A stretch of 64,000 bases of DNA, taken from Halobacteriales archaeon YIM A00010 (GTDB lineage: Archaea > Halobacteriota > Halobacteria > Halobacteriales > Haloarculaceae). Each line of letters begins with the position of its first letter. The stretch's first letter is position 1. The stretch lies in the NCBI GenBank assembly GCA_025041175.1, contig JAKCFJ010000004.1:682001-746000 (forward strand), given 5' to 3'. A model generated the notes under the pieces. That model was given only the letters and a program-made list of their open reading frames with translations. It had not been told where the DNA came from and did no database searches. The position numbers and the translations under genes were made by a program. Positions 1-64,000 of this stretch are shown one piece after another.

Positions 1-1017
1 GATCCTGATCGGCCACCAGGCGGACGTCGATCTTCGCTTGAGCGCGCGACGGTAACACGGTCTTCATGCCCTCGCCGTCGTAGCCGGCGGTCAGTCCGGC
101 GACGTTCAGGTTGGGGCGGCAGAGCAACCGTTCGATGTATCCTTCGCCGGGATCCGTAGCGACGCGGAGAGTCCGAGGTCGGCTTTCACCACCTCCTCGT
201 CCAGCGGGATCGCCTTCAGCACCTCACGGTCGCGATCGGTCAGTGGACGCACGTCGTCGTGAAACCCTCAAGCGCGATTCGTCCGTCCTCGTCCCGGAGC
301 GACGCGAGCAGTTCGACGATCGCGCTTGCAGGGTTGGGGACCGGTCCGCCGAAGTTCCCCGAGTGGAGGTCGCGATTCGCCCCGGTCGCCTCGATGTCGA
401 CGTAGAGCAACCCCCGCGAGCCAAGCAGCACGTGCGGTCGGCCCGAGGGGTCGATCGGCCCGTCCGCCACGAACGCGAGGTCCGTGTCGAGTTCCTCGCG
501 CCGTTCGCGGACGAGCCACTCGAGGTATTCGCTACCGCTCTCCTCCTCGCCCTCGATGAGCAGCGTCACGTCGGTCGGAAGTCCGGTCGTCTCGCGTAGC
601 GCACGAACTGCACACAGGTGAGCGAACCACTGTCCCTTGTTGTCAACGGCACCGCGCGCGTACAGGCGCGGCTCGCCGCGGGTCCTTCGCGGACGGTCGG
701 TTCGAACGGCGGCGAACGCCACTCTGCGGCCTTCGCCGGCTGAACGTCGTAGTGACCGTAGAGCAGCACCGTCAGTCCGCCGTCGTCCGCTTCGCCATCG
801 GAGGTCACGTGGGCGACGACGGCCGGCCGCCCCGGGTCTCGACGATCTCCGCCTCGTCGAACCGGTACTCGAGACACGACCCCCTGACCATCGCCGCGCA
901 GTCGTCGATCCCCTCCCCGGTCGCGCTGATCGACGGCTGGGCGAGCAACGACCGGAGGTCGTCAAGGAACGGTTCGTCGTAGCGTTCGAGGAACACGTGC
1001 GGCTCCGAGACCGTCAT
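1..1017 (-). pseudogene. M20-family metallopeptidase, frameshifted and cut by the left edge
   Basis: Pieces of one M20/ArgE/DapE-type dipeptidase lie in order on the minus strand but in different frames. An N-terminal piece (1017 to about 835) reads [20 protein letters not shown] second frame near 800-690 carries the metal-ligand segment [12 protein letters not shown] third frame (about 665-250) carries [23 protein letters not shown] and DLHSGNFGG, which hold the bridging Asp, the catalytic Glu pair and the dimerisation-domain His of the family. Downstream of about 250 the frame shifts again, and the C-terminal domain (GLTAGYDGEGMKTVLPSRA) leaves the window at base 1. At least three shifts separate good family sequence, so the gene is broken unless the assembly is wrong here. 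Substrate unknown. Confidence 0.8.
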
Positions 1018-1120
1018 CGGTCGGTCACGCTCCGAGGCGATCCGACCACGGAAGTTGTAGTCTGGCCCATGACACAGCGGATACCGCTGTGGGGTACAAA
1101 GTTCTAGTGTCTCACGATCC

Positions 1121-1817
1121 GGCGGTGTTCAGATACGGATGAAGTATGAGGCGGTTCGTTTTCTGAGTGTCATATGCCCGAAAACGCCCGCCTCAATGGA
1201 TGTTTGGACGACATCGACTTGGATTTTATGGAGCGAGAAGCAACACCGCGACTGTTGATGAAGCTCGGTATTCAGCTCCATCTTGCTGGATTATCTCTTT
1301 CAAATACAGTTTCTAGTCTTGAGATATTCGGTGTTGAACGGGCTCGTTCGACCGTTCACAATTGGGTTCACAAGGCCGACCTACAGCCCGAGACTGGACG
1401 AAGCCCGGATCACGTTGCGGTTGACGAGACCGTGATCCGACTGAACGACGAGCAGTATTGGCTGTACGCAGCTGTTGATCCCGAAACAAACGAATTGCTT
1501 CACACAATGCTTGAACCGACGACAAACACGGTTCTCGCTCAATCGTTTCTCACTGCACTCGCCGAGAAGCATGATGTTGCGGAGGCTGTGTTTCTCGTTG
1601 ATGGCTCGCATTCATTACAACACGCGTGTCGTCGACACGGCTTCGATGTCAGATATGAATGCCACGGAAATCGGAACAGCGTCGAACGTATATTTCGTGA
1701 AATAAAACGACGTACCTCTTCGTTCTCAAACTGTTTCAGCAATGCCAAAGCAGAAACTGCAAACGAGTGGCTCAGATCATTCGCCTTTGCATTGAATCAG
1801 CTAATCTGAACACTACC
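1121..1817 (+). mobile_element. IS6-family insertion sequence (haloarchaeal)
   Basis: A roughly 0.7 kb element encloses one transposase gene. The left end carries GTGTTCAGAT at 1125-1134 and the right end its exact inverse ATCTGAACAC at 1804-1813. The right repeat overlaps the transposase stop codon, as is common in compact IS6 elements. No matching 8-bp target duplication is visible outside these ends, so the element probably marks a rearrangement rather than a simple insertion. The exact outer borders are uncertain by a few bases. Decayed relatives lie at 11469-11725 and 11870-12003. Confidence 0.8.
1174..1809 (+). CDS. IS6-family transposase
   Basis: This 211-residue protein starts MPENARLNGCLDDIDLDFME. 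It has a helix-turn-helix-like N-terminal region (VERARSTVHNWVHKADL) and a DDE catalytic core: HVAVDETVIRLNDEQYWLYAAVD supplies the first Asp, VFLVDGSH the second, and NSVERIFREIKRRTSSF the Glu. This arrangement and length match haloarchaeal IS6 transposases, which move DNA by a DDE strand-transfer mechanism with cointegrate formation. The ATG at 1174 follows the left inverted repeat by about 40 nt. The frame is open from end to end, so the element may still be active. Confidence 0.9.
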   Translation: MPENARLNGCLDDIDLDFMEREATPRLLMKLGIQLHLAGLSLSNTVSSLEIFGVERARSTVHNWVHKADLQPETGRSPDHVAVDETVIRLNDEQYWLYAAVDPETNELLHTMLEPTTNTVLAQSFLTALAEKHDVAEAVFLVDGSHSLQHACRRHGFDVRYECHGNRNSVERIFREIKRRTSSFSNCFSNAKAETANEWLRSFAFALNQLI

Positions 1818-1819
1818 CT

Positions 1820-2116
1820 CCTGGTCGTCCCAATGACCATGTATTTGAGTCGATCGACGGCACGTGGAAGAAGGCTACTGTGAGGGAAAACCTACGATCA
1901 GAGGGTTGGGGAGCCGATATTGGCTATCCGGGTATCGTTCTGGATGAAGAGGGCGAAGAAATTGAAGGACATATTTTCATATCCGAGGATCTCCCAAATA
2001 ATTGGGACGATGTTGATGAGTTCGAAGATGAAGACTATGAACGGGTAGTCACACAGACAACACTCGAAGATGGAAGCAGTGTTGATGCGTATATTTACGT
2101 CCTACAAACTGAATAA
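1820..2116 (+). pseudogene. GGCT/AIG2-like gamma-glutamylcyclotransferase fragment
   Basis: An open frame runs out of the IS6 right end (PGRPNDHVFES...) to a stop at 2116. It resembles the later part of the gamma-glutamylcyclotransferase-like fold: GYPGIVLDEEGEEIEGHIF is the substrate-loop and strand region, and a VDEFEDEDYERVVT helix precedes the terminal strand VDAYIYVLQT. The N-terminal strand of the family (a YGTLR-type motif that binds the substrate) is absent, and IS6 sequence begins where it should be. I read it as a gene beheaded by the IS6 element. A short internal ATG at 1880 could give a 78-residue peptide, but it would lack the catalytic start of the fold. Confidence 0.6.
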
Positions 2117-2726
2117 CAACTCTACATAACGGGGTTAGCTTGAATGAGTGCTATCCCTGCGGTTGTGAATGCATCACTCTGCGTGTCAAACAGAGGCACC
2201 GATGACTGTCTCAAAAACACCCTAAATCCTGGTGAATAATGGAGGATGAATTATGTGGTGAATACGTGGGGTCCGAGGACGTTCGTGAAGCAGTCGTAGC
2301 CGTCCATAAATAATAGATGAATGTCACATAATACTGGTGTAACAGAAATATCGTTCGAGTGGTAATCCTGGTTATACCGATCGTACCAGTACTACCAATC
2401 ATGGTGGATCCCATCGATAATTAGCATAGTCAACACATTGAATATTCACAACCACTGTAAATGATGTTTCCATATCATGTAAATTATTGACAGTGTGGGT
2501 GATTGGGGATAACAGATCCACTCAGGCATTCGTTTTCCACGGAAGCCTCGATATTCGCGTGCCGAACGGCCGTGACCGGATCCGATTGGGGAAACACAAC
2601 TTCTCATAGACATTGTAACATACGATTCTGGATAGGACGATCTGGAACTCCCATGTCGTCTCCGAACGCCAGAGTGATGGATCGGACACAAACATAAATA
2701 TGCTCCATACCATGGTACTGGCATCC
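2117..2726. other. AT-rich spacer without recognisable gene
   Basis: About 600 bp between the GGCT fragment and the hydrolase. Only short, compositionally implausible frames are present on either strand. A TATA-like CATAAATA lies at about 2692-2699, close to the expected distance upstream of the hydrolase start chosen at 2727. Confidence 0.5.
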
Positions 2727-3539
2727 ATGGAATCACATACGGTCCGTGGTGGTGACAGCGTGATGCTCCACGTCGACGAGGTTGGAACTGGTAGGCCGGT
2801 ACTATTCATCCACGGCTACTCTCAGAGTCGTCTGGCCTGGCGAAAGCAGCTACATTCCGATCTCCGTAACGACATGCGGTTGGTTGCGGTGGACAACCGC
2901 GGCCACGGACGGTCGGAGAAGCCCCACGATGCTTACGGGACCTCTCGACTGTGGGCCGAAGACGTTCGGTCGGTGCTCACTGCACTTGACCTCAACGACG
3001 TGGTACTCGTGGGCTGGTCCTACGCTGGCTTAATCGTTCTCGATTACATCGAACGGTATGGAACCGATAACGTGTCGGCTATCAATCTCGTCGGTGCCGT
3101 TTCGGCGATCGGCACGGACGCCGCCACTGCCGTTCTCGACCCTGGCTACATCGATCTCGTTTCCGGTTTCGTTTCTGAAGACGCCGAAGAGAGCGTGGAT
3201 ACGATGCGGAACTTCGTTCGGCGGTGCGTTCATGAAGACCTCCCCGCGGAAGATTTCTACTATATACTGGGGTACAACGTCGTCGTCCCTCCATACGTCC
3301 GCAATGGGTTACGCGATCGAACCGTAACCCACGACACGGAACTGTCCGAACTGGACGTCCCCGTCCTCCTGACGCACGGCGAAGAGGATGCGGTCGTGAA
3401 CCTGGAAGCTACGAGGACCCACGCAGAACTCATCGAGGACGTCGAAACGTCCTTCTACCCGAACACAGGACATTCACCGTTTTGGGAAAAGCCAGTCCGT
3501 TTCAACAGCGAACTGCGAGAATTCATTCTCGACACGTGA
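2727..3539 (+). CDS. alpha/beta hydrolase
   Basis: A cytoplasmic alpha/beta-fold hydrolase of about 270 residues. Visible elements are the oxyanion-hole segment LFIHGYSQSRLAW (residues ~26-38), the strand-loop DNRGHGRSEKP, the nucleophile elbow GWSYAG (Ser ~98), the acid in LLTHGEEDAVV and the catalytic His in NTGHSPFWEKP near the C-terminus. The triad is complete. The family includes haloperoxidase-like enzymes, C-C bond hydrolases of meta-cleavage pathways and esterases; the sequence alone does not choose between them. I prefer the ATG at 2727 to one at 2700 because the TATA-like box at about 2692-2699 would fit a leaderless transcript. It is monocistronic. Confidence 0.85.
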   Translation: MESHTVRGGDSVMLHVDEVGTGRPVLFIHGYSQSRLAWRKQLHSDLRNDMRLVAVDNRGHGRSEKPHDAYGTSRLWAEDVRSVLTALDLNDVVLVGWSYAGLIVLDYIERYGTDNVSAINLVGAVSAIGTDAATAVLDPGYIDLVSGFVSEDAEESVDTMRNFVRRCVHEDLPAEDFYYILGYNVVVPPYVRNGLRDRTVTHDTELSELDVPVLLTHGEEDAVVNLEATRTHAELIEDVETSFYPNTGHSPFWEKPVRFNSELREFILDT

Positions 3540-3660
3540 GTCGAACACTTCGACCGAATGTTTTCGGATCACTGGGGGACAACATGCCTCTACTACCCGG
3601 ATCTGCCTCCCGATAGCTAGGATACACCATCGCACCGCTTGAAACGGAATCTCACGCGTT

Positions 3661-4089
3661 TCAGATCCAGGGATACTGTTCTGTATCCGTCCCGCTGTAG
3701 TCCGGATCGAGGTAGATGAAGAGCCGTTGAATCCGTCCATTCCTGACTTCGAATACGTCACACCAGCGGCCACCGCCCGGCGTGCCATCGGGTCGCCATT
3801 CGATTCCGTCGGCGGTTTCTCCGGTACTCGTTCCCTCGACGATGATCGTGTCTTGGTCGATGACGTAGTTGAAGGTCTCGTAGTCGTGGGACATCGATGT
3901 AACGAGCGACCCAACATCGCCGAACATCGTTTCGATCTCGTCGTGACCGGTCGCAACGCCCCATTTGGGATAGAATACGCGCGCATCATCGGCGAAAAGC
4001 GCCACGAAGTCATTCCCTCGGTCGAGCCGTTTGAAATACTCGAGAACGATGTTCTTTCGCTCTATGTCGCCTGCTGTGGTTTTGCCCAT
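3661..4089 (-). CDS. SnoaL/NTF2-like small protein
   Basis: This 142-residue protein has the cone-shaped NTF2/SnoaL pattern: an N-terminal helix pair (IVLEYFKRLDRGNDFVALFADDARVF), a middle GHDEIETMF helix, and C-terminal strands (GGGRWCDVFEVRNGRIQRLFIYLDPDY). Proteins of this fold serve as small hydrolases, isomerases or cyclases, often next to aromatic or polyketide catabolic genes. No substrate can be read from the sequence. It stands alone and convergent with the hydrolase gene at 2727-3539. Confidence 0.75.
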   Translation of the reverse strand: MGKTTAGDIERKNIVLEYFKRLDRGNDFVALFADDARVFYPKWGVATGHDEIETMFGDVGSLVTSMSHDYETFNYVIDQDTIIVEGTSTGETADGIEWRPDGTPGGGRWCDVFEVRNGRIQRLFIYLDPDYSGTDTEQYPWI

Positions 4090-4251
4090 GATAGTAATTA
4101 ACTACCTCTCGATTTCATAGCTCTTCCGCCGATACTCCGTTCGTTCGGACTTACAGTTCGATTCGTCGGCATGATCGACAAACCCAAAGATTATATCGGG
4201 ACATATATAATTTATAAATAATACTAGGTGGTATGGTTTCACCACGATTTT

Positions 4252-4428
4252 ATGGAACATTTGTGTTCCATCTGATTCCGTATCAGGACATAGACGGTAT
4301 CACGGAAACAAAAGCGGCATTGACATGATCGATGTGATCTGGAAAAGCGATCTCAGTATTACGATGAGTATCGTAACTAGTTTGAATACTTGGTGAACTC
4401 GGCTTCGACGGTATCGGTGTTAACGAAC
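4252..4428 (+). pseudogene. relic of an LLM gene, N-terminal part
   Basis: The DNA resembles the first part of the intact LLM at 22767-23930. In one frame it gives TFVFHLIPYQDIDGIT, where the intact copy has TFVFHLMPYRDVEDIT. A little further on, in another frame, it gives LGELGFDGIGVNE, where the intact copy has ADELGFDGIGVNE. Single-base losses and in-frame stops between these blocks show it is decayed. A TATA-like run precedes it at about 4210-4225, so the relic seems to keep its old promoter. The remainder of the gene is not convincingly detectable downstream. Confidence 0.75.
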
Positions 4429-4949
4429 TCTCGAACGGTCTCGGTTGTGTGCGAGGTGGCGGCGGGAATTTCGCAAGCGGATGGAGTTCGAGGAAGCTTT
4501 TCGGATTCGTTCCTGTGATCGTTCCACATTTCTATTACACTCGTACGCCTGTCAACCCTCGGGAGGAAACACCCGATGGAACCGGGATAGTTGTATTGTA
4601 CAGGCGCTCTATACGGAAGGAAAACGGTTGGCGGACGTTCACGGTACAGATAGAACGACGAAACTCGTGTTCGATATATACGGATGGGTTGGATTCGGGA
4701 TAACAACCTCGTAGAACAGTGTCCATTACACCGAATAGGTGTCAACCTCAGCATGAAGGAGACTGCTGAAGGGAATGATGTACCGATACTCAGCCGTACC
4801 ATCGACCGACCTACACCAGAAACCATGCAGATACGGATCCATCATAAACTAGGTTACGTGTATCTGTCAATAGTCACAGTACAAACGGTTCTCCCCCGAC
4901 TTTTCACTCGAGAAGACGTTCGATATTTCCGGATCGATCTTGGGTAGAG
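4429..4949. other. degenerate spacer between LLM relic and IS1595
   Basis: About 520 bp with no credible gene on either strand. It may contain further eroded LLM sequence, but I could not align any block with confidence. It ends at the left inverted repeat of the IS1595 element. Confidence 0.4.
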
Positions 4950-5921
4950 GATTGTTGGTGAGTTCTCAGCAGTAGCTGAAAGTCGTAGCGGGCAAGGGTG
5001 ACGCATTCGCGTCATCCGACGAACGATATTCCCAATCAAGACGTTTGCATCGGAGCGTCGGGCCGCGAACCTGCTAGCACAGGTTCGCTGGCATGATGGC
5101 GTCTATTGCCAACGCTGCCGTCCGAATCCGTGATTCGGTACGGCAGCTATCGCGTGTTTCAGCGGTATCGCTGTAAGAATTGTGACCGCACGTTCAACGA
5201 TCAGACTGGCACTGTCTTCGAACACTCAGCAGTGGCACTCAGAAAATGGTTTCTCGCCGTCTACACCTACATCCGCTTCAACACCAGCTTCCGGCAACTA
5301 GACGTTGAAATCGACGTCTCTTACAAGACGGTCTACCGGCGCGTCCAGCGCTTTCTGCGAGCGCTGGACGCGCCTCGACCACAGCTTGATGGTCCGGTCG
5401 AGATTGACGAACTCTACGTAAAGGCAGGACTCAAAGGCCGCGAGCACGACGGGCCGTCGCGCTCGCGTGGCCTCTCCACACGCGGACGCGGAACATATCA
5501 CAAGGATAAGCCACCCGTGTTCATTCTGGTAGATCGCGGTAGCGGCGACCGCTACGTGATGCCGGCGAAAGCCGCTGATGAATCGACGATTCGGCTCCTG
5601 CTGGCTGACCGCCAGCAGGAGCCGTTGACCGTCTACACCGACGGCTTTCGGGAGTACAAACCACTCGAAGAAGACGACGCATTCGAGCGTGAATACGTCG
5701 TGCATGGTAACGGAGAATACGTTGATGGAGATGTCCACGTCAACACCTGCGAGAGCCACGGGTCGCTGGTGCGCCCGTGGCTCTCGCCCCATCGAGAGGT
5801 CTCCAAGGACAAACTCACACTGTACATCCGTGCCTTTGAGCTTCGGCGCCGAGTCTACCGAAAACCAGGGAAAAAGCGCTTACAACCATCCTCGAAACTG
5901 CGCTATGACTCACCAACAATC
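4950..5921 (+). mobile_element. IS1595-family insertion sequence (inactivated)
   Basis: The element is bounded by perfect 14-bp inverted repeats: GATTGTTGGTGAGT at 4950-4963 and its exact inverse at 5908-5921, about 972 bp in all. It encloses one transposase gene with at least two frameshifts. The 8 bp outside each end do not match, so no target duplication remains. The right end lies inside the MBL-fold gene that continues to 6433; the missing part of that gene is not on the left side. This implies a deletion or recombination after insertion. Confidence 0.85.
5026..5908 (+). pseudogene. IS1595-family (ISXO2-like) transposase, frameshifted
   Basis: The expected domain order is present: an N-terminal region (ERRAANLLAQVRWHDGVYCQRC), zinc-ribbon second half (YRCKNCDRTFND), then the ISXO2-like catalytic core with DGPVEIDELYVKAG, FILVDRGSGDRYVM and VHVNTCESHGSLVRPWLSPH. 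A one-base loss near 5115 splits the zinc ribbon, separating the first CxxC from VIRYGSYRVF. A second shift near 5875 replaces the normal ending (ALTTILETAL then stop at 5908) with an unrelated tail. The natural start position (5026) now reads ATA. The protein is therefore very probably non-functional. Confidence 0.85.
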
Positions 5922-6433
5922 TCCGCCACAAGAGCGTTCTCGGAATAATACCCCGTCGGTAACACGAAATGCCCCTCGGGGAGTCCGCGCGCGTCGGCAC
6001 CGAACACCGCATCGCCGAGCACAGCAACGCCGGCGTCCTCATCGATCAGCGCGTGGTGTTCCGGCACGTGTCCCGGCGTGTGGACGGCGGTGAATCGACC
6101 GATCACGTCCCTGTCGCCGTACCGGTTGTCCGGGACGGATTCGTCACCGGGCCCCATCCCTTCGGGTACCCACGTCTCCAAATCGTACCGGTCGGCCAAA
6201 CCCGGGAGGCCGCCAGCATGGTCGGGATCGCCGTGGGTGACGATGAGTCGTTCCGGTTCGATACCGAGCTCATCTAGCCGGTCGACGATGACATCTGTGG
6301 TGTCTGGAAGGCCAGCATCCACGAGCGTCGGCGTCTCGCCGTCGAAGAGGAACACGCGGTACCGCCCATCGTTCGGTTGTGCTATCGTCGGGTCGTACAC
6401 GTCGGTGATAATTTCCTCGATCATCGGTCCCAT
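5903..6433 (-). pseudogene. MBL-fold hydrolase truncated by IS1595
   Basis: The N-terminal two thirds of a metallo-beta-lactamase-fold hydrolase is intact: LVDAGLPDTTDVIVDRL, the metal motif THGDPDHAGGLPGL, then AVHTPGHVPEHH and VLGDAVFGAD. At about residue 171 the reading passes into the IS1595 right inverted repeat and stops after five IS-encoded residues (IVGES). The family normally continues another 50 or more residues carrying the last metal-binding His. The HxDPDH form of the motif is usual for haloarchaeal members of this group. The TSS-proximal region is unaltered, so a truncated protein could still be made. Confidence 0.8.
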
Positions 6434-6497
6434 GTGATGGTGCCAGCATCAAATCGTTTACCGCTATGTCGGGGCAGTAGGAGAACGGATTGAAGGA

Positions 6498-8051
6498 TCA
6501 GTCGAAGTGCTCTGTGATGGCCTGCTGGCGCTTGACCGTCCCTGTATCCGTGCGGGGCAGTGGCTCCTCACGAATGGCGTACTCACGGGGACGTTTGTAG
6601 TTCGCCAGCAACCCGTGGGTCCGACAGAACTCGTCGAAGTCGTCGATCGTCAGATCGTCGTTAGCCACGACGATGGCGGTCACTTTCTGTCCCCACTCAT
6701 CGCAGGACTGGCCGAATACGAGACTCTCTATGACGGCCTCGTGTGAGTCGAGCGAGTGCTCGATCTCCGCGGGATAGATGTTCTCGCCACCGCTGATGAA
6801 CATGTTGTCCACGCGATCGGTGATGTAGAGAAAGCCGTCCTCATCGACACGAGCGACGTCGCGTGTACGGAGCCACTCGTCGAAAAAGGTCCTCTCCTCA
6901 GCCTTGGGATTGTCGATGTAGCCGTCCGGGACGCCGGGACCGCGGGCGATGACCTCTCCCTGTTCGCCCGGCTCGACCACTGCCTCCGGATCGGGGATTT
7001 CGTCGATCGGTGCGGTCTCGACGACACGAAGTTCCCACGAGAACGCCTCCTTGCCGACCGTTCCGGGATGATCGTCTTGCACTGTCGGATGAGCGAACGT
7101 CAGGTCCGGTCCGGCCTCGGTCAATCCGTACGTGTTGTACACTTGGTCCGAAAGCAGCTTCGACGTGCGTTCTACGAGATCCTTCGAGACGACCGAACCG
7201 CCCGTTCGGACGTACGCCAGCGAGTCCGTGTCGTAACCGCCCTCTTCCTGGGCGTCGTTGAGTAGGGACAGCTGTGTTGGCACCGCGAGGAGACCGCTGG
7301 CCTCGTGATCTTCGATGAGGTCTAACACCTCCACGGGATCGAACTCACTGTGGATGAGTGTCGTCGCGCCAGCGAGCCAGTGCGGATACAGCCAGGCGTC
7401 CGAGGTGACCATATGGTACCATGGCGTCGTCACGACGCTGAGATCGGTCTGATCGATACCATGTTCCATGACGACTTGGTAGGCACCGATCCACATCTGT
7501 TCGCCGTCGAACGCGACAGCCTTTGGCTGTGACGTCGTCCCGCTCGTGTAGAAGACGTTCGTCTTTCCGTCGGCAGGGAGGTCAGCTGGCAGCTCTGTGG
7601 CCGCATCGGCTAGTGCGACGTCGTACGAAACGACGGTCTCGTGATCGACATCGTTCGAGCCGGCGTGAATACCGACCTCGATCTCGGTCCCGAGACCGTC
7701 AGTATCGAGGATCGCAACGGCTCTGTCGACGTTCGCGTCGTCGAACAACAGTGCCCCCGCGCTGGCGGTCTCAATCATCGCGGCCAGTTCGTCCGGCTTA
7801 CTGCGGAACGGAAGCTGGACCGTTGGTGTACCCCGTTTGTGACCGGCGATCATCGCGTTCGCCGCTGCAGGGCTGTTGCGTGTGAGAATCGCCAGGGGAG
7901 CGTCGCCGACCCGATCGATAACCGCGTTCGCCAGTTCCGTGCTCCGTCGATCGAACTCCTCGTATGTGAATGCTCGTCCATCGTCGGTGCGGATGGCCGT
8001 GTCGTCGCCGTGTACGCGTACTGTCCGCTGGAATGCTTCCAAGTAGTTCAT
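6498..8051 (-). CDS. AMP-forming acyl-CoA synthetase
   Basis: This is an ANL-superfamily ligase of about 517 residues that should activate a carboxylate as acyl-AMP and then acyl-CoA. Motifs in order are the P-loop VFYTSGTTSQPKAV (A3), the VYNTYGLTEAGPD segment (A5), RTRDVARVDEDGFLYITDR (A7/A8 hinge) and the C-terminal PLPRTDTGTVKRQ with the catalytic Lys (A10). An upstream ATG at 8081 exists, but the fold starts at MNYLEAFQ (8051). AT-rich promoter sequence lies at about 8085-8135. Next to the flavoprotein hydroxylase at 8279, an aromatic or aryl-alkanoic acid is a reasonable guess for the substrate; this is inference. Confidence 0.9.
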   Translation of the reverse strand: MNYLEAFQRTVRVHGDDTAIRTDDGRAFTYEEFDRRSTELANAVIDRVGDAPLAILTRNSPAAANAMIAGHKRGTPTVQLPFRSKPDELAAMIETASAGALLFDDANVDRAVAILDTDGLGTEIEVGIHAGSNDVDHETVVSYDVALADAATELPADLPADGKTNVFYTSGTTSQPKAVAFDGEQMWIGAYQVVMEHGIDQTDLSVVTTPWYHMVTSDAWLYPHWLAGATTLIHSEFDPVEVLDLIEDHEASGLLAVPTQLSLLNDAQEEGGYDTDSLAYVRTGGSVVSKDLVERTSKLLSDQVYNTYGLTEAGPDLTFAHPTVQDDHPGTVGKEAFSWELRVVETAPIDEIPDPEAVVEPGEQGEVIARGPGVPDGYIDNPKAEERTFFDEWLRTRDVARVDEDGFLYITDRVDNMFISGGENIYPAEIEHSLDSHEAVIESLVFGQSCDEWGQKVTAIVVANDDLTIDDFDEFCRTHGLLANYKRPREYAIREEPLPRTDTGTVKRQQAITEHFD

Positions 8052-8278
8052 GCCTGATGGTGGGACGTGTGAGGTACCCACATACCCACAAATAATTGGT
8101 TGGTGATGAATATTACGTTAATAGATATTCGACGGGCCGACCGTGTCGTACAGTGAGGACGGTGTGAAGCGTATCGATGGCCGATTCGGCGTTCGATGGC
8201 GTAACGATCGCGTGTTCCACGGGTGGTGGAGAATCATTCAGTTCGAATCGGGGTGCCCCCCGACGCAACCGGGAGCCG

Positions 8279-9505
8279 TCAGTACTGACCGACCGTCACC
8301 GGTGGACCGCCGTGAGGACCGTACGGTGCGTCATCGAGCCACTCGCCAGCGGGTTCGTAAACGGTAGCAGCCTTCGCGGCAGCGAGCTTCTTGGCCTTGG
8401 TAATAAGACTGTCTCCCTGTAGATACTCTAACGCCTGACTGGCGGCGTTCTTGTTGTACTCCGCGGCTTTCAGGCGCTGGTGGCCGTAGTGTTTGATCTC
8501 GCCGATCGCGGTTGCGTCGACCTCGGAATGTAACGCCACCGTGATCGCGGAGGCCGCCGCGTCCGCATCGGTGACACCGGAGTTCATGCCGCGGGCTCCG
8601 AACGGGGCGAACAAGTGACCCGCTTCGCCCGCGAGCAGGACGCGGCAGTGATCGTCGATCATGCGGTCGGCGATCACCTGCTTGAACTTGTACTGGGACA
8701 CCCAGTCGACGCGATAACGACCTCCGAGCGTCTTGGCGACCATATCGTTGATTTTCGCGTTGCTGGCGAGCCGTTCCGGATCGTCGCTTTCCTTGCATTG
8801 GATATCGACGCGCCACCCGCCCTGGAACGGCACGAGAAGGACGTTCCGACCGTTGATATCCGGGTGGTCGTAGTGGAACACCCGTTCTTTCGTGCGCGGA
8901 TTGTCGGGGTCCTCCTCGATGTCTGCAATGATAAAGGTGTTCCCGGACTCCGTTCCGTGGAAACTCGCACCGATCTCCTTGCGGACCGTCGATCCCGCTC
9001 CGTCGGCACCGACGACGTACTCGGCCTCCCAGATGTTTCCGCTCTCGGTCCGAACGGTAACACCATCCTCTCTGGATGCTACGATCTTCACGGGGTCGTC
9101 CCAGTGGACGTGAATGCCCTTGTCCTCGATGGCGTCGAGCATGTACTTCTCGGTCCACACCTGCGGAATGCTCGTGAACGGTGGAAGATCGCTATCACCG
9201 CCAGGATCGGAGTACGCCCGTTCGAACACTTCCTTCCCGCGCCAGAGGGTCCGTCGGACCGGCCAGATCGTTCCATTGTCGACCAGCCGCTGACCAAGCC
9301 CCGGATGGGACTGTTCGAGCGTCCGAAGCGTGTCCTTGTGAACGTAGATCGCCCGGCTTCCAGGACGGTCCCGGTCTTCGGGATCCGCTTCTAGAATCGT
9401 CACATCGTCACCCCGAGCGCTCAACGCGAGCGCGGCAGTCATGCCGGTTGGTCCCGCACCGACGACGACGACCGAGATATCGGCTTGCGTATCTGAGTCA
9501 CCCAT
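8279..9505 (-). CDS. class A FAD-dependent aromatic hydroxylase
   Basis: A 408-residue flavoprotein monooxygenase related to phenol, 3-hydroxyphenylpropionate and p-hydroxybenzoate hydroxylases. The dinucleotide-binding GAGPTGM lies at residues ~17-23, followed by ILEADP, the DG motif VVGADGAGSTVRK at ~165-177, and the second flavin-ribityl motif RVLLAGEAGHLFAPFGARGMN near 290. The last normally reads GD-A-AH; here the Asp is Glu. The protein would use NAD(P)H and oxygen to hydroxylate a phenolic ring, preparing it for cleavage. It lies on the same strand as the acyl-CoA ligase, 198 bp before it, so the two may be co-expressed. Specific substrate unknown. Confidence 0.88.
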   Translation of the reverse strand: MGDSDTQADISVVVVGAGPTGMTAALALSARGDDVTILEADPEDRDRPGSRAIYVHKDTLRTLEQSHPGLGQRLVDNGTIWPVRRTLWRGKEVFERAYSDPGGDSDLPPFTSIPQVWTEKYMLDAIEDKGIHVHWDDPVKIVASREDGVTVRTESGNIWEAEYVVGADGAGSTVRKEIGASFHGTESGNTFIIADIEEDPDNPRTKERVFHYDHPDINGRNVLLVPFQGGWRVDIQCKESDDPERLASNAKINDMVAKTLGGRYRVDWVSQYKFKQVIADRMIDDHCRVLLAGEAGHLFAPFGARGMNSGVTDADAAASAITVALHSEVDATAIGEIKHYGHQRLKAAEYNKNAASQALEYLQGDSLITKAKKLAAAKAATVYEPAGEWLDDAPYGPHGGPPVTVGQY

Positions 9506-9648
9506 CGCGTTACATAATGACGTTCATACGGATATAGGTGCTTTTCTATCCGCTAGCCCGCCCTGTCGGTGAACCGCTCACCCTCGGTCCGAGCAACTCC
9601 ACGAAAAAGCAATCATCTACGGCAAGTACGACGCGCTGTAGCCATCAT

Positions 9649-10635
9649 TCAGAGGTCGATCGACTCGTATTGCACGTCGTTCGGTGATCCTTTTGCGAGC
9701 GTACCGGGTGTCTCGCCAGGCGTCACCGCCCACGACCAGAGCGTGACGACCGGATCGTCCTCGTTCTCGTCGGCACACGAACAAACCCCGTTTTCGGAAT
9801 CCGTGAGGACGCGGTGGAGGTCAGCCGTATCAAATCCGTTGCTCTGCGTGTGGAACCACTCGTGCAGGTTCTCGAGTCGCCGCTCGCTGCTATCGGATCG
9901 CTCGTCGGTGTGTTCGTACTCGAGCATTGCGTCGGACTGGAAGTGGTTCGTGGCAGCCCCAAAGCCATCAGTCGGTCGTGTCGTCGCAACTGCGTCTGGA
10001 CTCGCTTCGACCAATGCGATGGCACCGGCTGCATCGGCGACCAGAAAGTTCGTGTTCCGTGCGTGGGGTATGCGCTCGAGGAACGCCACTGTGTCATCGA
10101 CTGTTCGACAGGTATCGAGGACCGCACGAGCCGCGAGCCCAAACATGATGCCAGGTTCGTTTCCATCGTAGGGAACGAACGTATGTCCGATCGCCAATCC
10201 CGCCTCATTGATCCCATCGTGGCGACCGACCCAGTGGTCCGAACACCCGACACTTGCGAGGTGGTCGGTTGGTCGTGTCCGGTACAGCTCCGAAAAATCC
10301 CCGAACGATTCGTAGAAATCGTAGTTCCGGCCGAATCGGGGAGTACCGTCAACGGTGTGTTCGCCCGAGACGGCGACCACCGAACATCCCGCCTCGTATC
10401 CCAGCGCGAGCGCCGTCGCTTCGATGCGTTCGAGTTTCCAGTCACCGGCGTCTGCGAGTCCGCGGAGTTCATCGAGGAGAAACGGTGTGTGCTCCGCCAC
10501 CGCAGGTTCGCAGTCACGGACGAACTGGCGTTTCTCCGGCGAAGCGGGCTGTGGAGCAAACCCGACATCGTCGAGAATCTGCCCGTATTGCTGTCCCAAC
10601 TCGTAGTAATCTCCAACCAGTTCTATTTCATCCAT
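9649..10635 (-). CDS. C45-type autoproteolytic acyltransferase
   Basis: A 328-residue member of the isopenicillin-N acyltransferase (peptidase C45) family of N-terminal nucleophile hydrolases. The predicted self-cleavage site is the Gly-Cys of YEAGCSVVAV (Cys ~84), followed by the family pattern GRNYDFYE, GCSDHWVGRHDGINEAGL and ARNTNFLVADAAGAIALVEA. Members process themselves before the Cys, which becomes the catalytic N-terminus, and hydrolyse or transfer amide-linked acyl groups. The ATG at 10635 starts directly with MDEIELVGDYYELG, the usual N-terminus; upstream in-frame Met codons add unrelated residues. No partner gene adjoins it, so its substrate is open. Confidence 0.85.
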   Translation of the reverse strand: MDEIELVGDYYELGQQYGQILDDVGFAPQPASPEKRQFVRDCEPAVAEHTPFLLDELRGLADAGDWKLERIEATALALGYEAGCSVVAVSGEHTVDGTPRFGRNYDFYESFGDFSELYRTRPTDHLASVGCSDHWVGRHDGINEAGLAIGHTFVPYDGNEPGIMFGLAARAVLDTCRTVDDTVAFLERIPHARNTNFLVADAAGAIALVEASPDAVATTRPTDGFGAATNHFQSDAMLEYEHTDERSDSSERRLENLHEWFHTQSNGFDTADLHRVLTDSENGVCSCADENEDDPVVTLWSWAVTPGETPGTLAKGSPNDVQYESIDL

Positions 10636-10810
10636 ATTTGATATGTGTGGTCGATAGAACATAAACCCCCGAGAATTTAGCCTAACGAAACTCCTCCGAA
10701 GTAGGGCGGTGTATACAGGGAAACCCTCCGGATCAGGGGTGGACAACCTCGGCGAATGTTCCGATGTGTGTTTTTAAAGAACTCTACTCTGATCGACTCG
10801 TCAGCGTTCC

Positions 10811-11250
10811 TTACCGCGAATCCACTTCTTCGTAGTGTTCGATGATCTCTTTCATACACCACTGATTGAGTACCATCGATCCAATGGTGAAAACCACCGT
10901 CGAAACCGGCTTCTGTTTGAAGGCAGCGTAGAGGCCATACAGCATAGCCGGGATACTTAGCGTGTTCAGGATCTGTGGATACTCGAGTCCAATAAGCCGG
11001 TTTCCGTCGTTCGTCCACCGTTCTTCTGCCCGCACGACCTTATACATCCAATCATCAGGTTCCTCGGTCGGTTCACGAAACAACAGTGGGTTGATCAGGA
11101 AGAACAAAAGCGTGAGTCCCACCACTTGCGGTGATACACCGTAGCGACGAACACGAATCCCCCAAACAGTCTACTCCACCCGCTCTTTGGGTTGGAATGG
11201 CGAGCCCAAACATCGTCCTTCTCTATGAGTCCAGTATCCTTCTCGTTCAT
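10811..11250 (-). pseudogene. DUF6653-like membrane protein, frameshifted
   Basis: Two frames together give a typical small membrane protein. From ATG at 11250 the first frame reads an N-terminal segment with VWARHSNPKSGWSR. Near 11125 the reading must shift by one base to continue as VVGLTLLFFLINPLLF, a membrane helix, followed by DDWMYKVVRAEERW, a second hydrophobic stretch and a conserved-looking C-terminus (KEIIEHYEEVDSR). This pattern resembles haloarchaeal DUF6653 proteins of unknown function. An internal start could give the C-terminal 104 residues alone. Mutation and base-calling error cannot be told apart from one sequence. Confidence 0.6.
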
Positions 11251-11468
11251 CTTAAGTACCTCATCTCGGTACTATAAGCTCGTCGACTAACGATTTAATC
11301 TTTGAGAGAATGGGGACAGCTATCCCACCAGCAAAGAATGATAGCAGCTCTTGACGCGAAGGGACGCTTCGAGTCTGTGGACTTCGTGTCCACTCGGCAG
11401 CATAACGGACCGGAGTCTTCGGCGACTGACTCTCCGCTACCACTCGTGAATATGTTCGATACGGAGCA

Positions 11469-11725
11469 ATGGATGCGGATCCGTCTCGCGGGTTCCTTGG
11501 AGTACGAGAAACAACACTGCAGCTGTTGATCTCACTCTCATTTCAGCTCTATTCTGCCGAATTATTTCTTTTAAATATTATTTCTATTATAGATATGTCT
11601 AATATTGAATGGGTACGGCACGCTGTAACTGCTGGGTTCACAAAGCTGACGGATAGCCCAAGGATAGTCGTAGCCCGAATCACGTTGCCGTCGATGAGAT
11701 CGTGATCCAATTCGGTGATCGACGC
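11469..11725 (+). pseudogene. IS6 transposase relic (plus strand)
   Basis: About 250 bp align with the start of the intact IS6 transposase gene at 1174: the initial MD stretch, the block corresponding to TPRLLMKLGIQLHLAGLSLSNTVSSLE, and the block corresponding to VHKADLQPETGRSPDHVAVDE. Here they are interrupted by frame changes and stop codons. It is an old, diverged copy and no inverted repeat is recognisable. Confidence 0.7.
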
Positions 11726-11869
11726 AAATCTCGATCGCTGGTCACAGCGTACGGACAATACCGGCTGGCACGCAAGATACAGGGCGTCTTGCGAACGTGG
11801 TTCTTACACAACTCACGGACTGTGAAGACAATAACGCTTGCTCGTCGTCTCAAGCGTTGTCTAGAGTAA

Positions 11870-12003
11870 TTCGTTCGTTTCGTGATCGCCAGCCACGTAC
11901 GACCAATACTGCTCACCATTGAGCCGAACCACTAGTTCGTCAACCGCAACGTGGTCCGGCATTCATCCATCTTCTAGCCACCGTTTGGGTTTGTGAACCG
12001 TGA
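11870..12003 (-). pseudogene. IS6 transposase relic (minus strand)
   Basis: Read on the minus strand, this stretch parallels the intact IS6 copy from its VHKAD block through the VAVDETV and EQYWLY blocks to the ETNEL block, with several changes and frame breaks. It is opposed to the plus-strand relic just upstream, so two independent IS6 remnants, or one inverted copy, sit immediately before rdfA. Confidence 0.7.
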
Positions 12004-12261
12004 AGCGAACATAATAAATAACAAATATATCAACAATATATCTAATAATCGAAATTAACAAATAAATAGATATAATTTACACTGGGTTTTATCAACAGTT
12101 GTGCTGTTGTTTCTCGCTCCACGGAATTAATCGTGGCGAACGATGTCGAATCTCCTTGGAATCCGCGATTTCTTTGGCCCGACACAGATCGCACGAGGTT
12201 CTCGCTCCCGTCGGAATCGCAGAAGAAACCCCTAACCGTGTGTGCCACAAATTCTAGCCAG

Positions 12262-12891
12262 ATGACCGAGAACGTCGAGGCTCAATCATCCTCGGGTCGG
12301 GATACGAAGATGGACCGTGTGATGGCAAAATACGGTATAGAGGGAATGGCAGTCGAACTCGAGAAACTATGGACTCGGGACGAAAATCAGTTTAGCGTGC
12401 GGGAACTGGCGGACTACTTCAACGAGACCGTTCTCCGCGAGGCGCTGCGTGATGCTGGCATGGATACCTTTCAGACGGAGATCGAGACGATGTACCGCGT
12501 CATCAACGACGACGAGGGTGACGTCGGTGAGATGATCGAGATCGAGGAGCGCCTCGCCGAAGCGGACGTCGACGTGGACGCACTCACGGCCGATTTCGTC
12601 TCTCACCAGACCGTCTACAACTATCTCACCGGAACGCGCGAGGTAGAGTACGAACGAAACATCGACCCAGAAGACCGCCTTCGTCGATCGAACGAGAGCG
12701 TCCAGAAGATGAAGAACAGGCTCACTGCGATGGCAGAGAACAACGTTTCGTCCCTGGAACGGGTCGGACTGGTGACGCTGGGTGAGTTCGATGTCGTCAG
12801 TGAAGTCCACGTGTATTGCCAGGACTGCGGTAGCCGACTCACCATCGCGGACCTCGTCGACGACCGGGGATGCGCCTGCGAGCGGGACTAG
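12262..12891 (+). CDS. rdfA: RdfA-like protein (rod-determining factor family)
   Basis: A soluble protein of about 209 residues from the ATG at 12262 (MTENVEAQSSSGRD). It begins with a basic linker and the characteristic KMDRVMAKYGIEGMAVELE segment, followed by SVRELADYFNETVLREAL (helix-turn-helix-like), DVDALTADFVSHQTVYNYLT and a C-terminal zinc-ribbon-like CQDCGSRLTI plus CACERD. This organisation matches the haloarchaeal RdfA family, named for a role in rod-cell formation in Haloferax; members often lie beside an SMC-related gene, as here (101 bp downstream). An in-frame ATG at 12133 would add 43 residues not typical of the family. Its local job here, perhaps DNA or plasmid linked, is unproven. 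Confidence 0.8.
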   Translation: MTENVEAQSSSGRDTKMDRVMAKYGIEGMAVELEKLWTRDENQFSVRELADYFNETVLREALRDAGMDTFQTEIETMYRVINDDEGDVGEMIEIEERLAEADVDVDALTADFVSHQTVYNYLTGTREVEYERNIDPEDRLRRSNESVQKMKNRLTAMAENNVSSLERVGLVTLGEFDVVSEVHVYCQDCGSRLTIADLVDDRGCACERD

Positions 12892-12992
12892 GTTTCCAAC
12901 ACACTTGTATAAACACGGCACTCCTTTACACAAATATGTCCGTAAAAACGTTATCGACTATTTTTATAAGTCACTACCTGCACTAGGGATAT

Positions 12993-14942
12993 ATGAGCCA
13001 AGCAGATCAGAGAGGAAAGGATGTGCGGATCTCTGTGTCGAACATCGGTGGCATCGACGACACGGAGGCAGCGTTCCGTCCCGGGGTGACGGTACTCGAG
13101 GGACGGAATGCGACGAACCGGACGTCACTGCTGTGGGCCATCAAGACGGGACTCGGCAGCGACGAGATCTCGCTGAAGAGCGACGCGGACAATGGTTCAG
13201 TCGAACTGACTATCGACGACGAGACGTACACGCGGACACTCACACGGAACGGAAACACTGTCGTTACCGGTGGCGATCCGTATCTCGACGACCCCGAACT
13301 GGCTACCCTCTTCGCCTTCTTGCTCGAATCGAACGAGGCGCGACGGGCGGTCGTCCGGAACAACGATCTGCACGAACTCATCATGCGTCCGGTCGATACC
13401 GCCGAGATCCAGGCGAAGATCGAGTCGCTCACGGAGAAAACGCGTCGACTCGACGATCGACTGGAGGAAATCGACGCGATCGAACGCGAACTGCCCGACC
13501 TGAAACAGCGTCGAAATGAACTGGAGACCGAGATCGAAAAACAGGCGAACCAACTCGCCGAGAAGGAGGCGGAGATCGAATCACTCAACGCGGACGTCGA
13601 GGAGACCCGCGAGGAGAAGAGCCGCCTTGACGCGAAGTTCGAGGATCTCCGTGACCGGCGATCCGAACTGGACGAGGTCCGGTCCGAACTCGAGCGAAAG
13701 CGACAGAGCCTCGATTCGCTGACCGAGCGGCGATCCGGCCTCGAATCGGAGCTTGCTGAGATGCCGGAAGCTCCCATGGGCGAGATCACCGACATCGATT
13801 CCCGCATCGACCACCTCCGAGGGGAACTCCAGGCGACGAACTCGACGATAAACGAGATCCAGACGATCATCCAGTTCAACGAGGAGAAACTCGACGCGTC
13901 GAACGACGAGATCGCCGAGACCCTCGGTGTAACCGACGAATCGTCTGAGGCAGTCACCGACCAGATCCTAGCGAGCAACGAGATTGTCTGCTGGACCTGT
14001 GGGTCGGAAGTCGAACAATCACACGTCGAGGAGACGCTCGATCAACTCCGCGGACTCAACGAGGAGAAACTCACCAGGAAACGTGAACTCGACGAGGAGA
14101 TCGACGAACTGGAGGACGAGAAGATCGTCTACCAGGAGAAACAGCGCCAGCGCGACCAGATGGACAGCGAGCTCGAGACGATCGACGAGAAGATCGAGCA
14201 GCGGGAACAGCGGATCGAGACACTCCTGGAACGAAGTGACGAACTTGAGGACACTGTCGCTGACCTGGAGTCGACCGTCGAAGATCTTGAAAGCGACAAG
14301 TACAGCGAGATCCTCGATCTGCACAAGGAGGCCAACCAGCTCGAGTTCGAACTCGGTCAGTTGGAGGAAGAACGCGACGGCGTCCAGCAGGACATCGATC
14401 AGCTCGAAGACGAAGTCGAGGAACGCGATCAGCTCGAGGACCAGCAGAATGAGGTAGAAGAGGAGCTGGAGGAGCTGCGGACCCGAATCGAGCGCATCGA
14501 AGAACAGGCTATCAACCACTTCAACGACCACATGGACACCGTCCTCTCGATCATGGAGTTCGAGAACATCGAACGTATCTGGATCGAGCGGACGCAGGAA
14601 CGGGTCCGCGAGGGTCGCCGGAAAGTCACCCAGACCGTATTCGATCTCCATATCGTCCGTTCGACGGACGAAGGTACGATGTACGAAGACGCTGTCGAGA
14701 ACCTGAGCGAGAGCGAGCGCGAGACGACTGGACTTATCTTCGCCCTAGCGGGCTATCTCGTCCACGACGTGTACGAGGAGGTCCCGTTCATGCTGCTGGA
14801 CTCCCTCGAAGCGATCGACGCCGACCGAATCGCAACGCTGGTCGAGTACTTCAGCGATTACGCGGAGTACGTCGTCGTCGCGCTCCTACCGGAGGATGCC
14901 GCCGCCGTCGACGCTGATCACCAGCGACTCGCGGACATCTAA
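12993..14942 (+). CDS. archaea-specific SMC-related ATPase-like protein
   Basis: A 649-residue SMC/Rad50-like protein. The N-terminal head has VLEGRNATNRTSLLWAIKTGLG, where a Walker A would be, but without the usual Gly-Lys-Ser/Thr; this degenerate form is typical of the archaea-specific SMC-related group. Long heptad-rich coiled coils (residues ~150-320 and ~345-520, rich in E, L, R and Q) flank a zinc-hook-like pair CWTC at residues 333-336. The C-terminal head has the signature-like ENLSESERET, a Walker B-like PFMLLDSLEAID and a D-loop. It follows rdfA closely and very likely forms a functional pair with it. Chromosome, plasmid or cell-shape roles are possible. Confidence 0.85.
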   Translation: MSQADQRGKDVRISVSNIGGIDDTEAAFRPGVTVLEGRNATNRTSLLWAIKTGLGSDEISLKSDADNGSVELTIDDETYTRTLTRNGNTVVTGGDPYLDDPELATLFAFLLESNEARRAVVRNNDLHELIMRPVDTAEIQAKIESLTEKTRRLDDRLEEIDAIERELPDLKQRRNELETEIEKQANQLAEKEAEIESLNADVEETREEKSRLDAKFEDLRDRRSELDEVRSELERKRQSLDSLTERRSGLESELAEMPEAPMGEITDIDSRIDHLRGELQATNSTINEIQTIIQFNEEKLDASNDEIAETLGVTDESSEAVTDQILASNEIVCWTCGSEVEQSHVEETLDQLRGLNEEKLTRKRELDEEIDELEDEKIVYQEKQRQRDQMDSELETIDEKIEQREQRIETLLERSDELEDTVADLESTVEDLESDKYSEILDLHKEANQLEFELGQLEEERDGVQQDIDQLEDEVEERDQLEDQQNEVEEELEELRTRIERIEEQAINHFNDHMDTVLSIMEFENIERIWIERTQERVREGRRKVTQTVFDLHIVRSTDEGTMYEDAVENLSESERETTGLIFALAGYLVHDVYEEVPFMLLDSLEAIDADRIATLVEYFSDYAEYVVVALLPEDAAAVDADHQRLADI

Positions 14943-16060
14943 CTAGCGCGAACGGCACTCCTCGCGCTGAAGCCATCCATACTCGTCGCTGCGAGCGTCT
15001 CCGTCCGGTATGGCGAGTGCTGGCAAAAATACACCACCGGGGCGATCGACCAGTGATATATTCGACCCAACTCTATACATAAATGACACATATAGTATTT
15101 ATAAATGATATATTATATAGTTGGTGTTTGAGGTGAGAAGACGGACCCTGTTCATGGACACCGCTTCCATCGAGGGCGAACGACTGTATCAACTCCTGAG
15201 AAGTTTCTGTATCGGCGTGCTGAACCAGTTCGAAGCCGATAACGTTCTGTGTAGTACCTTGTGAAGAACATGTTTGGCACGGGTTCCGACCACCGTGGTT
15301 CACATCCAAACGCAAGCCCATTCGCTTACATGTACTTGACATATGATCCCGTCTACCGTACGCCCAGATCGATCGTCCATCAGTACGCATCCCGTCGTCC
15401 GCACCGTCGACGTGATCAATAGGCATCTGATCGGTAAAAAATAAATACAATACCTAAAATATATGTGTGATCGAAGTACAGCTCTGTATCGAGCGTCGCA
15501 ACAGTCACTGCGTTGTTTTTGCCGTACAGACTCGACACCATTACAGTCGCGCTTCTGTAATGGGATCGTAGGGCATCGAACGCGCAGTCAGTACGACGAA
15601 CCCGCGTTGGGCCCATAGACTCCCGAAAAGCTCAGTGTTCGGTCCGTGTAATCCCTGGGCACGTACTCACTGTGGAATAATACGGATATCAGATATACAG
15701 GAGTTATTACATCTATTCTGACTGATCACGGTCTCGTCGAACACACGAGCCGAATGCCTCCCAGTGTCCATCAACCAAAGTCAGACGGAATCGAAATCGA
15801 GCGACCCGGTGTCGGTGACGATGATCGGCATTCGGGACCACCAGTCAGCAACGGGACCGATATCCGACTGGACAGTGAATCACGGGAAGATGACCGTCGG
15901 ACCGGAGTTGAAAGCCCCGAGACCGTAGAGCCACCGTCCGAACCGGTTGAGAACGCAGCCGTATCCATCCAAAACATCCACCAATCCACAGACTGTGGCC
16001 CGAGTGGCAACCACAGATATGCACAAATATTATATGGGTGGGAAGTGACAGTTTGCAGAG
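14943..16060. other. 1.1-kb AT-rich region without an assignable gene
   Basis: There is an open minus-strand frame at 15073-15450 with a CQTC pair and a plus-strand frame beginning at 15754, but neither has a recognisable domain or typical haloarchaeal codon use. A run of AT-rich sequence with possible TATA boxes lies around 15065-15120 and 15440-15475. Another possible TATA element at about 16025-16035 precedes the MBL gene that starts at 16061. Confidence 0.4.
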
Positions 16061-16759
16061 GTGACGCTTCCAGGGTACGTTCACACGTTTCCGTTCGAGG
16101 TGGAGATCATCGGTCGGGAAATGACGCTGCACCCCGCGGCGATCGAGACCGAGCGCGGACTGCTGTTGCTCGACGCTGGTATGCCCCACACGGTCGGTGC
16201 GATCGTCGACGGGATCGAAGAGACGGAATTCGCCGTCGAGGCGGTCGACATGGTACTGGCGACACACCAGGACGGCGATCACGCCGGTGGGATCTCCGAG
16301 ATCGTCGAGCGCTCCGGGGCGACGGTGTTGGCTCACGAGACCGCCGCACCTGTCGTCGACGGATGCGAACGCCCTCGGACGGCCACCGACGAAGAGCGGT
16401 ACCCGCCGGTCCGGGTCGATGTCGAGTTCAACGGACGACTAACAATCGACACGCGGGCAGGACCGGCTGAGGTGATCGAGACGCTGGGTCACACGCCGGG
16501 ACACGTCTCGGTGTACCTGCCCGGCGAACGGCTCTTGATCGCCGCCGACGCGCTCGGCATCTACCCCGACGTCGGACTGGCAGCGCCCGAAGATGAGGTG
16601 ACGATGGTTCCAGATCGGGCACTGGCCTCGATCGAACGGCTCTCGGAACTGGCCATCGACAGCATCCTCTGCTACCACGGCGGTCTCACCGAGAAGGGTT
16701 CAGATAGACTCGCCGAGATCGTCGCCGCCGATGAAGATTCGCCGCTGCAATCGTTGTAA
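16061..16759 (+). CDS. MBL-fold metallohydrolase
   Basis: A 232-residue metallo-beta-lactamase-fold hydrolase starting with GTG at 16061. It shows LLLLDAGMPHTVGAIV, the metal-binding THQDGDHAGGIS (the haloarchaeal HxDGDH version), ETLGHTPGHVSVYLPG with the third His, and CYHGG near the C-terminus with the last. It is likely a thioesterase or lactonase-type enzyme with two metal ions in the cytoplasm. A short AT-rich promoter ends about 25 nt upstream. It is followed at once by an LLM fragment and may mark an old deletion between the two. Confidence 0.8.
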   Translation: MTLPGYVHTFPFEVEIIGREMTLHPAAIETERGLLLLDAGMPHTVGAIVDGIEETEFAVEAVDMVLATHQDGDHAGGISEIVERSGATVLAHETAAPVVDGCERPRTATDEERYPPVRVDVEFNGRLTIDTRAGPAEVIETLGHTPGHVSVYLPGERLLIAADALGIYPDVGLAAPEDEVTMVPDRALASIERLSELAIDSILCYHGGLTEKGSDRLAEIVAADEDSPLQSL

Positions 16760-16769
16760 CCGACGCCCA

Positions 16770-16977
16770 GCGAGACGAGCGTCGAACTGCTCATCGGGAC
16801 GCCCGCGGAGGTCGTCGAACAGATCGAGGAGATGTACGAAGCGATCGGTGGGTTCGACCGGTTTGTCGGTCACTTCCACTCGGTGATCTCTCCGACTGGA
16901 CGACGCGCAAGAGCCTGCAGCTATACGCCGCCGAGGTCAAGCCCGAAGTCGACAAGATCGGTGACGTCAACCCCTGA
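16770..16977 (+). pseudogene. LLM gene fragment, C-terminal end
   Basis: The segment encodes the last ~65 residues of a luciferase-like monooxygenase. The first frame gives LIGTPAEVVEQIEEMYEAI and GGFDRFVGHFHS, equal to the TPEYVAEKLEEQYEEVGG part of the intact LLM at 22767. After a frame change the ending reads LQLYAAEVKPEVDKIGDVNP then stop, like the intact copy's LYYDEVKPAVDKIGDVNP. The N-terminal ~300 residues are absent, and an unrelated MBL gene lies directly upstream. Confidence 0.85.
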
Positions 16978-17228
16978 TTATCCGTCTGACGGAATGACAG
17001 CGGAGTGCGTGGACAGACGCCCTGGGCAGTGTTCCGCGTCGCTACCGGTGGCCACGGTTTCTTTTCGAGAAAAAGGGGCGGCCCACTATCATCGAGCTAC
17101 GTAACGGAAAGAACCATACCATAGACAGACCAAGGCATCCCTGAATGAGAGCCGAGACGACCACTACGCACCGGTTTCAGGGAAGACGTGGAGCCACAAC
17201 CCATGACGACCACCAGTAGTGAGTCAAT

Positions 17229-17869
17229 ATGACAAAATACTATCAAAATCGGCCCATCGTGACGTCAGGGGCGTCACTCGACACCGCGGAGACCGCAGTC
17301 GTTCTCGTTCACGGCCGAGACAGGGGTCCACAGAAGATCATCCAAGCGACAGCCAGTCTGCCACAGAATCAGGTGGCGTATCTCGCTCCACAGGCGGCGG
17401 ACGCCTCGTGGTACCCCAACTCGTTTCTTCCGATCGAATCGAACGAGCCCGGTCGGTCGTCAGGAACACGGGCTGTGGCAGACGCCGTGAGCAAAGCCAA
17501 CAACGCGGACATCCCGACCGATCACGTCGTCATACTCGGGTTCTCACAAGGAGCATGCATCGCCAGCGAGTTCGTTGCGCACAATCCGACGCGATACGGC
17601 GGACTCGTGAGTCTCAGCGGGGGTCTCATGGGCGAGTCCACCGACCCCGAGGATTACGAGGGCGACGTGGAGAACACGCCGGTGTTTTTCGGGTCGAGCA
17701 ACGTCGATCCCTACATGCCCGAAGACCGAGTCCACGAGTCGGCGGCGGTTTTCGCACGCCTTAACGGTGACGTGACCAAGCGTCTGTACGACGGAGCGAC
17801 CACACGATCACCGAGGACGAACTCGACGTCACCCGCCGCATGATCGCTGCGTTCCTGTCGGACGGGTGA
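17229..17869 (+). pseudogene. phospholipase/carboxylesterase-like hydrolase, frameshifted near its end
   Basis: A serine hydrolase of the phospholipase/carboxylesterase group. VVLVHGRDRGP is the oxyanion region, VVILGFSQGACIA the nucleophile elbow, and FFGSSNVDPYMPEDR the acid. Around 17800 the frame shifts: the open frame ends at 17843 with an unnatural tail, while the next frame supplies DHTITEDELDVTRRMIAAF and a stop at 17869, which contains the expected catalytic His. Correcting one short indel would restore a ~213-residue enzyme. A ligM-like gene starts 122 bp downstream in the same direction. Confidence 0.75.
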
Positions 17870-17991
17870 TTCCTCGTCGAGTACTCGGCGCGGCTACCGA
17901 ACCGGAGTCACAGCGGACGTACCGTCTCCCCCGCGATACTCCGGTAGCACCTCACCAAAAGGTTAATGCACCTCTGCTCGGTGAGACCGGT

Positions 17992-19317
17992 ATGGATGGT
18001 TCCACGCCCCCACGCGACGCTGATCTGGTCGAAGCGATGCGGGGAGCGAACAGACGAACAGACTTCGGCGGACGCCGGGCGGGCGAATACACCCACTGGA
18101 TCGAGGAACAGCTTTCGTGGAAGGAGTCGTGTTACCTCGGAGATTGGTCGTTTCTCGCGAACCTCCGGCTCGAGGGACCGGAAGCGATCGACCTTCTCGC
18201 CGACCTGAGCATTAACTCCTTTCAGGAGTACGCCGTCGGACAGGGGAAACACCTCGTACAGTGTAATGAAGACGGCGACGTGATCGCCGAAGGGGTGCTC
18301 GTTCGGGTCGGCGAAGAGGAGTTCATCGTACACGGCGTCCCAGCGTACTGGACCGCGTATAACCTCGAAAACGGAGCGTACGACGCGACCAAGGAGTACC
18401 GCGACACGTTCAACTACCAGGTTCAGGGCCCGAATTCGATGCAGGTCTTCGACGTGATCGCTGGTCACTCGCTTCGCGATGTCGACTTCATGCACGCCGG
18501 GCAGATAGAGATCGCTGGCCACGAGTCCAGAGCCGTCCGGTTCGGTATGTCCGGAGAGATCGGGTTTGAGCTTCACGGTCCTGCGGAGTACGCTGAGGAG
18601 GTCTGGGACACCATTCTTGAGGCCGGACAGGAGTTCGGGCTCCGTCGTCTCAGCGTCAAGACGTCGTCGATCAACCAACTCGAAGCCGGAATCCCGTCAC
18701 GAGTCCGTGATTTCATCTCTGCCATTTTCGAAGACGACATGGAGGGTTACCGCGACTACCTGCGTGAGACCGCGACGAGGGACCTCATTACCCACGCGAT
18801 CGAGGGGAGCTTCGACGCTGACGACATCAGCGCGTGGTATCGAAACCCCATCGAGTTGGGGTGGGGACACTACTGTAAGTTTGATCACGACTTCGTCGGT
18901 CGAGAGGCGCTCAAGGCCGAAGCCGACGATCCACAGCGCACGACCGTCACCCTGGAGTGGAACTCAGAAGACGTGACCGACGTGTACGCATCCCTCTACG
19001 AGGAGGGCAACACGTACAAACAGATGGATATGCCACACCAACAAAAGCGGGCGATGATCGCCGACAGGGTTCTGAAGAACGGCGAAGACGTCGGTGTCGC
19101 GACGATGCGCGGCTACAGCTACTACTTCCGGGAGATGTTGTCGTTGTGTACGATCGATGTCGAACACAGTGAACCGGGAACGGAAGTGACGGTGCTCTGG
19201 GGCGAGGGGGAGAACTCGAGGAGTCCGACTGTCGAGGGCCACATCCAAAAGGAGGTCCGTGCCACGGTCGCACCCATACCGTACAAGAAAGACAATCGCC
19301 GCGCCGACCTCTCATAG
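17992..19317 (+). CDS. ligM: LigM-like tetrahydrofolate-dependent aryl O-demethylase
   Basis: A 441-residue member of the GcvT/LigM family. Known members move the methyl of an aryl methyl ether (vanillate, 3-O-methylgallate or syringate in Sphingobium) to tetrahydrofolate. Visible LigM-type blocks are FNYQVQGPNSMQVFDVI, RAVRFGMSGEIGFELHG, ITHAIEGSFDADDI, CKFDHDFVGREAL, EWNSEDVTDVYASLY, the late VGVATMRGYSYYFREMLSL and VRATVAPIPY. The length is close to LigM (~470). The position equal to the proposed catalytic Tyr of LigM appears not to be Tyr here (VKTSSINQLEAG), so the substrate may differ. The ATG at 17992 begins MDGSTPPRDADLVEAM; upstream in-frame sequence looks non-coding. Confidence 0.8.
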   Translation: MDGSTPPRDADLVEAMRGANRRTDFGGRRAGEYTHWIEEQLSWKESCYLGDWSFLANLRLEGPEAIDLLADLSINSFQEYAVGQGKHLVQCNEDGDVIAEGVLVRVGEEEFIVHGVPAYWTAYNLENGAYDATKEYRDTFNYQVQGPNSMQVFDVIAGHSLRDVDFMHAGQIEIAGHESRAVRFGMSGEIGFELHGPAEYAEEVWDTILEAGQEFGLRRLSVKTSSINQLEAGIPSRVRDFISAIFEDDMEGYRDYLRETATRDLITHAIEGSFDADDISAWYRNPIELGWGHYCKFDHDFVGREALKAEADDPQRTTVTLEWNSEDVTDVYASLYEEGNTYKQMDMPHQQKRAMIADRVLKNGEDVGVATMRGYSYYFREMLSLCTIDVEHSEPGTEVTVLWGEGENSRSPTVEGHIQKEVRATVAPIPYKKDNRRADLS

Positions 19318-19364
19318 TACGTTTCGGAACGGTGACGGCGACGCTATTGTGGGGGATTCCGTTG

Positions 19365-20522
19365 CTAGGACGCCGCTGACTCCGTGGTTTCGACGGTATA
19401 CGCCTGCAGCGCTGGCACGACCTCCTTGACGAAGCGGCAGTGGTTTTCGTTGCCCTTTTCAAAGGGCAAGTCACCGAACTGAGCGCCGACGTACATCGTC
19501 CCGAAACCATTCAGCTGATCGTACTGACGCTTGAGTTGCTCTGTGACGTCGTTTGGCGTACCGATGATGATCTCACCCGACTCGATAAACTCGTCGAGGT
19601 CGAAATCAACGGCTTTCCTGCCGTGGTGGTTTAGCATCTCGTAGTGGGTCTCCCTGTCCCACTCGTCCTTGTCCGACAGTCCGACGGCCACGCCCCGATG
19701 GATCCCGCCAAACAGTTTGTTCTAGTGGTATTCGAGGTGTTTCTCGGCCTCTTCGCGGGCCTGTTCTTCGGAGTCTGCAACGTACACGGTTCGACCGAGC
19801 ATGAAATGTTCGTCGGTAGGAGTCCAGTCGAACTCCTCCTCGGCGATCTCGCGGTAGGCGTCGAAGACCTCCTTCGTCTCGTTCATCCCGAACGCCTGGG
19901 CGATCGGGATTCGTCGCTTGGCGGCAAACCGGGCGGACGTCTCGCTCCCGGAGGGCATGCAGAACTGTGGGTGCGGCTCCTGGTACGGACGGGGCCAGAT
20001 GGTGATGTCCTCGTACTGCCAGTGTTCGCCGTCCCAATCGAAGGGTTCGTCGGCCGACCAGGCCTTCTTGATGAGCTCGTACGCCTCCTTGAACCTGCTT
20101 CGGGAGTCATCGAGGTCGACGTTGTAGGCCGTGTACTCCATGGGGATTCCCCTAGCGATCCCGGCGAGGACTCGGCCCTTACTGAAGGTGTCCAGCATCG
20201 CCAACTCCTCGGCGACCCGAACCGGATTCCCACGGATCGGGACAACGTTTCCAAGGAATGCGAGTGTCAGTTCATCAGTAATAGCGGTAGCGTGGGATGC
20301 GGTTACGATCGGCGAGGGGTTCATCGAATACGCCGAGTAGTGGTGCTCGTTCCAAGCGACGCCGTCGTAGCCGTATTCTTCGATGCGTTCGACTTGCTTG
20401 AAGAACTTCTCGTACTGATCGGCACCGATCTCGGCCTCGTAATCGTCCCCCCTAAACGGCCACACAGCCGGATCGGATTCTATTTCGCCCCACCTCGGAA
20501 GCTGAAGACTGATAAACTCCAT
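19365..20522 (-). pseudogene. LLM-family flavin monooxygenase with an internal TAG stop
   Basis: A luciferase-like (FMN-dependent, two-component) monooxygenase of about 385 codons. Visible parts are MEFISLQLPRWGEIES, EEYGYDGVAWNEHHYSAY, EELAMLDTFSKGRVLAGIARG, TIWPRPYQEPHPQF, then IIIGTPNDVTEQLKRQYDQL and a normal C-terminal end. Codon 267 is TAG (19722-19724), and the frame stays open and family-like on both sides, so this looks like one point mutation in an otherwise intact gene. The upstream ATG at 20522 is the usual family start. The divergent flavin reductase at 20823 is a plausible FMNH2 donor. Read-through or an alternative meaning of TAG cannot be excluded but is not expected. Confidence 0.85.
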
Positions 20523-20822
20523 ACGGTTGTAATATTGGGCTAATTAGATATACGCTTCTCCATTGATTCTATCGAAGTTCTGGACGATAAGATGAACGTC
20601 CCTCGTTGGTGCCATTGGGACACCAGTGGCCGTTCCCATGACTGAACCCCCCGGGCGCAGTGCCGCGTGATCTCCGTGGTATCGACCGCGTCACGATGAG
20701 GTGTGGCTCGTTCTCCATATGCTTCGTCCCCGGTGACTGTCAGGCGACACCTGTTGCTACGGGCGCGGACGGTCCCGACGCGTCGTAGCAACACTTTTGC
20801 TCGATCACGTGGATGGTATCGT

Positions 20823-21308
20823 ATGGTAGTGTCAGCCAACACGTTCCGTAGCGTGATGGGTCACTTCGCAACCGGCGTGACTGTCGTGACGCTCAACTGT
20901 GACGGCGTCGATCACGGCATGACGGTAAACTCGTTCGCCTCTGTGTCCCTCGATCCGCCGTTGGTACTGTTCAACGCGGACGAGGAGACGAACACCCACG
21001 ACATGATTCCGCAGGCCGGGAACTTTGCGGTCAACATCCTGACCCAGAAACAGGAGTGGCTCTCGAATCGCTTTGCTGGCGAACACCACAAGATGGACGA
21101 CCCGTTCGAAGACGTTCCCGTCTTCCGGGCCGCCACCGGTGCCCCGGTTCTCGAAGACACGCTCGCGTACATCGACTGTACACTGGAGGAGAGCTATCCG
21201 GGTGGGGATCATACGATTTACATCGGGCACGTCGAAGATCTCGGTCTCCAACAGTCCGAGGAGAACCCACTCACGTTCTACACCGGTTCGTACGGCAGCA
21301 TCGACTGA
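20823..21308 (+). CDS. flavin reductase (NADH:FMN/FAD oxidoreductase component)
   Basis: A 161-residue HpaC/flavin-reductase-like protein. Its split-barrel FMN-binding pattern is VMGHFATGVTVVTLNCDGVDHGMTVNSF followed by DPPLVLFNADEETNTH and FAVNILTQKQEWLSNRFA. Enzymes of this group supply reduced flavin to a partner monooxygenase such as an LLM or HpaB. The ATG at 20823 begins MVVSANTFRSVMGHFAT, the usual family start. It lies divergent from the LLM gene ending at 20522 and convergent with the esterase gene, between the two LLM loci, which suggests a shared reductant role. Confidence 0.85.
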   Translation: MVVSANTFRSVMGHFATGVTVVTLNCDGVDHGMTVNSFASVSLDPPLVLFNADEETNTHDMIPQAGNFAVNILTQKQEWLSNRFAGEHHKMDDPFEDVPVFRAATGAPVLEDTLAYIDCTLEESYPGGDHTIYIGHVEDLGLQQSEENPLTFYTGSYGSID

Positions 21309-21372
21309 TGCGATATCGTCGGATACTCCCGAGCGGCGTGCTCCGGGGGACGTACTGCGTGTTGTGAGAGGA

Positions 21373-22308
21373 CTAGCGGAGCGCACGGAGATCGTCGGAG
21401 ACGGCCGCGAGCGCGTCCTGTGACGGCTCGAATTCGAACGGTGGGGCGGCCATCTGTACGAAGGCGTGGATGGCGTCGTCGTAATGGTAGTGGGAGACGT
21501 CGACACTGTCCTCTTCGAGTCGGTCGGCGTACGCGATCCCTTCATCACGAAGCGGATCGAACCCACCCGTGACGACGGTTGCAGCGGGGAGATTCTCGAG
21601 AGTAGGAGCCAACAGCGGCGACGCGTACACGTTCATCGTGTCGATCGGGTTCTCGAAGTAGTGGTCGTCGAACCACGCCAAGTCCTCGTTGGTAATGAAA
21701 TATCCCTCTCCGTTCTCTTCGATGGAGTCCCAGTCCCGGTGGGACGAGACCGGCGGGTAGAACAAGACCTGCCGTTCGAGAGACGGGCCGTTTCTGTCTC
21801 GTGCCATCTGTGCGACGACTGCGGCGAGGTTCCCACCGGCGGAGTCACCGGCAACTGCGAGGGTATCAGTGTCGATCCCGACCCGGCCGCCGTTCTCGGC
21901 GACCCACTCGGTCGCCGCGTACGCGTCCTCGACGGCCGCAGGGAACGGGTGCTCCGGGGCGAGTCTGTAGTCGACCGCAACGACGGCAATTCCGACGGTG
22001 TTTGCGACCGTCCGGCAGAACTGATCGTGGCTCCCGAGTCCACCGGAGACGAAGCCGCCACCGTGGAAGAACATCGTGGCAGCGAACGGCTGTTCCCCTG
22101 CAGGCAGGTACACGCGGAGGGACAACTCCCCGCCAGGCCCATCGATCTGCTCGTCGATGACCTCCCCGACCGGTTCGGGCTCCTCGACCGAGAAAACGTC
22201 TGCCGTTATCGCTCGCACCTCCTCGATAGGGAGTTCATGGAACGCTGGCGCGTCTTCAGTCTCGTCCATGAAGGCTTGCAACTGTGGGTGTGGCTCTTGT
22301 GCGCGCAT
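21373..22308 (-). CDS. HSL-family alpha/beta hydrolase (esterase)
   Basis: A 311-residue hormone-sensitive-lipase-type esterase. Clear family marks are the oxyanion motif FFHGGGFVSGG, VDYRLAPEHPFPAAVEDA, the nucleophile elbow GDSAGGNLA, the acid in GGFDPLRDEG and the His in DAIHAFVQM. It should hydrolyse short acyl or aryl esters. The ATG at 22308 is preceded by a TATA box centred 28 nt upstream (22334-22339), indicating a leaderless transcript; an earlier in-frame ATG lies next to that box and is unlikely to be used. Confidence 0.9.
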   Translation of the reverse strand: MRAQEPHPQLQAFMDETEDAPAFHELPIEEVRAITADVFSVEEPEPVGEVIDEQIDGPGGELSLRVYLPAGEQPFAATMFFHGGGFVSGGLGSHDQFCRTVANTVGIAVVAVDYRLAPEHPFPAAVEDAYAATEWVAENGGRVGIDTDTLAVAGDSAGGNLAAVVAQMARDRNGPSLERQVLFYPPVSSHRDWDSIEENGEGYFITNEDLAWFDDHYFENPIDTMNVYASPLLAPTLENLPAATVVTGGFDPLRDEGIAYADRLEEDSVDVSHYHYDDAIHAFVQMAAPPFEFEPSQDALAAVSDDLRALR

Positions 22309-22333
22309 CACATATACCAAGTATTCGCCCACT

Positions 22334-22339
22334 ATATAG
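22334..22339 (-). promoter_or_regulatory. TATA box of the esterase gene
   Basis: TATATA on the minus strand, centred about 28 nt before the ATG at 22308, the spacing expected for an archaeal leaderless promoter. This decides the start codon of the esterase. Confidence 0.6.
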
Positions 22340-22357
22340 GTTCAGGTGCCGCAGGCT

Positions 22358-22714
22358 ACGACGGGGCCGAGACTTCGATCGTGTAGCCGTCGGGATCGGT
22401 CAGGAGTGCCATCCGTCGCCCCCACTCGACGTCAGTCGGTTCCAGCCGAACGGCTTCAGCAGTCCCCGTTCACAAACCGTGTCCACCTCCTCGGGGTCCT
22501 CGACCTCGACCGCGACGATGATCCCGTTCCCGCGGTCGTCACTGGGGTCGTCCAGCCCAAACGCGTCGAGTACGTCGGGGTCGAAATCCTTCTCCAAGAC
22601 GAGCGTCGCTTGTCCCGTTTCGAACTCCACGCTTCCGTCTCCCACGTGGTCCGGTTCAAGTCCGATCCCACTCTCGTAGAACGCAGTCGAGGCGTCCAGG
22701 TCGGTGACCATCAA
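22358..22714 (-). pseudogene. VOC/glyoxalase-fold protein, frameshifted
   Basis: A single vicinal-oxygen-chelate domain of about 118 residues. It starts MVTDLDASTAFYESGIGLEP and has QATLVLEKDFDPDVL and GIIVAVEVEDPEEVDTVCERG. After that point the original frame runs into an unrelated tail, whereas one base over it continues VRLEPTDVEWGRRMALLTDPDGYTIEVSAPS, which is the standard VOC ending. One indel near 22475 therefore breaks it, or the sequence is wrong there. The gene lies between the esterase and the intact LLM, all on the minus strand. Confidence 0.75.
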
Positions 22715-22766
22715 CAGTGACTAGTGCAATGACGGCGTCATGTGATATCTCTTGTGTGGGCGTACA

Positions 22767-23930
22767 TCACGGGTTGACGTCGCCGATCTTGTCGACCGCG
22801 GGCTTGACCTCGTCGTAGTACAGTTCGAGGTTCTTTTTGACCTTCCAGTTCGGCAGATCGCCGAAGTGGAACTGTCCGATGATGCGACCGAAGCCACCCA
22901 CCTCTTCGTACTGCTCTTCGAGTTTTTCGGCGACGTATTCGGGGGTTCCGACGATCGTTTCGCCGTACTCCTGGAAATCCTCGAAGTCGTAGTTGTACGC
23001 GAACTCGCCGTGGGGTTGGAGGCCCTCTACGTACTGGTCCCACTTGTCGGGGTCGAATGTCTGGTCTCCACTCATGTTCGCTGCGACGCCGATGTGTACT
23101 CCCGCGGTCAGCGTCTGGTAGAACTTCCGGAGATGGGGTTCTGCCTCCTCGCGGGCTTTCTCCATGGTCTCGGCAACGTAGATGGCGCGCATCACGCTGA
23201 AATGTTCGTCCTCGGGACGCCAGCCGTAATCTTCAGTCGCGTAGTGGCGGTACTCGTTAAACTTCTCTTTGATGGTCTCGACCGGCTGGAAGACAAGTCC
23301 CGTGGGGACCCGATTTTTGGCGGTGAAGCGCAGCGACTCTTCGCTCTCTGCGGGCATCCAGAGCGGTGGATGGGGGTCCTGATACGGACGGGGCCAGGCG
23401 TAGACGTTCTCGTACTCGTAGTACTCACCCTCGAAGTCGAACGGCTCCTCGGCGGTCCACGTCTGCACGATCAGCTCCCACGCCTCCTCGAAGCGCGGAC
23501 GGGACTCCTCCATATCGATGCCGTACGCGAAGTACTCGCTCGGGATGCCTCGAGGAAAGCCGCTGATGATCCGGCCCTCCGTGATATTGTCGAGCATGGC
23601 TAGCTCCTCGGCGAGTCGAATGGGGTTCTCCCGGAGCGCCGGCAGGTTCCCGAAAAAGGCGATGGTGGCGTCCTCGGTCCGAGCGGCGAGGTTTGCGGCC
23701 GTGATGTTCGGACTCGGTTGTAGCCCGTACGCGTTGAAGTGGTGTTCGTTGACGCCGATACCGTCGAAACCGAGTTCGTCCGCGTACTCGAGTTGACCCA
23801 GATACTCCTGGTAGTACTCCGATCCCTTCTGGGGATCGTAGTCGTACTCGACCCACGGCCACGCGGATCGCTCCTCGGTGATGTCCTCTACGTCCCGATA
23901 CGGCATCAGATGGAACACGAACGTTTCCAT
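22767..23930 (-). CDS. LLM-family flavin-dependent monooxygenase
   Basis: An intact 387-residue luciferase-like monooxygenase. It has METFVFHLMPYRDVEDIT, a TIM-barrel core with ADELGFDGIGVNEHH and EELAMLDNITEGRIISGFPRG, then YAWPRPYQDPHPPLW, IVGTPEYVAEKLEEQYEE and VKPAVDKIGDVNP. Enzymes of this family use FMNH2 and oxygen to hydroxylate or oxidatively cleave organic substrates; the substrate cannot be read here. A TATA-like box at 23954-23961 lies 27 nt upstream of the ATG at 23930, fixing the start. At least three other copies or relics occur in the window (19365, 16770, 4252). Confidence 0.88.
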   Translation of the reverse strand: METFVFHLMPYRDVEDITEERSAWPWVEYDYDPQKGSEYYQEYLGQLEYADELGFDGIGVNEHHFNAYGLQPSPNITAANLAARTEDATIAFFGNLPALRENPIRLAEELAMLDNITEGRIISGFPRGIPSEYFAYGIDMEESRPRFEEAWELIVQTWTAEEPFDFEGEYYEYENVYAWPRPYQDPHPPLWMPAESEESLRFTAKNRVPTGLVFQPVETIKEKFNEYRHYATEDYGWRPEDEHFSVMRAIYVAETMEKAREEAEPHLRKFYQTLTAGVHIGVAANMSGDQTFDPDKWDQYVEGLQPHGEFAYNYDFEDFQEYGETIVGTPEYVAEKLEEQYEEVGGFGRIIGQFHFGDLPNWKVKKNLELYYDEVKPAVDKIGDVNP

Positions 23931-24027
23931 GGATAAACGTGTGGTTCGTGCTACCATAATACTACTCCTACTGGGCAACGTTTGCTGACTCCGTTCCGAC
24001 CGGTCGGTGGTGATGAACCCGCGCAGT

Positions 24028-25092
24028 TCACGGACGGACGAGGATCTTCATCTCCTCGCTCTGTGCATCGAGCAACCGCTCGAACCCCTCCTTGACGATG
24101 TTCTCCAGTCCGATCTCCGATGTCACGAGTGGGGACGGATCGAAGACGCCCGTCGCCACGTTCCGTATCGTCGTCCCGAATTCACGGCCCGAAAGCGGGC
24201 CACCCTGGTATGCCGCCGTTCCGACAACTGTCGTTTCGGGCATTACGATGTCGTTGGGATCGATGCCGACGGTCTCCTCGAATAAACTGACGATGGTCGT
24301 CGTTCCGCCAGACTTGACGGCAGTGATCGCTTGCTTGGCCGACGATTCGACGCCAGCGACTTCGAACGCGACGTCGATACCCCCGTCAGTACGGTCTCGG
24401 ATGATTTCGACGGGATCGACCTCGGTCGGATCCATGACTTCGGTCGCGCCACACTCCGACGCTCGGGCGCGTCGCGCGTCGCGCGGTTCCGAGACGTACA
24501 CCGGGGCTGCTCCCGCAGCGACGGCCGCCTGGACGACCGTTAACCCGATTGGGCCGCTTCCGAAGACCGCAACGGAGTCTCCGGCCTCTAGCTCGGACTG
24601 GGAAACGGCATGGACCCCGACGGTGAAGGGTTCGACGAGCGCGGCCTGGTCCAACGGGACGGCATCCGGTATGGGGACAACCTTCTCCGCGGAGACGACG
24701 ACGTTCTCAGCGAACCCACCGCCGCCGCCCGACAGGCCGACGAACCCACCCGACTCGCACAGCCGGTATTTGCCCTCGTCGCAGTACCGACAACTGCCAC
24801 ACCAGATGATCGGGTTGATAACGACGTTCGTCCCGACGGGAATGTCGACGCTTCCACCGACTTGTGTGACGGTCCCACTGATCTCGTGACCGATGGTGAT
24901 CGGAAGCCGCTCCCCGGTTACTGGATGGGGCTCTTCAGGTATCGTGATCGGCCCGCCGCCGTATTCACCGAGATCGGAACCACAGATGCCACAGGCTTGG
25001 ACCGCGATGCGGACATCGTCGGGCCCGACAGTGTCGGGTTCGATCTCTTCGATGCGGACGTCTTTTGGGCCGTGGTAGCGTGCAGCGCGCAT
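24028..25092 (-). CDS. zinc-dependent MDR alcohol dehydrogenase
   Basis: A 354-residue medium-chain dehydrogenase. It has the catalytic-zinc segment ACGICGSDLGEYGGG, the GHEISGTV motif, the structural-zinc cluster CGSCRYCDEGKYRLC, and the Rossmann VAVFGSGPIGLTVVQAA, with the subfamily closest to butanediol, sorbitol or threonine dehydrogenases. It should oxidise a secondary or primary alcohol with NAD(P). The ATG at 25092 (MRAARYHGPKDVRI) fits both the family and a weak TATA ~34 nt upstream. It follows the ring-cleaving dioxygenase gene on the same strand, 78 bp away, so a shared catabolic role is likely. Confidence 0.9.
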   Translation of the reverse strand: MRAARYHGPKDVRIEEIEPDTVGPDDVRIAVQACGICGSDLGEYGGGPITIPEEPHPVTGERLPITIGHEISGTVTQVGGSVDIPVGTNVVINPIIWCGSCRYCDEGKYRLCESGGFVGLSGGGGGFAENVVVSAEKVVPIPDAVPLDQAALVEPFTVGVHAVSQSELEAGDSVAVFGSGPIGLTVVQAAVAAGAAPVYVSEPRDARRARASECGATEVMDPTEVDPVEIIRDRTDGGIDVAFEVAGVESSAKQAITAVKSGGTTTIVSLFEETVGIDPNDIVMPETTVVGTAAYQGGPLSGREFGTTIRNVATGVFDPSPLVTSEIGLENIVKEGFERLLDAQSEEMKILVRP

Positions 25093-25170
25093 ACTGGTGA
25101 CAGTATCCACCAGTACACAATAAGGGTACTGACGGGAAACGGGTTCCATCAAAGACCAACGGGAACCGAC

Positions 25171-26127
25171 TCAGTTCGTCTCGAGCGGCGGGAGCATCTC
25201 CTCGATGCGCTCGACATCCACTTCGAGCCAATTCGGCACTTTCAGTTCCTCGCCGTACTCGTCCGGGGACTGATCGATTTCGAACCCGGGACCGTCGGTG
25301 GCGTACTCGAACACCGTTCCGCCGGGTTCGGTGATGTATCGCGAGTGGAAGTAATCACGATCCTTAGTCGACGTCGTAATGTAGCCGTTCTCCCGGAGGA
25401 TATCGCTGATCTCGTCCTGCTGCCAGCCGTCTTTGACGCGGTAGGCGACGTGCAGGTACGTCCCGACGCCCATGACGCCCTGGGGGGCGTTCGGGCGGAT
25501 GAGAACGTCGACTATCGTCGCACACGGTGCGTCCCCCGGTGCTTCATACCGGATGCGGTCGCCCTGCTGGGGGTGCGTGGCCTCGCCGACGCGGTCCCAC
25601 CCCATCGTTTCGAGGACGTCCATCGTCCCTGCCGGGTCGTTCGAGTGGACGGTGGTGTTGAACATCCCACGAATGGCGTGCTCTTCGGGCACGTCGTTGC
25701 CCGCCGTGTACGGTTCAATCTCCGACTTTCCCGTCACGAGTTCGAACGGCAGTCCGTCCGGGTCGGTAAACTCGAGCGCTGTCTCGTCGAACCGTTCGTC
25801 GACGGTGTAGTCGACTCCGTGGTCCTCGAACCGATCCTTCCAGTATTCGACGGAACCGTCGGGGATCGTCAGCCCCACAGAACGCATCATTCCTTTACCG
25901 ACCATGCCGTCTTCCATCGGCATGTTGGTCATCGGGAAGTAGGTCACGATCGTCCCAGGGGTTCCCTCCTCGTCACCGTAGTAGAGATGGTAGATCTTCT
26001 CCGGAACGTCGAACCGAACCGTCCGCTTGACGAATCGCATTCCGAGAACGTTCGTAAAGAAGTTGTAGTTCTCCTGTGGGTCATCACAGAATGCCGTCAC
26101 GTGGTGGATGCTGGGTATTTCTGGCAT
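25171..26127 (-). CDS. ring-cleaving dioxygenase, MhqO/LinE-like glyoxalase family
   Basis: A 318-residue two-module VOC dioxygenase. The start MPEIPSIHHVTAFCDDPQEN supplies the first metal His. FVKRTVRFDVPEKIYHLYYGDE, HAIRGMFNTTVHSNDPAG and RYITEPGGTVFEYATDGPG, with the metal Glu, match proteins that open hydroquinone or chlorohydroquinone rings (MhqA/MhqO, LinE). It probably needs Fe(II). The reading frame continues upstream of 26127 but only into remnants of other genes; ATG at 26127 is the natural start and has an AT-rich promoter 25-40 nt before it. Confidence 0.85.
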   Translation of the reverse strand: MPEIPSIHHVTAFCDDPQENYNFFTNVLGMRFVKRTVRFDVPEKIYHLYYGDEEGTPGTIVTYFPMTNMPMEDGMVGKGMMRSVGLTIPDGSVEYWKDRFEDHGVDYTVDERFDETALEFTDPDGLPFELVTGKSEIEPYTAGNDVPEEHAIRGMFNTTVHSNDPAGTMDVLETMGWDRVGEATHPQQGDRIRYEAPGDAPCATIVDVLIRPNAPQGVMGVGTYLHVAYRVKDGWQQDEISDILRENGYITTSTKDRDYFHSRYITEPGGTVFEYATDGPGFEIDQSPDEYGEELKVPNWLEVDVERIEEMLPPLETN

Positions 26128-26318
26128 GGTATGATACAACGGGACATATGCAGGGAGTGCAATAATACTTTTCGTTACTCCCTCCTGGAGAGACGATCGT
26201 GTTTCGTTGTTGTCCTCGAATCGAAGCAGCCACTCGTCGTCGGGATCGGGTTCGTGAAACGGGGTCGGTTGAAACCCGGTCGCGGTCGTGGAACGGATTA
26301 GGGACCGCCGGTGTTGAC

Positions 26319-26658
26319 CTACCCCCCGTCGACGAGGATCCCCTGGGCTGTTATGTACGCCGAGAGTTCGCTGGCCAGAAGTTTGGCCATCGACGAACAT
26401 CGAGTCCAGCAGACGACCGAAGTCCGGTTCGTCGACGCCCAACTGGTCTTGGATCGAGTCGCTGGTCAGACCGACCTTGTGACCGACGACCGAATCCCTG
26501 TCGTCGATCCGGTGATTGATGAAGCGGGACTGGATATCGTAGGCGTCCTCGATGGTAAGATCGTGACTTGCCGTGAGGCGACCGATCGGGTCACCAGACT
26601 CGAACGCCTCGTGTAGTCGGGCTGCCAACTCGTCGCGCATAGATTCGTCTGTTGACAT
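26319..26658 (-). pseudogene. deletion scar: MhpD-type N-terminus fused to SDR C-terminus
   Basis: From ATG 26658 the frame reads RDELAARLHEAFESGDPIGRL, then IEDAYDIQSRFINHR and VVGHKVGLTSDSIQDQLGV. This is the start of a 2-hydroxypenta-2,4-dienoate hydratase/decarboxylase (MhpD family). At DSMFVDG (about 26398) the homology ends, and in another frame the DNA gives AKLLASELSAYITAQGILVDGG followed by a stop at 26319, the typical C-terminal end of a short-chain dehydrogenase. So about 190 residues of MhpD and most of an SDR gene are missing between the two pieces. It is non-functional and records a deletion. Confidence 0.8.
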
Positions 26659-26957
26659 AATGGTGCAAATATCCGCTACCAACTAATACGTTGTGTATTC
26701 TTCGGGAAGCGCCGTTCTCCGGTGCTCCGTCGCCACTCCAACGAAGCGACGGTGTTTCGATCTTGAGAACACCCCGGATGCTACCGTGAAGGGATGGCTC
26801 GCTCGATGCTGGCGCAGTCAGGGTTACTCGTCCAAGATGGGGCCGTCGCGATCTCCATCGACAAACGGTTCCCGGGCGTTATCGGTGGCGATGTGCGAGA
26901 CTTGAGTGGTGTACACTCGACTGAGGTCGTGTGCATCGTGTGGGAGTGAGACGTCAT

Positions 26958-28040
26958 TCACACGTTGAGGTATCGTTGGAACATGCGGTCGTCGGGGACG
27001 TCGATGTCGAACAGGCGGACCGCGTTGCCGCTGAGGATGAGATTGAGGTCGTCTTGTGGGAGATCGCGCTCTCTGGCGAACGTCTGGAGTTGACGGAGGC
27101 TCGCGCCCCAGTAGTCGGGTTGGTGGGCGGGCAGGCCGCGGTGTTCGATCTGTTCCCAGAACACCGGCGGATCCTCGTTTGGCTGGTGGTGTTGCACCAT
27201 CGAGGCCCCCCAGTCGGTGCCCCACAACAACTGATCGATCGAGATATTGGGATCGTTCATGGGTTTTTTCATGAGGTCGGCCCAGTAGAGGCCGATTTCC
27301 AGATACACGTCGTCGAACGAGCCCGCCACCTGACAGCACTTCTCAACATACTTCTCTTGCCACCCGGCCTGCATGCCGCCGTGATCGAAGATGATCGGCA
27401 CCTCCGGATACTCGGCTTTCAGTTGGCTCGCCAGCGTCGGATCCTGCCAATCCGGATACAAGTTGAAGAGGCCGTGTGCACCTCCGTACCCCGAGACATA
27501 GCCGGTGTGCCAGCGGACCGGAACGTCGTGTTTGGCGGCGACATCGAAGACGTGGCGCAGGTCCTGTTTCCGCTGGGCCCACGCGATGGGTTCGGTCCGT
27601 GTGGGATCACCACGGATTCCCTCGCCCGTCATCCGAAAGCCATCGAGTTGGAGCCACTCGTCCAACTCCTCGGCGGCCCGTTCCCACGACCACTCCCGTT
27701 CGCCCTGCAGCGCCTGCTTTTTCGTCTGGACCGGTGCCGCCGCCGCGATGAACTGCTCGGGATGGGCTTCGATAATCTGACGATTGATCTCGTTCGTCAT
27801 CCCGAAACTGGGCAGGAGCACGCACATATCGACGTCGTAAGTGTCCATATCCCGCAGCACCCGTTCGGAGTTGTCGTAAACGACGACATCCGCATCATCC
27901 GCCGCCTCATCGGCGGGGACTGCCATCTTCATTTTGTCCGGGAGCGTCTCGTAGTTGGATTCGTCGCCGTGATCCTGGATCCTTACCGCATGGCGCTGGG
28001 CGTGACAGTGGGTCTCGACGATAAAACGACCTAGTTTCAT
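26958..28040 (-). CDS. amidohydrolase_2 family metal-dependent hydrolase/decarboxylase (copy A)
   Basis: A 360-residue TIM-barrel protein of the ACMSD/LigW/2-pyrone-dicarboxylate hydrolase superfamily. It begins MKLGRFIVETHCHAQRHAV, where HCH supplies two metal ligands; PVRWHTGYVSGYGG and IIFDHGGMQAGW supply further His residues, and LLWGTDWGASM the Asp. Relatives decarboxylate or hydrolyse aromatic-derived acids. It is almost identical to copy C (48244-49320, opposite strand) and related to copies B and D. A TATA box sits 28 nt before the ATG, so the transcript is probably leaderless. The last helix ends in SGNAVRLFDIDVP, where the other copies have GGNAVRLF. Confidence 0.88.
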   Translation of the reverse strand: MKLGRFIVETHCHAQRHAVRIQDHGDESNYETLPDKMKMAVPADEAADDADVVVYDNSERVLRDMDTYDVDMCVLLPSFGMTNEINRQIIEAHPEQFIAAAAPVQTKKQALQGEREWSWERAAEELDEWLQLDGFRMTGEGIRGDPTRTEPIAWAQRKQDLRHVFDVAAKHDVPVRWHTGYVSGYGGAHGLFNLYPDWQDPTLASQLKAEYPEVPIIFDHGGMQAGWQEKYVEKCCQVAGSFDDVYLEIGLYWADLMKKPMNDPNISIDQLLWGTDWGASMVQHHQPNEDPPVFWEQIEHRGLPAHQPDYWGASLRQLQTFARERDLPQDDLNLILSGNAVRLFDIDVPDDRMFQRYLNV

Positions 28041-28676
28041 TCCAGTAGATGTGCATGGTCATCTATCATAAATATTTGGGTGAGCGCACCAGCGACACCC
28101 CCGATCGGGTCCGGTGCACCAGCTTTCGGTTCATCGTCGTGCCGTGGTCGTCACGATTTGGTGGGACACGTGTCGGGAGACGACCGGTCCTGTCCAACTC
28201 TCCCATGGGAGATACACACCGCCTGCTGGGGAGGTTAGTGGACTCATAGATCCGATATATTCGGATATAAATGGCGTGGGCTGACGATACGCTTCTACCT
28301 TTTACTTGTCTATCCGTGTAAATCCGACCTCGTTGTCACACTTCCTCGGCTTCATCTACCGATTCGTCTTCGAAGCTCCAAATATTTTCCGAGTATTTCG
28401 GAAGCCATATTCGCCGTAATGGGTGTCCTCATCGCTGTTCTCCGGCAACCTGACCAGTCACAGGCGATGTATCTACCGTCAGTCGGTCCGTCAGTCCGAC
28501 CCCGATCTGCGTCGATTGAGCACTGAACGGCGATTTTGGCGGGGTTTGCGCTCTCTCGTGGTATCCGATCGATCGACTGTGTCACGATCACGGGAAGCCT
28601 CCAACGAGGCTGAGATCGACGCCATCGGAACCGGATATCTCGGTAGATTGAAGGGGATGAACCCGTATGAGAACGT
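28041..28676. other. divergent intergenic region with an inverted repeat
   Basis: About 640 bp between amidohydrolase A (minus) and the IclR gene (plus). It holds the copy A promoter, and an inverted repeat with 6-bp arms ATCCGA (28250-28255) and TCGGAT (28261-28266) separated by TATAT, overlapping an AT-rich box. A palindrome of this size beside a regulator gene could be an operator. No gene is recognisable. Confidence 0.45.
28064..28072 (-). promoter_or_regulatory. TATA box of amidohydrolase copy A
   Basis: TTTATGATA on the minus strand, centred 28 nt before the ATG at 28040. Copies B (40501-40509) and C (48215-48223) carry related TTTATGA or CTTAATGAT boxes at 25-27 nt, so these paralogues share a leaderless promoter layout. 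Confidence 0.6.
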
Positions 28677-29438
28677 ATGGAAGAAAGCTCGCGTCCCCTC
28701 ACGACCGTTTCCCGGGCCTTCGAGATTCTCGACATCCTCGGGAAGTTGGACGGAGCGGGTCCATCGGAACTGGCCGAACAGCTGAATCTCCCCGCCAGTA
28801 CGGTGTACGACTACCTCCGGTCTCTCAACGAGACGGAGTTCGTCGCCCGGAACGACGGGGAGTACCGCCTCACCTACGCCTTTCTCACCGTCGGTGGGAG
28901 GATGAAATACCGAACGCGCCTGTTCCAGGTGGCGAAACCAGAGATGGAGCGCCTCGCTGCTGACACCGGGGAGCTGGTGGGTTTGACCGTCGAAGACGAC
29001 GGTAAAGGCCTCGTGCTCCACCAGGAAGGCGGCGAACAGGCCCTGAGCCTCGGCACGTACCCCGGAGCGGTTCCCCCGCTGCACACGAACGCCGCCGGGA
29101 AGATCATCCTCGCACACCTTGCCGAGGACAAGCGCGAGGAACTCATTCACGAGGTGGAACTCAGCGAACGAACGGATCTGACGATCACCGATCCCAATGA
29201 GCTAGAGGACGAACTCTCCCGCATTCGTGAAGACGGCCACGCCGTCGACTGGAACCAGCAGGTGGTGGGGATGGGGATGGCGGCAGCCCCCATCTTCGTC
29301 GACGACGAAGTCCTGGGCGTCATCACCGTCGTCGGGCCGACCGAACGCTTCAAGGACGAGTCCTACCGCGAGGAGACCCTTCGGAAACTGCATGAGACGG
29401 TCGACTCGGTCAAGATCAACTACCAGTACGGTACGTGA
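28677..29438 (+). CDS. IclR-family transcriptional regulator
   Basis: A 253-residue regulator. The N-terminal winged helix-turn-helix spans residues ~8-65 (SRAFEILDILGKLDGAGPSELAEQLN, then STVYDYLRSLNE). The C-terminal IclR effector domain includes LSLGTYPGAVPPLHTNAAGKIILAHL and GVITVVGPTERF. IclR proteins respond to aromatic acids or related metabolites and activate or repress nearby catabolic genes. It lies between the divergent amidohydrolase A and the ring-cleavage dioxygenase at 29846; inverted repeats on both sides are candidate binding sites. It is the only clear pathway regulator in this window. Confidence 0.9.
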   Translation: MEESSRPLTTVSRAFEILDILGKLDGAGPSELAEQLNLPASTVYDYLRSLNETEFVARNDGEYRLTYAFLTVGGRMKYRTRLFQVAKPEMERLAADTGELVGLTVEDDGKGLVLHQEGGEQALSLGTYPGAVPPLHTNAAGKIILAHLAEDKREELIHEVELSERTDLTITDPNELEDELSRIREDGHAVDWNQQVVGMGMAAAPIFVDDEVLGVITVVGPTERFKDESYREETLRKLHETVDSVKINYQYGT

Positions 29439-29743
29439 CGGCCGCCACGGTGTTCGTCTCGTGGCCTCTCGACGCCACTCTCTCGTGTCGATCGGGATGT
29501 CCCCGACTGTTTCTCGGTGCCCTGTCCGCCGGTCGATGTGGCTTTCCACACGTGATCTATCCGTTCGGGTCAGTCCGTCGGCGTGGCCGGTAATGGAGAC
29601 GGCCGCAGCCGGGCGTTTTCCCGATCGAACGAGACGGTGGTTTCTGTCAGATACCTATCGTCTATCCCACGTCTCACGTTTCCGTTCCACTCTGAGGACT
29701 GATCCAACATCATTCCAAACCTATATGATTCACCGGAATCAAA

Positions 29744-29762
29744 CATTCGTTGGTTGCGAATG
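29744..29762. repeat. inverted repeat, 6-bp arms
   Basis: CATTCG, a 7-nt gap, then CGAATG. It lies about 80 bp upstream of the dioxygenase gene and may be a regulator site. Confidence 0.4.
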
Positions 29763-29778
29763 ATGACTCGAACCATTA

Positions 29779-29799
29779 GAGGGCTGGCGGTGAGCCCTC
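29779..29799. repeat. inverted repeat, 7-bp arms
   Basis: GAGGGCT, a 7-nt gap, then AGCCCTC, a perfect match. It lies about 47 bp before the ATG at 29846 and could form a hairpin in the leader or serve as an operator. Confidence 0.4.
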
Positions 29800-29845
29800 A
29801 CCTTGACGAACGCGCAAAGCCGAACGCTGTACTGCGAGGATAACG

Positions 29846-30805
29846 ATGTTACGGAAGGAATCACCGATCGCCAAACTGGGTCATATCGCCGCGCACACGC
29901 CCGACCTCGAGGAGTCCATCTGGTTTTTCTGCGATGTCCTCGGTTTCCAGCTTACCGAGCAGACGGGGAACGTCGCTCATCTCCGGGGACTCCGGGACTG
30001 GGAGCACCACACGCTCAGCCTCATCGAATCCGGCCAAACAGGTGTCGACCATATCGCCTTCCGGACGACTTCCCAGGAAGAACTCGACGATCTCGCCGAA
30101 CAACTTGAGCGCAACGGCGACGACGTCACACGCGTCGGTCCCGACGAGGAGACGGGCCAGGGCGAGGCGATCCGGGTCGAGAAGTTCGGCCATCCCTACG
30201 AGTTCTACTACGACGTAGAGAAACCCGATGCGCCGGAGGGCAAGCAGTCCGGCCTCAAGAATCGGGTGTACGGTGAGCACCTCGGTAACCGTATCGCACC
30301 GCGCCGCATCGACCACGCCCACGTCCAGGACTCGGTGTCACCCGCACACGCGGCGTGGCTGCACGAGGAACTCGGATTCCAACTGAACGAGCAGTACCGG
30401 ATGGACGACGGGGAACTCTGGGGCTGGTGGTTTTCCGTCACGCCCCTCCCACACGACATTGCCGTACACCGGCTTGCGGGGGACGAACCGTCGATGTTCG
30501 ATCACGTTTCCTTCCACCTCGACAGCCTCAACGACCTCTGGGAAGCGGCGAACATGTTGGCCGAGTACGGCATCGAACCCGACGGCGGTCCCGGCAAACA
30601 CGCCATCACGAGCGCGAACTTCCTCTACGTCTCTGACCCGGCGAGTGACCTCTGCATCGAGTTCTTCGCCGGGCCGGGGTATCTGAACTTCGAACCGGAC
30701 TGGGAGACCATCGAGTGGACCGAGAAGGACATCGGCGGTGAGACGAGCCACCAGTGGATCGGCGCTGGCTCCGGGTGGGAAGGACTCGCATACTCCAGCG
30801 AGTGA
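29846..30805 (+). CDS. extradiol ring-cleavage dioxygenase (type I, VOC)
   Basis: A 319-residue two-domain vicinal-oxygen-chelate dioxygenase, close to the catechol 2,3-dioxygenase/HpaD group. The N-terminal module starts KLGHIAAHTPDLEESIWFF. The C-terminal module has metal ligands in RRIDHAHVQD (His), PSMFDHVSFHLDS (His) and DLCIEFFAGPG (Glu). It would use Fe(II) or Mn(II) and oxygen to open a catechol beside the hydroxyls. Start ATG at 29846 is preceded by GAGG at a ribosome-binding distance. It follows the IclR gene and is paralogous to the dioxygenase at 53646. Confidence 0.88.
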   Translation: MLRKESPIAKLGHIAAHTPDLEESIWFFCDVLGFQLTEQTGNVAHLRGLRDWEHHTLSLIESGQTGVDHIAFRTTSQEELDDLAEQLERNGDDVTRVGPDEETGQGEAIRVEKFGHPYEFYYDVEKPDAPEGKQSGLKNRVYGEHLGNRIAPRRIDHAHVQDSVSPAHAAWLHEELGFQLNEQYRMDDGELWGWWFSVTPLPHDIAVHRLAGDEPSMFDHVSFHLDSLNDLWEAANMLAEYGIEPDGGPGKHAITSANFLYVSDPASDLCIEFFAGPGYLNFEPDWETIEWTEKDIGGETSHQWIGAGSGWEGLAYSSE

Positions 30806-30987
30806 GAGGTCCACTGGGGCAGCGGCTCTGCATTCTGCAATCCCCCATCACGGAGCTTCCGTGCCCTTCCGTTCGCGTGATACGCGATACTGCAATGACG
30901 GGCGGTATCTCATATCTGTTCGACGCCACTGACCGTTTTGGATGCGAAAACGGTCTCTCGCCGGTCACTGTGTAAACGGGGCGGCAG

Positions 30988-32007
30988 TCAGCCCAGCAGA
31001 TCCCGGACGTTCTCCGAACGGATTCCCTGCCGCGTCGTCTCGTCGACATCCATCTCTTCGATGGCGGCGAGTCCGTTCTCGATGCCGGCGCGCCCGCGAC
31101 GCGGACCGAATGGGTAGTCCGTCCCGAAGACCAGGTTCTCGCCGAACAGGTCGTGGGCACACTCGTGGGGTGCGACCGCGCTGCCGAGCGCGGTGTCGGC
31201 GTAGAACTCGCCGAAGTGATCGCTTACTGGCTGTTCGAGCTCCGGGAGGTCGGTGTCGGCGTAGAACTCGCCGAAGTGATCGCTTACTGGCTGTTCGAGC
31301 TCCGGGAGGTCGGTGTCGGCGTAGTTCTCGGGGTACTGCATCCGCGTCTCGTAGAACCCGTCGATCCGACTGCTGTAAAACGGAATCATCCCACCGCCGT
31401 GGTGCGAGACCAGGTCGAAGTCGTACTTCCGGGTGATTCCGCCGAAAACCAGCCGCGAGAGCGCGAGCGTCGTGTCGAACGGCCACCCGAACAGGCGGTG
31501 GTCCATGTACTCGCTCGCCCAGTCGTACCACTCGTGAAGCTGTGGGTGGAGCCACAACGGCGTCGAAGTCCGTTCGGCCGTGGCGAAGAGTGGTTCGAAC
31601 TCGGGGCGATCGAGTGGCTTCCCGTCGATATTCGAGAATATCTGAATGCCCGTTAGGTCGAGCTCCTCGGTACAGCGTTCGAACTCCGCGATCAGTTCGT
31701 CGGTGACTTTGGGAATGGTGCCAACCGGGATGATCGTATCGGGATGGGCGTCGGCCAACCGCCTGATTTCGTCGTTGGCGAGCCTCGTTATCTCCCGCGC
31801 ACTCTCGTCGTCTAACCCTTTCCAGAACGGGAGCGGGGCCATCGATACGACGTGCTTGTCGATGCCGAACTTGTCCATGTCTTCGAGGCGTTGTTCCATG
31901 TCCCAAAGGAACGTTGGTCTCCCGCTCAGCCCGGTAAACTCGTACTCTTCGACGAGCGTCTCGTAAAATCGTTCCGTCAGTGCGTGGGTGAATGCGTCGA
32001 TGGTCAT
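30988..32007 (-). CDS. amidohydrolase_2/ACMSD-like decarboxylase with internal tandem duplication
   Basis: A 339-residue TIM-barrel protein. It has MTIDAFTHALTERF at the N-terminus, PLWLHPQLHEWYDW, DLVSHHGGGMIPFY and VFGTDYPFGPRRG, which fit the metal and catalytic residues of the ACMSD/OMP decarboxylase-like amidohydrolases (for example 5-carboxyvanillate decarboxylase). Between SHHGGG and FGTDYP a 20-residue segment beginning YADTDLPELEQP occurs twice in tandem, encoded by an exact 60-bp duplication at 31201-31320. The extra copy would lengthen a loop near the active site. It may be tolerated or may reduce activity. It faces the VOC gene at 32189, which is divergent. Confidence 0.85.
   Translation of the reverse strand: MTIDAFTHALTERFYETLVEEYEFTGLSGRPTFLWDMEQRLEDMDKFGIDKHVVSMAPLPFWKGLDDESAREITRLANDEIRRLADAHPDTIIPVGTIPKVTDELIAEFERCTEELDLTGIQIFSNIDGKPLDRPEFEPLFATAERTSTPLWLHPQLHEWYDWASEYMDHRLFGWPFDTTLALSRLVFGGITRKYDFDLVSHHGGGMIPFYSSRIDGFYETRMQYPENYADTDLPELEQPVSDHFGEFYADTDLPELEQPVSDHFGEFYADTALGSAVAPHECAHDLFGENLVFGTDYPFGPRRGRAGIENGLAAIEEMDVDETTRQGIRSENVRDLLG
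31201..31320. repeat. perfect 60-bp tandem duplication
   Basis: Bases 31201-31260 and 31261-31320 are identical, and the repeat is extended by a further 10 bp upstream and 4 bp downstream. The duplication is a multiple of three and keeps the amidohydrolase frame open. Such a fresh perfect copy suggests recent slippage or an assembly duplication. Confidence 0.95.
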
Positions 32008-32188
32008 CGTTGGATGGTTGAGAGCGTGTTGGCCAGTGATCGAGCGCCGCGAATCGGACTCCATGTCCACATGTTCGTCCGGAAAATCGACCACTACCCA
32101 CATAAATCCCCCTGTGGGTCGCTCCTATTCGTCGTCCGAAGGCACGATGATCCGGGATGATTAAGCGGTGGGGTCTCCACATCGTGAT

Positions 32189-32569
32189 ATGGACGTGCTT
32201 CACAGCGCGGTGTGGGTATCGGACATCGACGAGACGCTGTCGTTTTACGTCGATGCGCTCGGTCTCGAGAAGACGCGGGAATTCGAGAGCGGTGACGGGG
32301 CGCGCAACGTCTTCGTCGCTGGTGCGAGCGACACCGAGATCCAGTTCAAGTATCACCCCGATCGGGATGTCGACGATCAGTCGAACACCGGCTCCGACCA
32401 CATCGCTGTCGCCGTCGACGATACTGACGCCGAAGTAGAGCGCCTCGTCGAGGAAACCGGCTGTACCCTCCGCCGCGGCCCGCTCACGTCCGATGGCGCC
32501 AACGCTCGTGTCGCGTTCATCGAGGCCCCCGACGGCTACGGGATCGAACTGGTCGAGGAGTTCGACTGA
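32189..32569 (+). CDS. VOC-superfamily protein (glyoxalase-like)
   Basis: A single-domain protein of 126 residues with MDVLHSAVWVSDIDETLSFYVDALGL at the start, DHIAVAVDDTDAEVERLVEE in the middle and AFIEAPDGYGIELVEEF at the end, the canonical beta-alpha-beta-beta-beta pattern with metal-ligand His, His and Glu. Members act as lactoylglutathione lyase-like isomerases or as dioxygenase or resistance proteins. I start it at ATG 32189, near-leaderless; upstream in-frame codons add a non-family segment. It stands between amidohydrolase (30988) and aldolase (32624) genes. Confidence 0.85.
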   Translation: MDVLHSAVWVSDIDETLSFYVDALGLEKTREFESGDGARNVFVAGASDTEIQFKYHPDRDVDDQSNTGSDHIAVAVDDTDAEVERLVEETGCTLRRGPLTSDGANARVAFIEAPDGYGIELVEEFD

Positions 32570-32623
32570 CGAAAGCTGTCAACCACGGGAGGGCCGATCG
32601 ACAGTCCAGCGGGAGTGTCTCGT

Positions 32624-33655
32624 CTAGTCGTTGGCGGGGGACGCATTCCGCTCACCCGCGAGGCGGGACGCGACGTCGGTGATCAGATCCTCCTGACCGC
32701 CCACGACTTCCATCTCGCCGAGTTCGACGAGTATCTCGCGCGGGTCGACGTCGTACTTCTCGCCCGCGCGGCGGGTGTGTCGCAGGAACGACGAGTAGAC
32801 ACCGGCGTAGCCAAGCACCAGCGAGTCGTTATAGAGTTCGGGCATTTCGTCGTCGCTGATCATCGGAACGAGCACCGTGGCGGCGTCCATCACGCCGAAG
32901 AAGGATGGCGAAACGTCGTAGCCAGCCTTCTCGAGAACGCCGACGAGAACCTCCATCTGAGTGTTCCCGGACCCGGCGCCCAACCCCCGAAGGCAGCCAT
33001 CGATGGTGGTCGCGCCCGCATCGAGCGCCGCGAGCGTGTTTCCGATGCCCAGTCCAAGGTTATTGTGGGCGTGGAAGCCGACGTCTATCGACAGTTTGTC
33101 CGCGAGAAGGCTCACGCGGTCGCGGACATCCGCTGGAAGCATCGCGCCAGCCGAATCCATCACGTAGACCGTCTCGGCGCCGTATCTCTCCATGAGTCGG
33201 GCCTGTTCCAACACGGTCTCCGGCGGTGCCATGTGCGAGAGCATCAGCAGGCCGTTGGCTTCGAGTCCTCGATCCGTGACGTATTCGAAGTGCTCCTGGG
33301 AAACGTCGGCTTCGGTGACGGGAGTCGCCAGTCGACAGATGTCGGCACCGCGGTCGGCAGCCATGTCGAGTTCCTCGACGGTGCCGATACCGGGCAACAA
33401 CAACACCGATAGCTCTGTGTCCGTCAACTCCGGAACGACCGCATCGAGGTAATCCTCCGTGCTCGCTGCAGAGATGCCGTAGTTGATCGAAGAACCAGCC
33501 ATCCCGTCGCCGTGGGACATCTCGACGACGTCCATCTCGGCCGCATCGAGTGCGCTTGCGACATCGGCCATCTCCTCCGGCGTGAACTGGTGGTCGACGG
33601 CGTGCATACCGTCACGGAGCGTCATGTCGACGAGTCGGATGAAGTTCTCAGTCAT
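32624..33655 (-). CDS. mhpE: 4-hydroxy-2-oxovalerate aldolase
   Basis: A 343-residue HMGL-like aldolase of the MhpE/DmpG type. [16 protein letters not shown] (substrate and metal binding), [42 protein letters not shown] and [19 protein letters not shown] are the standard motifs, including the catalytic His and Mn-binding His-x-His-Asn. It splits 4-hydroxy-2-oxovalerate into pyruvate and acetaldehyde at the end of meta-cleavage pathways. The gene overlaps the 3' end of an mhpF remnant by 8 bp, the usual mhpF-mhpE arrangement. In this window its dehydrogenase partner is destroyed, so acetaldehyde must go elsewhere. Confidence 0.92.
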
Positions 33656-33926
33656 CGGCTACCCCCTCGACGCCTGCCTCTGCTGGTTGTTCGGCAATGA
33701 GTTCGGCCGCTCCAAGTGCTGCACTGGTCATTATATCGAGATTTCCCGCGTACGGAGGGAGGTACTGTCCCTCGCCTTCGACTTCGAGCATCGTGGTGAG
33801 GATGATCGAGTCCTCGAGGGCGAAAGCCACGTCGTCCCCGCTCTTGACCTCGGGTTCCATCGTAATCCGGTAGCCCGGAACGTACGTCTGGATCTTCGCT
33901 GCCGCCCACTCGAAGTTCAGCGCGAC
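33648..33926 (-). pseudogene. mhpF: acetaldehyde dehydrogenase (acylating) C-terminal fragment
   Basis: About 92 residues of the C-terminal part of MhpF/BphJ remain: [26 protein letters not shown]-like [19 protein letters not shown] and [13 protein letters not shown], ending at a stop that overlaps the mhpE start. The N-terminal ~220 residues, including the NAD-binding fold and the catalytic Cys, are absent. The broken end lies only four bases after the stop of the aldehyde dehydrogenase gene, so another gene has replaced them. Confidence 0.85.
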
Positions 33927-33929
33927 TCC

Positions 33930-35417
33930 TTAGAAGGGGTACTCCCGGGGTTCGCGCTGGACGGAGGTCCATTTCGGCTCGGTGAACTCGTTGATGATCC
34001 AGTCGCCGTTGTAGCGGCCGACGCCCGATCCCTTCATGCCACCGAAGGGCACATGCGGTTCGGCGTTGACCGGTTGGTCGTTGACGTGCATCATGCCGAC
34101 GTCGATCCGGTCGGCGACGTCGCGGGCACGACCGCGGTCGCTGGAGTGGACCGATCCGGCGAGGCCATACTCGGTCGCGTTCGCAAGTTCGATCGCCTCT
34201 TCCTCGTCCGAGAAGGGGATGATCGGCGCAACGGGACCGAAGTGCTCGTTGCACGCAGCGGCCATGTCGTTCGTCACGCCCGACAGAACCGTCGGCTCCA
34301 CGAACAGGCCGTCGTGGTCGCCGCCGGTCTCGAGAATGGCTCCTTCCTCGACCGTTCGGTCGATGTACTCCAGAATCTCGTCCCGCTGGCTCTCGTCGAT
34401 GATCGGGCCGACGACCGTGTCGTCTTCGCGCGGGTCGCCGACCTTGAGTTCGGCGGCACGCTCCGTAAACCGTTCGACGTACTCGTCGTAGATGGACTCG
34501 TGGACCAGATGCCGGTTGATCGAGATACACACCTGTCCCTGGTTCCAGAAGCTCCCGAAAATACCAGCGTCGACGGCCGTCCCGAGGTCGGCGTCTTCGA
34601 GGACGACGTGGGGGTTGTTGCCGCCGAGTTCGAGGGCTGGCAGCGCAAAGTGGTCGACCGCGTTCTTCCCGACGGCTCGACCGACCCCCGTCGATCCGGT
34701 GAAGGCGATCACGTCGCTAGCGGGGTTCGAGGCCGTCCGATCGCCAACGGTCGACCCGGGGCCGGTCACGACGTTGAGAACGCCATCGGGAAGCCCAGCC
34801 ATCTCGAACAGGCGGGCGATCAGGAGGCCGCCCGTGATCGGCGTCACACCAGCTGGCTTTAAGACCACGCTGTTGCCCGTTGCGATGGCTGGTGCGACCG
34901 CCCGGATAGAGAGCTTCAGCGGCACGTTCCACGGCGAGATGACGCCGACGACGCCTGCTGGCTTCCGCTGGACGATGTTCTCCTTGCCCGGTATCTTCGA
35001 CTGGTTATGTCGACCCGACATGCGGAACGCGAACGACGCGGCGTCGTGAACGAACGTTACCGCCCCGCCGTGTTCGATAGCCTGCTTCGAGGGCGCGCTC
35101 CCACCCTCGACCGCGAGCAACTCGCGGATCTCGTCTTCGTACTCCTCCATCAGGCTTGCGACCGTCCGAACGACTTCGGCCCGGCGGTCCGGGGTTGTCT
35201 TCTCCCAGTCCGATTGGGCGGTGACCGCCGCCTCGTAGGCTTCGTCGACATCTTCGACGGTTCCATCAGGAACCTGGGCGAACGTCTCTCTCGTCGTCGG
35301 ATTCTCCACGTTCCGACGGTCGCGGTCCGGAACGGAACGCCACTCTCCGTCGATGAACAGCGCGTCCCAGTCGCCGTCGACGGACAACTGCGTCGCGCGA
35401 TCGGTCTGTACAGACAT
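33930..35417 (-). CDS. aldehyde dehydrogenase (benzaldehyde/vanillin type)
   Basis: A 495-residue NAD(P)-dependent aldehyde dehydrogenase. It has VVGVISPWNVPLKLSIRAVAP in the cofactor domain, AFTGSTGVGRAVGKN, the general base LELGGNNP, the nucleophile NQGQVCIS and VNDQPVNAEPHVPFGGMKGSG. The VPFGGMKGSG and DQPVNAEPH forms are common among benzaldehyde and vanillin dehydrogenases, so an aromatic aldehyde is the best guess. A TATA-like ATACTTATA lies ~35 nt before the ATG at 35417. The mhpF fragment begins immediately after its stop, so it has moved next to a damaged meta-cleavage operon. Confidence 0.88.
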   Translation of the reverse strand: MSVQTDRATQLSVDGDWDALFIDGEWRSVPDRDRRNVENPTTRETFAQVPDGTVEDVDEAYEAAVTAQSDWEKTTPDRRAEVVRTVASLMEEYEDEIRELLAVEGGSAPSKQAIEHGGAVTFVHDAASFAFRMSGRHNQSKIPGKENIVQRKPAGVVGVISPWNVPLKLSIRAVAPAIATGNSVVLKPAGVTPITGGLLIARLFEMAGLPDGVLNVVTGPGSTVGDRTASNPASDVIAFTGSTGVGRAVGKNAVDHFALPALELGGNNPHVVLEDADLGTAVDAGIFGSFWNQGQVCISINRHLVHESIYDEYVERFTERAAELKVGDPREDDTVVGPIIDESQRDEILEYIDRTVEEGAILETGGDHDGLFVEPTVLSGVTNDMAAACNEHFGPVAPIIPFSDEEEAIELANATEYGLAGSVHSSDRGRARDVADRIDVGMMHVNDQPVNAEPHVPFGGMKGSGVGRYNGDWIINEFTEPKWTSVQREPREYPF

Positions 35418-35622
35418 TCGTGATCATTCCCTGTTTGAATGCAGTGATACTTATACGTGGGGGTAGACGATAGCGTGCCCGTGTTTGTGTGCGGTGCGTT
35501 CCACGAAATGAGCTATTGAGCCGCGGACGGCTCTGTATCGACTCCGTGAGAGATCCGTCTTTCGCCATCGTATTCGGGGCTGGTGATAGTGCCGTTCGTT
35601 ATCTTCGTTCTCGAATACCGTT

Positions 35623-37338
35623 TCAGAACAGTCCCGAGATCGTCTCGTTCTCGTCGATGTCCATGTGTGCGGCGGCCGGGTCGTCGGGCAGACCGGGCAG
35701 AGTCATGACGTCGCCGGTGAGCACGACGAGGAAACCGGCACCCGCTGACGGATACACCTCCCGCACGTCCAGCGACCAGCCCTCCGGCGCTCCCTTCTTG
35801 CTCGGGTCGTCGCTCAGCGAGTGGAACGTCTTGGACATGCAGACCGGCACGTCGTCGAGTCCGAGTGTCTCGATGCGTTCGATGTCGTCCTCGGCGGAGC
35901 CGACATAGGTGACGCCGTCCGCGCCGTAAATCTCGGTCGCAACGGTCTCGATTTTCTCTTTGATCGGGTCGTTGACGTCGTACAGGGGCTGAAAGTCCGA
36001 CACACTGTTGGCGGCGTCGACGAGCGACGTGGCGAGGTTGAGGCCGCCCTCGCCACCCTCTGCGAAGACGTTCGATTCGGCGGCACGAACACCGAGAGTC
36101 TCCCGGCAATGATCGAGGACCGTCTGGATTTCGGTGTCGGTGTCGTGGGGGAAGCGGTTGATGGCGACGACGACCGGGATACCAAACATCTGGAGGTTTC
36201 GGACGTGTTTGTCGAGATTCTTGAATCCCCGAATGACAGCGTCGATATCCTCGGCCTTCAGATCGTCGACATCCGACGGCCACATCTCCTTGCCGTGGTA
36301 CTTGAGCGCCCGGACGGTGGCCACGAGCGTGACTGCGTCGGGTTCCATGTCGCTGAAGGAGCAGACGATGTTCATGAACTTCTCCGCACCGAGATCGGAG
36401 CCGAAGCCGGCCTCAGTGATGAGGTAGTCCGAGAGATGAGCGGCGACATCGTCAGCGATGAGCGAGTTAGTACCGTGGGCGATGTTGGCGAACGGACCGC
36501 CGTGGACGAGCGCAGGCGTTCCTTCGGTCGTCTGGACGACGTTCGGCTTGATGGCGTCGCGGAGAAGGATCGTGGCTGCCCCGGTCGCATTGATGTCGTC
36601 GACGGTGATCGGGTCGCCGTTCTCATCGTAGGCGACGATGATGCGGGCGATGCGTTCTTTGAGATCATCGAAGTCGGTGGCGAGACAGAGGACGGCCATC
36701 AGTTCGGAGGCAGCCGTCAACAGGAATCCGTCTTCACGGGCTCGCCCACCTGTCTCGCCGAGACCGACGACCGTCTCGCGGAGCGCCCGGTCGTTCATGT
36801 CGATGGCCCGCTTCCACTCGACGGACTTCGTGTCGACGATGGGTTCCTCGTGCTGTCGGATGTGGTTGTCGAGCATCGTTGCGATCAGATTGTGTGCGGT
36901 GGTGAGCGCGTGGAGGTCGCCGGTGAAATGGAGATTGATGTCCTCCATCGGGAGCACCTGTGACCAGCCGCCGCCTGCGGCCCCACCCTTGACCCCAAAC
37001 ACCGGACCGAGAGACGGCTCCCGGATTGCGACGAGTGCGTCCTTGCCGAGTTGAGAAAACGCTTGCCCGAGACCGACGGTCGTGACCGTCTTGCCCTCGC
37101 CGAGCGGCGTCGGGGTCATTCCGGTGATTAGAATGAGATTCGCCTCCGCATCGCTCTGTGTCCGGATTCGCTCGATGGCCTCGGTCTTGATCTTGGCCTT
37201 GTCCGTCCCATACAGCTTGAGGTCGTCCTCGGACAACCCGAGCGGTTCGACGATTTCCTTGATGTGGTCCTTCTCGATCGACTGTACGATCTCATAGTCA
37301 GTCGGGAAGGAGGCGTCACTCCCCTCTGATGCTGTCAT
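35623..37338 (-). CDS. fhs: formate-tetrahydrofolate ligase
   Basis: A 571-residue 10-formyl-THF synthetase. TPTPLGEGKTVTTVGLG is the ATP-binding P-loop, FGVKGGAAGGGWSQVLPM and DINLHFTGDLHALTTAHN are the hallmark segments, and VVVAINRFPHDTDTE is the late conserved strand. It interconverts formate, ATP and THF with 10-formyl-THF. Most haloarchaea with folate use other routes for one-carbon units, so its presence beside LigM-like and MetF-like genes suggests handling of methyl groups removed from methoxy-aromatics; the SYK-6 counterpart is ligH. The start at 37338 (MTASEGSDASFPTD) matches the family; earlier codons are unrelated. A TTTATTAA box lies ~30 nt upstream. Confidence 0.92.
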   Translation of the reverse strand: MTASEGSDASFPTDYEIVQSIEKDHIKEIVEPLGLSEDDLKLYGTDKAKIKTEAIERIRTQSDAEANLILITGMTPTPLGEGKTVTTVGLGQAFSQLGKDALVAIREPSLGPVFGVKGGAAGGGWSQVLPMEDINLHFTGDLHALTTAHNLIATMLDNHIRQHEEPIVDTKSVEWKRAIDMNDRALRETVVGLGETGGRAREDGFLLTAASELMAVLCLATDFDDLKERIARIIVAYDENGDPITVDDINATGAATILLRDAIKPNVVQTTEGTPALVHGGPFANIAHGTNSLIADDVAAHLSDYLITEAGFGSDLGAEKFMNIVCSFSDMEPDAVTLVATVRALKYHGKEMWPSDVDDLKAEDIDAVIRGFKNLDKHVRNLQMFGIPVVVAINRFPHDTDTEIQTVLDHCRETLGVRAAESNVFAEGGEGGLNLATSLVDAANSVSDFQPLYDVNDPIKEKIETVATEIYGADGVTYVGSAEDDIERIETLGLDDVPVCMSKTFHSLSDDPSKKGAPEGWSLDVREVYPSAGAGFLVVLTGDVMTLPGLPDDPAAAHMDIDENETISGLF

Positions 37339-37783
37339 CTCACAACTATCTTTTATCGAAGCGTTAATAAAGTTATCTTCACGAATAAATATGAGGGAGC
37401 CACGTCCCCAGGCCCGCATTCGGCAAGGCTGAGAGACGACTGCAACCAGTATACGGTATCGGAACTACGTTCTGTCTCGACGATCGCAATCGACATCGTT
37501 TACCTCGAACTCGGGGAAAGGATCGCTGTCGGGTACAGACTGCGTAGACCCTCGGCGCGGTCGGGCGTTCCAGGTGGCCAAACCGTTTCGTCTGAGGGGT
37601 AGGCAGCGGCTTTATAGGAGAATACGCCGGGCATCACGTCGAATACCACGAGAAACGGGCGTGGTGGGTCCTTACGGACGGCGCTATGGAGTTGGCAAAT
37701 GCTCCGACCCACGTTCTGGTTGCGTTACGATAGGGAAATCGGTGTCAGAAGCGTCCGGTTCGGTGCCTGAACATCCATCAACC
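37339..37783. other. spacer with a short MBL-gene relic
   Basis: About 445 bp without a gene. Around 37630-37675 the DNA matches codons of the MBL gene at 42206 (its EHHEERAWWVL part, 42925-42965): here HVEYHEKRAWWVL can be read, with frame breaks on both sides. The rest shows no recognisable gene. The fhs promoter lies at its left end. Confidence 0.5.
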
Positions 37784-39358
37784 TCAAACGGAACGGTAAC
37801 GAGCATCGGATATGTCTTCTAACTCGTGTTTGATAGTGGTTCTATCCAGTTTCCCTGTGGCCGTTCGTGGCAATGATCGGTCAACGAATCGATACTCTCT
37901 CGGTCGTTCAAATCTACCGATAGTGTCACTCCCGATACACCATTCGTCGAGCTCCTCCCCCGTTATCTCAGGATTCGAGCGGGAAACCACTGCAGTGACT
38001 TTCTCCCCGTATTCTCCGTCAGCAACACCGATTACTGCCGCGTGTTCGATGTCCGAATGATCTTCCAATATCTTTTCTATTGGTAACGGAAAAACTTTTA
38101 TTCCTTTTGTTTTAATCATAAAGTCTGTGCGCCCCTCGACGTAGAGGTATCCCTCCGTGTCTTTGTAGCCGAGATCTTCGGAGTACCACCAATCATCCTC
38201 GAACGCGCTCTCGGTTTTTTCGGTGTCGTTCCAAGCCCAGACTGCGCGGTCCGGTCCTTTGATTATGATCTCGCCGACTTCGCCTGGCTGTTTTACTGCG
38301 TCTGGGGGGCCTCCTTTTTCTACAACACGAACCTGCGTTCCCGAAATCGGTTTACCCACGCTTTCGACCCGCTCGTCTTCGAGTTCCTCATCCGCGATTA
38401 CCGTTCCTAACACCTCTGTCGCAGCGTAGCTATTGTAGACTGTATCACAGATATGTTCTCGCAGGCCCGAGAGTGTGGCAGTGTCTAATCGTTCCCCACT
38501 CGTGATAATACGGGTAAGCGATTCGAACTCATACTCAGCAAGGCGATCCAGACCGAGTACTTCTTTCCACATCGTTGGTATCAGCACCGCCGTCGTCAAT
38601 CTTCGTCGCTCGATGAGCTCAGCGAATGCCTTCGGGTCCCAGTCCGAGAGAAAGTACGTGCTTGCGTTCGCGTATAACGCCGGAAGAATCAGTGAATACC
38701 ACGCTGCGAACGAGGGTGTAAACACGTGTGGCTGACGGGCTGTTCGGGTGATGTTCAACGTCTTCTCGAGATGCATCGCCTTGTGACCCAGCCCTCGGTG
38801 CGTATGACACCACCCCTTCGGTCGACCAGTCGACCCCGATGTCCACAGGATCGCCGCTATGTCGTCCTCTCGAACACGTATATCCGGCTCTACGCTTTCG
38901 TGTCCTGAAATAAACGACTCGATAGACACTTCATAGTCCGCCTTGGGTTCTGTGGTCGTCACCACCGTGTCTATCTCGTTCGTGATCTCCTCGTAGAGAT
39001 GATCCTCAACGACGCTAGAAAACTCCTCGTCTATTACGAGCACACGTGGTCGGATCGAGTCGATGCAGTACGCTACGGTCTCGTGGGAGGCTCGTGTATG
39101 GAGGTTGGAGACGATACACCCTGCCTTCAGTGCTCCATTCCATAATATCATATGTTCTATGGAACAATCGCAAAGGAAGGCAACACGATCACCTTGGGTG
39201 ACGAAGCGACGGAATGAGTTTGCTGATTGACAGCTCTTCGTGTTGAATTCAGCCCATTCGACATCTTGACCATCTTTTCCCTTCCCAAACGCTACTCGGG
39301 TTGGGTTGTTGTCCGCGGCGATCTCCGTGATTTCGTTCAAGGTAGGAAGCTCAACCAT
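37784..39358 (-). CDS. AMP-forming acyl-CoA synthetase (copy 1 of a paralogue pair)
   Basis: A 524-residue ANL ligase. It has ILWTSGSTGRPKGWCHTHRG (P-loop), TPSFAAWYSLILPAL, the A5 motif YNSYAATEVLGTV, DWWYSEDLGYKDTEGYLYVEGRTDFMI and the C-terminal SLPRTATGKLDR with the catalytic Lys. It should couple a carboxylic acid to CoA. It lies just after amidohydrolase B on the same strand (37 bp), with a Liv-type binding protein before that, the same set of neighbours as the paralogue at 50519. Codons are less GC-biased than those of the paralogue. Confidence 0.9.
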   Translation of the reverse strand: MVELPTLNEITEIAADNNPTRVAFGKGKDGQDVEWAEFNTKSCQSANSFRRFVTQGDRVAFLCDCSIEHMILWNGALKAGCIVSNLHTRASHETVAYCIDSIRPRVLVIDEEFSSVVEDHLYEEITNEIDTVVTTTEPKADYEVSIESFISGHESVEPDIRVREDDIAAILWTSGSTGRPKGWCHTHRGLGHKAMHLEKTLNITRTARQPHVFTPSFAAWYSLILPALYANASTYFLSDWDPKAFAELIERRRLTTAVLIPTMWKEVLGLDRLAEYEFESLTRIITSGERLDTATLSGLREHICDTVYNSYAATEVLGTVIADEELEDERVESVGKPISGTQVRVVEKGGPPDAVKQPGEVGEIIIKGPDRAVWAWNDTEKTESAFEDDWWYSEDLGYKDTEGYLYVEGRTDFMIKTKGIKVFPLPIEKILEDHSDIEHAAVIGVADGEYGEKVTAVVSRSNPEITGEELDEWCIGSDTIGRFERPREYRFVDRSLPRTATGKLDRTTIKHELEDISDARYRSV

Positions 39359-39395
39359 GCTGTCGTATACACCTCTTTCTCTTCATTTCATCGGT

Positions 39396-40478
39396 TCACA
39401 CGTCGATGTACTGCTTGAACATCCGACGGTCTGGAACATCTAAGTCGAACAGTCGTACGGCATTGCCACCGAGAATCAGATTGAGATCGTCTTGCGGGAG
39501 ATCTCGTTCTAATGCGTACTTCTGTAGCTGGCGGAGGCTCGCCCCCCAGTAGTCGATTTGGTGAGCGGGTAATCCCTCGTGGATGACCTGATCCCAGTAC
39601 ATTGGCGGATGCTCTCCTGGCTGGTGGACTTGTGGCATCGACGCCCCCCAGTCGTTTCCCCACAACAGTTGTTCGAGTTTGATGTTCGGATCGTTCATCG
39701 GCTTTTTCAGCAGATCCGCCCAGTAGAGGCCGATTTCCAAGTAGACGTCGTCGTGTGTCGCCGCGACCTGGCAGCATTGGTCGACGTGGTGTTCGCGCCA
39801 CGTCGCTTGCATGCCGCCGTGGTCGAAGATGATCGGCACCTCCGGATACTCGGCTTTCAGTTGGCTCGCCAGCGTCGGATCCTGCCAGTCCGGGAAGTTC
39901 TGGAACAGGTTGAGTCCGCTTCCATACCCCGAGACGTAGCCGGTGTGCCAACGGATCGGAACGTCGTGATCAGCAGCAACGTCGAACACCCGTCGTATCT
40001 CGTCTTTCCGTTCCGACCACTTCATCGGTTCATCAACTGTCGGGTCGTACGGGATCCCCTCTCCGATCATTCGGAATCCGTCTTTGGCGAGCCACTCGTC
40101 CATCTCTTCGCAGGCCGCGTCGATCGTCCATTCTTCTTGCCCGCGCTGTGCTGCTTTCATCGTTTGTACAGGCCATGCCGCGGCGACGAACGTACCGGGA
40201 TTCTCTTCTATGATCTGTTGGTTTATTTTGTTGGTGAAACCGAACACTCCCGGAAGGAGAACACACATATCGACATCGTAGGTCTCCATGTCCCGTAGCA
40301 ATCGCTCTGAATTGTCGTAGATAATGACGTCAGTGTCGTCGACTGCTTCCTTGGGGGGCACTGCAGTCATCATCTTCTGTGCCAAGTCGCCGTAGTCGAA
40401 GTCATCTTCCTGTTGTATCTTCGCAGCATGACGCTGAGCGTGACAGTGTGTCTCGACTATGAATCTCCCTAGCTTCAT
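39396..40478 (-). CDS. amidohydrolase_2 family hydrolase/decarboxylase (copy B)
   Basis: A 360-residue paralogue of copy A, beginning MKLGRFIVETHCHAQRHAA. Metal-site motifs PIRWHTGYVSGYG, PIIFDHGGMQATW and LLWGNDWGASMPQ are intact. Most of the gene is clearly diverged from A and C in codons and residues, but bases 39809-39893 are nearly identical to A (27371-27455), a patch expected from gene conversion. A TTTATGA box 27 nt before the ATG indicates a leaderless transcript. It sits between a binding-protein gene and an acyl-CoA ligase on one strand, probably one unit. Confidence 0.88.
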   Translation of the reverse strand: MKLGRFIVETHCHAQRHAAKIQQEDDFDYGDLAQKMMTAVPPKEAVDDTDVIIYDNSERLLRDMETYDVDMCVLLPGVFGFTNKINQQIIEENPGTFVAAAWPVQTMKAAQRGQEEWTIDAACEEMDEWLAKDGFRMIGEGIPYDPTVDEPMKWSERKDEIRRVFDVAADHDVPIRWHTGYVSGYGSGLNLFQNFPDWQDPTLASQLKAEYPEVPIIFDHGGMQATWREHHVDQCCQVAATHDDVYLEIGLYWADLLKKPMNDPNIKLEQLLWGNDWGASMPQVHQPGEHPPMYWDQVIHEGLPAHQIDYWGASLRQLQKYALERDLPQDDLNLILGGNAVRLFDLDVPDRRMFKQYIDV

Positions 40479-40500
40479 AAGAGGTGATACACACATCCAA

Positions 40501-40509
40501 TCATAAAGG
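40501..40509 (-). promoter_or_regulatory. TATA box of amidohydrolase copy B
   Basis: CCTTTATGA on the minus strand, centred 27 nt before the ATG at 40478; matches the layout at copies A and C. Confidence 0.6.
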
Positions 40510-40569
40510 TTCCGTATATAATAAACTCTATCAATGAGTTGGTCATAAATGGTTACACCCTGTGGGACC

Positions 40570-41799
40570 TCAGTTGCATCTTGCCGGCCCGATCACGTCG
40601 GGGTATTCTTCTAAAACCGTGAACTCGGGGATATCGGATCCCGAGTTTTCCCGTACCACCCCTGCGAAATTCATCATACACTGGTGGTCCGACTCCCGAT
40701 AATTAATGGAGCCAAATATCGAATCCCATTGCAGTCCTTCGAGTGCACCGATGACATCGTCAGTGTCGGTCGACCCTGCTTCCTCCATAGCGATCGACAG
40801 TGAACGGAGAATCTCGAAACTACCGCCTGCTGCCGAGTTCGGGAGCAGATCGCCATCCATGTTCTGATATAGTTGCTTGAACTCGTCATTCACGTCGGTG
40901 TCTTGGTTGGGGTTGTAGAAGTGGGTTCCATACCACCCTATTACGTCGTTCGGTATCGTTGATGCAGCAAACTGTCCGACTGGTTTTCCGGAATTGAACA
41001 TCATCACCTTCGAGTCAGTGAGACCGAACGACTCGGCCTGTGGGATCAGTTGCGCAGCGGAACCCCACGTGAGCACACCTGTTACTATATCTGCGTCGCT
41101 GCTGGATATCTCTGAGATGTATGACGACCAATCGCTTTCGCCTTGGGGCACAAGCGTGCTCCCAGTCACTTCGCCCCCGACGTTGTTCATTTCTTCTTCG
41201 AGCAACTCGAGGTTGTTTTGACCGAGCGCATAATCCAGTGAGACGAAGTGGACCCTCGACGGGTCGATGTCTCGATCCACGTACTCCGGTAAGGCCTGAA
41301 TGAATTCGACGCTAGTCGGAACGAGGTGTCGGTTACTCGGCCAGATAAAGAACGTGTATCGATTGCAGTTTTCGGGATTTTCTCGGGCATCCATCGCCGA
41401 CACTGTCGTCGGGAGCAACGGGACTTGTCCCTGCGATTTGATATATTCTATGACCGCGATACCGCTCGCACTGCTTGCCGGGCCGATGACAGCGTCGACA
41501 TTTTCGCTTTCGATGAGATCTTGGGTCACCTGTACGGCCGTCCCGGGTTCCGACTCGGTGTCCTGAAACAGCAGTTCGAGATCCTGGTCGAGTGTTTGTC
41601 CATTCAAGTGGTCTTGCGCGATCTCCAGTCCGATCCTGTTCTCCTGTCCCGTTCGGGCAAACGCCCCGCTTAGCGGCAGGGGACACCCGATCTTGATTGT
41701 ATCCCCTCCACCACCTGGGAGAATGTTTCCGAGACAACCACTAACTGATATCAATCCGACAGTACTTGCTGTTTTCAGAAACGATCTTCTATGCGTCAT
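40570..41799 (-). CDS. Liv-type ABC transporter substrate-binding lipoprotein (copy 1)
   Basis: A 409-residue periplasmic-type binding protein of the branched-chain amino acid/aromatic compound class. The N-terminus HRRSFLKTASTVGLISVSGCLGN has a twin-arginine motif and a lipobox Cys, typical for haloarchaeal Tat-exported lipoproteins. The mature part begins IKIGCPLPLSGAFARTGQENRIG, followed by the two lobes. Such proteins in aromatic clusters bind benzoate-like acids as well as amino acids. No permease lies next to it; the LivHMGF core at 55974-59460 is the likely partner. It should be co-transcribed upstream of amidohydrolase B (91 bp away). Confidence 0.88.
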   Translation of the reverse strand: MTHRRSFLKTASTVGLISVSGCLGNILPGGGGDTIKIGCPLPLSGAFARTGQENRIGLEIAQDHLNGQTLDQDLELLFQDTESEPGTAVQVTQDLIESENVDAVIGPASSASGIAVIEYIKSQGQVPLLPTTVSAMDARENPENCNRYTFFIWPSNRHLVPTSVEFIQALPEYVDRDIDPSRVHFVSLDYALGQNNLELLEEEMNNVGGEVTGSTLVPQGESDWSSYISEISSSDADIVTGVLTWGSAAQLIPQAESFGLTDSKVMMFNSGKPVGQFAASTIPNDVIGWYGTHFYNPNQDTDVNDEFKQLYQNMDGDLLPNSAAGGSFEILRSLSIAMEEAGSTDTDDVIGALEGLQWDSIFGSINYRESDHQCMMNFAGVVRENSGSDIPEFTVLEEYPDVIGPARCN

Positions 41800-42205
41800 G
41801 GTTTCAGATACACAGACCAACAATAGTACTATTGCTAATAAACTTTTGGTATTTTTATTTATATGCAATATATGAGTGATGCAAAGAAAAGAGCACGATG
41901 GGAGATAATCCGTATACGGTGAGGGATGATAGCACCACCACTCGCAGGGAATGGATCGTCGTTCGCTCGGACGCTAGTCTGGGCGGAGTTCGGTTCTCGG
42001 TTTCGACGACAGTAGGGAACAAACGTTCTCACTGGCTAGAACGAACACGGCACCGACTTCCTCTCGGCGCGTCCCCGGTTCGCTCTGTATTTCGGAGAGA
42101 ACCCGCTCGACTGGGCTTCATCGCGGTGAACTCTGACTCGGCGGGCGACGTTCGCGTCCGAGGCGTGCGGGCAAACTATTTCGTCCGTCATCAGAAAGGG
42201 AGTGT
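41800..42205. other. divergent promoter region
   Basis: About 405 bp between divergent genes at 41799 and 42206. It is AT-rich near 41810-41875, with TATA-like TTTATTA about 40 nt before the binding-protein gene. A 10-bp perfect palindrome CCGTATACGG lies at 41910-41919. No gene is recognisable. Confidence 0.4.
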
Positions 42206-43198
42206 ATGGAACGCCTCTCGCTGACGACTGTTGAGTTTGAAGGTGATAATAACGTCTATCTCCTTGACGACGGACCGGACACGGTCCTCGTGGACACTGG
42301 ATACTGTTCGGAGGGAACGCGCGCGCAACTCGTGAGCGAACTCGAAGCGCACGGCGTCGCGTTCGACGACATCGATCGCGTCTTCCTGACCCACTGGCAC
42401 GCGGACCACACGGGGCTTGCGGGGGAGATTCAGCGGGCGAGTGACGCCGAGGTGTTCGTCCACTCACGGGACGCACCACTGGTCGAGAACGATGATGGTG
42501 CGTGGGCCGAGTTGCGTGAGATCCAGACGGCTTGCTTCGACGAGTGGGGCATTCCGGAGACGAAACAGCAAGAACTGTTCGACCGCATGGAGGACGGACG
42601 AACGGACACCGAATCCCCGTCCGTGACTGCATTCCAAGACGGGGACGAGTTCCGCGTGAACGGTCGGAAACTGCGTGTCAAACACGCACCCGGTCACGCT
42701 GCCGGGCTGTGTATGTTCGAATGGGTGCGTGACGGTGTCCGGGAGGTCTTCTCGGGCGATGCTGTTCTCCCGGTTTACACTCCGAACGTCGGTGGTGCCG
42801 ATGTCCGGGTGGAGGACTCGCTGGCGAAGTATCTGCGGACGCTTCGGTACGTCGTCGATGTCGAATATGACCGCGCGTGGCCGGGTCATCGGACACCGAT
42901 TTCTAATCCAGCCGAGCGAGCTCGACACATCGTCGAACACCACGAAGAACGGGCGTGGTGGGTCCTCGATGCGTTGCGTCGACGTGGGCCCTGCGACGTG
43001 TGGACCGTAAGCGACTACCTTTTCGGTGATCTCCAAGGGATACACATCATTCACGGGCCTGGCGAGTCGTACGCGCATCTCGAACATCTGGAGCGAAGTG
43101 GAGCGGTTACCCGGACTGGGCTAGAGTACGACATCGCCGATGATACCCTCGATGCCCTCGACGGAACGACGGAGAAGCGATTGGCCCTGGAGTTCTGA
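42206..43198 (+). CDS. MBL-fold metallohydrolase with C-terminal winged-helix-like domain
   Basis: A 330-residue metallo-beta-lactamase-fold protein. VLVDTGYCSEGTRAQLV, the complete metal motif THWHADHTGLAGE, HAPGHAAGLCMFE, FSGDAVLP and WPGHRTPI provide all ligands. After residue ~240 there is a helical extension (RARHIVEHHEERAWWVLDAL) and a segment like a winged helix, ending FGDLQGIHIIHGPGESYAHLEHLER; this is common in LACTB2-like hydrolases. It may be a thioesterase working with the CoA ligases. A relic of the same gene type occurs at about 37630. Confidence 0.85.
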   Translation: MERLSLTTVEFEGDNNVYLLDDGPDTVLVDTGYCSEGTRAQLVSELEAHGVAFDDIDRVFLTHWHADHTGLAGEIQRASDAEVFVHSRDAPLVENDDGAWAELREIQTACFDEWGIPETKQQELFDRMEDGRTDTESPSVTAFQDGDEFRVNGRKLRVKHAPGHAAGLCMFEWVRDGVREVFSGDAVLPVYTPNVGGADVRVEDSLAKYLRTLRYVVDVEYDRAWPGHRTPISNPAERARHIVEHHEERAWWVLDALRRRGPCDVWTVSDYLFGDLQGIHIIHGPGESYAHLEHLERSGAVTRTGLEYDIADDTLDALDGTTEKRLALEF

Positions 43199-43403
43199 AC
43201 CGCCGTTCCCAGCCGTCGGTGAAGCGCCGTTCGACGCCGTGACTGGCTGTTCGCTTGGAGATTGGAGGCTCACTCGTGGAGCGGCATCGGTCTGTCGCCC
43301 GCCGTGCTTTTTGTGTATAGCCGTGACCTTCACCAACTGGCCGATGTATGTGTGATTGGTTTGGTATGTAACTAGACAGCAATCCACGACATATAAGATA
43401 TAT

Positions 43404-43410
43404 TTTAAAA
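43404..43410 (+). promoter_or_regulatory. TATA-like box of the sugar-type transporter operon
   Basis: TTTAAAA in a strongly AT-rich tract, about 35 nt before the ATG at 43442. Confidence 0.5.
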
Positions 43411-43441
43411 ACCGTTAATACCCCTGTGTCGATTGTTAGCG

Positions 43442-44848
43442 ATGGCAATGATTAGCGAGCGATACGGCATCGAACGGCGTGACGCACTGAAGGTGATCGG
43501 TAGCGCGGCGGCGGTCGGCATCGGTGGGGTAGCTGGATGTTTGGGAGGCGAGTCCGGTGGGGGCCCGACGACGGCGTCTTCGAGCGATGGCTGGCCGGAT
43601 CTGTCCGGCCAGAGCGTCCACTTCATCACTGTTGCAGCAGAAGACTCCATCCAGGATCTCTGGCAGGGGGTCGCAAGTGACTTCGAGAACGACACCGGCG
43701 CGTCGATGGAGATCGAGTTCGTCGAGACTGGTGATCTAACACGAATCATCCAACTCCTCCAGGCTGGCGATCCGCCGGAGGTGTCGATGCAGTCCATCGG
43801 CGAGGCCTATCAACTGCAGAATAGGGATGTCCTTCTCCCCGTCGACGACGAGTACGAACGGGCCGTGAACAAACTGGGTAAACCGACGGAGAGTGTCAAA
43901 CAAATCGTTACGGTCGATGACAGCAGATATATGGTGCCTCTGTTTCACAACCTCAACTCCTACACCTACCGAAGCGACCTTTCGGACATCGTTCCGGACA
44001 CCTGGGAGAAGGTAAGGCAGTACGCACGAGAGGTCGACGACCAGGACAACGACGTACGCGGCACCTACGTTCCGATCGCCACTGGATCGCCGGCCGCGGT
44101 TCGAATGGTTTCTTGGCTCTGGACCAACGGCGGATCCATTTCGGAGTGGGAGGACGACACGATCCACATCAATTTCCACGAAGGGGAAAACCGCGACCGG
44201 ATGGTCGAGATGCTGAACTTCCTGAAGGAACGTCAGCAGTGGTCGCCCCTGGGTGAAGGCGCTGACTGGGCCGACCTCATGAACGTCCTCCAGAGCGGGA
44301 CGGCCGCCAGTACGTGGTACGCCGGTGCGCGGGCGAAGAACGAGGCCATCCGTAAGGGCCGCCCCTTCGCCAAGGACATCGACATCACGCCCGGAATGCC
44401 GCACAACCGCCAGCAGGTTTCCGATGGGAGCGCCGAGGGCCTGATCGCCTACCAGGGTGCCGACACGCAGGCCGCGAAGACGTTCATCAACTACGTGGTG
44501 CGCAAGTCGTTCGTCGTGGAGATGTTGACGAAGCTTTCCCCCATCCACAATGTTCCTTCGTATCCCGAGATCCAGCAGGGCGAGGAGTACCGGAACAACA
44601 TCCAGTCGCTCGACATCTGGGAGGGCTGGACCGAAGAGCAGTTCGACAACTACCAGGTACAGACGCTTGAGCAACTCCAGAACAAAACCCAGGAGACATC
44701 CCCGCCGAACCCGTACACCTCCACGTACTACTCTGAACCCATCTGGAATCTCCAGAACGAGGTCCTTCTGCAGGACAAGGATCCGGAGGCCATCATCGAT
44801 ACGCACGCGGAGGCACTCCAACAGATCGTCGACGAGGCTCAGAACTAG
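43442..44848 (+). CDS. extracellular solute-binding lipoprotein, sugar-type (family 1)
   Basis: A 468-residue exported binding protein. The start ISERYGIERRDALKVIGSAAAVG has twin arginines, followed by a lipobox at VAGCLGG and a Ser/Thr/Gly linker. The mature protein (VHFITVAAEDSIQDLWQGVASDFE) matches carbohydrate-class ABC binding proteins. It is followed by two permeases and an ATPase, making a complete uptake system. Because amidohydrolase genes follow, the ligand could be an aromatic glycoside or related acid rather than a plain sugar; that is inference. The first ATG, 43442, gives the better signal; 43448 is also possible. Confidence 0.88.
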   Translation: MAMISERYGIERRDALKVIGSAAAVGIGGVAGCLGGESGGGPTTASSSDGWPDLSGQSVHFITVAAEDSIQDLWQGVASDFENDTGASMEIEFVETGDLTRIIQLLQAGDPPEVSMQSIGEAYQLQNRDVLLPVDDEYERAVNKLGKPTESVKQIVTVDDSRYMVPLFHNLNSYTYRSDLSDIVPDTWEKVRQYAREVDDQDNDVRGTYVPIATGSPAAVRMVSWLWTNGGSISEWEDDTIHINFHEGENRDRMVEMLNFLKERQQWSPLGEGADWADLMNVLQSGTAASTWYAGARAKNEAIRKGRPFAKDIDITPGMPHNRQQVSDGSAEGLIAYQGADTQAAKTFINYVVRKSFVVEMLTKLSPIHNVPSYPEIQQGEEYRNNIQSLDIWEGWTEEQFDNYQVQTLEQLQNKTQETSPPNPYTSTYYSEPIWNLQNEVLLQDKDPEAIIDTHAEALQQIVDEAQN

Positions 44849-45021
44849 CTGCTGGTTTCTCCGACCGGCCGTGGATCCGGTCGACTCCCATTCGTCGCAC
44901 AGGCCGTCACGTGTACCTCCCGTCGTCGGTCTCTCCAATGCGCCGGTCCGGCCCGTCGTTACGATGTAGACCGACTACCCGTAGGAATAAAACTAAGTAG
45001 TCGGTCACCGCATTCCCCACA

Positions 45022-45969
45022 ATGCCAGCGAAACACGAAGAGGTGCGTAGACGTGTCCACCCGTATCAGGAGAGCCTGTACGACGTGTTGTCCAAACGGT
45101 GGATCTTCGTCGGGTTGACCGTTCTCCCCGCCATCGGGCTGTTCGCGTTCATCAATATGCTCCCGATGCTCTGGGCACTGACCGCGTCGTTTTTCGAAAT
45201 CGGAGCACTGTCGCCGGAGTGGCACTGGGTGGGTCTCGAAAACTTCCGTATCGTCCTTGACGACGGCAAGTTTTGGGCAAGTCTGTTCCGGTCCACCGTC
45301 TTCGCTGGCGGGTCGGTCGCCTTACAGGTCACCGCCGGGACGGCGCTAGCGCTGCTTCTCAACCGGGATTTCAAGTTCAAACGCGTTGTACGCGCCATCG
45401 CCCTGCTTCCGTACATCGTCCCGACGGCTGTTCTGAGTTTCATCGCGCTGTGGATGGGAAACAGTCGGTACGGCATCGTCAGCCAGATCCTCCACCAACT
45501 CGGCCTGATTGAGCAGTTCATCCCCTGGTACGGGTCGCCAGAACTAGCGATGTTCGCCGTCATCACGACGAGTAGCTGGAAGTTCACCATCTTCGTGACT
45601 ATCATCGTCCTCGCCCGTCTCCAGAGCATCCCATCGAGTCTTTATGAGGCGGCGACGGTGTCGGGTGCGTCCGCATACCGCCGATTCGTCGACATCACAC
45701 TGCCGAACCTGCGCGGGGTGCTCTTCATCGTGGTACTCCTACGCGGGGTGTGGATGTTCAACAAGTTCGACATTGTGTACATTCTCACCAAAGGGGGACC
45801 GCTCAACAAGACGACGATCGCGTCGATCTACGCCTATCGGATGGCGTTCGACCAGTTGAATCTCGGCCGCGCGGCCGCCGTCTCGACGCTCCTGTTTCTG
45901 CTCCTGCTGGGTGCCGCCGCGGTGTACTTTTATTACTTCGAACCGTCGGAGGAGGTGCGCGTCGAATGA
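45022..45969 (+). CDS. ABC transporter permease, sugar-type (MalF-like)
   Basis: A 315-residue inner-membrane protein with six or so hydrophobic segments (first at residues ~28-60, VGLTVLPAIGLFAFINML). It carries the EAA loop that docks to the ATPase, YEAATVSGASAYRRFVDITL. Together with the next gene it forms the membrane pore. Its stop overlaps the next start (ATGA). Confidence 0.9.
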   Translation: MPAKHEEVRRRVHPYQESLYDVLSKRWIFVGLTVLPAIGLFAFINMLPMLWALTASFFEIGALSPEWHWVGLENFRIVLDDGKFWASLFRSTVFAGGSVALQVTAGTALALLLNRDFKFKRVVRAIALLPYIVPTAVLSFIALWMGNSRYGIVSQILHQLGLIEQFIPWYGSPELAMFAVITTSSWKFTIFVTIIVLARLQSIPSSLYEAATVSGASAYRRFVDITLPNLRGVLFIVVLLRGVWMFNKFDIVYILTKGGPLNKTTIASIYAYRMAFDQLNLGRAAAVSTLLFLLLLGAAAVYFYYFEPSEEVRVE

Positions 45970-46847
45970 GCATAGCATCCTCCTGGGAAGACGGTCCTCT
46001 CGGATTCTGGTACGAACTGCCCTACCAGACCCAGAAGAAGATCAAGAACGTCCTGCTCAACGTCTTGCTCGCCATCGTATTGGTGTTGATCCTGTTTCCC
46101 ATCTACTGGATGATCGCCACTTCGCTGTTTCATTCGAACGATCTGTTCACACTGCCGATGCCGCTGTTCCCGTCGGATCCGACGTTCGTGGAGTATCGGG
46201 CGGTCCTCGAAACGGAAGTCGTCCAGTGGTACACCAACACCGTCCTCGTCTCGGCTGGCATCGTCCTCCTGACCACCACGGCAGCGACGCTCGGGGGGTA
46301 CGGGCTGGCGCGCCTCGATATCCCCTACAAGAAGACGTTCGCAAGAGTCATTCTGTTCGGCTACATGTTCCCCCCGATCTTGCTTTCGATTCCGATGTTC
46401 ATCTTTTGGCGACAATTGGGGCTCATCAACAGCCTTCCCGGTATCATCCTGGCACAGACGGCCACGACGCTCCCGTTCTCGCTCTGGTTGATGTGGCAGT
46501 TTTTCCAGACGGTTCCATACTCCCTGGAGGAGTCGGCGATGGTTGGCGGGAGTTCTCGATTTAGGGCGTTCGTCGACGTTGCGCTCCCGATGGCCAAACC
46601 CGGCATGATCGCCGTCGCCATCTTCTCGTTTGCGATCGCCTGGGGAGCCTACACCATTCCATCGATTCTCCTGACGGATAGCTCGAAGTGGGTTCTCACA
46701 CTCGGTCTGGCTAGCTTCACGGAAGCCGAATCCGTCCTTTGGGGACAGATCATGGCCGCGAGCACGCTGTTCGTCCTGCCGACGTTCTTCTTCATGTACT
46801 ACCTCCAGAAGTACATCCTGGAGGGATTCCGGGCGGGTCGGATATAA
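45966..46847 (+). CDS. ABC transporter permease, sugar-type (MalG-like)
   Basis: A 293-residue permease that starts within the stop of its partner. Hydrophobic segments begin with VLLNVLLAIVLVLILFPIYW, and the EAA-like motif is EESAMVGGSSRFRAFVDVAL. It forms the second half of the translocation pore with the preceding gene. Confidence 0.9.
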   Translation: MSIASSWEDGPLGFWYELPYQTQKKIKNVLLNVLLAIVLVLILFPIYWMIATSLFHSNDLFTLPMPLFPSDPTFVEYRAVLETEVVQWYTNTVLVSAGIVLLTTTAATLGGYGLARLDIPYKKTFARVILFGYMFPPILLSIPMFIFWRQLGLINSLPGIILAQTATTLPFSLWLMWQFFQTVPYSLEESAMVGGSSRFRAFVDVALPMAKPGMIAVAIFSFAIAWGAYTIPSILLTDSSKWVLTLGLASFTEAESVLWGQIMAASTLFVLPTFFFMYYLQKYILEGFRAGRI

Positions 46848-46954
46848 CGCGGCTCGCTGATTCGTCGTCGACAGGGATGCCTCCCTTATGGACATGAGGA
46901 CGCTCGACACATCATTTTATTAGTCGTTAGCGCAAAACCAGCATCATCCAAGCA

Positions 46955-48133
46955 ATGACCGTCGAATTAACCGCGTTGACAAAGAGTTACGACATCCCCG
47001 GTGGCGAGGAGATTGCCGTGAACGGTATTGACCTCGAGGTCGGTGAAGACGAGTTCGTCTCCCTCGTCGGTCCTTCCGGGTGTGGAAAGTCGACCACGCT
47101 TCGGTGTATCGCAGGACTCGAAACGCCGACCAGCGGCGAGATCCGCATCAACGGAGAGGACGTGACCGACACTGCGCCGAACAAGCGTGGCCTCGCCATG
47201 ATGTTCCAGGACATCGCCTTGTACCCCCACATGACCGTATGGGAAAACATTGCGTACCCATTAAAAGTCCGCGGCGTCTCGGAAGACGACCGTCACGAGG
47301 AGGCGACAGCGGCCGCCGAGGTCATGCGGATCGCGGATCTGCTCGACAAGTATCCGGGTGAGCTGAGCGGCGGCCAGCGACAGCGCTGTGCCCTCGCGCG
47401 GACGATCGTCTACGATCCGAAGGCGTTCCTGATGGACGAACCGCTCAGCGATCTCGACGCCAAGCTAAAAGTCGCCGTCCGAAAGGAAATCCAGCGAGTC
47501 CACGATCGCGTGGAACGACCAACGATATACGTGACCCACGACCAGGCGGAGGCGCTCTCGATGAGCGACCGTGTCGCCGTCATGAATGACGGCGAACTGA
47601 TGGGCATCGCGACGCCGGACGAACACTACAACTTCCCCGCCAACAAGTTCATTGCGAGCTTCATCGGTAATCCATCGATGAACTTCGTCACCGGTCAGTT
47701 GCTCTCATCTAGCGATAGAGAGGAACGAAGTTCCTCGGGCAGCCGGGCAAAGCCCGGCGATGGGACGATCACCGTCGAATTCCACGACAATGAGATCGAA
47801 CTCGGTGCGACCGTGAACGAACCACGGAGCGAAACCGTCGAGATCGGCTTCCGTCCCGAGGTCGTGGATCTCCACGCCGACCCGGACGAGGGGTATTTCG
47901 AAGGAACGCTCGAACTCATTGAACGCATCGGTGACCGCCGACTGGCGACTATCCAAGGACCTGACGGGGAGATCCGAGCCATGGTTCCCGACAGCTACAC
48001 TGCGTCCGAGGGCACGCAGGTGTCCGTCTCGTTCGACGAGCGAGACGCCCACGTCTTCGACGACGGGACGAAGAACGTCGTCGGTCGTGGACGCACAGAG
48101 GGTGCCGAGATCACCGCCGAGTCAAGCAGTTGA
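46955..48133 (+). CDS. ABC transporter ATP-binding protein (MalK/UgpC-like)
   Basis: A 392-residue ATPase. It has Walker A GPSGCGKST at ~39-47, the Q-loop MMFQDIALYPHMTV, the signature LSGGQRQRCALAR, Walker B AFLMDEPLSDLDAKL and the switch His in YVTHDQAEAL. The C-terminal ~150 residues form the MalK-type OB/TOBE regulatory domain (EVVDLHADPDEGYFEGTLEL). It powers the sugar-type transporter encoded just upstream and completes the operon. Confidence 0.92.
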   Translation: MTVELTALTKSYDIPGGEEIAVNGIDLEVGEDEFVSLVGPSGCGKSTTLRCIAGLETPTSGEIRINGEDVTDTAPNKRGLAMMFQDIALYPHMTVWENIAYPLKVRGVSEDDRHEEATAAAEVMRIADLLDKYPGELSGGQRQRCALARTIVYDPKAFLMDEPLSDLDAKLKVAVRKEIQRVHDRVERPTIYVTHDQAEALSMSDRVAVMNDGELMGIATPDEHYNFPANKFIASFIGNPSMNFVTGQLLSSSDREERSSSGSRAKPGDGTITVEFHDNEIELGATVNEPRSETVEIGFRPEVVDLHADPDEGYFEGTLELIERIGDRRLATIQGPDGEIRAMVPDSYTASEGTQVSVSFDERDAHVFDDGTKNVVGRGRTEGAEITAESSS

Positions 48134-48214
48134 ACCGTTACGTCCGCTAGGTCGATCGGACTGCGCCCCGGTAACGATGAATCCTGTCCATGTATGCCAT
48201 CAACAAACACAATC

Positions 48215-48223
48215 CTTAATGAT
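48215..48223 (+). promoter_or_regulatory. TATA-like box of amidohydrolase copy C
   Basis: CTTAATGAT, centred 25 nt before the ATG at 48244; resembles the boxes before copies A and B. Confidence 0.5.
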
Positions 48224-48243
48224 CACCATGACGATACCCAATC

Positions 48244-49320
48244 ATGAAACTAGGTCGATTCATCGTCGAGACCCACTGTCACGCCCAGCGCCACGCCGTT
48301 AACATCCAAGAGGAAGACGATGGCAGCTACGGAAGCCTCGCGGACGAGATGAAGATGGCCGTGCCCGCCGAGCAAGCCGACGACGACGCGGACGTCGTCG
48401 TCTACGACAACTCCGAACGGGTGCTGCGGGATATGGACACCTACGACGTCGACATGTGCGTTCTGCTCTCGGGATTCGGGATGACGAACGAGATCAATCG
48501 TCAGATTATCGAAGCCCATCCCGAGCAGTTCATCGCGGCGGCGGCACCGGTCCAGACGAAAAAGCAGGCGCTGCAGGGCGAACGGGAGTGGTCGTGGGAG
48601 GCGGCCGCCGAGGAGTTGGACGAGTGGCTCCAACTCGATGGCTTTCGGATGACGGGCGAGGGGATCCGCGGCGATCCCACACGAACCGAGCCTATCGAAT
48701 GGGCCCAGCGGAAACAAGACCTGCGCCACGTCTTCGATGTCGCCGCCAAACACGACGTTCCGGTCCGCTGGCACACCGGCTACGCGTCCGGCTACGGCGG
48801 CAACCACCTGTTCAACTTGTATCCGGATTGGCAGGATCCGACGCTGGCGAGCCAACTGAAAGCCGAGTATCCGGAGGTGCCGATCATCTTCGACCACGGT
48901 GGCATGCAGGCCGGGTGGCGCGAACACTACGTCGAGAAGTGCTGTCAGGTGGCGGGCTCGTTCGACGACGTGTATCTGGAAATCGGCCTCTACTGGGCCG
49001 ACCTCATGAAAAAACCCATGAACGATCCCAATATCTCGATCGACCAACTGCTCTGGGGGAACGACTGGGGGGCCTCGATGGTGCAACACCACCAGCCAAA
49101 CGAGGATCCGCCGGTGTTCTGGGAGCAGATCGAACACCGCGGCCTGCCCGCCCACCAACCCGACTACTGGGGCGCGAGCCTTCGTCAACTCCAGAAATTC
49201 GCCAGAGAGCGCGACCTCCCACAAGACGACCTCAATCTCATCCTCGGCGGCAACGCGGTCCGCCTGTTCGACATCGACGTCCCCGACGACCGCATGTTCC
49301 AACGATATCTCGACGTCTGA
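48244..49320 (+). CDS. amidohydrolase_2 family hydrolase/decarboxylase (copy C)
   Basis: A 358-residue paralogue almost identical to copy A (26958-28040), both in protein and in long stretches of DNA, but in opposite orientation about 20 kb away. The N-terminal ~45 residues (NIQEEDDGSYGSLADEMK) differ most. Metal motifs ETHCHAQRHAV, RWHTGYASGYGG, IIFDHGGMQAGW and GNDWGASMV are intact. It follows the ABC transporter operon with its own promoter and is followed by copy D. Reaction likely decarboxylation or hydrolysis of an aromatic-derived acid; the exact one cannot be read. Confidence 0.88.
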   Translation: MKLGRFIVETHCHAQRHAVNIQEEDDGSYGSLADEMKMAVPAEQADDDADVVVYDNSERVLRDMDTYDVDMCVLLSGFGMTNEINRQIIEAHPEQFIAAAAPVQTKKQALQGEREWSWEAAAEELDEWLQLDGFRMTGEGIRGDPTRTEPIEWAQRKQDLRHVFDVAAKHDVPVRWHTGYASGYGGNHLFNLYPDWQDPTLASQLKAEYPEVPIIFDHGGMQAGWREHYVEKCCQVAGSFDDVYLEIGLYWADLMKKPMNDPNISIDQLLWGNDWGASMVQHHQPNEDPPVFWEQIEHRGLPAHQPDYWGASLRQLQKFARERDLPQDDLNLILGGNAVRLFDIDVPDDRMFQRYLDV

Positions 49321-49409
49321 CTCTGTCCTGTGGTTTCTCGCTATATTGCCAGACGCTGCTCCAGTAACCGATACTATAATATACGAACGAGATAAACTGA
49401 AAATCAGCC

Positions 49410-50510
49410 ATGCGAATGGGTAGATACGTTATCGATACGCACGTCCACGGTCAGCGGGTCGCTGTGAACTTCGAAGACCGGGAGGAGAAACCGGACTACG
49501 CCACGTTGAGCAGGTTGATGTGGAACGCGGAAGACGCCGACCTGGCGGACGAAAACGACGACATCGTCACCTACCGGAACACGGACCGCCTCCTGTTCGA
49601 CATGGACCGGTACGACATCGATGTGGTCTGTCTTCAGCCGGGATTTGGCTTCAGCGACCGGCTTCACCGGAAGATGGTTGAGGAGCATCCCGACAGGTTT
49701 GTCGCCTTCGCTCACCCCTACGAGACCAACCGCAAGGCGGTCGCTGGTGAAGAGGAATGGGACATCGACCGGGCCTGTGAGGAACTCGACGAGCGACTGA
49801 GCCACGACGCCTTCGTCGGCATCGGCGAGATGCTCCCGTTCGACCCGACTATCGTGGATCGCGCAGAGCGCATGCCGTGGGAGGAGCGCCACGACCAGTT
49901 GCGGAAGATCTACGACGTCGCCGCCAAACACGATGTGCCCGTCCGCTGGCACCCGGGATCGGTCAACGGCGGATACGAGCGCGACCCAGGCACCCTGTTG
50001 CCCGATCGGCGCGACATCAAGTACGCCATTGACCTCCACCTCGAGTACCCGGACGTTCCGATCATCATCGACCACGGCGGTGTGCAGGGCAACTGGCGGG
50101 AGAACGTCGAGGACTCGTGTAACGTCGCCGCGACGTACGACAACGTCTACATCGAGATCGGCAACTACTGGGCGGACCTTCTCAAGCGGCCGATGAACGA
50201 CCCCAACATCGGACCGGAACAGCTCATCTTCGGAACGGACTGGGGGGCCTCGTGGATCGCGACGAACAACCCGGCGAACCGTTCGACCGGCGAGTACGAC
50301 TACCCGCCCCAGCGCTGGACACAGATCAAAAGCCGCGGACTGCAGGCCCACCAGGCCGACGCCTGGGGATCGTCACTGCGACAGATCGACAAGTACGTCC
50401 GGGAAGCGGACCTTCCAGCCGACGAACTCAACCTGATGATGGGCGGGAACGTCTGTCGGCTGCTCGATATCGAACCCCCGCACGACCGGCTGTTTCCGGA
50501 GTACATCTAA
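49410..50510 (+). CDS. amidohydrolase_2 family hydrolase/decarboxylase (copy D, divergent)
   Basis: A 366-residue member of the same family, more distant from A, B and C. The N-terminus MRMGRYVIDTHVHGQRVAV has HVH as metal ligands; PVRWHPGSVNGGYE, IIIDHGGVQGNW and IFGTDWGASWI complete the site. It has a ~10-residue insertion (DPGTLLPDRRDI) absent in the others. The acyl-CoA ligase gene starts only 8 bp after its stop, so the two are translated from one message and may act in sequence. Confidence 0.88.
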   Translation: MRMGRYVIDTHVHGQRVAVNFEDREEKPDYATLSRLMWNAEDADLADENDDIVTYRNTDRLLFDMDRYDIDVVCLQPGFGFSDRLHRKMVEEHPDRFVAFAHPYETNRKAVAGEEEWDIDRACEELDERLSHDAFVGIGEMLPFDPTIVDRAERMPWEERHDQLRKIYDVAAKHDVPVRWHPGSVNGGYERDPGTLLPDRRDIKYAIDLHLEYPDVPIIIDHGGVQGNWRENVEDSCNVAATYDNVYIEIGNYWADLLKRPMNDPNIGPEQLIFGTDWGASWIATNNPANRSTGEYDYPPQRWTQIKSRGLQAHQADAWGSSLRQIDKYVREADLPADELNLMMGGNVCRLLDIEPPHDRLFPEYI

Positions 50511-50518
50511 CGAGCACA

Positions 50519-52081
50519 ATGCAGCTACCAACCAGTACCGAGATGCCGACAATCAGCGACCTCTCTCGTATCGCCGGGGAGAACAATCCGAACCGAATCG
50601 CGTACGGAAACGGTATCTCCGGCCGCGAGGTGACCTGGGAGACGTTCGACGAGGAGAGCAAACGTGCGGCGAACGCCCTTCGGGAGTACGTCGGCCAGGG
50701 CGACCGGATCGCCTACCTCACCGAGGCGAGCATCGAGCAGACGACGCTCTGGAACGCCGGTTTGAAAGCGGGCTGTATCGTCTCGAACCTTCACGTCCGG
50801 GATTCACCCGCGACGACCCGGACCTGCATCGATTCGCTGCGGCCCCGGGTACTCGTCGTCGATGAGGCCCGCTCGAAGTTCGTCGAAGAACACGTCTACG
50901 AGGAGTTTTCGAGCGACCTCGTGGCGGTCGTCACAACGGGTGAACCACGGACCGAGTACGAGCGGTCGATGGAGTCGTTGATCGACGACCAGCCAGCGGT
51001 CGAACCCGATGTCCACGTCGACCCGCAGGACGTCGCGTGTGTGATGTGGACCTCCGGAACGACCGGGCAGCCAAAGGGCTGGTGTCACACTAACCGAGGA
51101 CTGATCCTGCGGGCGATGAAACTCGCCCACAAGAAGGGGACGACACGACTGACGCGCGTGTCGAACTTCTTTACACCTTCGTTCGCTGCCTGGTACTCGA
51201 CGACGCTCCCGACGCTGCTCGCAAACGGTTCGTCGTACTACGCGAACTGGAGTCCGGAGGCGTTCGTTGAACTCGTCGAGGCGCGCTCGCTCACCAGTTC
51301 GAACCTCGTTCCAACGATGTGGCGGGAAGTGCTCCGCCTGGACGACCTGGAGGACTACGACCTAGACAGCCTCGTCACGATCGAATCGGCTGGTGAGACG
51401 CTCGATACAACGACGCTCGAACGGCTTCGTGAACACATCGGGCAGAACATCTCCCAGTCGTACGCTTCGACGGAGGTGAGCGGCACCTACATCGTTGCCG
51501 ACGAGATGGTAGGCGACCGCATCGACAGCGTCGGCAAGCCGCTGCTCGGGGTCCAGATCCGCGTGGTTGAGCGCGGCGGCACCCCGGACGACGTTCTCGA
51601 ACCCGGCGAGATCGGTGAGATTATCGTCAAGACCAGCGACGCGGCCGTCAGGGTCTGGGGTGATACTGAGAAGACCGAGGACGCGTTCCAGGACGGCTGG
51701 TGGTACTCCGGTGACCTCGGCTACAAGGACGGGGATGGCTACTTGTTCATCGAGGGCCGAGATGATAACATGATCATCTCCAAGGGGATCAAGGTGTTCC
51801 CGTCGCCCGTCGAGGAACGCATCAACTCCCACTCCGGTATCGTCGAGTCAGCCGTCGTCGGCGTCGACGACGAAGAGTACGGCGAGAAGGTTACAGCAGT
51901 CGTCAAACCGTTAGACAACAGCGTTACGTCCGACGACCTCGACCAGTGGTGTCTCGACAGCGACGAACTTTCGCGGTTCGAGCGGCCCCGGGACTACTAC
52001 TTCTTCCAGGAGAAACTCCCGCGGACCTCGAGCGACAAACTCGACCGCAACGCTATTCGGAACATGCTGACGGACGACTGA
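50519..52081 (+). CDS. AMP-forming acyl-CoA synthetase (copy 2 of a paralogue pair)
   Basis: A 520-residue ANL ligase, paralogue of 37784-39358. It has VMWTSGTTGQPKGWCHTNRG (P-loop), SQSYASTEVSGTY (A5), GWWYSGDLGYKDGDGYLFIEG (A7/A8 region) and KLPRTSSDKLDRNAI near the end, where the expected Gly of TGKLDR is replaced by Asp in SDKLDR; the catalytic Lys remains. ATG 50519 fits the 8-bp spacing after amidohydrolase D; an internal Met at 50543 aligns better with the paralogue's start. Confidence 0.9.
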   Translation: MQLPTSTEMPTISDLSRIAGENNPNRIAYGNGISGREVTWETFDEESKRAANALREYVGQGDRIAYLTEASIEQTTLWNAGLKAGCIVSNLHVRDSPATTRTCIDSLRPRVLVVDEARSKFVEEHVYEEFSSDLVAVVTTGEPRTEYERSMESLIDDQPAVEPDVHVDPQDVACVMWTSGTTGQPKGWCHTNRGLILRAMKLAHKKGTTRLTRVSNFFTPSFAAWYSTTLPTLLANGSSYYANWSPEAFVELVEARSLTSSNLVPTMWREVLRLDDLEDYDLDSLVTIESAGETLDTTTLERLREHIGQNISQSYASTEVSGTYIVADEMVGDRIDSVGKPLLGVQIRVVERGGTPDDVLEPGEIGEIIVKTSDAAVRVWGDTEKTEDAFQDGWWYSGDLGYKDGDGYLFIEGRDDNMIISKGIKVFPSPVEERINSHSGIVESAVVGVDDEEYGEKVTAVVKPLDNSVTSDDLDQWCLDSDELSRFERPRDYYFFQEKLPRTSSDKLDRNAIRNMLTDD

Positions 52082-52330
52082 ACGCGGTCTTGGCCGCCAA
52101 TCTCTTCTCGCACGGCGCCACCGCCGCGGAAGATCTCCGTACTCACCCCGAGACAGTGATGATCACCACACCGGTGACAACGACTGCCGACGCCGACACG
52201 ATCTGCCAGGTTACACGCTCCAGTCGCTGAGGCATGAACAGCGCGGAGAGCACGACGTTACTCACAACGTACAACAGTGCCCTGGATCACAAACTATATA
52301 AATTGAGGTTTCTACTTGGTGTCTGTTGTC

Positions 52331-53569
52331 ATGGATCAAGACGATACGACACAGTCACAGCGTCAAAACCGGCGGCAGTTCATCAAAGCTGCGGGGATGA
52401 CCGTCGCTCTCGGTTCGTTCGCTGGCTGTTCCGGCAACGGCAGTGATGGTGGTGTGGGGGAATCGGTGACAGTTGGTCTCCTTCTCCCACTCAGTGGCCC
52501 GTTCTCGCTCACCGGCCAGGAGGTCAAGCGTGGCGCCGAGATGGCGAGCGAACACCTCGACGGTTCGATTGAGGGCGCAGATATCGAGTTCGTCACCCGA
52601 GACACCCAGGGGAACGCCTCCCAGGGACTGGAAGGTGCCCAGGCGCTCGTCGAGCGGGAGAACGTCGACGCTATCATCGGCCCGTCGATCAGTTCCGTCG
52701 GTCTCTCCGTCATCCCCTACATCCGTGACCAGGCACAACTCCCCACGATGGTATCGCAGGTCTCGAACGTCGACGCACGCGAGGGCGAGAACTGTACGGA
52801 CTACACGTTTTTTGTCTGGCCGAGCAATCGCCATACGGTCCCGGTGGGCGTGGACTTCATCTACGACCTGCCCGATCTCATCGATCGGCAGTTCGATCCC
52901 AACGGAGTCCACTTCTTCGCGCCCGACTACGCACTGGGTCAGAACAACCTCGCACTGCTCGAAGAGGAGATGAGTTCGCGCGGCGGTGAGGTGGTTGGCA
53001 GCACCCTAGCACCCACCGGTACACAGGACCTTTCGTCATACATCTCGGAACTCTCGAACAGCAGTGCCGGTGTCGTCACCGGCGTGTTGACGCCCGGAAT
53101 GGCCGTTCGGCTGATCAACCAGGCGTCGGAGTTCGGCCTCCACGAGGAGAAAGTGATGATGTTCAACTCCGGGAAGGCCGTCGATCAGCTCACACTCTCG
53201 AGCGTCGGTTCCAGTGCCAACGGCTGGTACGGGACCTATTTCTACAATCCGGCCAGCGACAGTGAGATCAACCAGACGTTCAAGGAACGCTACCCGTCGG
53301 ACGCGGATCTCCTACCGAACGCGTCCTGTGGCGCTGGCTTCGAGCAGATGCGGGCGCTTGCGAAGGGCATTCAAGAGGCAGGAACGAAGGACGCCGACGC
53401 GGTGACTGACCAACTCCGCGGGCTGACCTGGGAGTCAATCTTCGGCTCCTCGAAGTACCGGGCCGGTGACGGTCAACTCGAACTGGACTTCGTCGGTGCG
53501 ATGAGAGAGAACGGGAACTACGAGACGCTTGAGAAGTATCCGAGCTTGATCCCCGAACTGCACTGTTGA
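52331..53569 (+). CDS. Liv-type ABC transporter substrate-binding lipoprotein (copy 2)
   Basis: A 412-residue binding protein clearly paralogous to 40570-41799. The leader has NRRQFIKAAGMTVALGSF followed by a lipobox AGCSGN, indicating Tat export and lipid anchoring. The mature part begins VTVGLLLPLSGPFSLTGQEVKRG. The ligand is probably an aromatic acid or other small carboxylate, given the neighbours. It is likely to feed the LivMHFG system, which lies on the opposite strand 2.4 kb further on. A TATA-like CTATATAA lies at about 52292-52299. Confidence 0.88.
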   Translation: MDQDDTTQSQRQNRRQFIKAAGMTVALGSFAGCSGNGSDGGVGESVTVGLLLPLSGPFSLTGQEVKRGAEMASEHLDGSIEGADIEFVTRDTQGNASQGLEGAQALVERENVDAIIGPSISSVGLSVIPYIRDQAQLPTMVSQVSNVDAREGENCTDYTFFVWPSNRHTVPVGVDFIYDLPDLIDRQFDPNGVHFFAPDYALGQNNLALLEEEMSSRGGEVVGSTLAPTGTQDLSSYISELSNSSAGVVTGVLTPGMAVRLINQASEFGLHEEKVMMFNSGKAVDQLTLSSVGSSANGWYGTYFYNPASDSEINQTFKERYPSDADLLPNASCGAGFEQMRALAKGIQEAGTKDADAVTDQLRGLTWESIFGSSKYRAGDGQLELDFVGAMRENGNYETLEKYPSLIPELHC

Positions 53570-53645
53570 CACCCTCTCTCGTTCTGACTGACCCCGCACC
53601 ACGTCGTATCGACGTTCGACATTCCGTCGTCTTTCGACGGCAGCG

Positions 53646-54578
53646 TCAGTACTCGACTCGTTTCTTCGATTCGATCTGGCCGATCCACTGACGGTCCTCG
53701 AGATCGCTCTCCTGCCACGCGACCGGTTCCCAGTGGGGATCGAACACCAGATACCCACCGGCGTTGAACTCGATCCGGTGGTCGCTCTCCGGGTCCCGGG
53801 TGTAGAGGAACTTTCCTCGCGAGATGGAGTGTTGCCCGATTCCGTCGGTCGGGATGCCTCGCTCTCTCATCGCGCCGGCGGCGTCGAAGAGATCGTCGGC
53901 GGAATCGACCTTGTAGGCGATGTGGTGGAGTGCCGGCGGATGCGTTTCATCCTCGTCGTCGATGACCGCCGCCTCGATCTTGTTCCCACAGGCGCTCAGG
54001 AATGTCCCCCACCGCGATCCGTCTTCCCGATCGTAGTACTCCTGGACCTGGAAATCCAGTTCATCTTTGAGCCACTGTGAGAACTCGGTTGCGTCGGGGT
54101 CCCACAGTTGCACGTGGTCGATGCGACGGGGAGCGATCGGGTTCGATCCGACCGAGGAAAACGCCCGGTTTTTCAGCTTCGAGCGTCGTTCCTCGGGGGC
54201 CTCGGGCTTTTCCATCTCGGCGAAGAATTCGAACCGGTGCCCGGTCGGCGTCGTGAACCGGATCGCTTCGCCCTGTCCGCGTTCCGTCCCTTCCTCGATC
54301 CAGGTGACGTCGACCCCTCGTTTCTCGAACTGGTCGGCGAACTCCGAGAGGCTTTCTCGGTTGACCGTCTGCCAGCCAACGTGATCGACGCCCGCCCTGT
54401 CAGCCTCCGTCAGCGACAGCGAGTGGTGGTCGAACTCGTCGACTGCGCGCAGGTAGACGGTCGTCCCGTCACGTTCGACCTCTTCCAGTCCAACGGCATC
54501 TCGAAAGAACGACAGTGAGGATTCGAGGTCGGGGGTTTCGAGCGCTACGTGACCGATACGGGCTAGCTCCGGAGACAT
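53646..54578 (-). CDS. extradiol ring-cleavage dioxygenase (type I, HpaD/catechol 2,3-dioxygenase-like)
   Basis: A 310-residue two-domain VOC dioxygenase. ELARIGHVALETPDLESSLSFF is the N-terminal module; metal ligands are in PRRIDHVQLWDPD (His), PALHHIAYKVDS (His) and SDHRIEFNAGGY (Glu). It opens a catechol ring using iron or manganese. Downstream on the transcript, 77 bp before it in order of reading, lies an HpaI-type aldolase, a pairing seen in homoprotocatechuate degradation. It is a diverged paralogue of the enzyme at 29846. Confidence 0.88.
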   Translation of the reverse strand: MSPELARIGHVALETPDLESSLSFFRDAVGLEEVERDGTTVYLRAVDEFDHHSLSLTEADRAGVDHVGWQTVNRESLSEFADQFEKRGVDVTWIEEGTERGQGEAIRFTTPTGHRFEFFAEMEKPEAPEERRSKLKNRAFSSVGSNPIAPRRIDHVQLWDPDATEFSQWLKDELDFQVQEYYDREDGSRWGTFLSACGNKIEAAVIDDEDETHPPALHHIAYKVDSADDLFDAAGAMRERGIPTDGIGQHSISRGKFLYTRDPESDHRIEFNAGGYLVFDPHWEPVAWQESDLEDRQWIGQIESKKRVEY

Positions 54579-54655
54579 TACACGTCGAACTGATATCGTC
54601 AGCCGTAATAATTCATTCGTTGAACTGCCGACCGCAGTGTCGTCGATCGATGCAG

Positions 54656-55438
54656 CTACCGGAGCGCTCGAACGTCGTCCAGGCGCTCTTGGAGCGTCGA
54701 CTGGATCGAGGCGAGGTCACCCCCGATCCGGATTATCTGGTGGCCGTCCTCGATGGCTGCCTCGATGGATGCCGGATCGTTCGCGATGACGCCCGTCGGC
54801 ACCTCCGCCGAGCGGCACGCCTCCCGTATCTCCGCGACCTGTTCGACGACATCCGGGTGTGACGTATCTGATGGGTGACCCATCTGGACCGAGAGATCCG
54901 AGGGTCCGATGAAGACGAATCCGAGTTCCGGCACCGATAGGATGTCGTCGAGTTCGTCGACAGCGGTGGTCTTCTCTATCATGACGCCGAGACAGACCTC
55001 CTCGTCTTCGGTCGCCACGTACTCCCCGGCGTTCCCCCACGTCCGGGAGCGTCCGCTCGCCATCCCTCGCTCGCCCGGTTCGTCGCCGTAGACGAACCGC
55101 GTGGCTTCGACCGCCGCTCGAACCTCCGCGGCCGTATCCACGCGCGGAACGAAGATGTTCCGGACGCCAGCGTCGAGGACCTTTCGGATCAGTGCTGGAT
55201 CGCCACTGGGAAGCCGGACGAACAGCTCCGTCCCACCGACCTCCGCGGCACGGGTGAGGTTCTCGAAGACCGTGCTGTCCCACGGACTCGGTCCCATGTG
55301 CTCGAAGTCGAGCCACACGAAATCGATCCCTAGCTCGCCGAATATCTCGATGACCGTCGGCGAGAACGTCGATGCCCGCGCGCCGAAGACGACATCACCG
55401 TTCTCTATCGCTCGCCTGAAGCCGTTGCGTTGATCCAT
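54656..55438 (-). CDS. HpcH/HpaI family aldolase
   Basis: A 260-residue class II pyruvate-dependent aldolase (4-hydroxy-2-oxoheptanedioate or 2-dehydro-3-deoxyglucarate aldolase type). VWLDFEHMGPSPWDSTVFENL, RLPSGDPALIRKVLDAGVRNIFVPRVD, CLGVMIEKTTAVDELDDIL and FVFIGPSDLSVQMGHPSD are the expected motifs, including metal-binding Glu and Asp. The usual product is pyruvate plus a semialdehyde. The gene precedes the extradiol dioxygenase on the same strand and would handle its downstream product. Confidence 0.88.
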   Translation of the reverse strand: MDQRNGFRRAIENGDVVFGARASTFSPTVIEIFGELGIDFVWLDFEHMGPSPWDSTVFENLTRAAEVGGTELFVRLPSGDPALIRKVLDAGVRNIFVPRVDTAAEVRAAVEATRFVYGDEPGERGMASGRSRTWGNAGEYVATEDEEVCLGVMIEKTTAVDELDDILSVPELGFVFIGPSDLSVQMGHPSDTSHPDVVEQVAEIREACRSAEVPTGVIANDPASIEAAIEDGHQIIRIGGDLASIQSTLQERLDDVRALR

Positions 55439-55516
55439 GACAGACGAGAATCGAACACCAACAATATTATACTTTCGATAACTACCGGTCGCAATGCCCG
55501 CTCCTCCGGTGACGAG

Positions 55517-55882
55517 CTATTCCTCGTCCGAGACGACCTGAAACCGGCGTCCATCGGGATCACGGAAGTTGGTGATCGTCCGGTCGGTTTCTTCGACGTC
55601 GTACGGACCGATCAGCGAGTCGATGTCGGCGTCGTCTAACTGTTCGGTCACCTCATCGATGTCGTCGACGGCGAACGCGACGTGGTTGATCCCGGGGACC
55701 TCCTCCCCGTCGACGGTGTGGATCTCGAAGAGTGGGCCGTCGCCGTCTCCCGGCTCGAGTTCGAACGACTCCCCGTGGTGTTCCGTCGTCCGGAGTTCTT
55801 CGTACCCGAGTTTCTTCAGGAACTCGGCCATTTCGGACGCATCGCTCGCTTCGATCTCGATGTGGTCTATCTCACCGATCAT
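55517..55882 (-). CDS. VOC-superfamily protein
   Basis: A 121-residue glyoxalase-fold protein. It starts MIGEIDHIEIEASDASEMAEF, has VPGINHVAFAVDDIDEVTEQL in the middle and NFRDPDGRRFQVVSDEE at the end. Metal-ligand positions are His, His and (late) Gln rather than Glu, so catalysis may be altered. It lies upstream of the HpaI gene on the same strand, 78 bp away, and downstream of the Liv permease genes; the series could be one transcript. Function unknown. Confidence 0.8.
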   Translation of the reverse strand: MIGEIDHIEIEASDASEMAEFLKKLGYEELRTTEHHGESFELEPGDGDGPLFEIHTVDGEEVPGINHVAFAVDDIDEVTEQLDDADIDSLIGPYDVEETDRTITNFRDPDGRRFQVVSDEE

Positions 55883-55973
55883 GCCTAACAGGACCGAGCC
55901 GATGATAGTAAACATTCCGGTGTCTGTTGATCCGAGCGATCACGAGGAGCACGAGATGCCGACCGCGTTTTCG

Positions 55974-56942
55974 CTAGTCCTCTCCCTGCTGTAGTCGCCC
56001 CATTATTCCCTCTGGGAGCAGGAAGATGAAGGCAACGAACAGTACGCCGAGGACGATCAGGTATCCCTCGGCCCACACGCTCCCGAGGTAGTTCTCAAGC
56101 AGCGAGAGGACGAACGCGGCGATGAACGGACCGACGAACGTCCCGGCTCCACCAACGACGACCCAGATGATGACCTCCCCAGTGAGCGCGAACTCCATCA
56201 GCGACGGCGAGGCGACGCCGATGGTCCCGACGTAGACAGCGCCTGCGATCGACGAAACCGTCGCGGAGATGATCCACGCGAGGAGTTTCTCCCGGTCCGT
56301 ATCGTACCCTAGGTAGCGCATACGAACTTCGTTCTGCCGCGAGGCGTGGAGGATCCGACCGTAGTCGGATCGGAGTAACAGATACAGGCCGACGACGAGA
56401 ATCCCCACGACGAACAGCGAGAAGTAGTAAAAGGGGACCGTCTCGGCGAGGTTAATGGTGAAAAACATCGGCGGCGAGACGTAGGCGAGTCCGTTCGACC
56501 CACCGGTGAACGACGTCGTGACGAACGTGAAGTCGTAGACGATCACACCGAAGGCCATCGTGAACAGGACGAAATACACCTCACCGATGCGGCGCTTGAT
56601 GGGGACGTATCCGATGAGGAACGCGACGACGGCCGCGACGATGATCGCTATCGGAAATCCGAGCCAGTAGGAGGCGTCGTAATCGACGACCACCTTTGCG
56701 ACGGAGTAAGCCCCTATCCCGAAGAACGCAGCGGGTGCAAGCGTGATCAGCCCGGTGTACCCCAGTGCGATGTCGACGGAGATGGCGAACAGACCGAAGA
56801 TAACTGCCTTCGTCACGATGCCGACGAAGTACTCCTGGGAGACCATCGGCAGGACGAGCAGTGCCAGTACGAAGAGGACGCCGATCCACCGGTTGTTTCC
56901 GTCGGTGAGATACTGGCGAAGCGAGTTGACGTGCGCGTTCAT
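55974..56942 (-). CDS. livM: branched-chain/aromatic-type ABC transporter permease LivM
   Basis: A 322-residue membrane protein with about ten hydrophobic segments. It has VALGYTGLITLAPAAFFGIG-like IALGYTGLITLAPAAFFGIG near residue 57 and GAIYVG/SPSLMEFALTGEVIIW features of LivM late in the chain. With LivH it forms the pore. Its start overlaps the LivH stop (ATGA). Confidence 0.9.
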   Translation of the reverse strand: MNAHVNSLRQYLTDGNNRWIGVLFVLALLVLPMVSQEYFVGIVTKAVIFGLFAISVDIALGYTGLITLAPAAFFGIGAYSVAKVVVDYDASYWLGFPIAIIVAAVVAFLIGYVPIKRRIGEVYFVLFTMAFGVIVYDFTFVTTSFTGGSNGLAYVSPPMFFTINLAETVPFYYFSLFVVGILVVGLYLLLRSDYGRILHASRQNEVRMRYLGYDTDREKLLAWIISATVSSIAGAVYVGTIGVASPSLMEFALTGEVIIWVVVGGAGTFVGPFIAAFVLSLLENYLGSVWAEGYLIVLGVLFVAFIFLLPEGIMGRLQQGED

Positions 56943-57835
56943 TCGAACACCTCCGGCTTCCCGAAGAACCCACGCGGTTTGTACAGGATGAACACCATCG
57001 CTGCGACGAAGATACTCATCTGGACGTACGTCGGCTCGAGGAACAACCAGCCGAAGGCCATGATCTGACCAACGATCATGCTAACGAGGAACGATCCTTT
57101 GAAACTCCCCATACCGCCGACGATGATCACGAGAAACGCCATCAGCATGTAACTCGTCCCGATACCCGGACTCATCGAGGTGATCGGAGCCGTCAGCCCA
57201 CCGGCGAGCGCGGCGAAAGCCGAACCCAGAACGAACGTGGCCGTGTACACCTTCCCCGAATCGACACCGAGTATCTCGGCGGTGGCTGATTTGTTGGCGG
57301 TCGCGTGAATCTCCAGACCGAATCGGGTCTGTGACAACAGTGCGCCGACGAGTAGTGCGACCGTCACCCCGACGACGATGACAAAGATCCGGTGGGCCGG
57401 ATACGCGACGCCGAACAGATCGATCGTCCCGGGAAACGGCGATTCGAGGCTTCGTGACTGGTCGCCAAAGTGAAACGACAGCAGTTGCTCGATGACGAGT
57501 CCGATCCCGAACGTGCCGAGAAAGCCCAACAGCGGTTCGTCGTAGAGTCGGTGGAGGATCGTCTTCTCCAGAACGAACCCCAGGACCGCGACGAGTAACA
57601 CGCCTGCGGCGATACCGAACCAGAAGCTCCCGGTCGTTCCGACAGTCACTATCGTCAGATACCCTCCGAGTGCGACCATCGCACCGTGGGCGAAGTTGAT
57701 GAGTCCGATGAGCCCGAAGATGAGCGTCAGGCCGCTGGCAACGAGAAAGATGATCATCCCGCGACTGATCCCGTTCAGCAGGTACGTGACGAACTCGTTC
57801 GGCGTGAGTAGCAGCGCTTCAACCACACCGATCAC
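56939..57835 (-). CDS. livH: branched-chain/aromatic-type ABC transporter permease LivH
   Basis: A 298-residue permease with family marks GISRGMIIFLVASGLTLIFG, GLINFAHGAMVALGGYL, RLYDEPLLGFLGTFGIGLV and SMSPGIGTSYMLMAFLVII. It pairs with LivM. An AT-rich candidate promoter (ATAATAGG, minus strand) lies at about 57942-57955. Confidence 0.9.
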   Translation of the reverse strand: MIGVVEALLLTPNEFVTYLLNGISRGMIIFLVASGLTLIFGLIGLINFAHGAMVALGGYLTIVTVGTTGSFWFGIAAGVLLVAVLGFVLEKTILHRLYDEPLLGFLGTFGIGLVIEQLLSFHFGDQSRSLESPFPGTIDLFGVAYPAHRIFVIVVGVTVALLVGALLSQTRFGLEIHATANKSATAEILGVDSGKVYTATFVLGSAFAALAGGLTAPITSMSPGIGTSYMLMAFLVIIVGGMGSFKGSFLVSMIVGQIMAFGWLFLEPTYVQMSIFVAAMVFILYKPRGFFGKPEVFE

Positions 57836-58037
57836 CGAAATACCGAGGCTGGAGCGACGTTGGCCCTGATTTCATCCGTGGCACTGGTTCGTGATCCGTC
57901 ATCGATTACCATCATCAGTATCGTAGGCGCGTTCGAACTACAACCTATTATAACTTCCTTTCACAGGAGGATTGTCGACGATCCGAGACGAGTGTTCGGG
58001 ACCACTATGCCGTCGTGGCGAGTAACCATGGCCCGGA

Positions 58038-58748
58038 TCAGACCGTGAGATACTTGTCGTTGAGCGTCTCGTCGCTCAGATGCTCGGTGTCCCCGTTTTC
58101 GACGATGTGCCCGGATTCGATGATGTACCCCCGATCAATGAGTGGGAGCGTCCGGGTGATGTTCTGTTCGACCAGCAGCACGGCCCGGTTCTGGGTGACC
58201 AGATCGTTCAACACCTTGACGACCTCCTCGACGATGATCGGAGCGAGACCCTCAGTCGGTTCGTCAAGCAGTAACAGATCGGGGCCGCTGACGAGTGCCC
58301 GACCGATAGCGAGCATCTGCTGTTCCCCGCCACTGAGCGTCCCACCCCGCTGGGCTGCTCGTTCTCCGAGGCGGTCGAACCGGTCGAAGATCTCACCGAT
58401 GCGCTCTTCTTTCACGTCGTCGCTGATGTCCTTTGGTACCGCCAGTTCGAGATTCTCGCGGACCGTGAGCGCGGTGTAAATCTCCCGGTCTTCCGGCACA
58501 TATGCGATCTTGTCACGAACGATCTCGTGGGTGGGTGTCGCCGTGATGTCGCGGTCGCGGTACCGGACCGTTCCGGTCTTGTGATCGATCCGGTTGACGA
58601 TGCTCTCTAGTAGCGTGGTTTTTCCCATGCCGTTGCGGCCGAAGATGCCGACAACGCCGTTTTCCTCGACGGATATCGAGACGTCGAAGAGGATCTGGCT
58701 CTCGCCGTAGTACGCGTTTAGGTCCTCGACTGACAGGATCCTACTCAC
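58038..58748 (-). CDS. livF: ABC transporter ATP-binding protein LivF
   Basis: A 236-residue ATPase with Walker A GRNGMGKTT, signature TLSGGEQQMLAIGRAL, Walker B LLLLDEPTEGLAP and switch region LLVEQNITRTL. It begins within the last codons of livG (8-bp overlap), so both are translated together. Confidence 0.92.
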   Translation of the reverse strand: MSRILSVEDLNAYYGESQILFDVSISVEENGVVGIFGRNGMGKTTLLESIVNRIDHKTGTVRYRDRDITATPTHEIVRDKIAYVPEDREIYTALTVRENLELAVPKDISDDVKEERIGEIFDRFDRLGERAAQRGGTLSGGEQQMLAIGRALVSGPDLLLLDEPTEGLAPIIVEEVVKVLNDLVTQNRAVLLVEQNITRTLPLIDRGYIIESGHIVENGDTEHLSDETLNDKYLTV

Positions 58749-59460
58749 CGAGATACACCTCCTTTACCTCTGGGTTGTTTACGATCTCCGACGGCGATTC
58801 GGTGGCGAGCACGCTCCCGTTCTGGAGGACGGTGATGCGGTCCGCAACCGATCGCACGAGTTCGATGTCGTGTTCGATGATCAGTATCGTGTACTCGCTA
58901 CGCAGATCCTCGATGACTCCCCTGAGTTCGTTCGTCTCGGACGTGTTCAGTCCGGCAGCGGGTTCGTCGAACAGGATCACCTCGGAGTCGAGACCGAGGA
59001 CGACACCGATGTCGAGAAACCGCTTCTCACCGTGGGAGAGGTTCTTTGCGACGATGTCGAGTCGATTCTCCAGGTGGACGACGGACGCGATAGACTCGAT
59101 GCGGTCGGTGTAGTCCTCGCCAGCGAGGACGCTTCTGACCGTCTTCGACGGGTTCCGGAGGGCCAGATGGAGATGCTCCCGGACGGTCATCTCGGGGAAG
59201 TACTGGACTACCTGGAACGACCGACCGATCCCTCGCCGGGCAATGGTCGAAGGGGAGAGTCCGACGAGATCCTCGTCTTTGAACCGGACGGATCCGCTGG
59301 TCGGTTGCAGTTCGCCGGTGATGAGGTTGATGGTCGTCGTCTTCCCAGCGCCGTTCGGGCCGATGAGTCCGTGGATCTCGCCCGACCGGACTTCTAGGTC
59401 GACGTCGTCGACGGCGACCACGGAGTCGAACGTCTTCGTGAGCCCCTCAATCGCTAACAT
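58741..59460 (-). CDS. livG: ABC transporter ATP-binding protein LivG
   Basis: A 239-residue ATPase with Walker [10 protein letters not shown], the Q-loop [12 protein letters not shown], signature [17 protein letters not shown], Walker [13 protein letters not shown] and [19 protein letters not shown] 59460 gives [14 protein letters not shown], the standard start; a GTG 9 nt earlier is possible. The pair livG-livF lies upstream of livH-livM, with separate promoters, and completes a high-affinity carboxylate or aromatic uptake system with one or both Liv-type binding proteins. Confidence 0.92.
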
Positions 59461-59684
59461 CGTTGCCACCGTCCGGCGCAGGGGGTAGCTGCTCCCTTCC
59501 CCGAGCGTATCCCCGTCACAGTCGAATGCGTGTCCTCAGCCATGTTAGATCCTGCCGTGATATTATCTTTGAACGGATTAATCCTTTCGGGAGCGGTCGT
59601 GACGGCCATTTTTCATCGTTCCCCTCGATGCGCCGCTACATTCGCTGGAGTGCGATACGCGCGGTGGCACATCGCGTCGAGTGC

Positions 59685-60566
59685 TCACAGTGGCGTCGCC
59701 AGATACCGCGACGGAACGTCCGCGTTGTCGAATATCGTGTTCACGTTCGTGACGAGTTGGTCGATTGTCTCGGTCCGACTCTCGGTCGTCATCGCGGCGA
59801 CATGGGGGGTGACGACGACATCGTCGAAGTCGAGCAACTCCGAGTCATCGCTCAATGGCTCGTCCGAAAACACGTCGAGCCCTGCGCCGCCGATGGTCCC
59901 CGACCGGAGTGCGTCGACCAGCGTGGGCACTTCCACGATCGGTCCACGGGCCGCGTTGATCAACAGGGCAGACTCCTTCATTCGTGCGAGTTCCGCGGCA
60001 CCGATCAATCCCCGCGTCTCCTCGGTTAGCTCTGCTGTGACGACGACGGTATCGCTTTCCTCGAGCACGTTCTCGAGTGATGTCATCGTGCCACCGACGA
60101 GTTCGCCGTCGATACGGTGGACGTACGGATCGTTGATCAACACGTCGACATCGAACCCGCCGAGAAGCCTGCCGACGCGTTTGCCGACGTTCCCGAAGCC
60201 GACGATGCCGACGGTCGATCCGGAGATGCGCGTACCGAGTGGGCACTCGTCGCGCCAACCGCCTCGTTCGATCAGGTTTCGGGTTGCAGTGAGCCGACGG
60301 GCCGTTGCCAGCGTGAGACAGAGCACGTGTTCCGCGACCGAGAGAGCGTTGTGGCCGGGTGTGTGCGTTACGGTGCTACCGTGTTCGCGGGCGGCGTCCA
60401 GGTCGATGGAGTCGATACCGGTACCGAGTTTCGCTACGACGTCCAGGTCGGTTGCGCGTTCGAAAACCTCTCGCGTCAACAGAACCCGGGACGTGACAAA
60501 AACGACGTCGACGCCAGCGAGTCGTTGCGGAAGCTTCCCATCACCCTTCTCGATACCGACGGTCAC
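59685..60566 (-). CDS. D-2-hydroxyacid dehydrogenase
   Basis: A 293-residue NAD-dependent dehydrogenase of the phosphoglycerate/lactate type. It has GTGIDSIDLDAAREHG, GIVGFGNVGKRVGRLLGGF (Rossmann), LINAARGPIVEV (catalytic Arg), VFSDEPL (Glu) and TPHVAAMT (His). The usual N-terminal strand and about 20-30 residues are missing; the frame opens with GTG at 60566, so either the start is further upstream in a damaged form or the protein is slightly short. It reduces 2-oxo acids or oxidises 2-hydroxy acids. Role in the pathway not clear. Confidence 0.85.
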   Translation of the reverse strand: MTVGIEKGDGKLPQRLAGVDVVFVTSRVLLTREVFERATDLDVVAKLGTGIDSIDLDAAREHGSTVTHTPGHNALSVAEHVLCLTLATARRLTATRNLIERGGWRDECPLGTRISGSTVGIVGFGNVGKRVGRLLGGFDVDVLINDPYVHRIDGELVGGTMTSLENVLEESDTVVVTAELTEETRGLIGAAELARMKESALLINAARGPIVEVPTLVDALRSGTIGGAGLDVFSDEPLSDDSELLDFDDVVVTPHVAAMTTESRTETIDQLVTNVNTIFDNADVPSRYLATPL

Positions 60567-60792
60567 ATTCCACTAGTCCGGTAACTGCCGCGTGAGACGG
60601 TCGGTCGGAGTTATGTCCTGATCGACGTCGGCTCGGATCACATTCGACAGGTTCGTTCACGACGATTTGAATCTGCTGCTCGGTCGGACCCTCCCTTCTT
60701 GTGCGAATCACCCGAGCGGGGAGATGTCTGTGTCAGTGAGTACCCCTGTCACCCTGTTCGATCTGACCGGAGCGATTATCCTGAAACGATAG

Positions 60793-60802
60793 TATTTTAT
60801 AC
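60793..60802 (+). promoter_or_regulatory. TATA-like promoter of the purU gene
   Basis: TATTTTATAC in an AT-rich run, 40-60 nt before the candidate starts at 60840 (GTG) and 60855 (ATG). Confidence 0.5.
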
Positions 60803-60854
60803 TAAGAGAGAGATCAATCCTGACAATGAGTACTGACAAGTGCTGGTGTTCGAA

Positions 60855-61817
60855 ATGACTCCGGAACTAACAGAGATAACTGTCGTCGGTGACGACGATA
60901 CCGGCCTTCTCGCGCGCATAACGTCGTTGCTGTTCGATCGCGGTATCAACATCGAGGACATGGACCAGGCCGTCAGGGACGGGCTGTTCCGGATGACGAT
61001 GCACGTCGACACGACGGGGATGGAGAGTTCCAGGGACGCGCTCCGTGATGACCTCACGGAACTGTGTGAGGAACTCGGCGTGGACGTGCAGATCCGTTAC
61101 CCGGCCGAGTCCGACACGCAGTCGATCGCTGTTCTCGTCACGAAGGAGAGTCACTGCCTCACGTCGATGCTCAAGGAGTACGCTGACGGTGCTAATGATG
61201 CCAGCGTCGAAGTGGTCATCGGGAACCACTCCGATCTCGAACCGATCGCCGCGAAGTACGACGTGCCGTTCCACGATATCGGTGACGAGAAGGGGTCACC
61301 CGACGAGGATGAACTGCTCGACCTGTTGTCGGAGTACGACATCGATCTGATCGCGTTGGCTCGATACATCCGCATCCTGAGCCCGGACATCGTCTTCCGC
61401 TACGAGAGTCGCATCATCAACGTCCACCCATCGCTTCTGCCCGCGTTCCCCGGCGCGAAAGCGTACAGGCAGGCCATTGAGAAGGGCGTCCGCATCGCTG
61501 GTGTGACGGCTCACTACGTAACGCCGGATCTCGACCAGGGACCGATCATCACTCAGCGCGCGTTCAACGTTCCCGACGACGCGAGTAGAGCGGATCTCCA
61601 GGAACGGGGACAGCCGCTCGAAGCACAAGCCCTGGTCGAGGCGATCCGTCTCCACCTAAACGATAACGTCGAGGTCGGGCGTGGCCGGACACACGTGTGG
61701 AACGCCGACGAGGCCGATCTCGGCCTCCCGAGCGCGATCAGTCAGTTGAATCCGTCGGCACCGATCGACGATCAACTCACCGATTCACAGTATTCGGTTG
61801 GAACGGCCGACGACTGA
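60855..61817 (+). CDS. purU: formyltetrahydrofolate deformylase
   Basis: A 320-residue two-domain protein. The N-terminal ACT domain has TEITVVGDDDTGLLARITSLL; the hydrolase domain has VVIGNHSDLEPIAAKYDVPFH, INVHPSLLPAFPGAKAYRQA and AHYVTPDLDQGPII, with the catalytic Asn, His and Asp of formyl-THF hydrolases. It converts 10-formyl-THF to THF and formate, freeing the cofactor. A C-terminal ~35-residue acidic tail follows the usual end. It is divergent from the hydroxyacid dehydrogenase and convergent with metF. An in-frame GTG at 60840 is an alternative start. Confidence 0.9.
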   Translation: MTPELTEITVVGDDDTGLLARITSLLFDRGINIEDMDQAVRDGLFRMTMHVDTTGMESSRDALRDDLTELCEELGVDVQIRYPAESDTQSIAVLVTKESHCLTSMLKEYADGANDASVEVVIGNHSDLEPIAAKYDVPFHDIGDEKGSPDEDELLDLLSEYDIDLIALARYIRILSPDIVFRYESRIINVHPSLLPAFPGAKAYRQAIEKGVRIAGVTAHYVTPDLDQGPIITQRAFNVPDDASRADLQERGQPLEAQALVEAIRLHLNDNVEVGRGRTHVWNADEADLGLPSAISQLNPSAPIDDQLTDSQYSVGTADD

Positions 61818-61945
61818 TCCCGGTGGCATCGGCTGCTCGATTTCTTTTCCTGTTCTTCGGCCCGTCACCGTCGAACGGGTCTCACAAACACCGCATCGAA
61901 CACGACTGTCTCACGGCAGCGTCCGGGGACTCGCTCGCGTCGCCC

Positions 61946-62803
61946 TCATGTCTTGATTCGGGACTGTCGCCACTCCTCCGTGTCCGGCACCTGGTTGAAC
62001 GTGTAGACGTGGATGCCGCGGATGCCGTACTCGGGGTCGGCGGTGTACGGTGCGAGACCGTCAACGAGGTTGTCGGGCCGGTATCGCCCGCGTGAGCCGA
62101 CGAACTGGCGGATGAAGCCGAAGATTCCGCTCGTCTTCGTGAGAAACCGAATCGAATCGCCGACGCCGACCTTCTTGGAGATACCCAGTAGCTTCTCGTA
62201 CTTCATCACGCCGGGGATACCCACCTCTACCGGGAGGTTGACGCCACGATCCCGGACCTCCTCGATCCAGTTGACGACAGCGTTGGAGTCGTAGCACAGT
62301 TGCGTCGCAATGTACGTCGCGTACGGTGCCTTGTTCTCCATCGACTCGGCGAGCGTCTCGTCGGAGAGGAAATCGTGGCCTTCGGGATAGCCCGTGATTC
62401 CTATCTCCTCGAACTCGTATTCGAGGGTCTCTAGCGCGACGAGAAGGTCGTAGGCGGACTCGAACTCGCCGATCGGTTCCTCGCGGTCGCCCCCTGGCAC
62501 GAAGATGTCCTCGATGCCGACGGCCGTGAGCCGTTCGCAGATGACGGCGAGCTGCTCCTCGTTGTGTACGTATCTCGCGGAAATGTGCGGAACGACCTCG
62601 TAGCCGTCCTTTGCCGCCCGTTCTGCGGCGTCGATCGTCGCTTCGAGCTCTAGTGTGGGCGACGCTGTGATGGTTACGGTTGCCCCGTCCGGTAGATGTT
62701 CGACCTGCTCGTCGAAGCTCTCGAACGGCATCAGTTCGAAGCGGGCGTCGGCAAGCAACGACGAGACGGTGTCGGCCGACGCAGCCGAGGGTACGCTAGC
62801 CAT
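61946..62803 (-). CDS. metF: methylenetetrahydrofolate reductase-like protein
   Basis: A 285-residue MetF-type TIM barrel. It has ARFELMPFESFDEQV, ATVTITASPTLELEATIDAAERAA, VVPHISARYVHNEEQLA, GIEDIFVPGGDREEPIGEF, ITGYPEGHDFLSDE and TYIATQLCYDSNAV, the folate and FAD binding core. In this setting it would oxidise 5-methyl-THF to methylene-THF. Several residues near the N-terminus differ from bacterial MetF, as in demethylation-linked homologues. Translation from 62803 (MASVPSAASADTV) is more plausible than from further upstream. A LigM-like gene lies upstream on the same strand, 201 bp away, as in the bacterial ligM-metF arrangement. Confidence 0.85.
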   Translation of the reverse strand: MASVPSAASADTVSSLLADARFELMPFESFDEQVEHLPDGATVTITASPTLELEATIDAAERAAKDGYEVVPHISARYVHNEEQLAVICERLTAVGIEDIFVPGGDREEPIGEFESAYDLLVALETLEYEFEEIGITGYPEGHDFLSDETLAESMENKAPYATYIATQLCYDSNAVVNWIEEVRDRGVNLPVEVGIPGVMKYEKLLGISKKVGVGDSIRFLTKTSGIFGFIRQFVGSRGRYRPDNLVDGLAPYTADPEYGIRGIHVYTFNQVPDTEEWRQSRIKT

Positions 62804-63004
62804 CGCTCCCTCCGACGGATCTGCGGGCTTGCTTGTAACGAGCCGTGATCTCTCTCGGTTCGATCCTCTGACCAGTCGACACTCTAGCCTGACTCGATGG
62901 GCACATCGTTTGTGTGGAACAGGATCACACACATAAGCTTTGCTCTCATCGGGCCCACGACGGCGCGAACACGCACCCGACGATTCGGACACAACTGGCT
63001 CGGT

Positions 63005-64000
63005 CTATCGTCTATCCTCGGTGTACGGAACGGGCGCGACGGTCGCGTGGATCTCGGTCTGCTCGTGCCGTTCGATCGCGGGATTTCGGGAGCCGTCGGA
63101 ACTACCCCAGACGAGCGTGACCTCCGTGCCGGGATCGGCGTATTCGACGTCGACGACGGCCAGCGACAGCAGTTCACGTTCGTTGACCATGTACGCCGCC
63201 CACATTGACATCCCGACTGCCTCACCGTCTTTCGACACGGTGTCGTGGTGGGACGCGGACCGCCACGGCACGGGGAGATCGACGAACTTGTTCGTGGGTC
63301 CCTCGCGGAACAGGGAAGCATACACGTCGGCGAGGTCGTCGGCGTTCCATTCGAGGGTCACTTTCTTCCGATCGGGGTCGTCGATCTCCTGTTGCAGCGC
63401 TGCCTTGCCGACGAAGCCGTGGTCGAAGTCGACGATGTGGTCGTAGCCGAGTTCGACCGGCGTCACGTAGTAGTCGGTGATGTCGTCGGAGTTGAGGCTG
63501 CCAGCGATCGAGTAGTGGTACTCGATGTGGCGGGCGTCTAGCCACTCCCGGTAACCGCGCATCTCCTCGCTCTCGTACACGGCGGGCAACGGCATCCCGA
63601 CCCACCCCGAGATGACGGCGGAACTCCCGTAGCTCTTCGCGCCTAGCTGACGAAGTCCGTACCTCTCGCCAGCGTCAAGCACCGACTCTTTGACGGTCTC
63701 GGCGTCCTCCCACGGGCCCCAGAACTCGAAGCCCGCCTCGCCAGCCATTCCATGGCGCAACGCGCGAACCGAACGCCCCTCGATCGTCACGTCTGCGAAG
63801 TTGAAAAAGGGGATGTCGGGCAAGGGGTCTTCCGTCACGTCTTGCATCAACTGGACGGCGTTCGGACCCTGTAGTTGGTACCGGTAGTTTCTCGGCGGTC
63901 CGTCCCGAACACCAGATGTCGCATCCCGATCGGTCGTCACGTCGTAGTCACCGGTCTCCACGTTGTACTGGACCCAGTTGGGTGCTTGTGGAGGACCGAC
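63005..64000 (-). CDS. ligM: LigM-like tetrahydrofolate-dependent aryl O-demethylase, 5' end outside the window
   Basis: The C-terminal ~330 residues of a LigM/GcvT-fold demethylase; the gene continues past base 64000. It is nearer to Sphingobium LigM than the copy at 17992: VQYNVETGDYDV, RYQLQGPNAVQLMQDV, VRALRHGMAGEAGFEFWGPW, SYGSSAVISGWVGMPLPAVY, GYREWLDARHIEYHYSIAGSL, VDFDHGFVGKAALQ, TLEWNADDLADVYASLF and VGMSMWAAYMVNERELLSL. The codon at 63629-63631 is Tyr, at the place of the catalytic Tyr of LigM, and the neighbouring PLPAVY is conserved. With metF just downstream and purU nearby it should remove aryl O-methyl groups to THF. Exact substrate (vanillate-, gallate- or syringate-like) is open. 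Confidence 0.88.
   Translation of the reverse strand, partial: VGPPQAPNWVQYNVETGDYDVTTDRDATSGVRDGPPRNYRYQLQGPNAVQLMQDVTEDPLPDIPFFNFADVTIEGRSVRALRHGMAGEAGFEFWGPWEDAETVKESVLDAGERYGLRQLGAKSYGSSAVISGWVGMPLPAVYESEEMRGYREWLDARHIEYHYSIAGSLNSDDITDYYVTPVELGYDHIVDFDHGFVGKAALQQEIDDPDRKKVTLEWNADDLADVYASLFREGPTNKFVDLPVPWRSASHHDTVSKDGEAVGMSMWAAYMVNERELLSLAVVDVEYADPGTEVTLVWGSSDGSRNPAIERHEQTEIHATVAPVPYTEDRR

Follow-up and report, generated by a model that had tools for sequence, protein, structure and literature searches.

An open frame in the window, by which we mean the whole 64 kb stretch of contig C4 analysed here from a genome of about 6 Mb, encodes a relative of the O-demethylase LigM that has serine where LigM carries Tyr247, which, from LigM structure work, we take to be the catalytic residue. 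Is this protein a LigM that has lost its acid, a transferase of another chemistry or an enzyme that is no longer active? The window holds gene families typical of aromatic catabolism as well as C1-folate genes (Table 1), and an earlier note on this DNA had described the gene, called 17992 here after its first position, as one of two LigM paralogues differing at the catalytic tyrosine. The protein, whose closest relatives are haloarchaeal, so that its host is taken to be a haloarchaeon, is very probably an intact tetrahydrofolate (THF)-dependent C1 transferase of a Tyr-less class. Our preferred explanation, to which as a whole we give a probability of about 0.5, is that this class is older than LigM, transfers its C1 unit at the methylene level and would use a His87/Arg105 relay.

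Table 1. Features of the 17992 gene, its sister copies and C1-folate genes of the region
Feature	Position	Strand	Remarks
Predicted Tyr-less GcvT/LigM-fold THF-dependent C1 transferase, 441 aa (17992)	17992..19317	+	Pfam GCV_T, E 3e-37; AlphaFold pLDDT 86; LigM top PDB match
Trp52 codon	18145..18147	+	LigM Gln57 column; class-specific switch
His87 codon	18250..18252	+	LigM Gln93 column; SesA H82 by spacing; class-specific switch
Arg105 codon	18304..18306	+	SesA R100 by spacing
Glu193 codon	18568..18570	+	LigM E215; SesA E189; invariant folate-site Glu
VKTSSINQLEAG motif	18655..18690	+	Ser225 at LigM Tyr247/SesA Y221 column; Gln229 at SesA H225 column
Asp240-Phe241	18709..18714	+	In three-residue insertion confined to Tyr-less class
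Formate-tetrahydrofolate ligase (FTHFS)	35623..37419	-	Closes C1 route in region
Formyltetrahydrofolate deformylase-like (PurU)	60840..61817	+	ACT + formyl transferase
Methylenetetrahydrofolate reductase (MetF)	61946..62992	-	Pfam MTHFR; directly downstream of 63005 copy, 12-base gap
Tyr-bearing LigM/DesA-like paralogue (63005)	63005..64000	-	Cut by window end; 463-codon open frame in genome
Third copy, Tyr-bearing	G000:C4:749415-750662		3.4 kb past window end

Tyrosine column and class signature

Both open frames of the earlier note and the strings quoted from them, VKTSSINQLEAG (17992) and SYGSSAVISGW (63005), were confirmed, but the genome has three copies rather than two, the third lying outside the window; identity is 63% between this and the 63005 copy and 41% between either of them and the 17992 protein. 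A phmmer search against the PDB placed Ser225 of the 17992 protein opposite LigM Tyr247 (5tl4/5x1i, E 3e-73; native LigM residue numbers are the 5tl4 chain numbers minus 4), and MAFFT alignment of 43 relatives with LigM gave the same column, with Ser in 17992 and Tyr in the 63005 copy, so the difference between the two is real; the third copy also has Tyr here. The motif lies in helix 222–232 of the AlphaFold model of 17992. All orthologues (L035, L036, L037, L056 and L057; about 70–75% identity) carry Ser at the column, which rules out a sequencing or assembly error at the motif.

The accompanying statement that LigM-type blocks are otherwise kept holds for the folate-binding core (E215, R205 and F188) and fails for Q57, H60, Q93, D106, W256 and Y309, which are replaced in 17992 and all kept in the other two copies. 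The 17992 protein conserves Glu193 and Arg183 of the folate site. A substitute pocket tyrosine, sought by sequence only, yielded one class-specific candidate, at residue 241 in the DY of an insertion; this position is Phe in 17992 and in three members of its six-member clade, and was rejected as the substitute tyrosine. Other clade-invariant tyrosines of 17992 mostly align with Tyr-class residues or sit elsewhere in the chain.

Across 152 family members aligned with LigM (from haloarchaea, Actinomycetes, Sphingomonadales, Rhizobiales, other genomes and plasmids), the column holds Tyr in 121 and lacks it in 31. The Tyr-less members also have His at LigM Q93 (30/31, compared with 8/121 Tyr members), Trp at Q57 and at Y309, no Trp256, mostly Glu at D106 and mostly Arg at 111, together with a three-residue insertion that is confined to this class and ends in DY in most members. 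At the class-specific places 17992 reads W52, H87, E100, R105, I234, D240-F241 and W291; in place of LigM H60, which 90 of 91 Tyr-class representatives keep, it has Phe. The Tyr-less proteins are a class with linked active-site switches, not scattered mutants.

Fold, rooted tree and linkage with metF

The best PDB matches of the 17992 model (pTM 0.87; a Tyr-class haloarchaeal relative, L052, was modelled at pLDDT 84, and both models are good) are LigM entries, mostly at TM 0.80–0.86, followed by GcvT; LigM is the top PDB match by sequence as well. The protein resembles LigM (NF047885; PDB 5tl4 and 5x1i-n; vanillate/3-O-methylgallate O-demethylase) in fold (TM 0.83–0.86), in about 36% of its residues and in E215 and R205, and differs from it in lacking Tyr247 and the six replaced residues named above, in its three-residue insertion and in having no metF neighbour. 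With the GcvT/DMGDH folate domain (PF01571) it shares a folate-binding domain, the absence of Tyr at the column and an LEA-type motif, but it is only about 20% identical to GcvT and misses the NCBIfam GcvT cut-off (72.7 of 300 bits). No lipoyl-protein partner, a GcvT trait, was seen near 17992; a separate GcvT-like gene lies at C1:574203. The NCBIfam equivalog cut-offs for LigM (580 bits) and DesA (800 bits) are likewise missed by 17992 (316.7 and 336.4), as they are by the full-length 63005 copy, whose scores (484.6 and 540.2) are nevertheless far higher; LigM itself scores 921 bits. Profile score alone makes Tyr-less proteins look like LigM/DesA-type demethylases. If the earlier phrase "not a demethylase" is read as a dead or non-folate enzyme, it is unlikely to apply, because the folate domain is matched and the E215 and R205 positions are kept. 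A literature search on haloarchaeal vanillate demethylases returned no relevant paper.

The tree was rooted with proteins from the same genome that resemble GcvT, DmdA and dimethylglycine dehydrogenase; of these, the GcvT-like and dimethylglycine-dehydrogenase-like ones have no Tyr at the column. Tyr-less lineages come first. The LigM/DesA-type Tyr class forms a single nested clade without the three-residue insertion, and the LigM class has the Tyr-less clade of haloarchaea as its sister. The outgroup attaches among the Tyr-less lineages on long branches, so the exact root within these lineages is unsure. Because the Tyr-less class is basal, the most likely course is a gain of Tyr on the branch to LigM, not its loss in 17992, the Tyr-less state being the older; loss of Tyr from a LigM ancestor was rejected on the rooted tree together with the coordinated switches. 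This suggests that the LigM tyrosine mechanism was added late to a GcvT-like ancestor; the Tyr-less class now extends to archaea. The idea of another substrate or another acid therefore pointed in the right direction, but its framing, as a LigM paralogue with a single altered catalytic residue, gives way to a distinct class with a coordinated signature and a basal place in the tree.

One member, at 14899-16233 of locus L158 (a Halobellus limi plasmid), has Trp and Arg at the 221 and 225 columns and Tyr at 100. In the rooted tree this single lineage is the sister of all Tyr-class proteins, and it is possibly an intermediate.

An enzyme that produces 5-methyl-THF needs MetF, and one that produces 5,10-methylene-THF does not. 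Linkage with metF, a trait of LigM/DesA O-demethylases, is present at the 63005 copy and absent at 17992. When each metF within 6 kb was assigned to its nearest family member, it fell to 0/31 Tyr-less and 55/121 Tyr members, to 0/29 and 38/93 after dereplication at 80% identity (p 4e-6), and to 0/10 and 27/37 among members with PurU or FolD nearest (p 4e-5), a contrast that is at clade level because the trees show no more than two or three switches of the Tyr state, and that cannot reach significance when counted as two independent comparisons (an independent-pairs sign test had only two pairs and no power). Three Tyr-less loci (L159, L091 and L086) do have metF within 6 kb, but a Tyr paralogue is closer to it. 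Tyr-less genes stand in PurU–enzyme–FolD clusters in L051, L042 and L108 and in an enzyme–PurU–FolD cluster in L047. Within 6 kb of 17992 the window has no C1 gene, and over the same distance its orthologues likewise have no PurU, FolD or MetF.

This linkage bears on the alternative that 17992 is a THF-dependent demethylase after all, taking a methyl group from an O-, N- or S-methyl substrate to give 5-methyl-THF with no Tyr acid, as in the more distant fold relative DmdA. LigM being the closest characterised structure, the sister position of the haloarchaeal Tyr-less clade to the LigM class and the presence of MetF elsewhere in the same region would all agree with it; yet metF adjoins no Tyr-less member, LigM Q57, H60 and W256 are lost together, and the His/Arg signature is held in common with published demethylenases, and we consider a demethylase unlikely. 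Three marks, namely the residue at the Tyr column, the His87/Trp52/Trp291 signature and the absence of metF, provide a simple rule that may split two chemistries within one family, probably methylene and methyl transfer. That the Tyr-less class transfers methylene rather than methyl has, in our judgement, an even chance of being right.

As observations on the region itself, FTHFS, PurU and MetF occur together with LigM/DesA-type enzymes in one archaeal catabolic region (35623-37419 and 60840-62992), and MetF and PurU are conserved beside the Tyr copy also in L052, L053 and L055.

Residues shared with methylenedioxy demethylenases

SesA, whose substrate is sesamin, and BrdA, which opens the methylenedioxy ring of berberine, are both THF-dependent (Takeda et al. 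2017, PMC5547118). The residues listed for SesA comprise five proton donors (R81, H82, R100, R179 and H225) and three THF contacts (D95, E189 and Y221); the berberine-active BrdA proteins keep H82, R100, R179 and H225, with Y221 only in BrdA1/2 of BD3100 (PMC5547118). From the published numbers and spacing, with one indel, SesA H82, R100, R179, E189, Y221 and H225 correspond to H87, R105, R183, E193, S225 and Q229 of 17992. The spacing match and the BrdA pattern place SesA Y221 in the LigM Tyr247 column, so active THF-dependent enzymes without this Tyr are already known. The 17992 protein thus has the equivalents of the first four residues and, as in most BrdA, no Tyr at the Y221 column, and it departs from SesA and BrdA at the H225 column, where all six members of its clade (the window, L035, L036, L037, L056 and L057) have Gln229 and nearly all other Tyr-less members have His. 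With Tyr absent and His225 replaced by Gln, the clade has neither published acid at these two sites. Two members, L160 and L086:5354, have both Tyr and His225 and branch among the Tyr-less lineages, where a SesA-type residue pattern would be expected.

In the explanation that we prefer, THF would receive a C1 unit at formaldehyde (methylene) level, donated for example by a compound with a methylenedioxy ring, to give 5,10-methylene-THF, a route that would call for FolD and PurU and not for MetF; His87, with Arg105, is predicted to take the proton-relay role of LigM Tyr247. The change of His225 to Gln229 would imply a further change, of substrate or of acid, within the six-member clade of 17992. 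The clade perhaps does something further removed than the methylene transfer of its class, and we tentatively picture it as a haloarchaeal type of folate-dependent C1 transferase that dispenses with both the LigM Tyr and the SesA/BrdA His225, has a substrate new to the fold and uses His87/Arg105 or a group of the substrate as acid. The missing His225 and the lack of nearby PurU, FolD and MetF in this clade count against the preferred explanation, as does the fact that the neighbours of the haloarchaeal orthologues do not clearly point to a methylenedioxy substrate.

Gene neighbourhoods

In the window, 17992 adjoins two luciferase-like monooxygenase genes, a flavin reductase gene and alpha/beta hydrolase genes, with ring-cleavage-type genes around them. 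In five other haloarchaea the orthologue adjoins genes for a TatD-like hydrolase, a BNR-repeat protein and a small DoxX-like protein, and three of these loci also have an FAA hydrolase and an Amidohydro_1 enzyme that is deaminase-like (PRK08204 subfamily, above cut-off). This cluster is absent from the window, the two neighbourhoods overlapping only partially, in regulators and ring-cleavage-type genes. The orthologue clusters, with their Amidohydro_1, FAA and TatD-like enzymes, and the GcvT-like character of the Tyr-less state would suit an aminomethyltransferase-like reaction, in which the neighbouring amidohydrolase would supply an N-C-N or N-CH2 compound and the enzyme would take a methylene or formimino carbon from it, as GcvT or glycine formiminotransferase does. 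We regard this as distinctly improbable, since no such cluster surrounds the window gene, whose neighbours are the luciferase-like monooxygenase, flavin reductase and ring-cleavage-type genes named above, and its bacterial relatives lie near aromatic-metabolism enzymes, read by eye as VAO-type oxidases, Rieske oxygenases and a hydroxyquinol-type dioxygenase.

A paralogue that has lost its catalytic residue and is decaying or inactive, for which the interrupted neighbouring genes and the joint absence of the LigM Tyr and SesA His might speak, is very improbable given an intact reading frame with normal codon-position GC, 71–75% identity with the same Ser/Gln pair across six haloarchaea, conserved folate-site residues and a gene neighbourhood conserved in five orthologues.

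Two neighbouring genes have irregular frames. The luciferase-like monooxygenase gene at 19365-20522 (-) has one in-frame TAA after residue 266, with the frame open on both sides. The VOC-type ring-cleavage-like gene at 25171-26682 (-) begins with what reads like a hydratase N terminus (IQSRFINHRID...VVGHKVGLT), possibly a fused or truncated remnant.

Among the other genomes, Halobellus captivus (G299; loci L036, L038, L039, L073, L074 and L076-L080) has 15 family members in a 3.4 Mb genome, an expansion unusual for an archaeon in which Tyr and Tyr-less members occur together. Candidatus Formimonas warabiya DCMF (L050), a reported anaerobic degrader of dichloromethane and glycine betaine, has one Tyr-less member, which adjoins genes for a LysR regulator and a DASS-like transporter.
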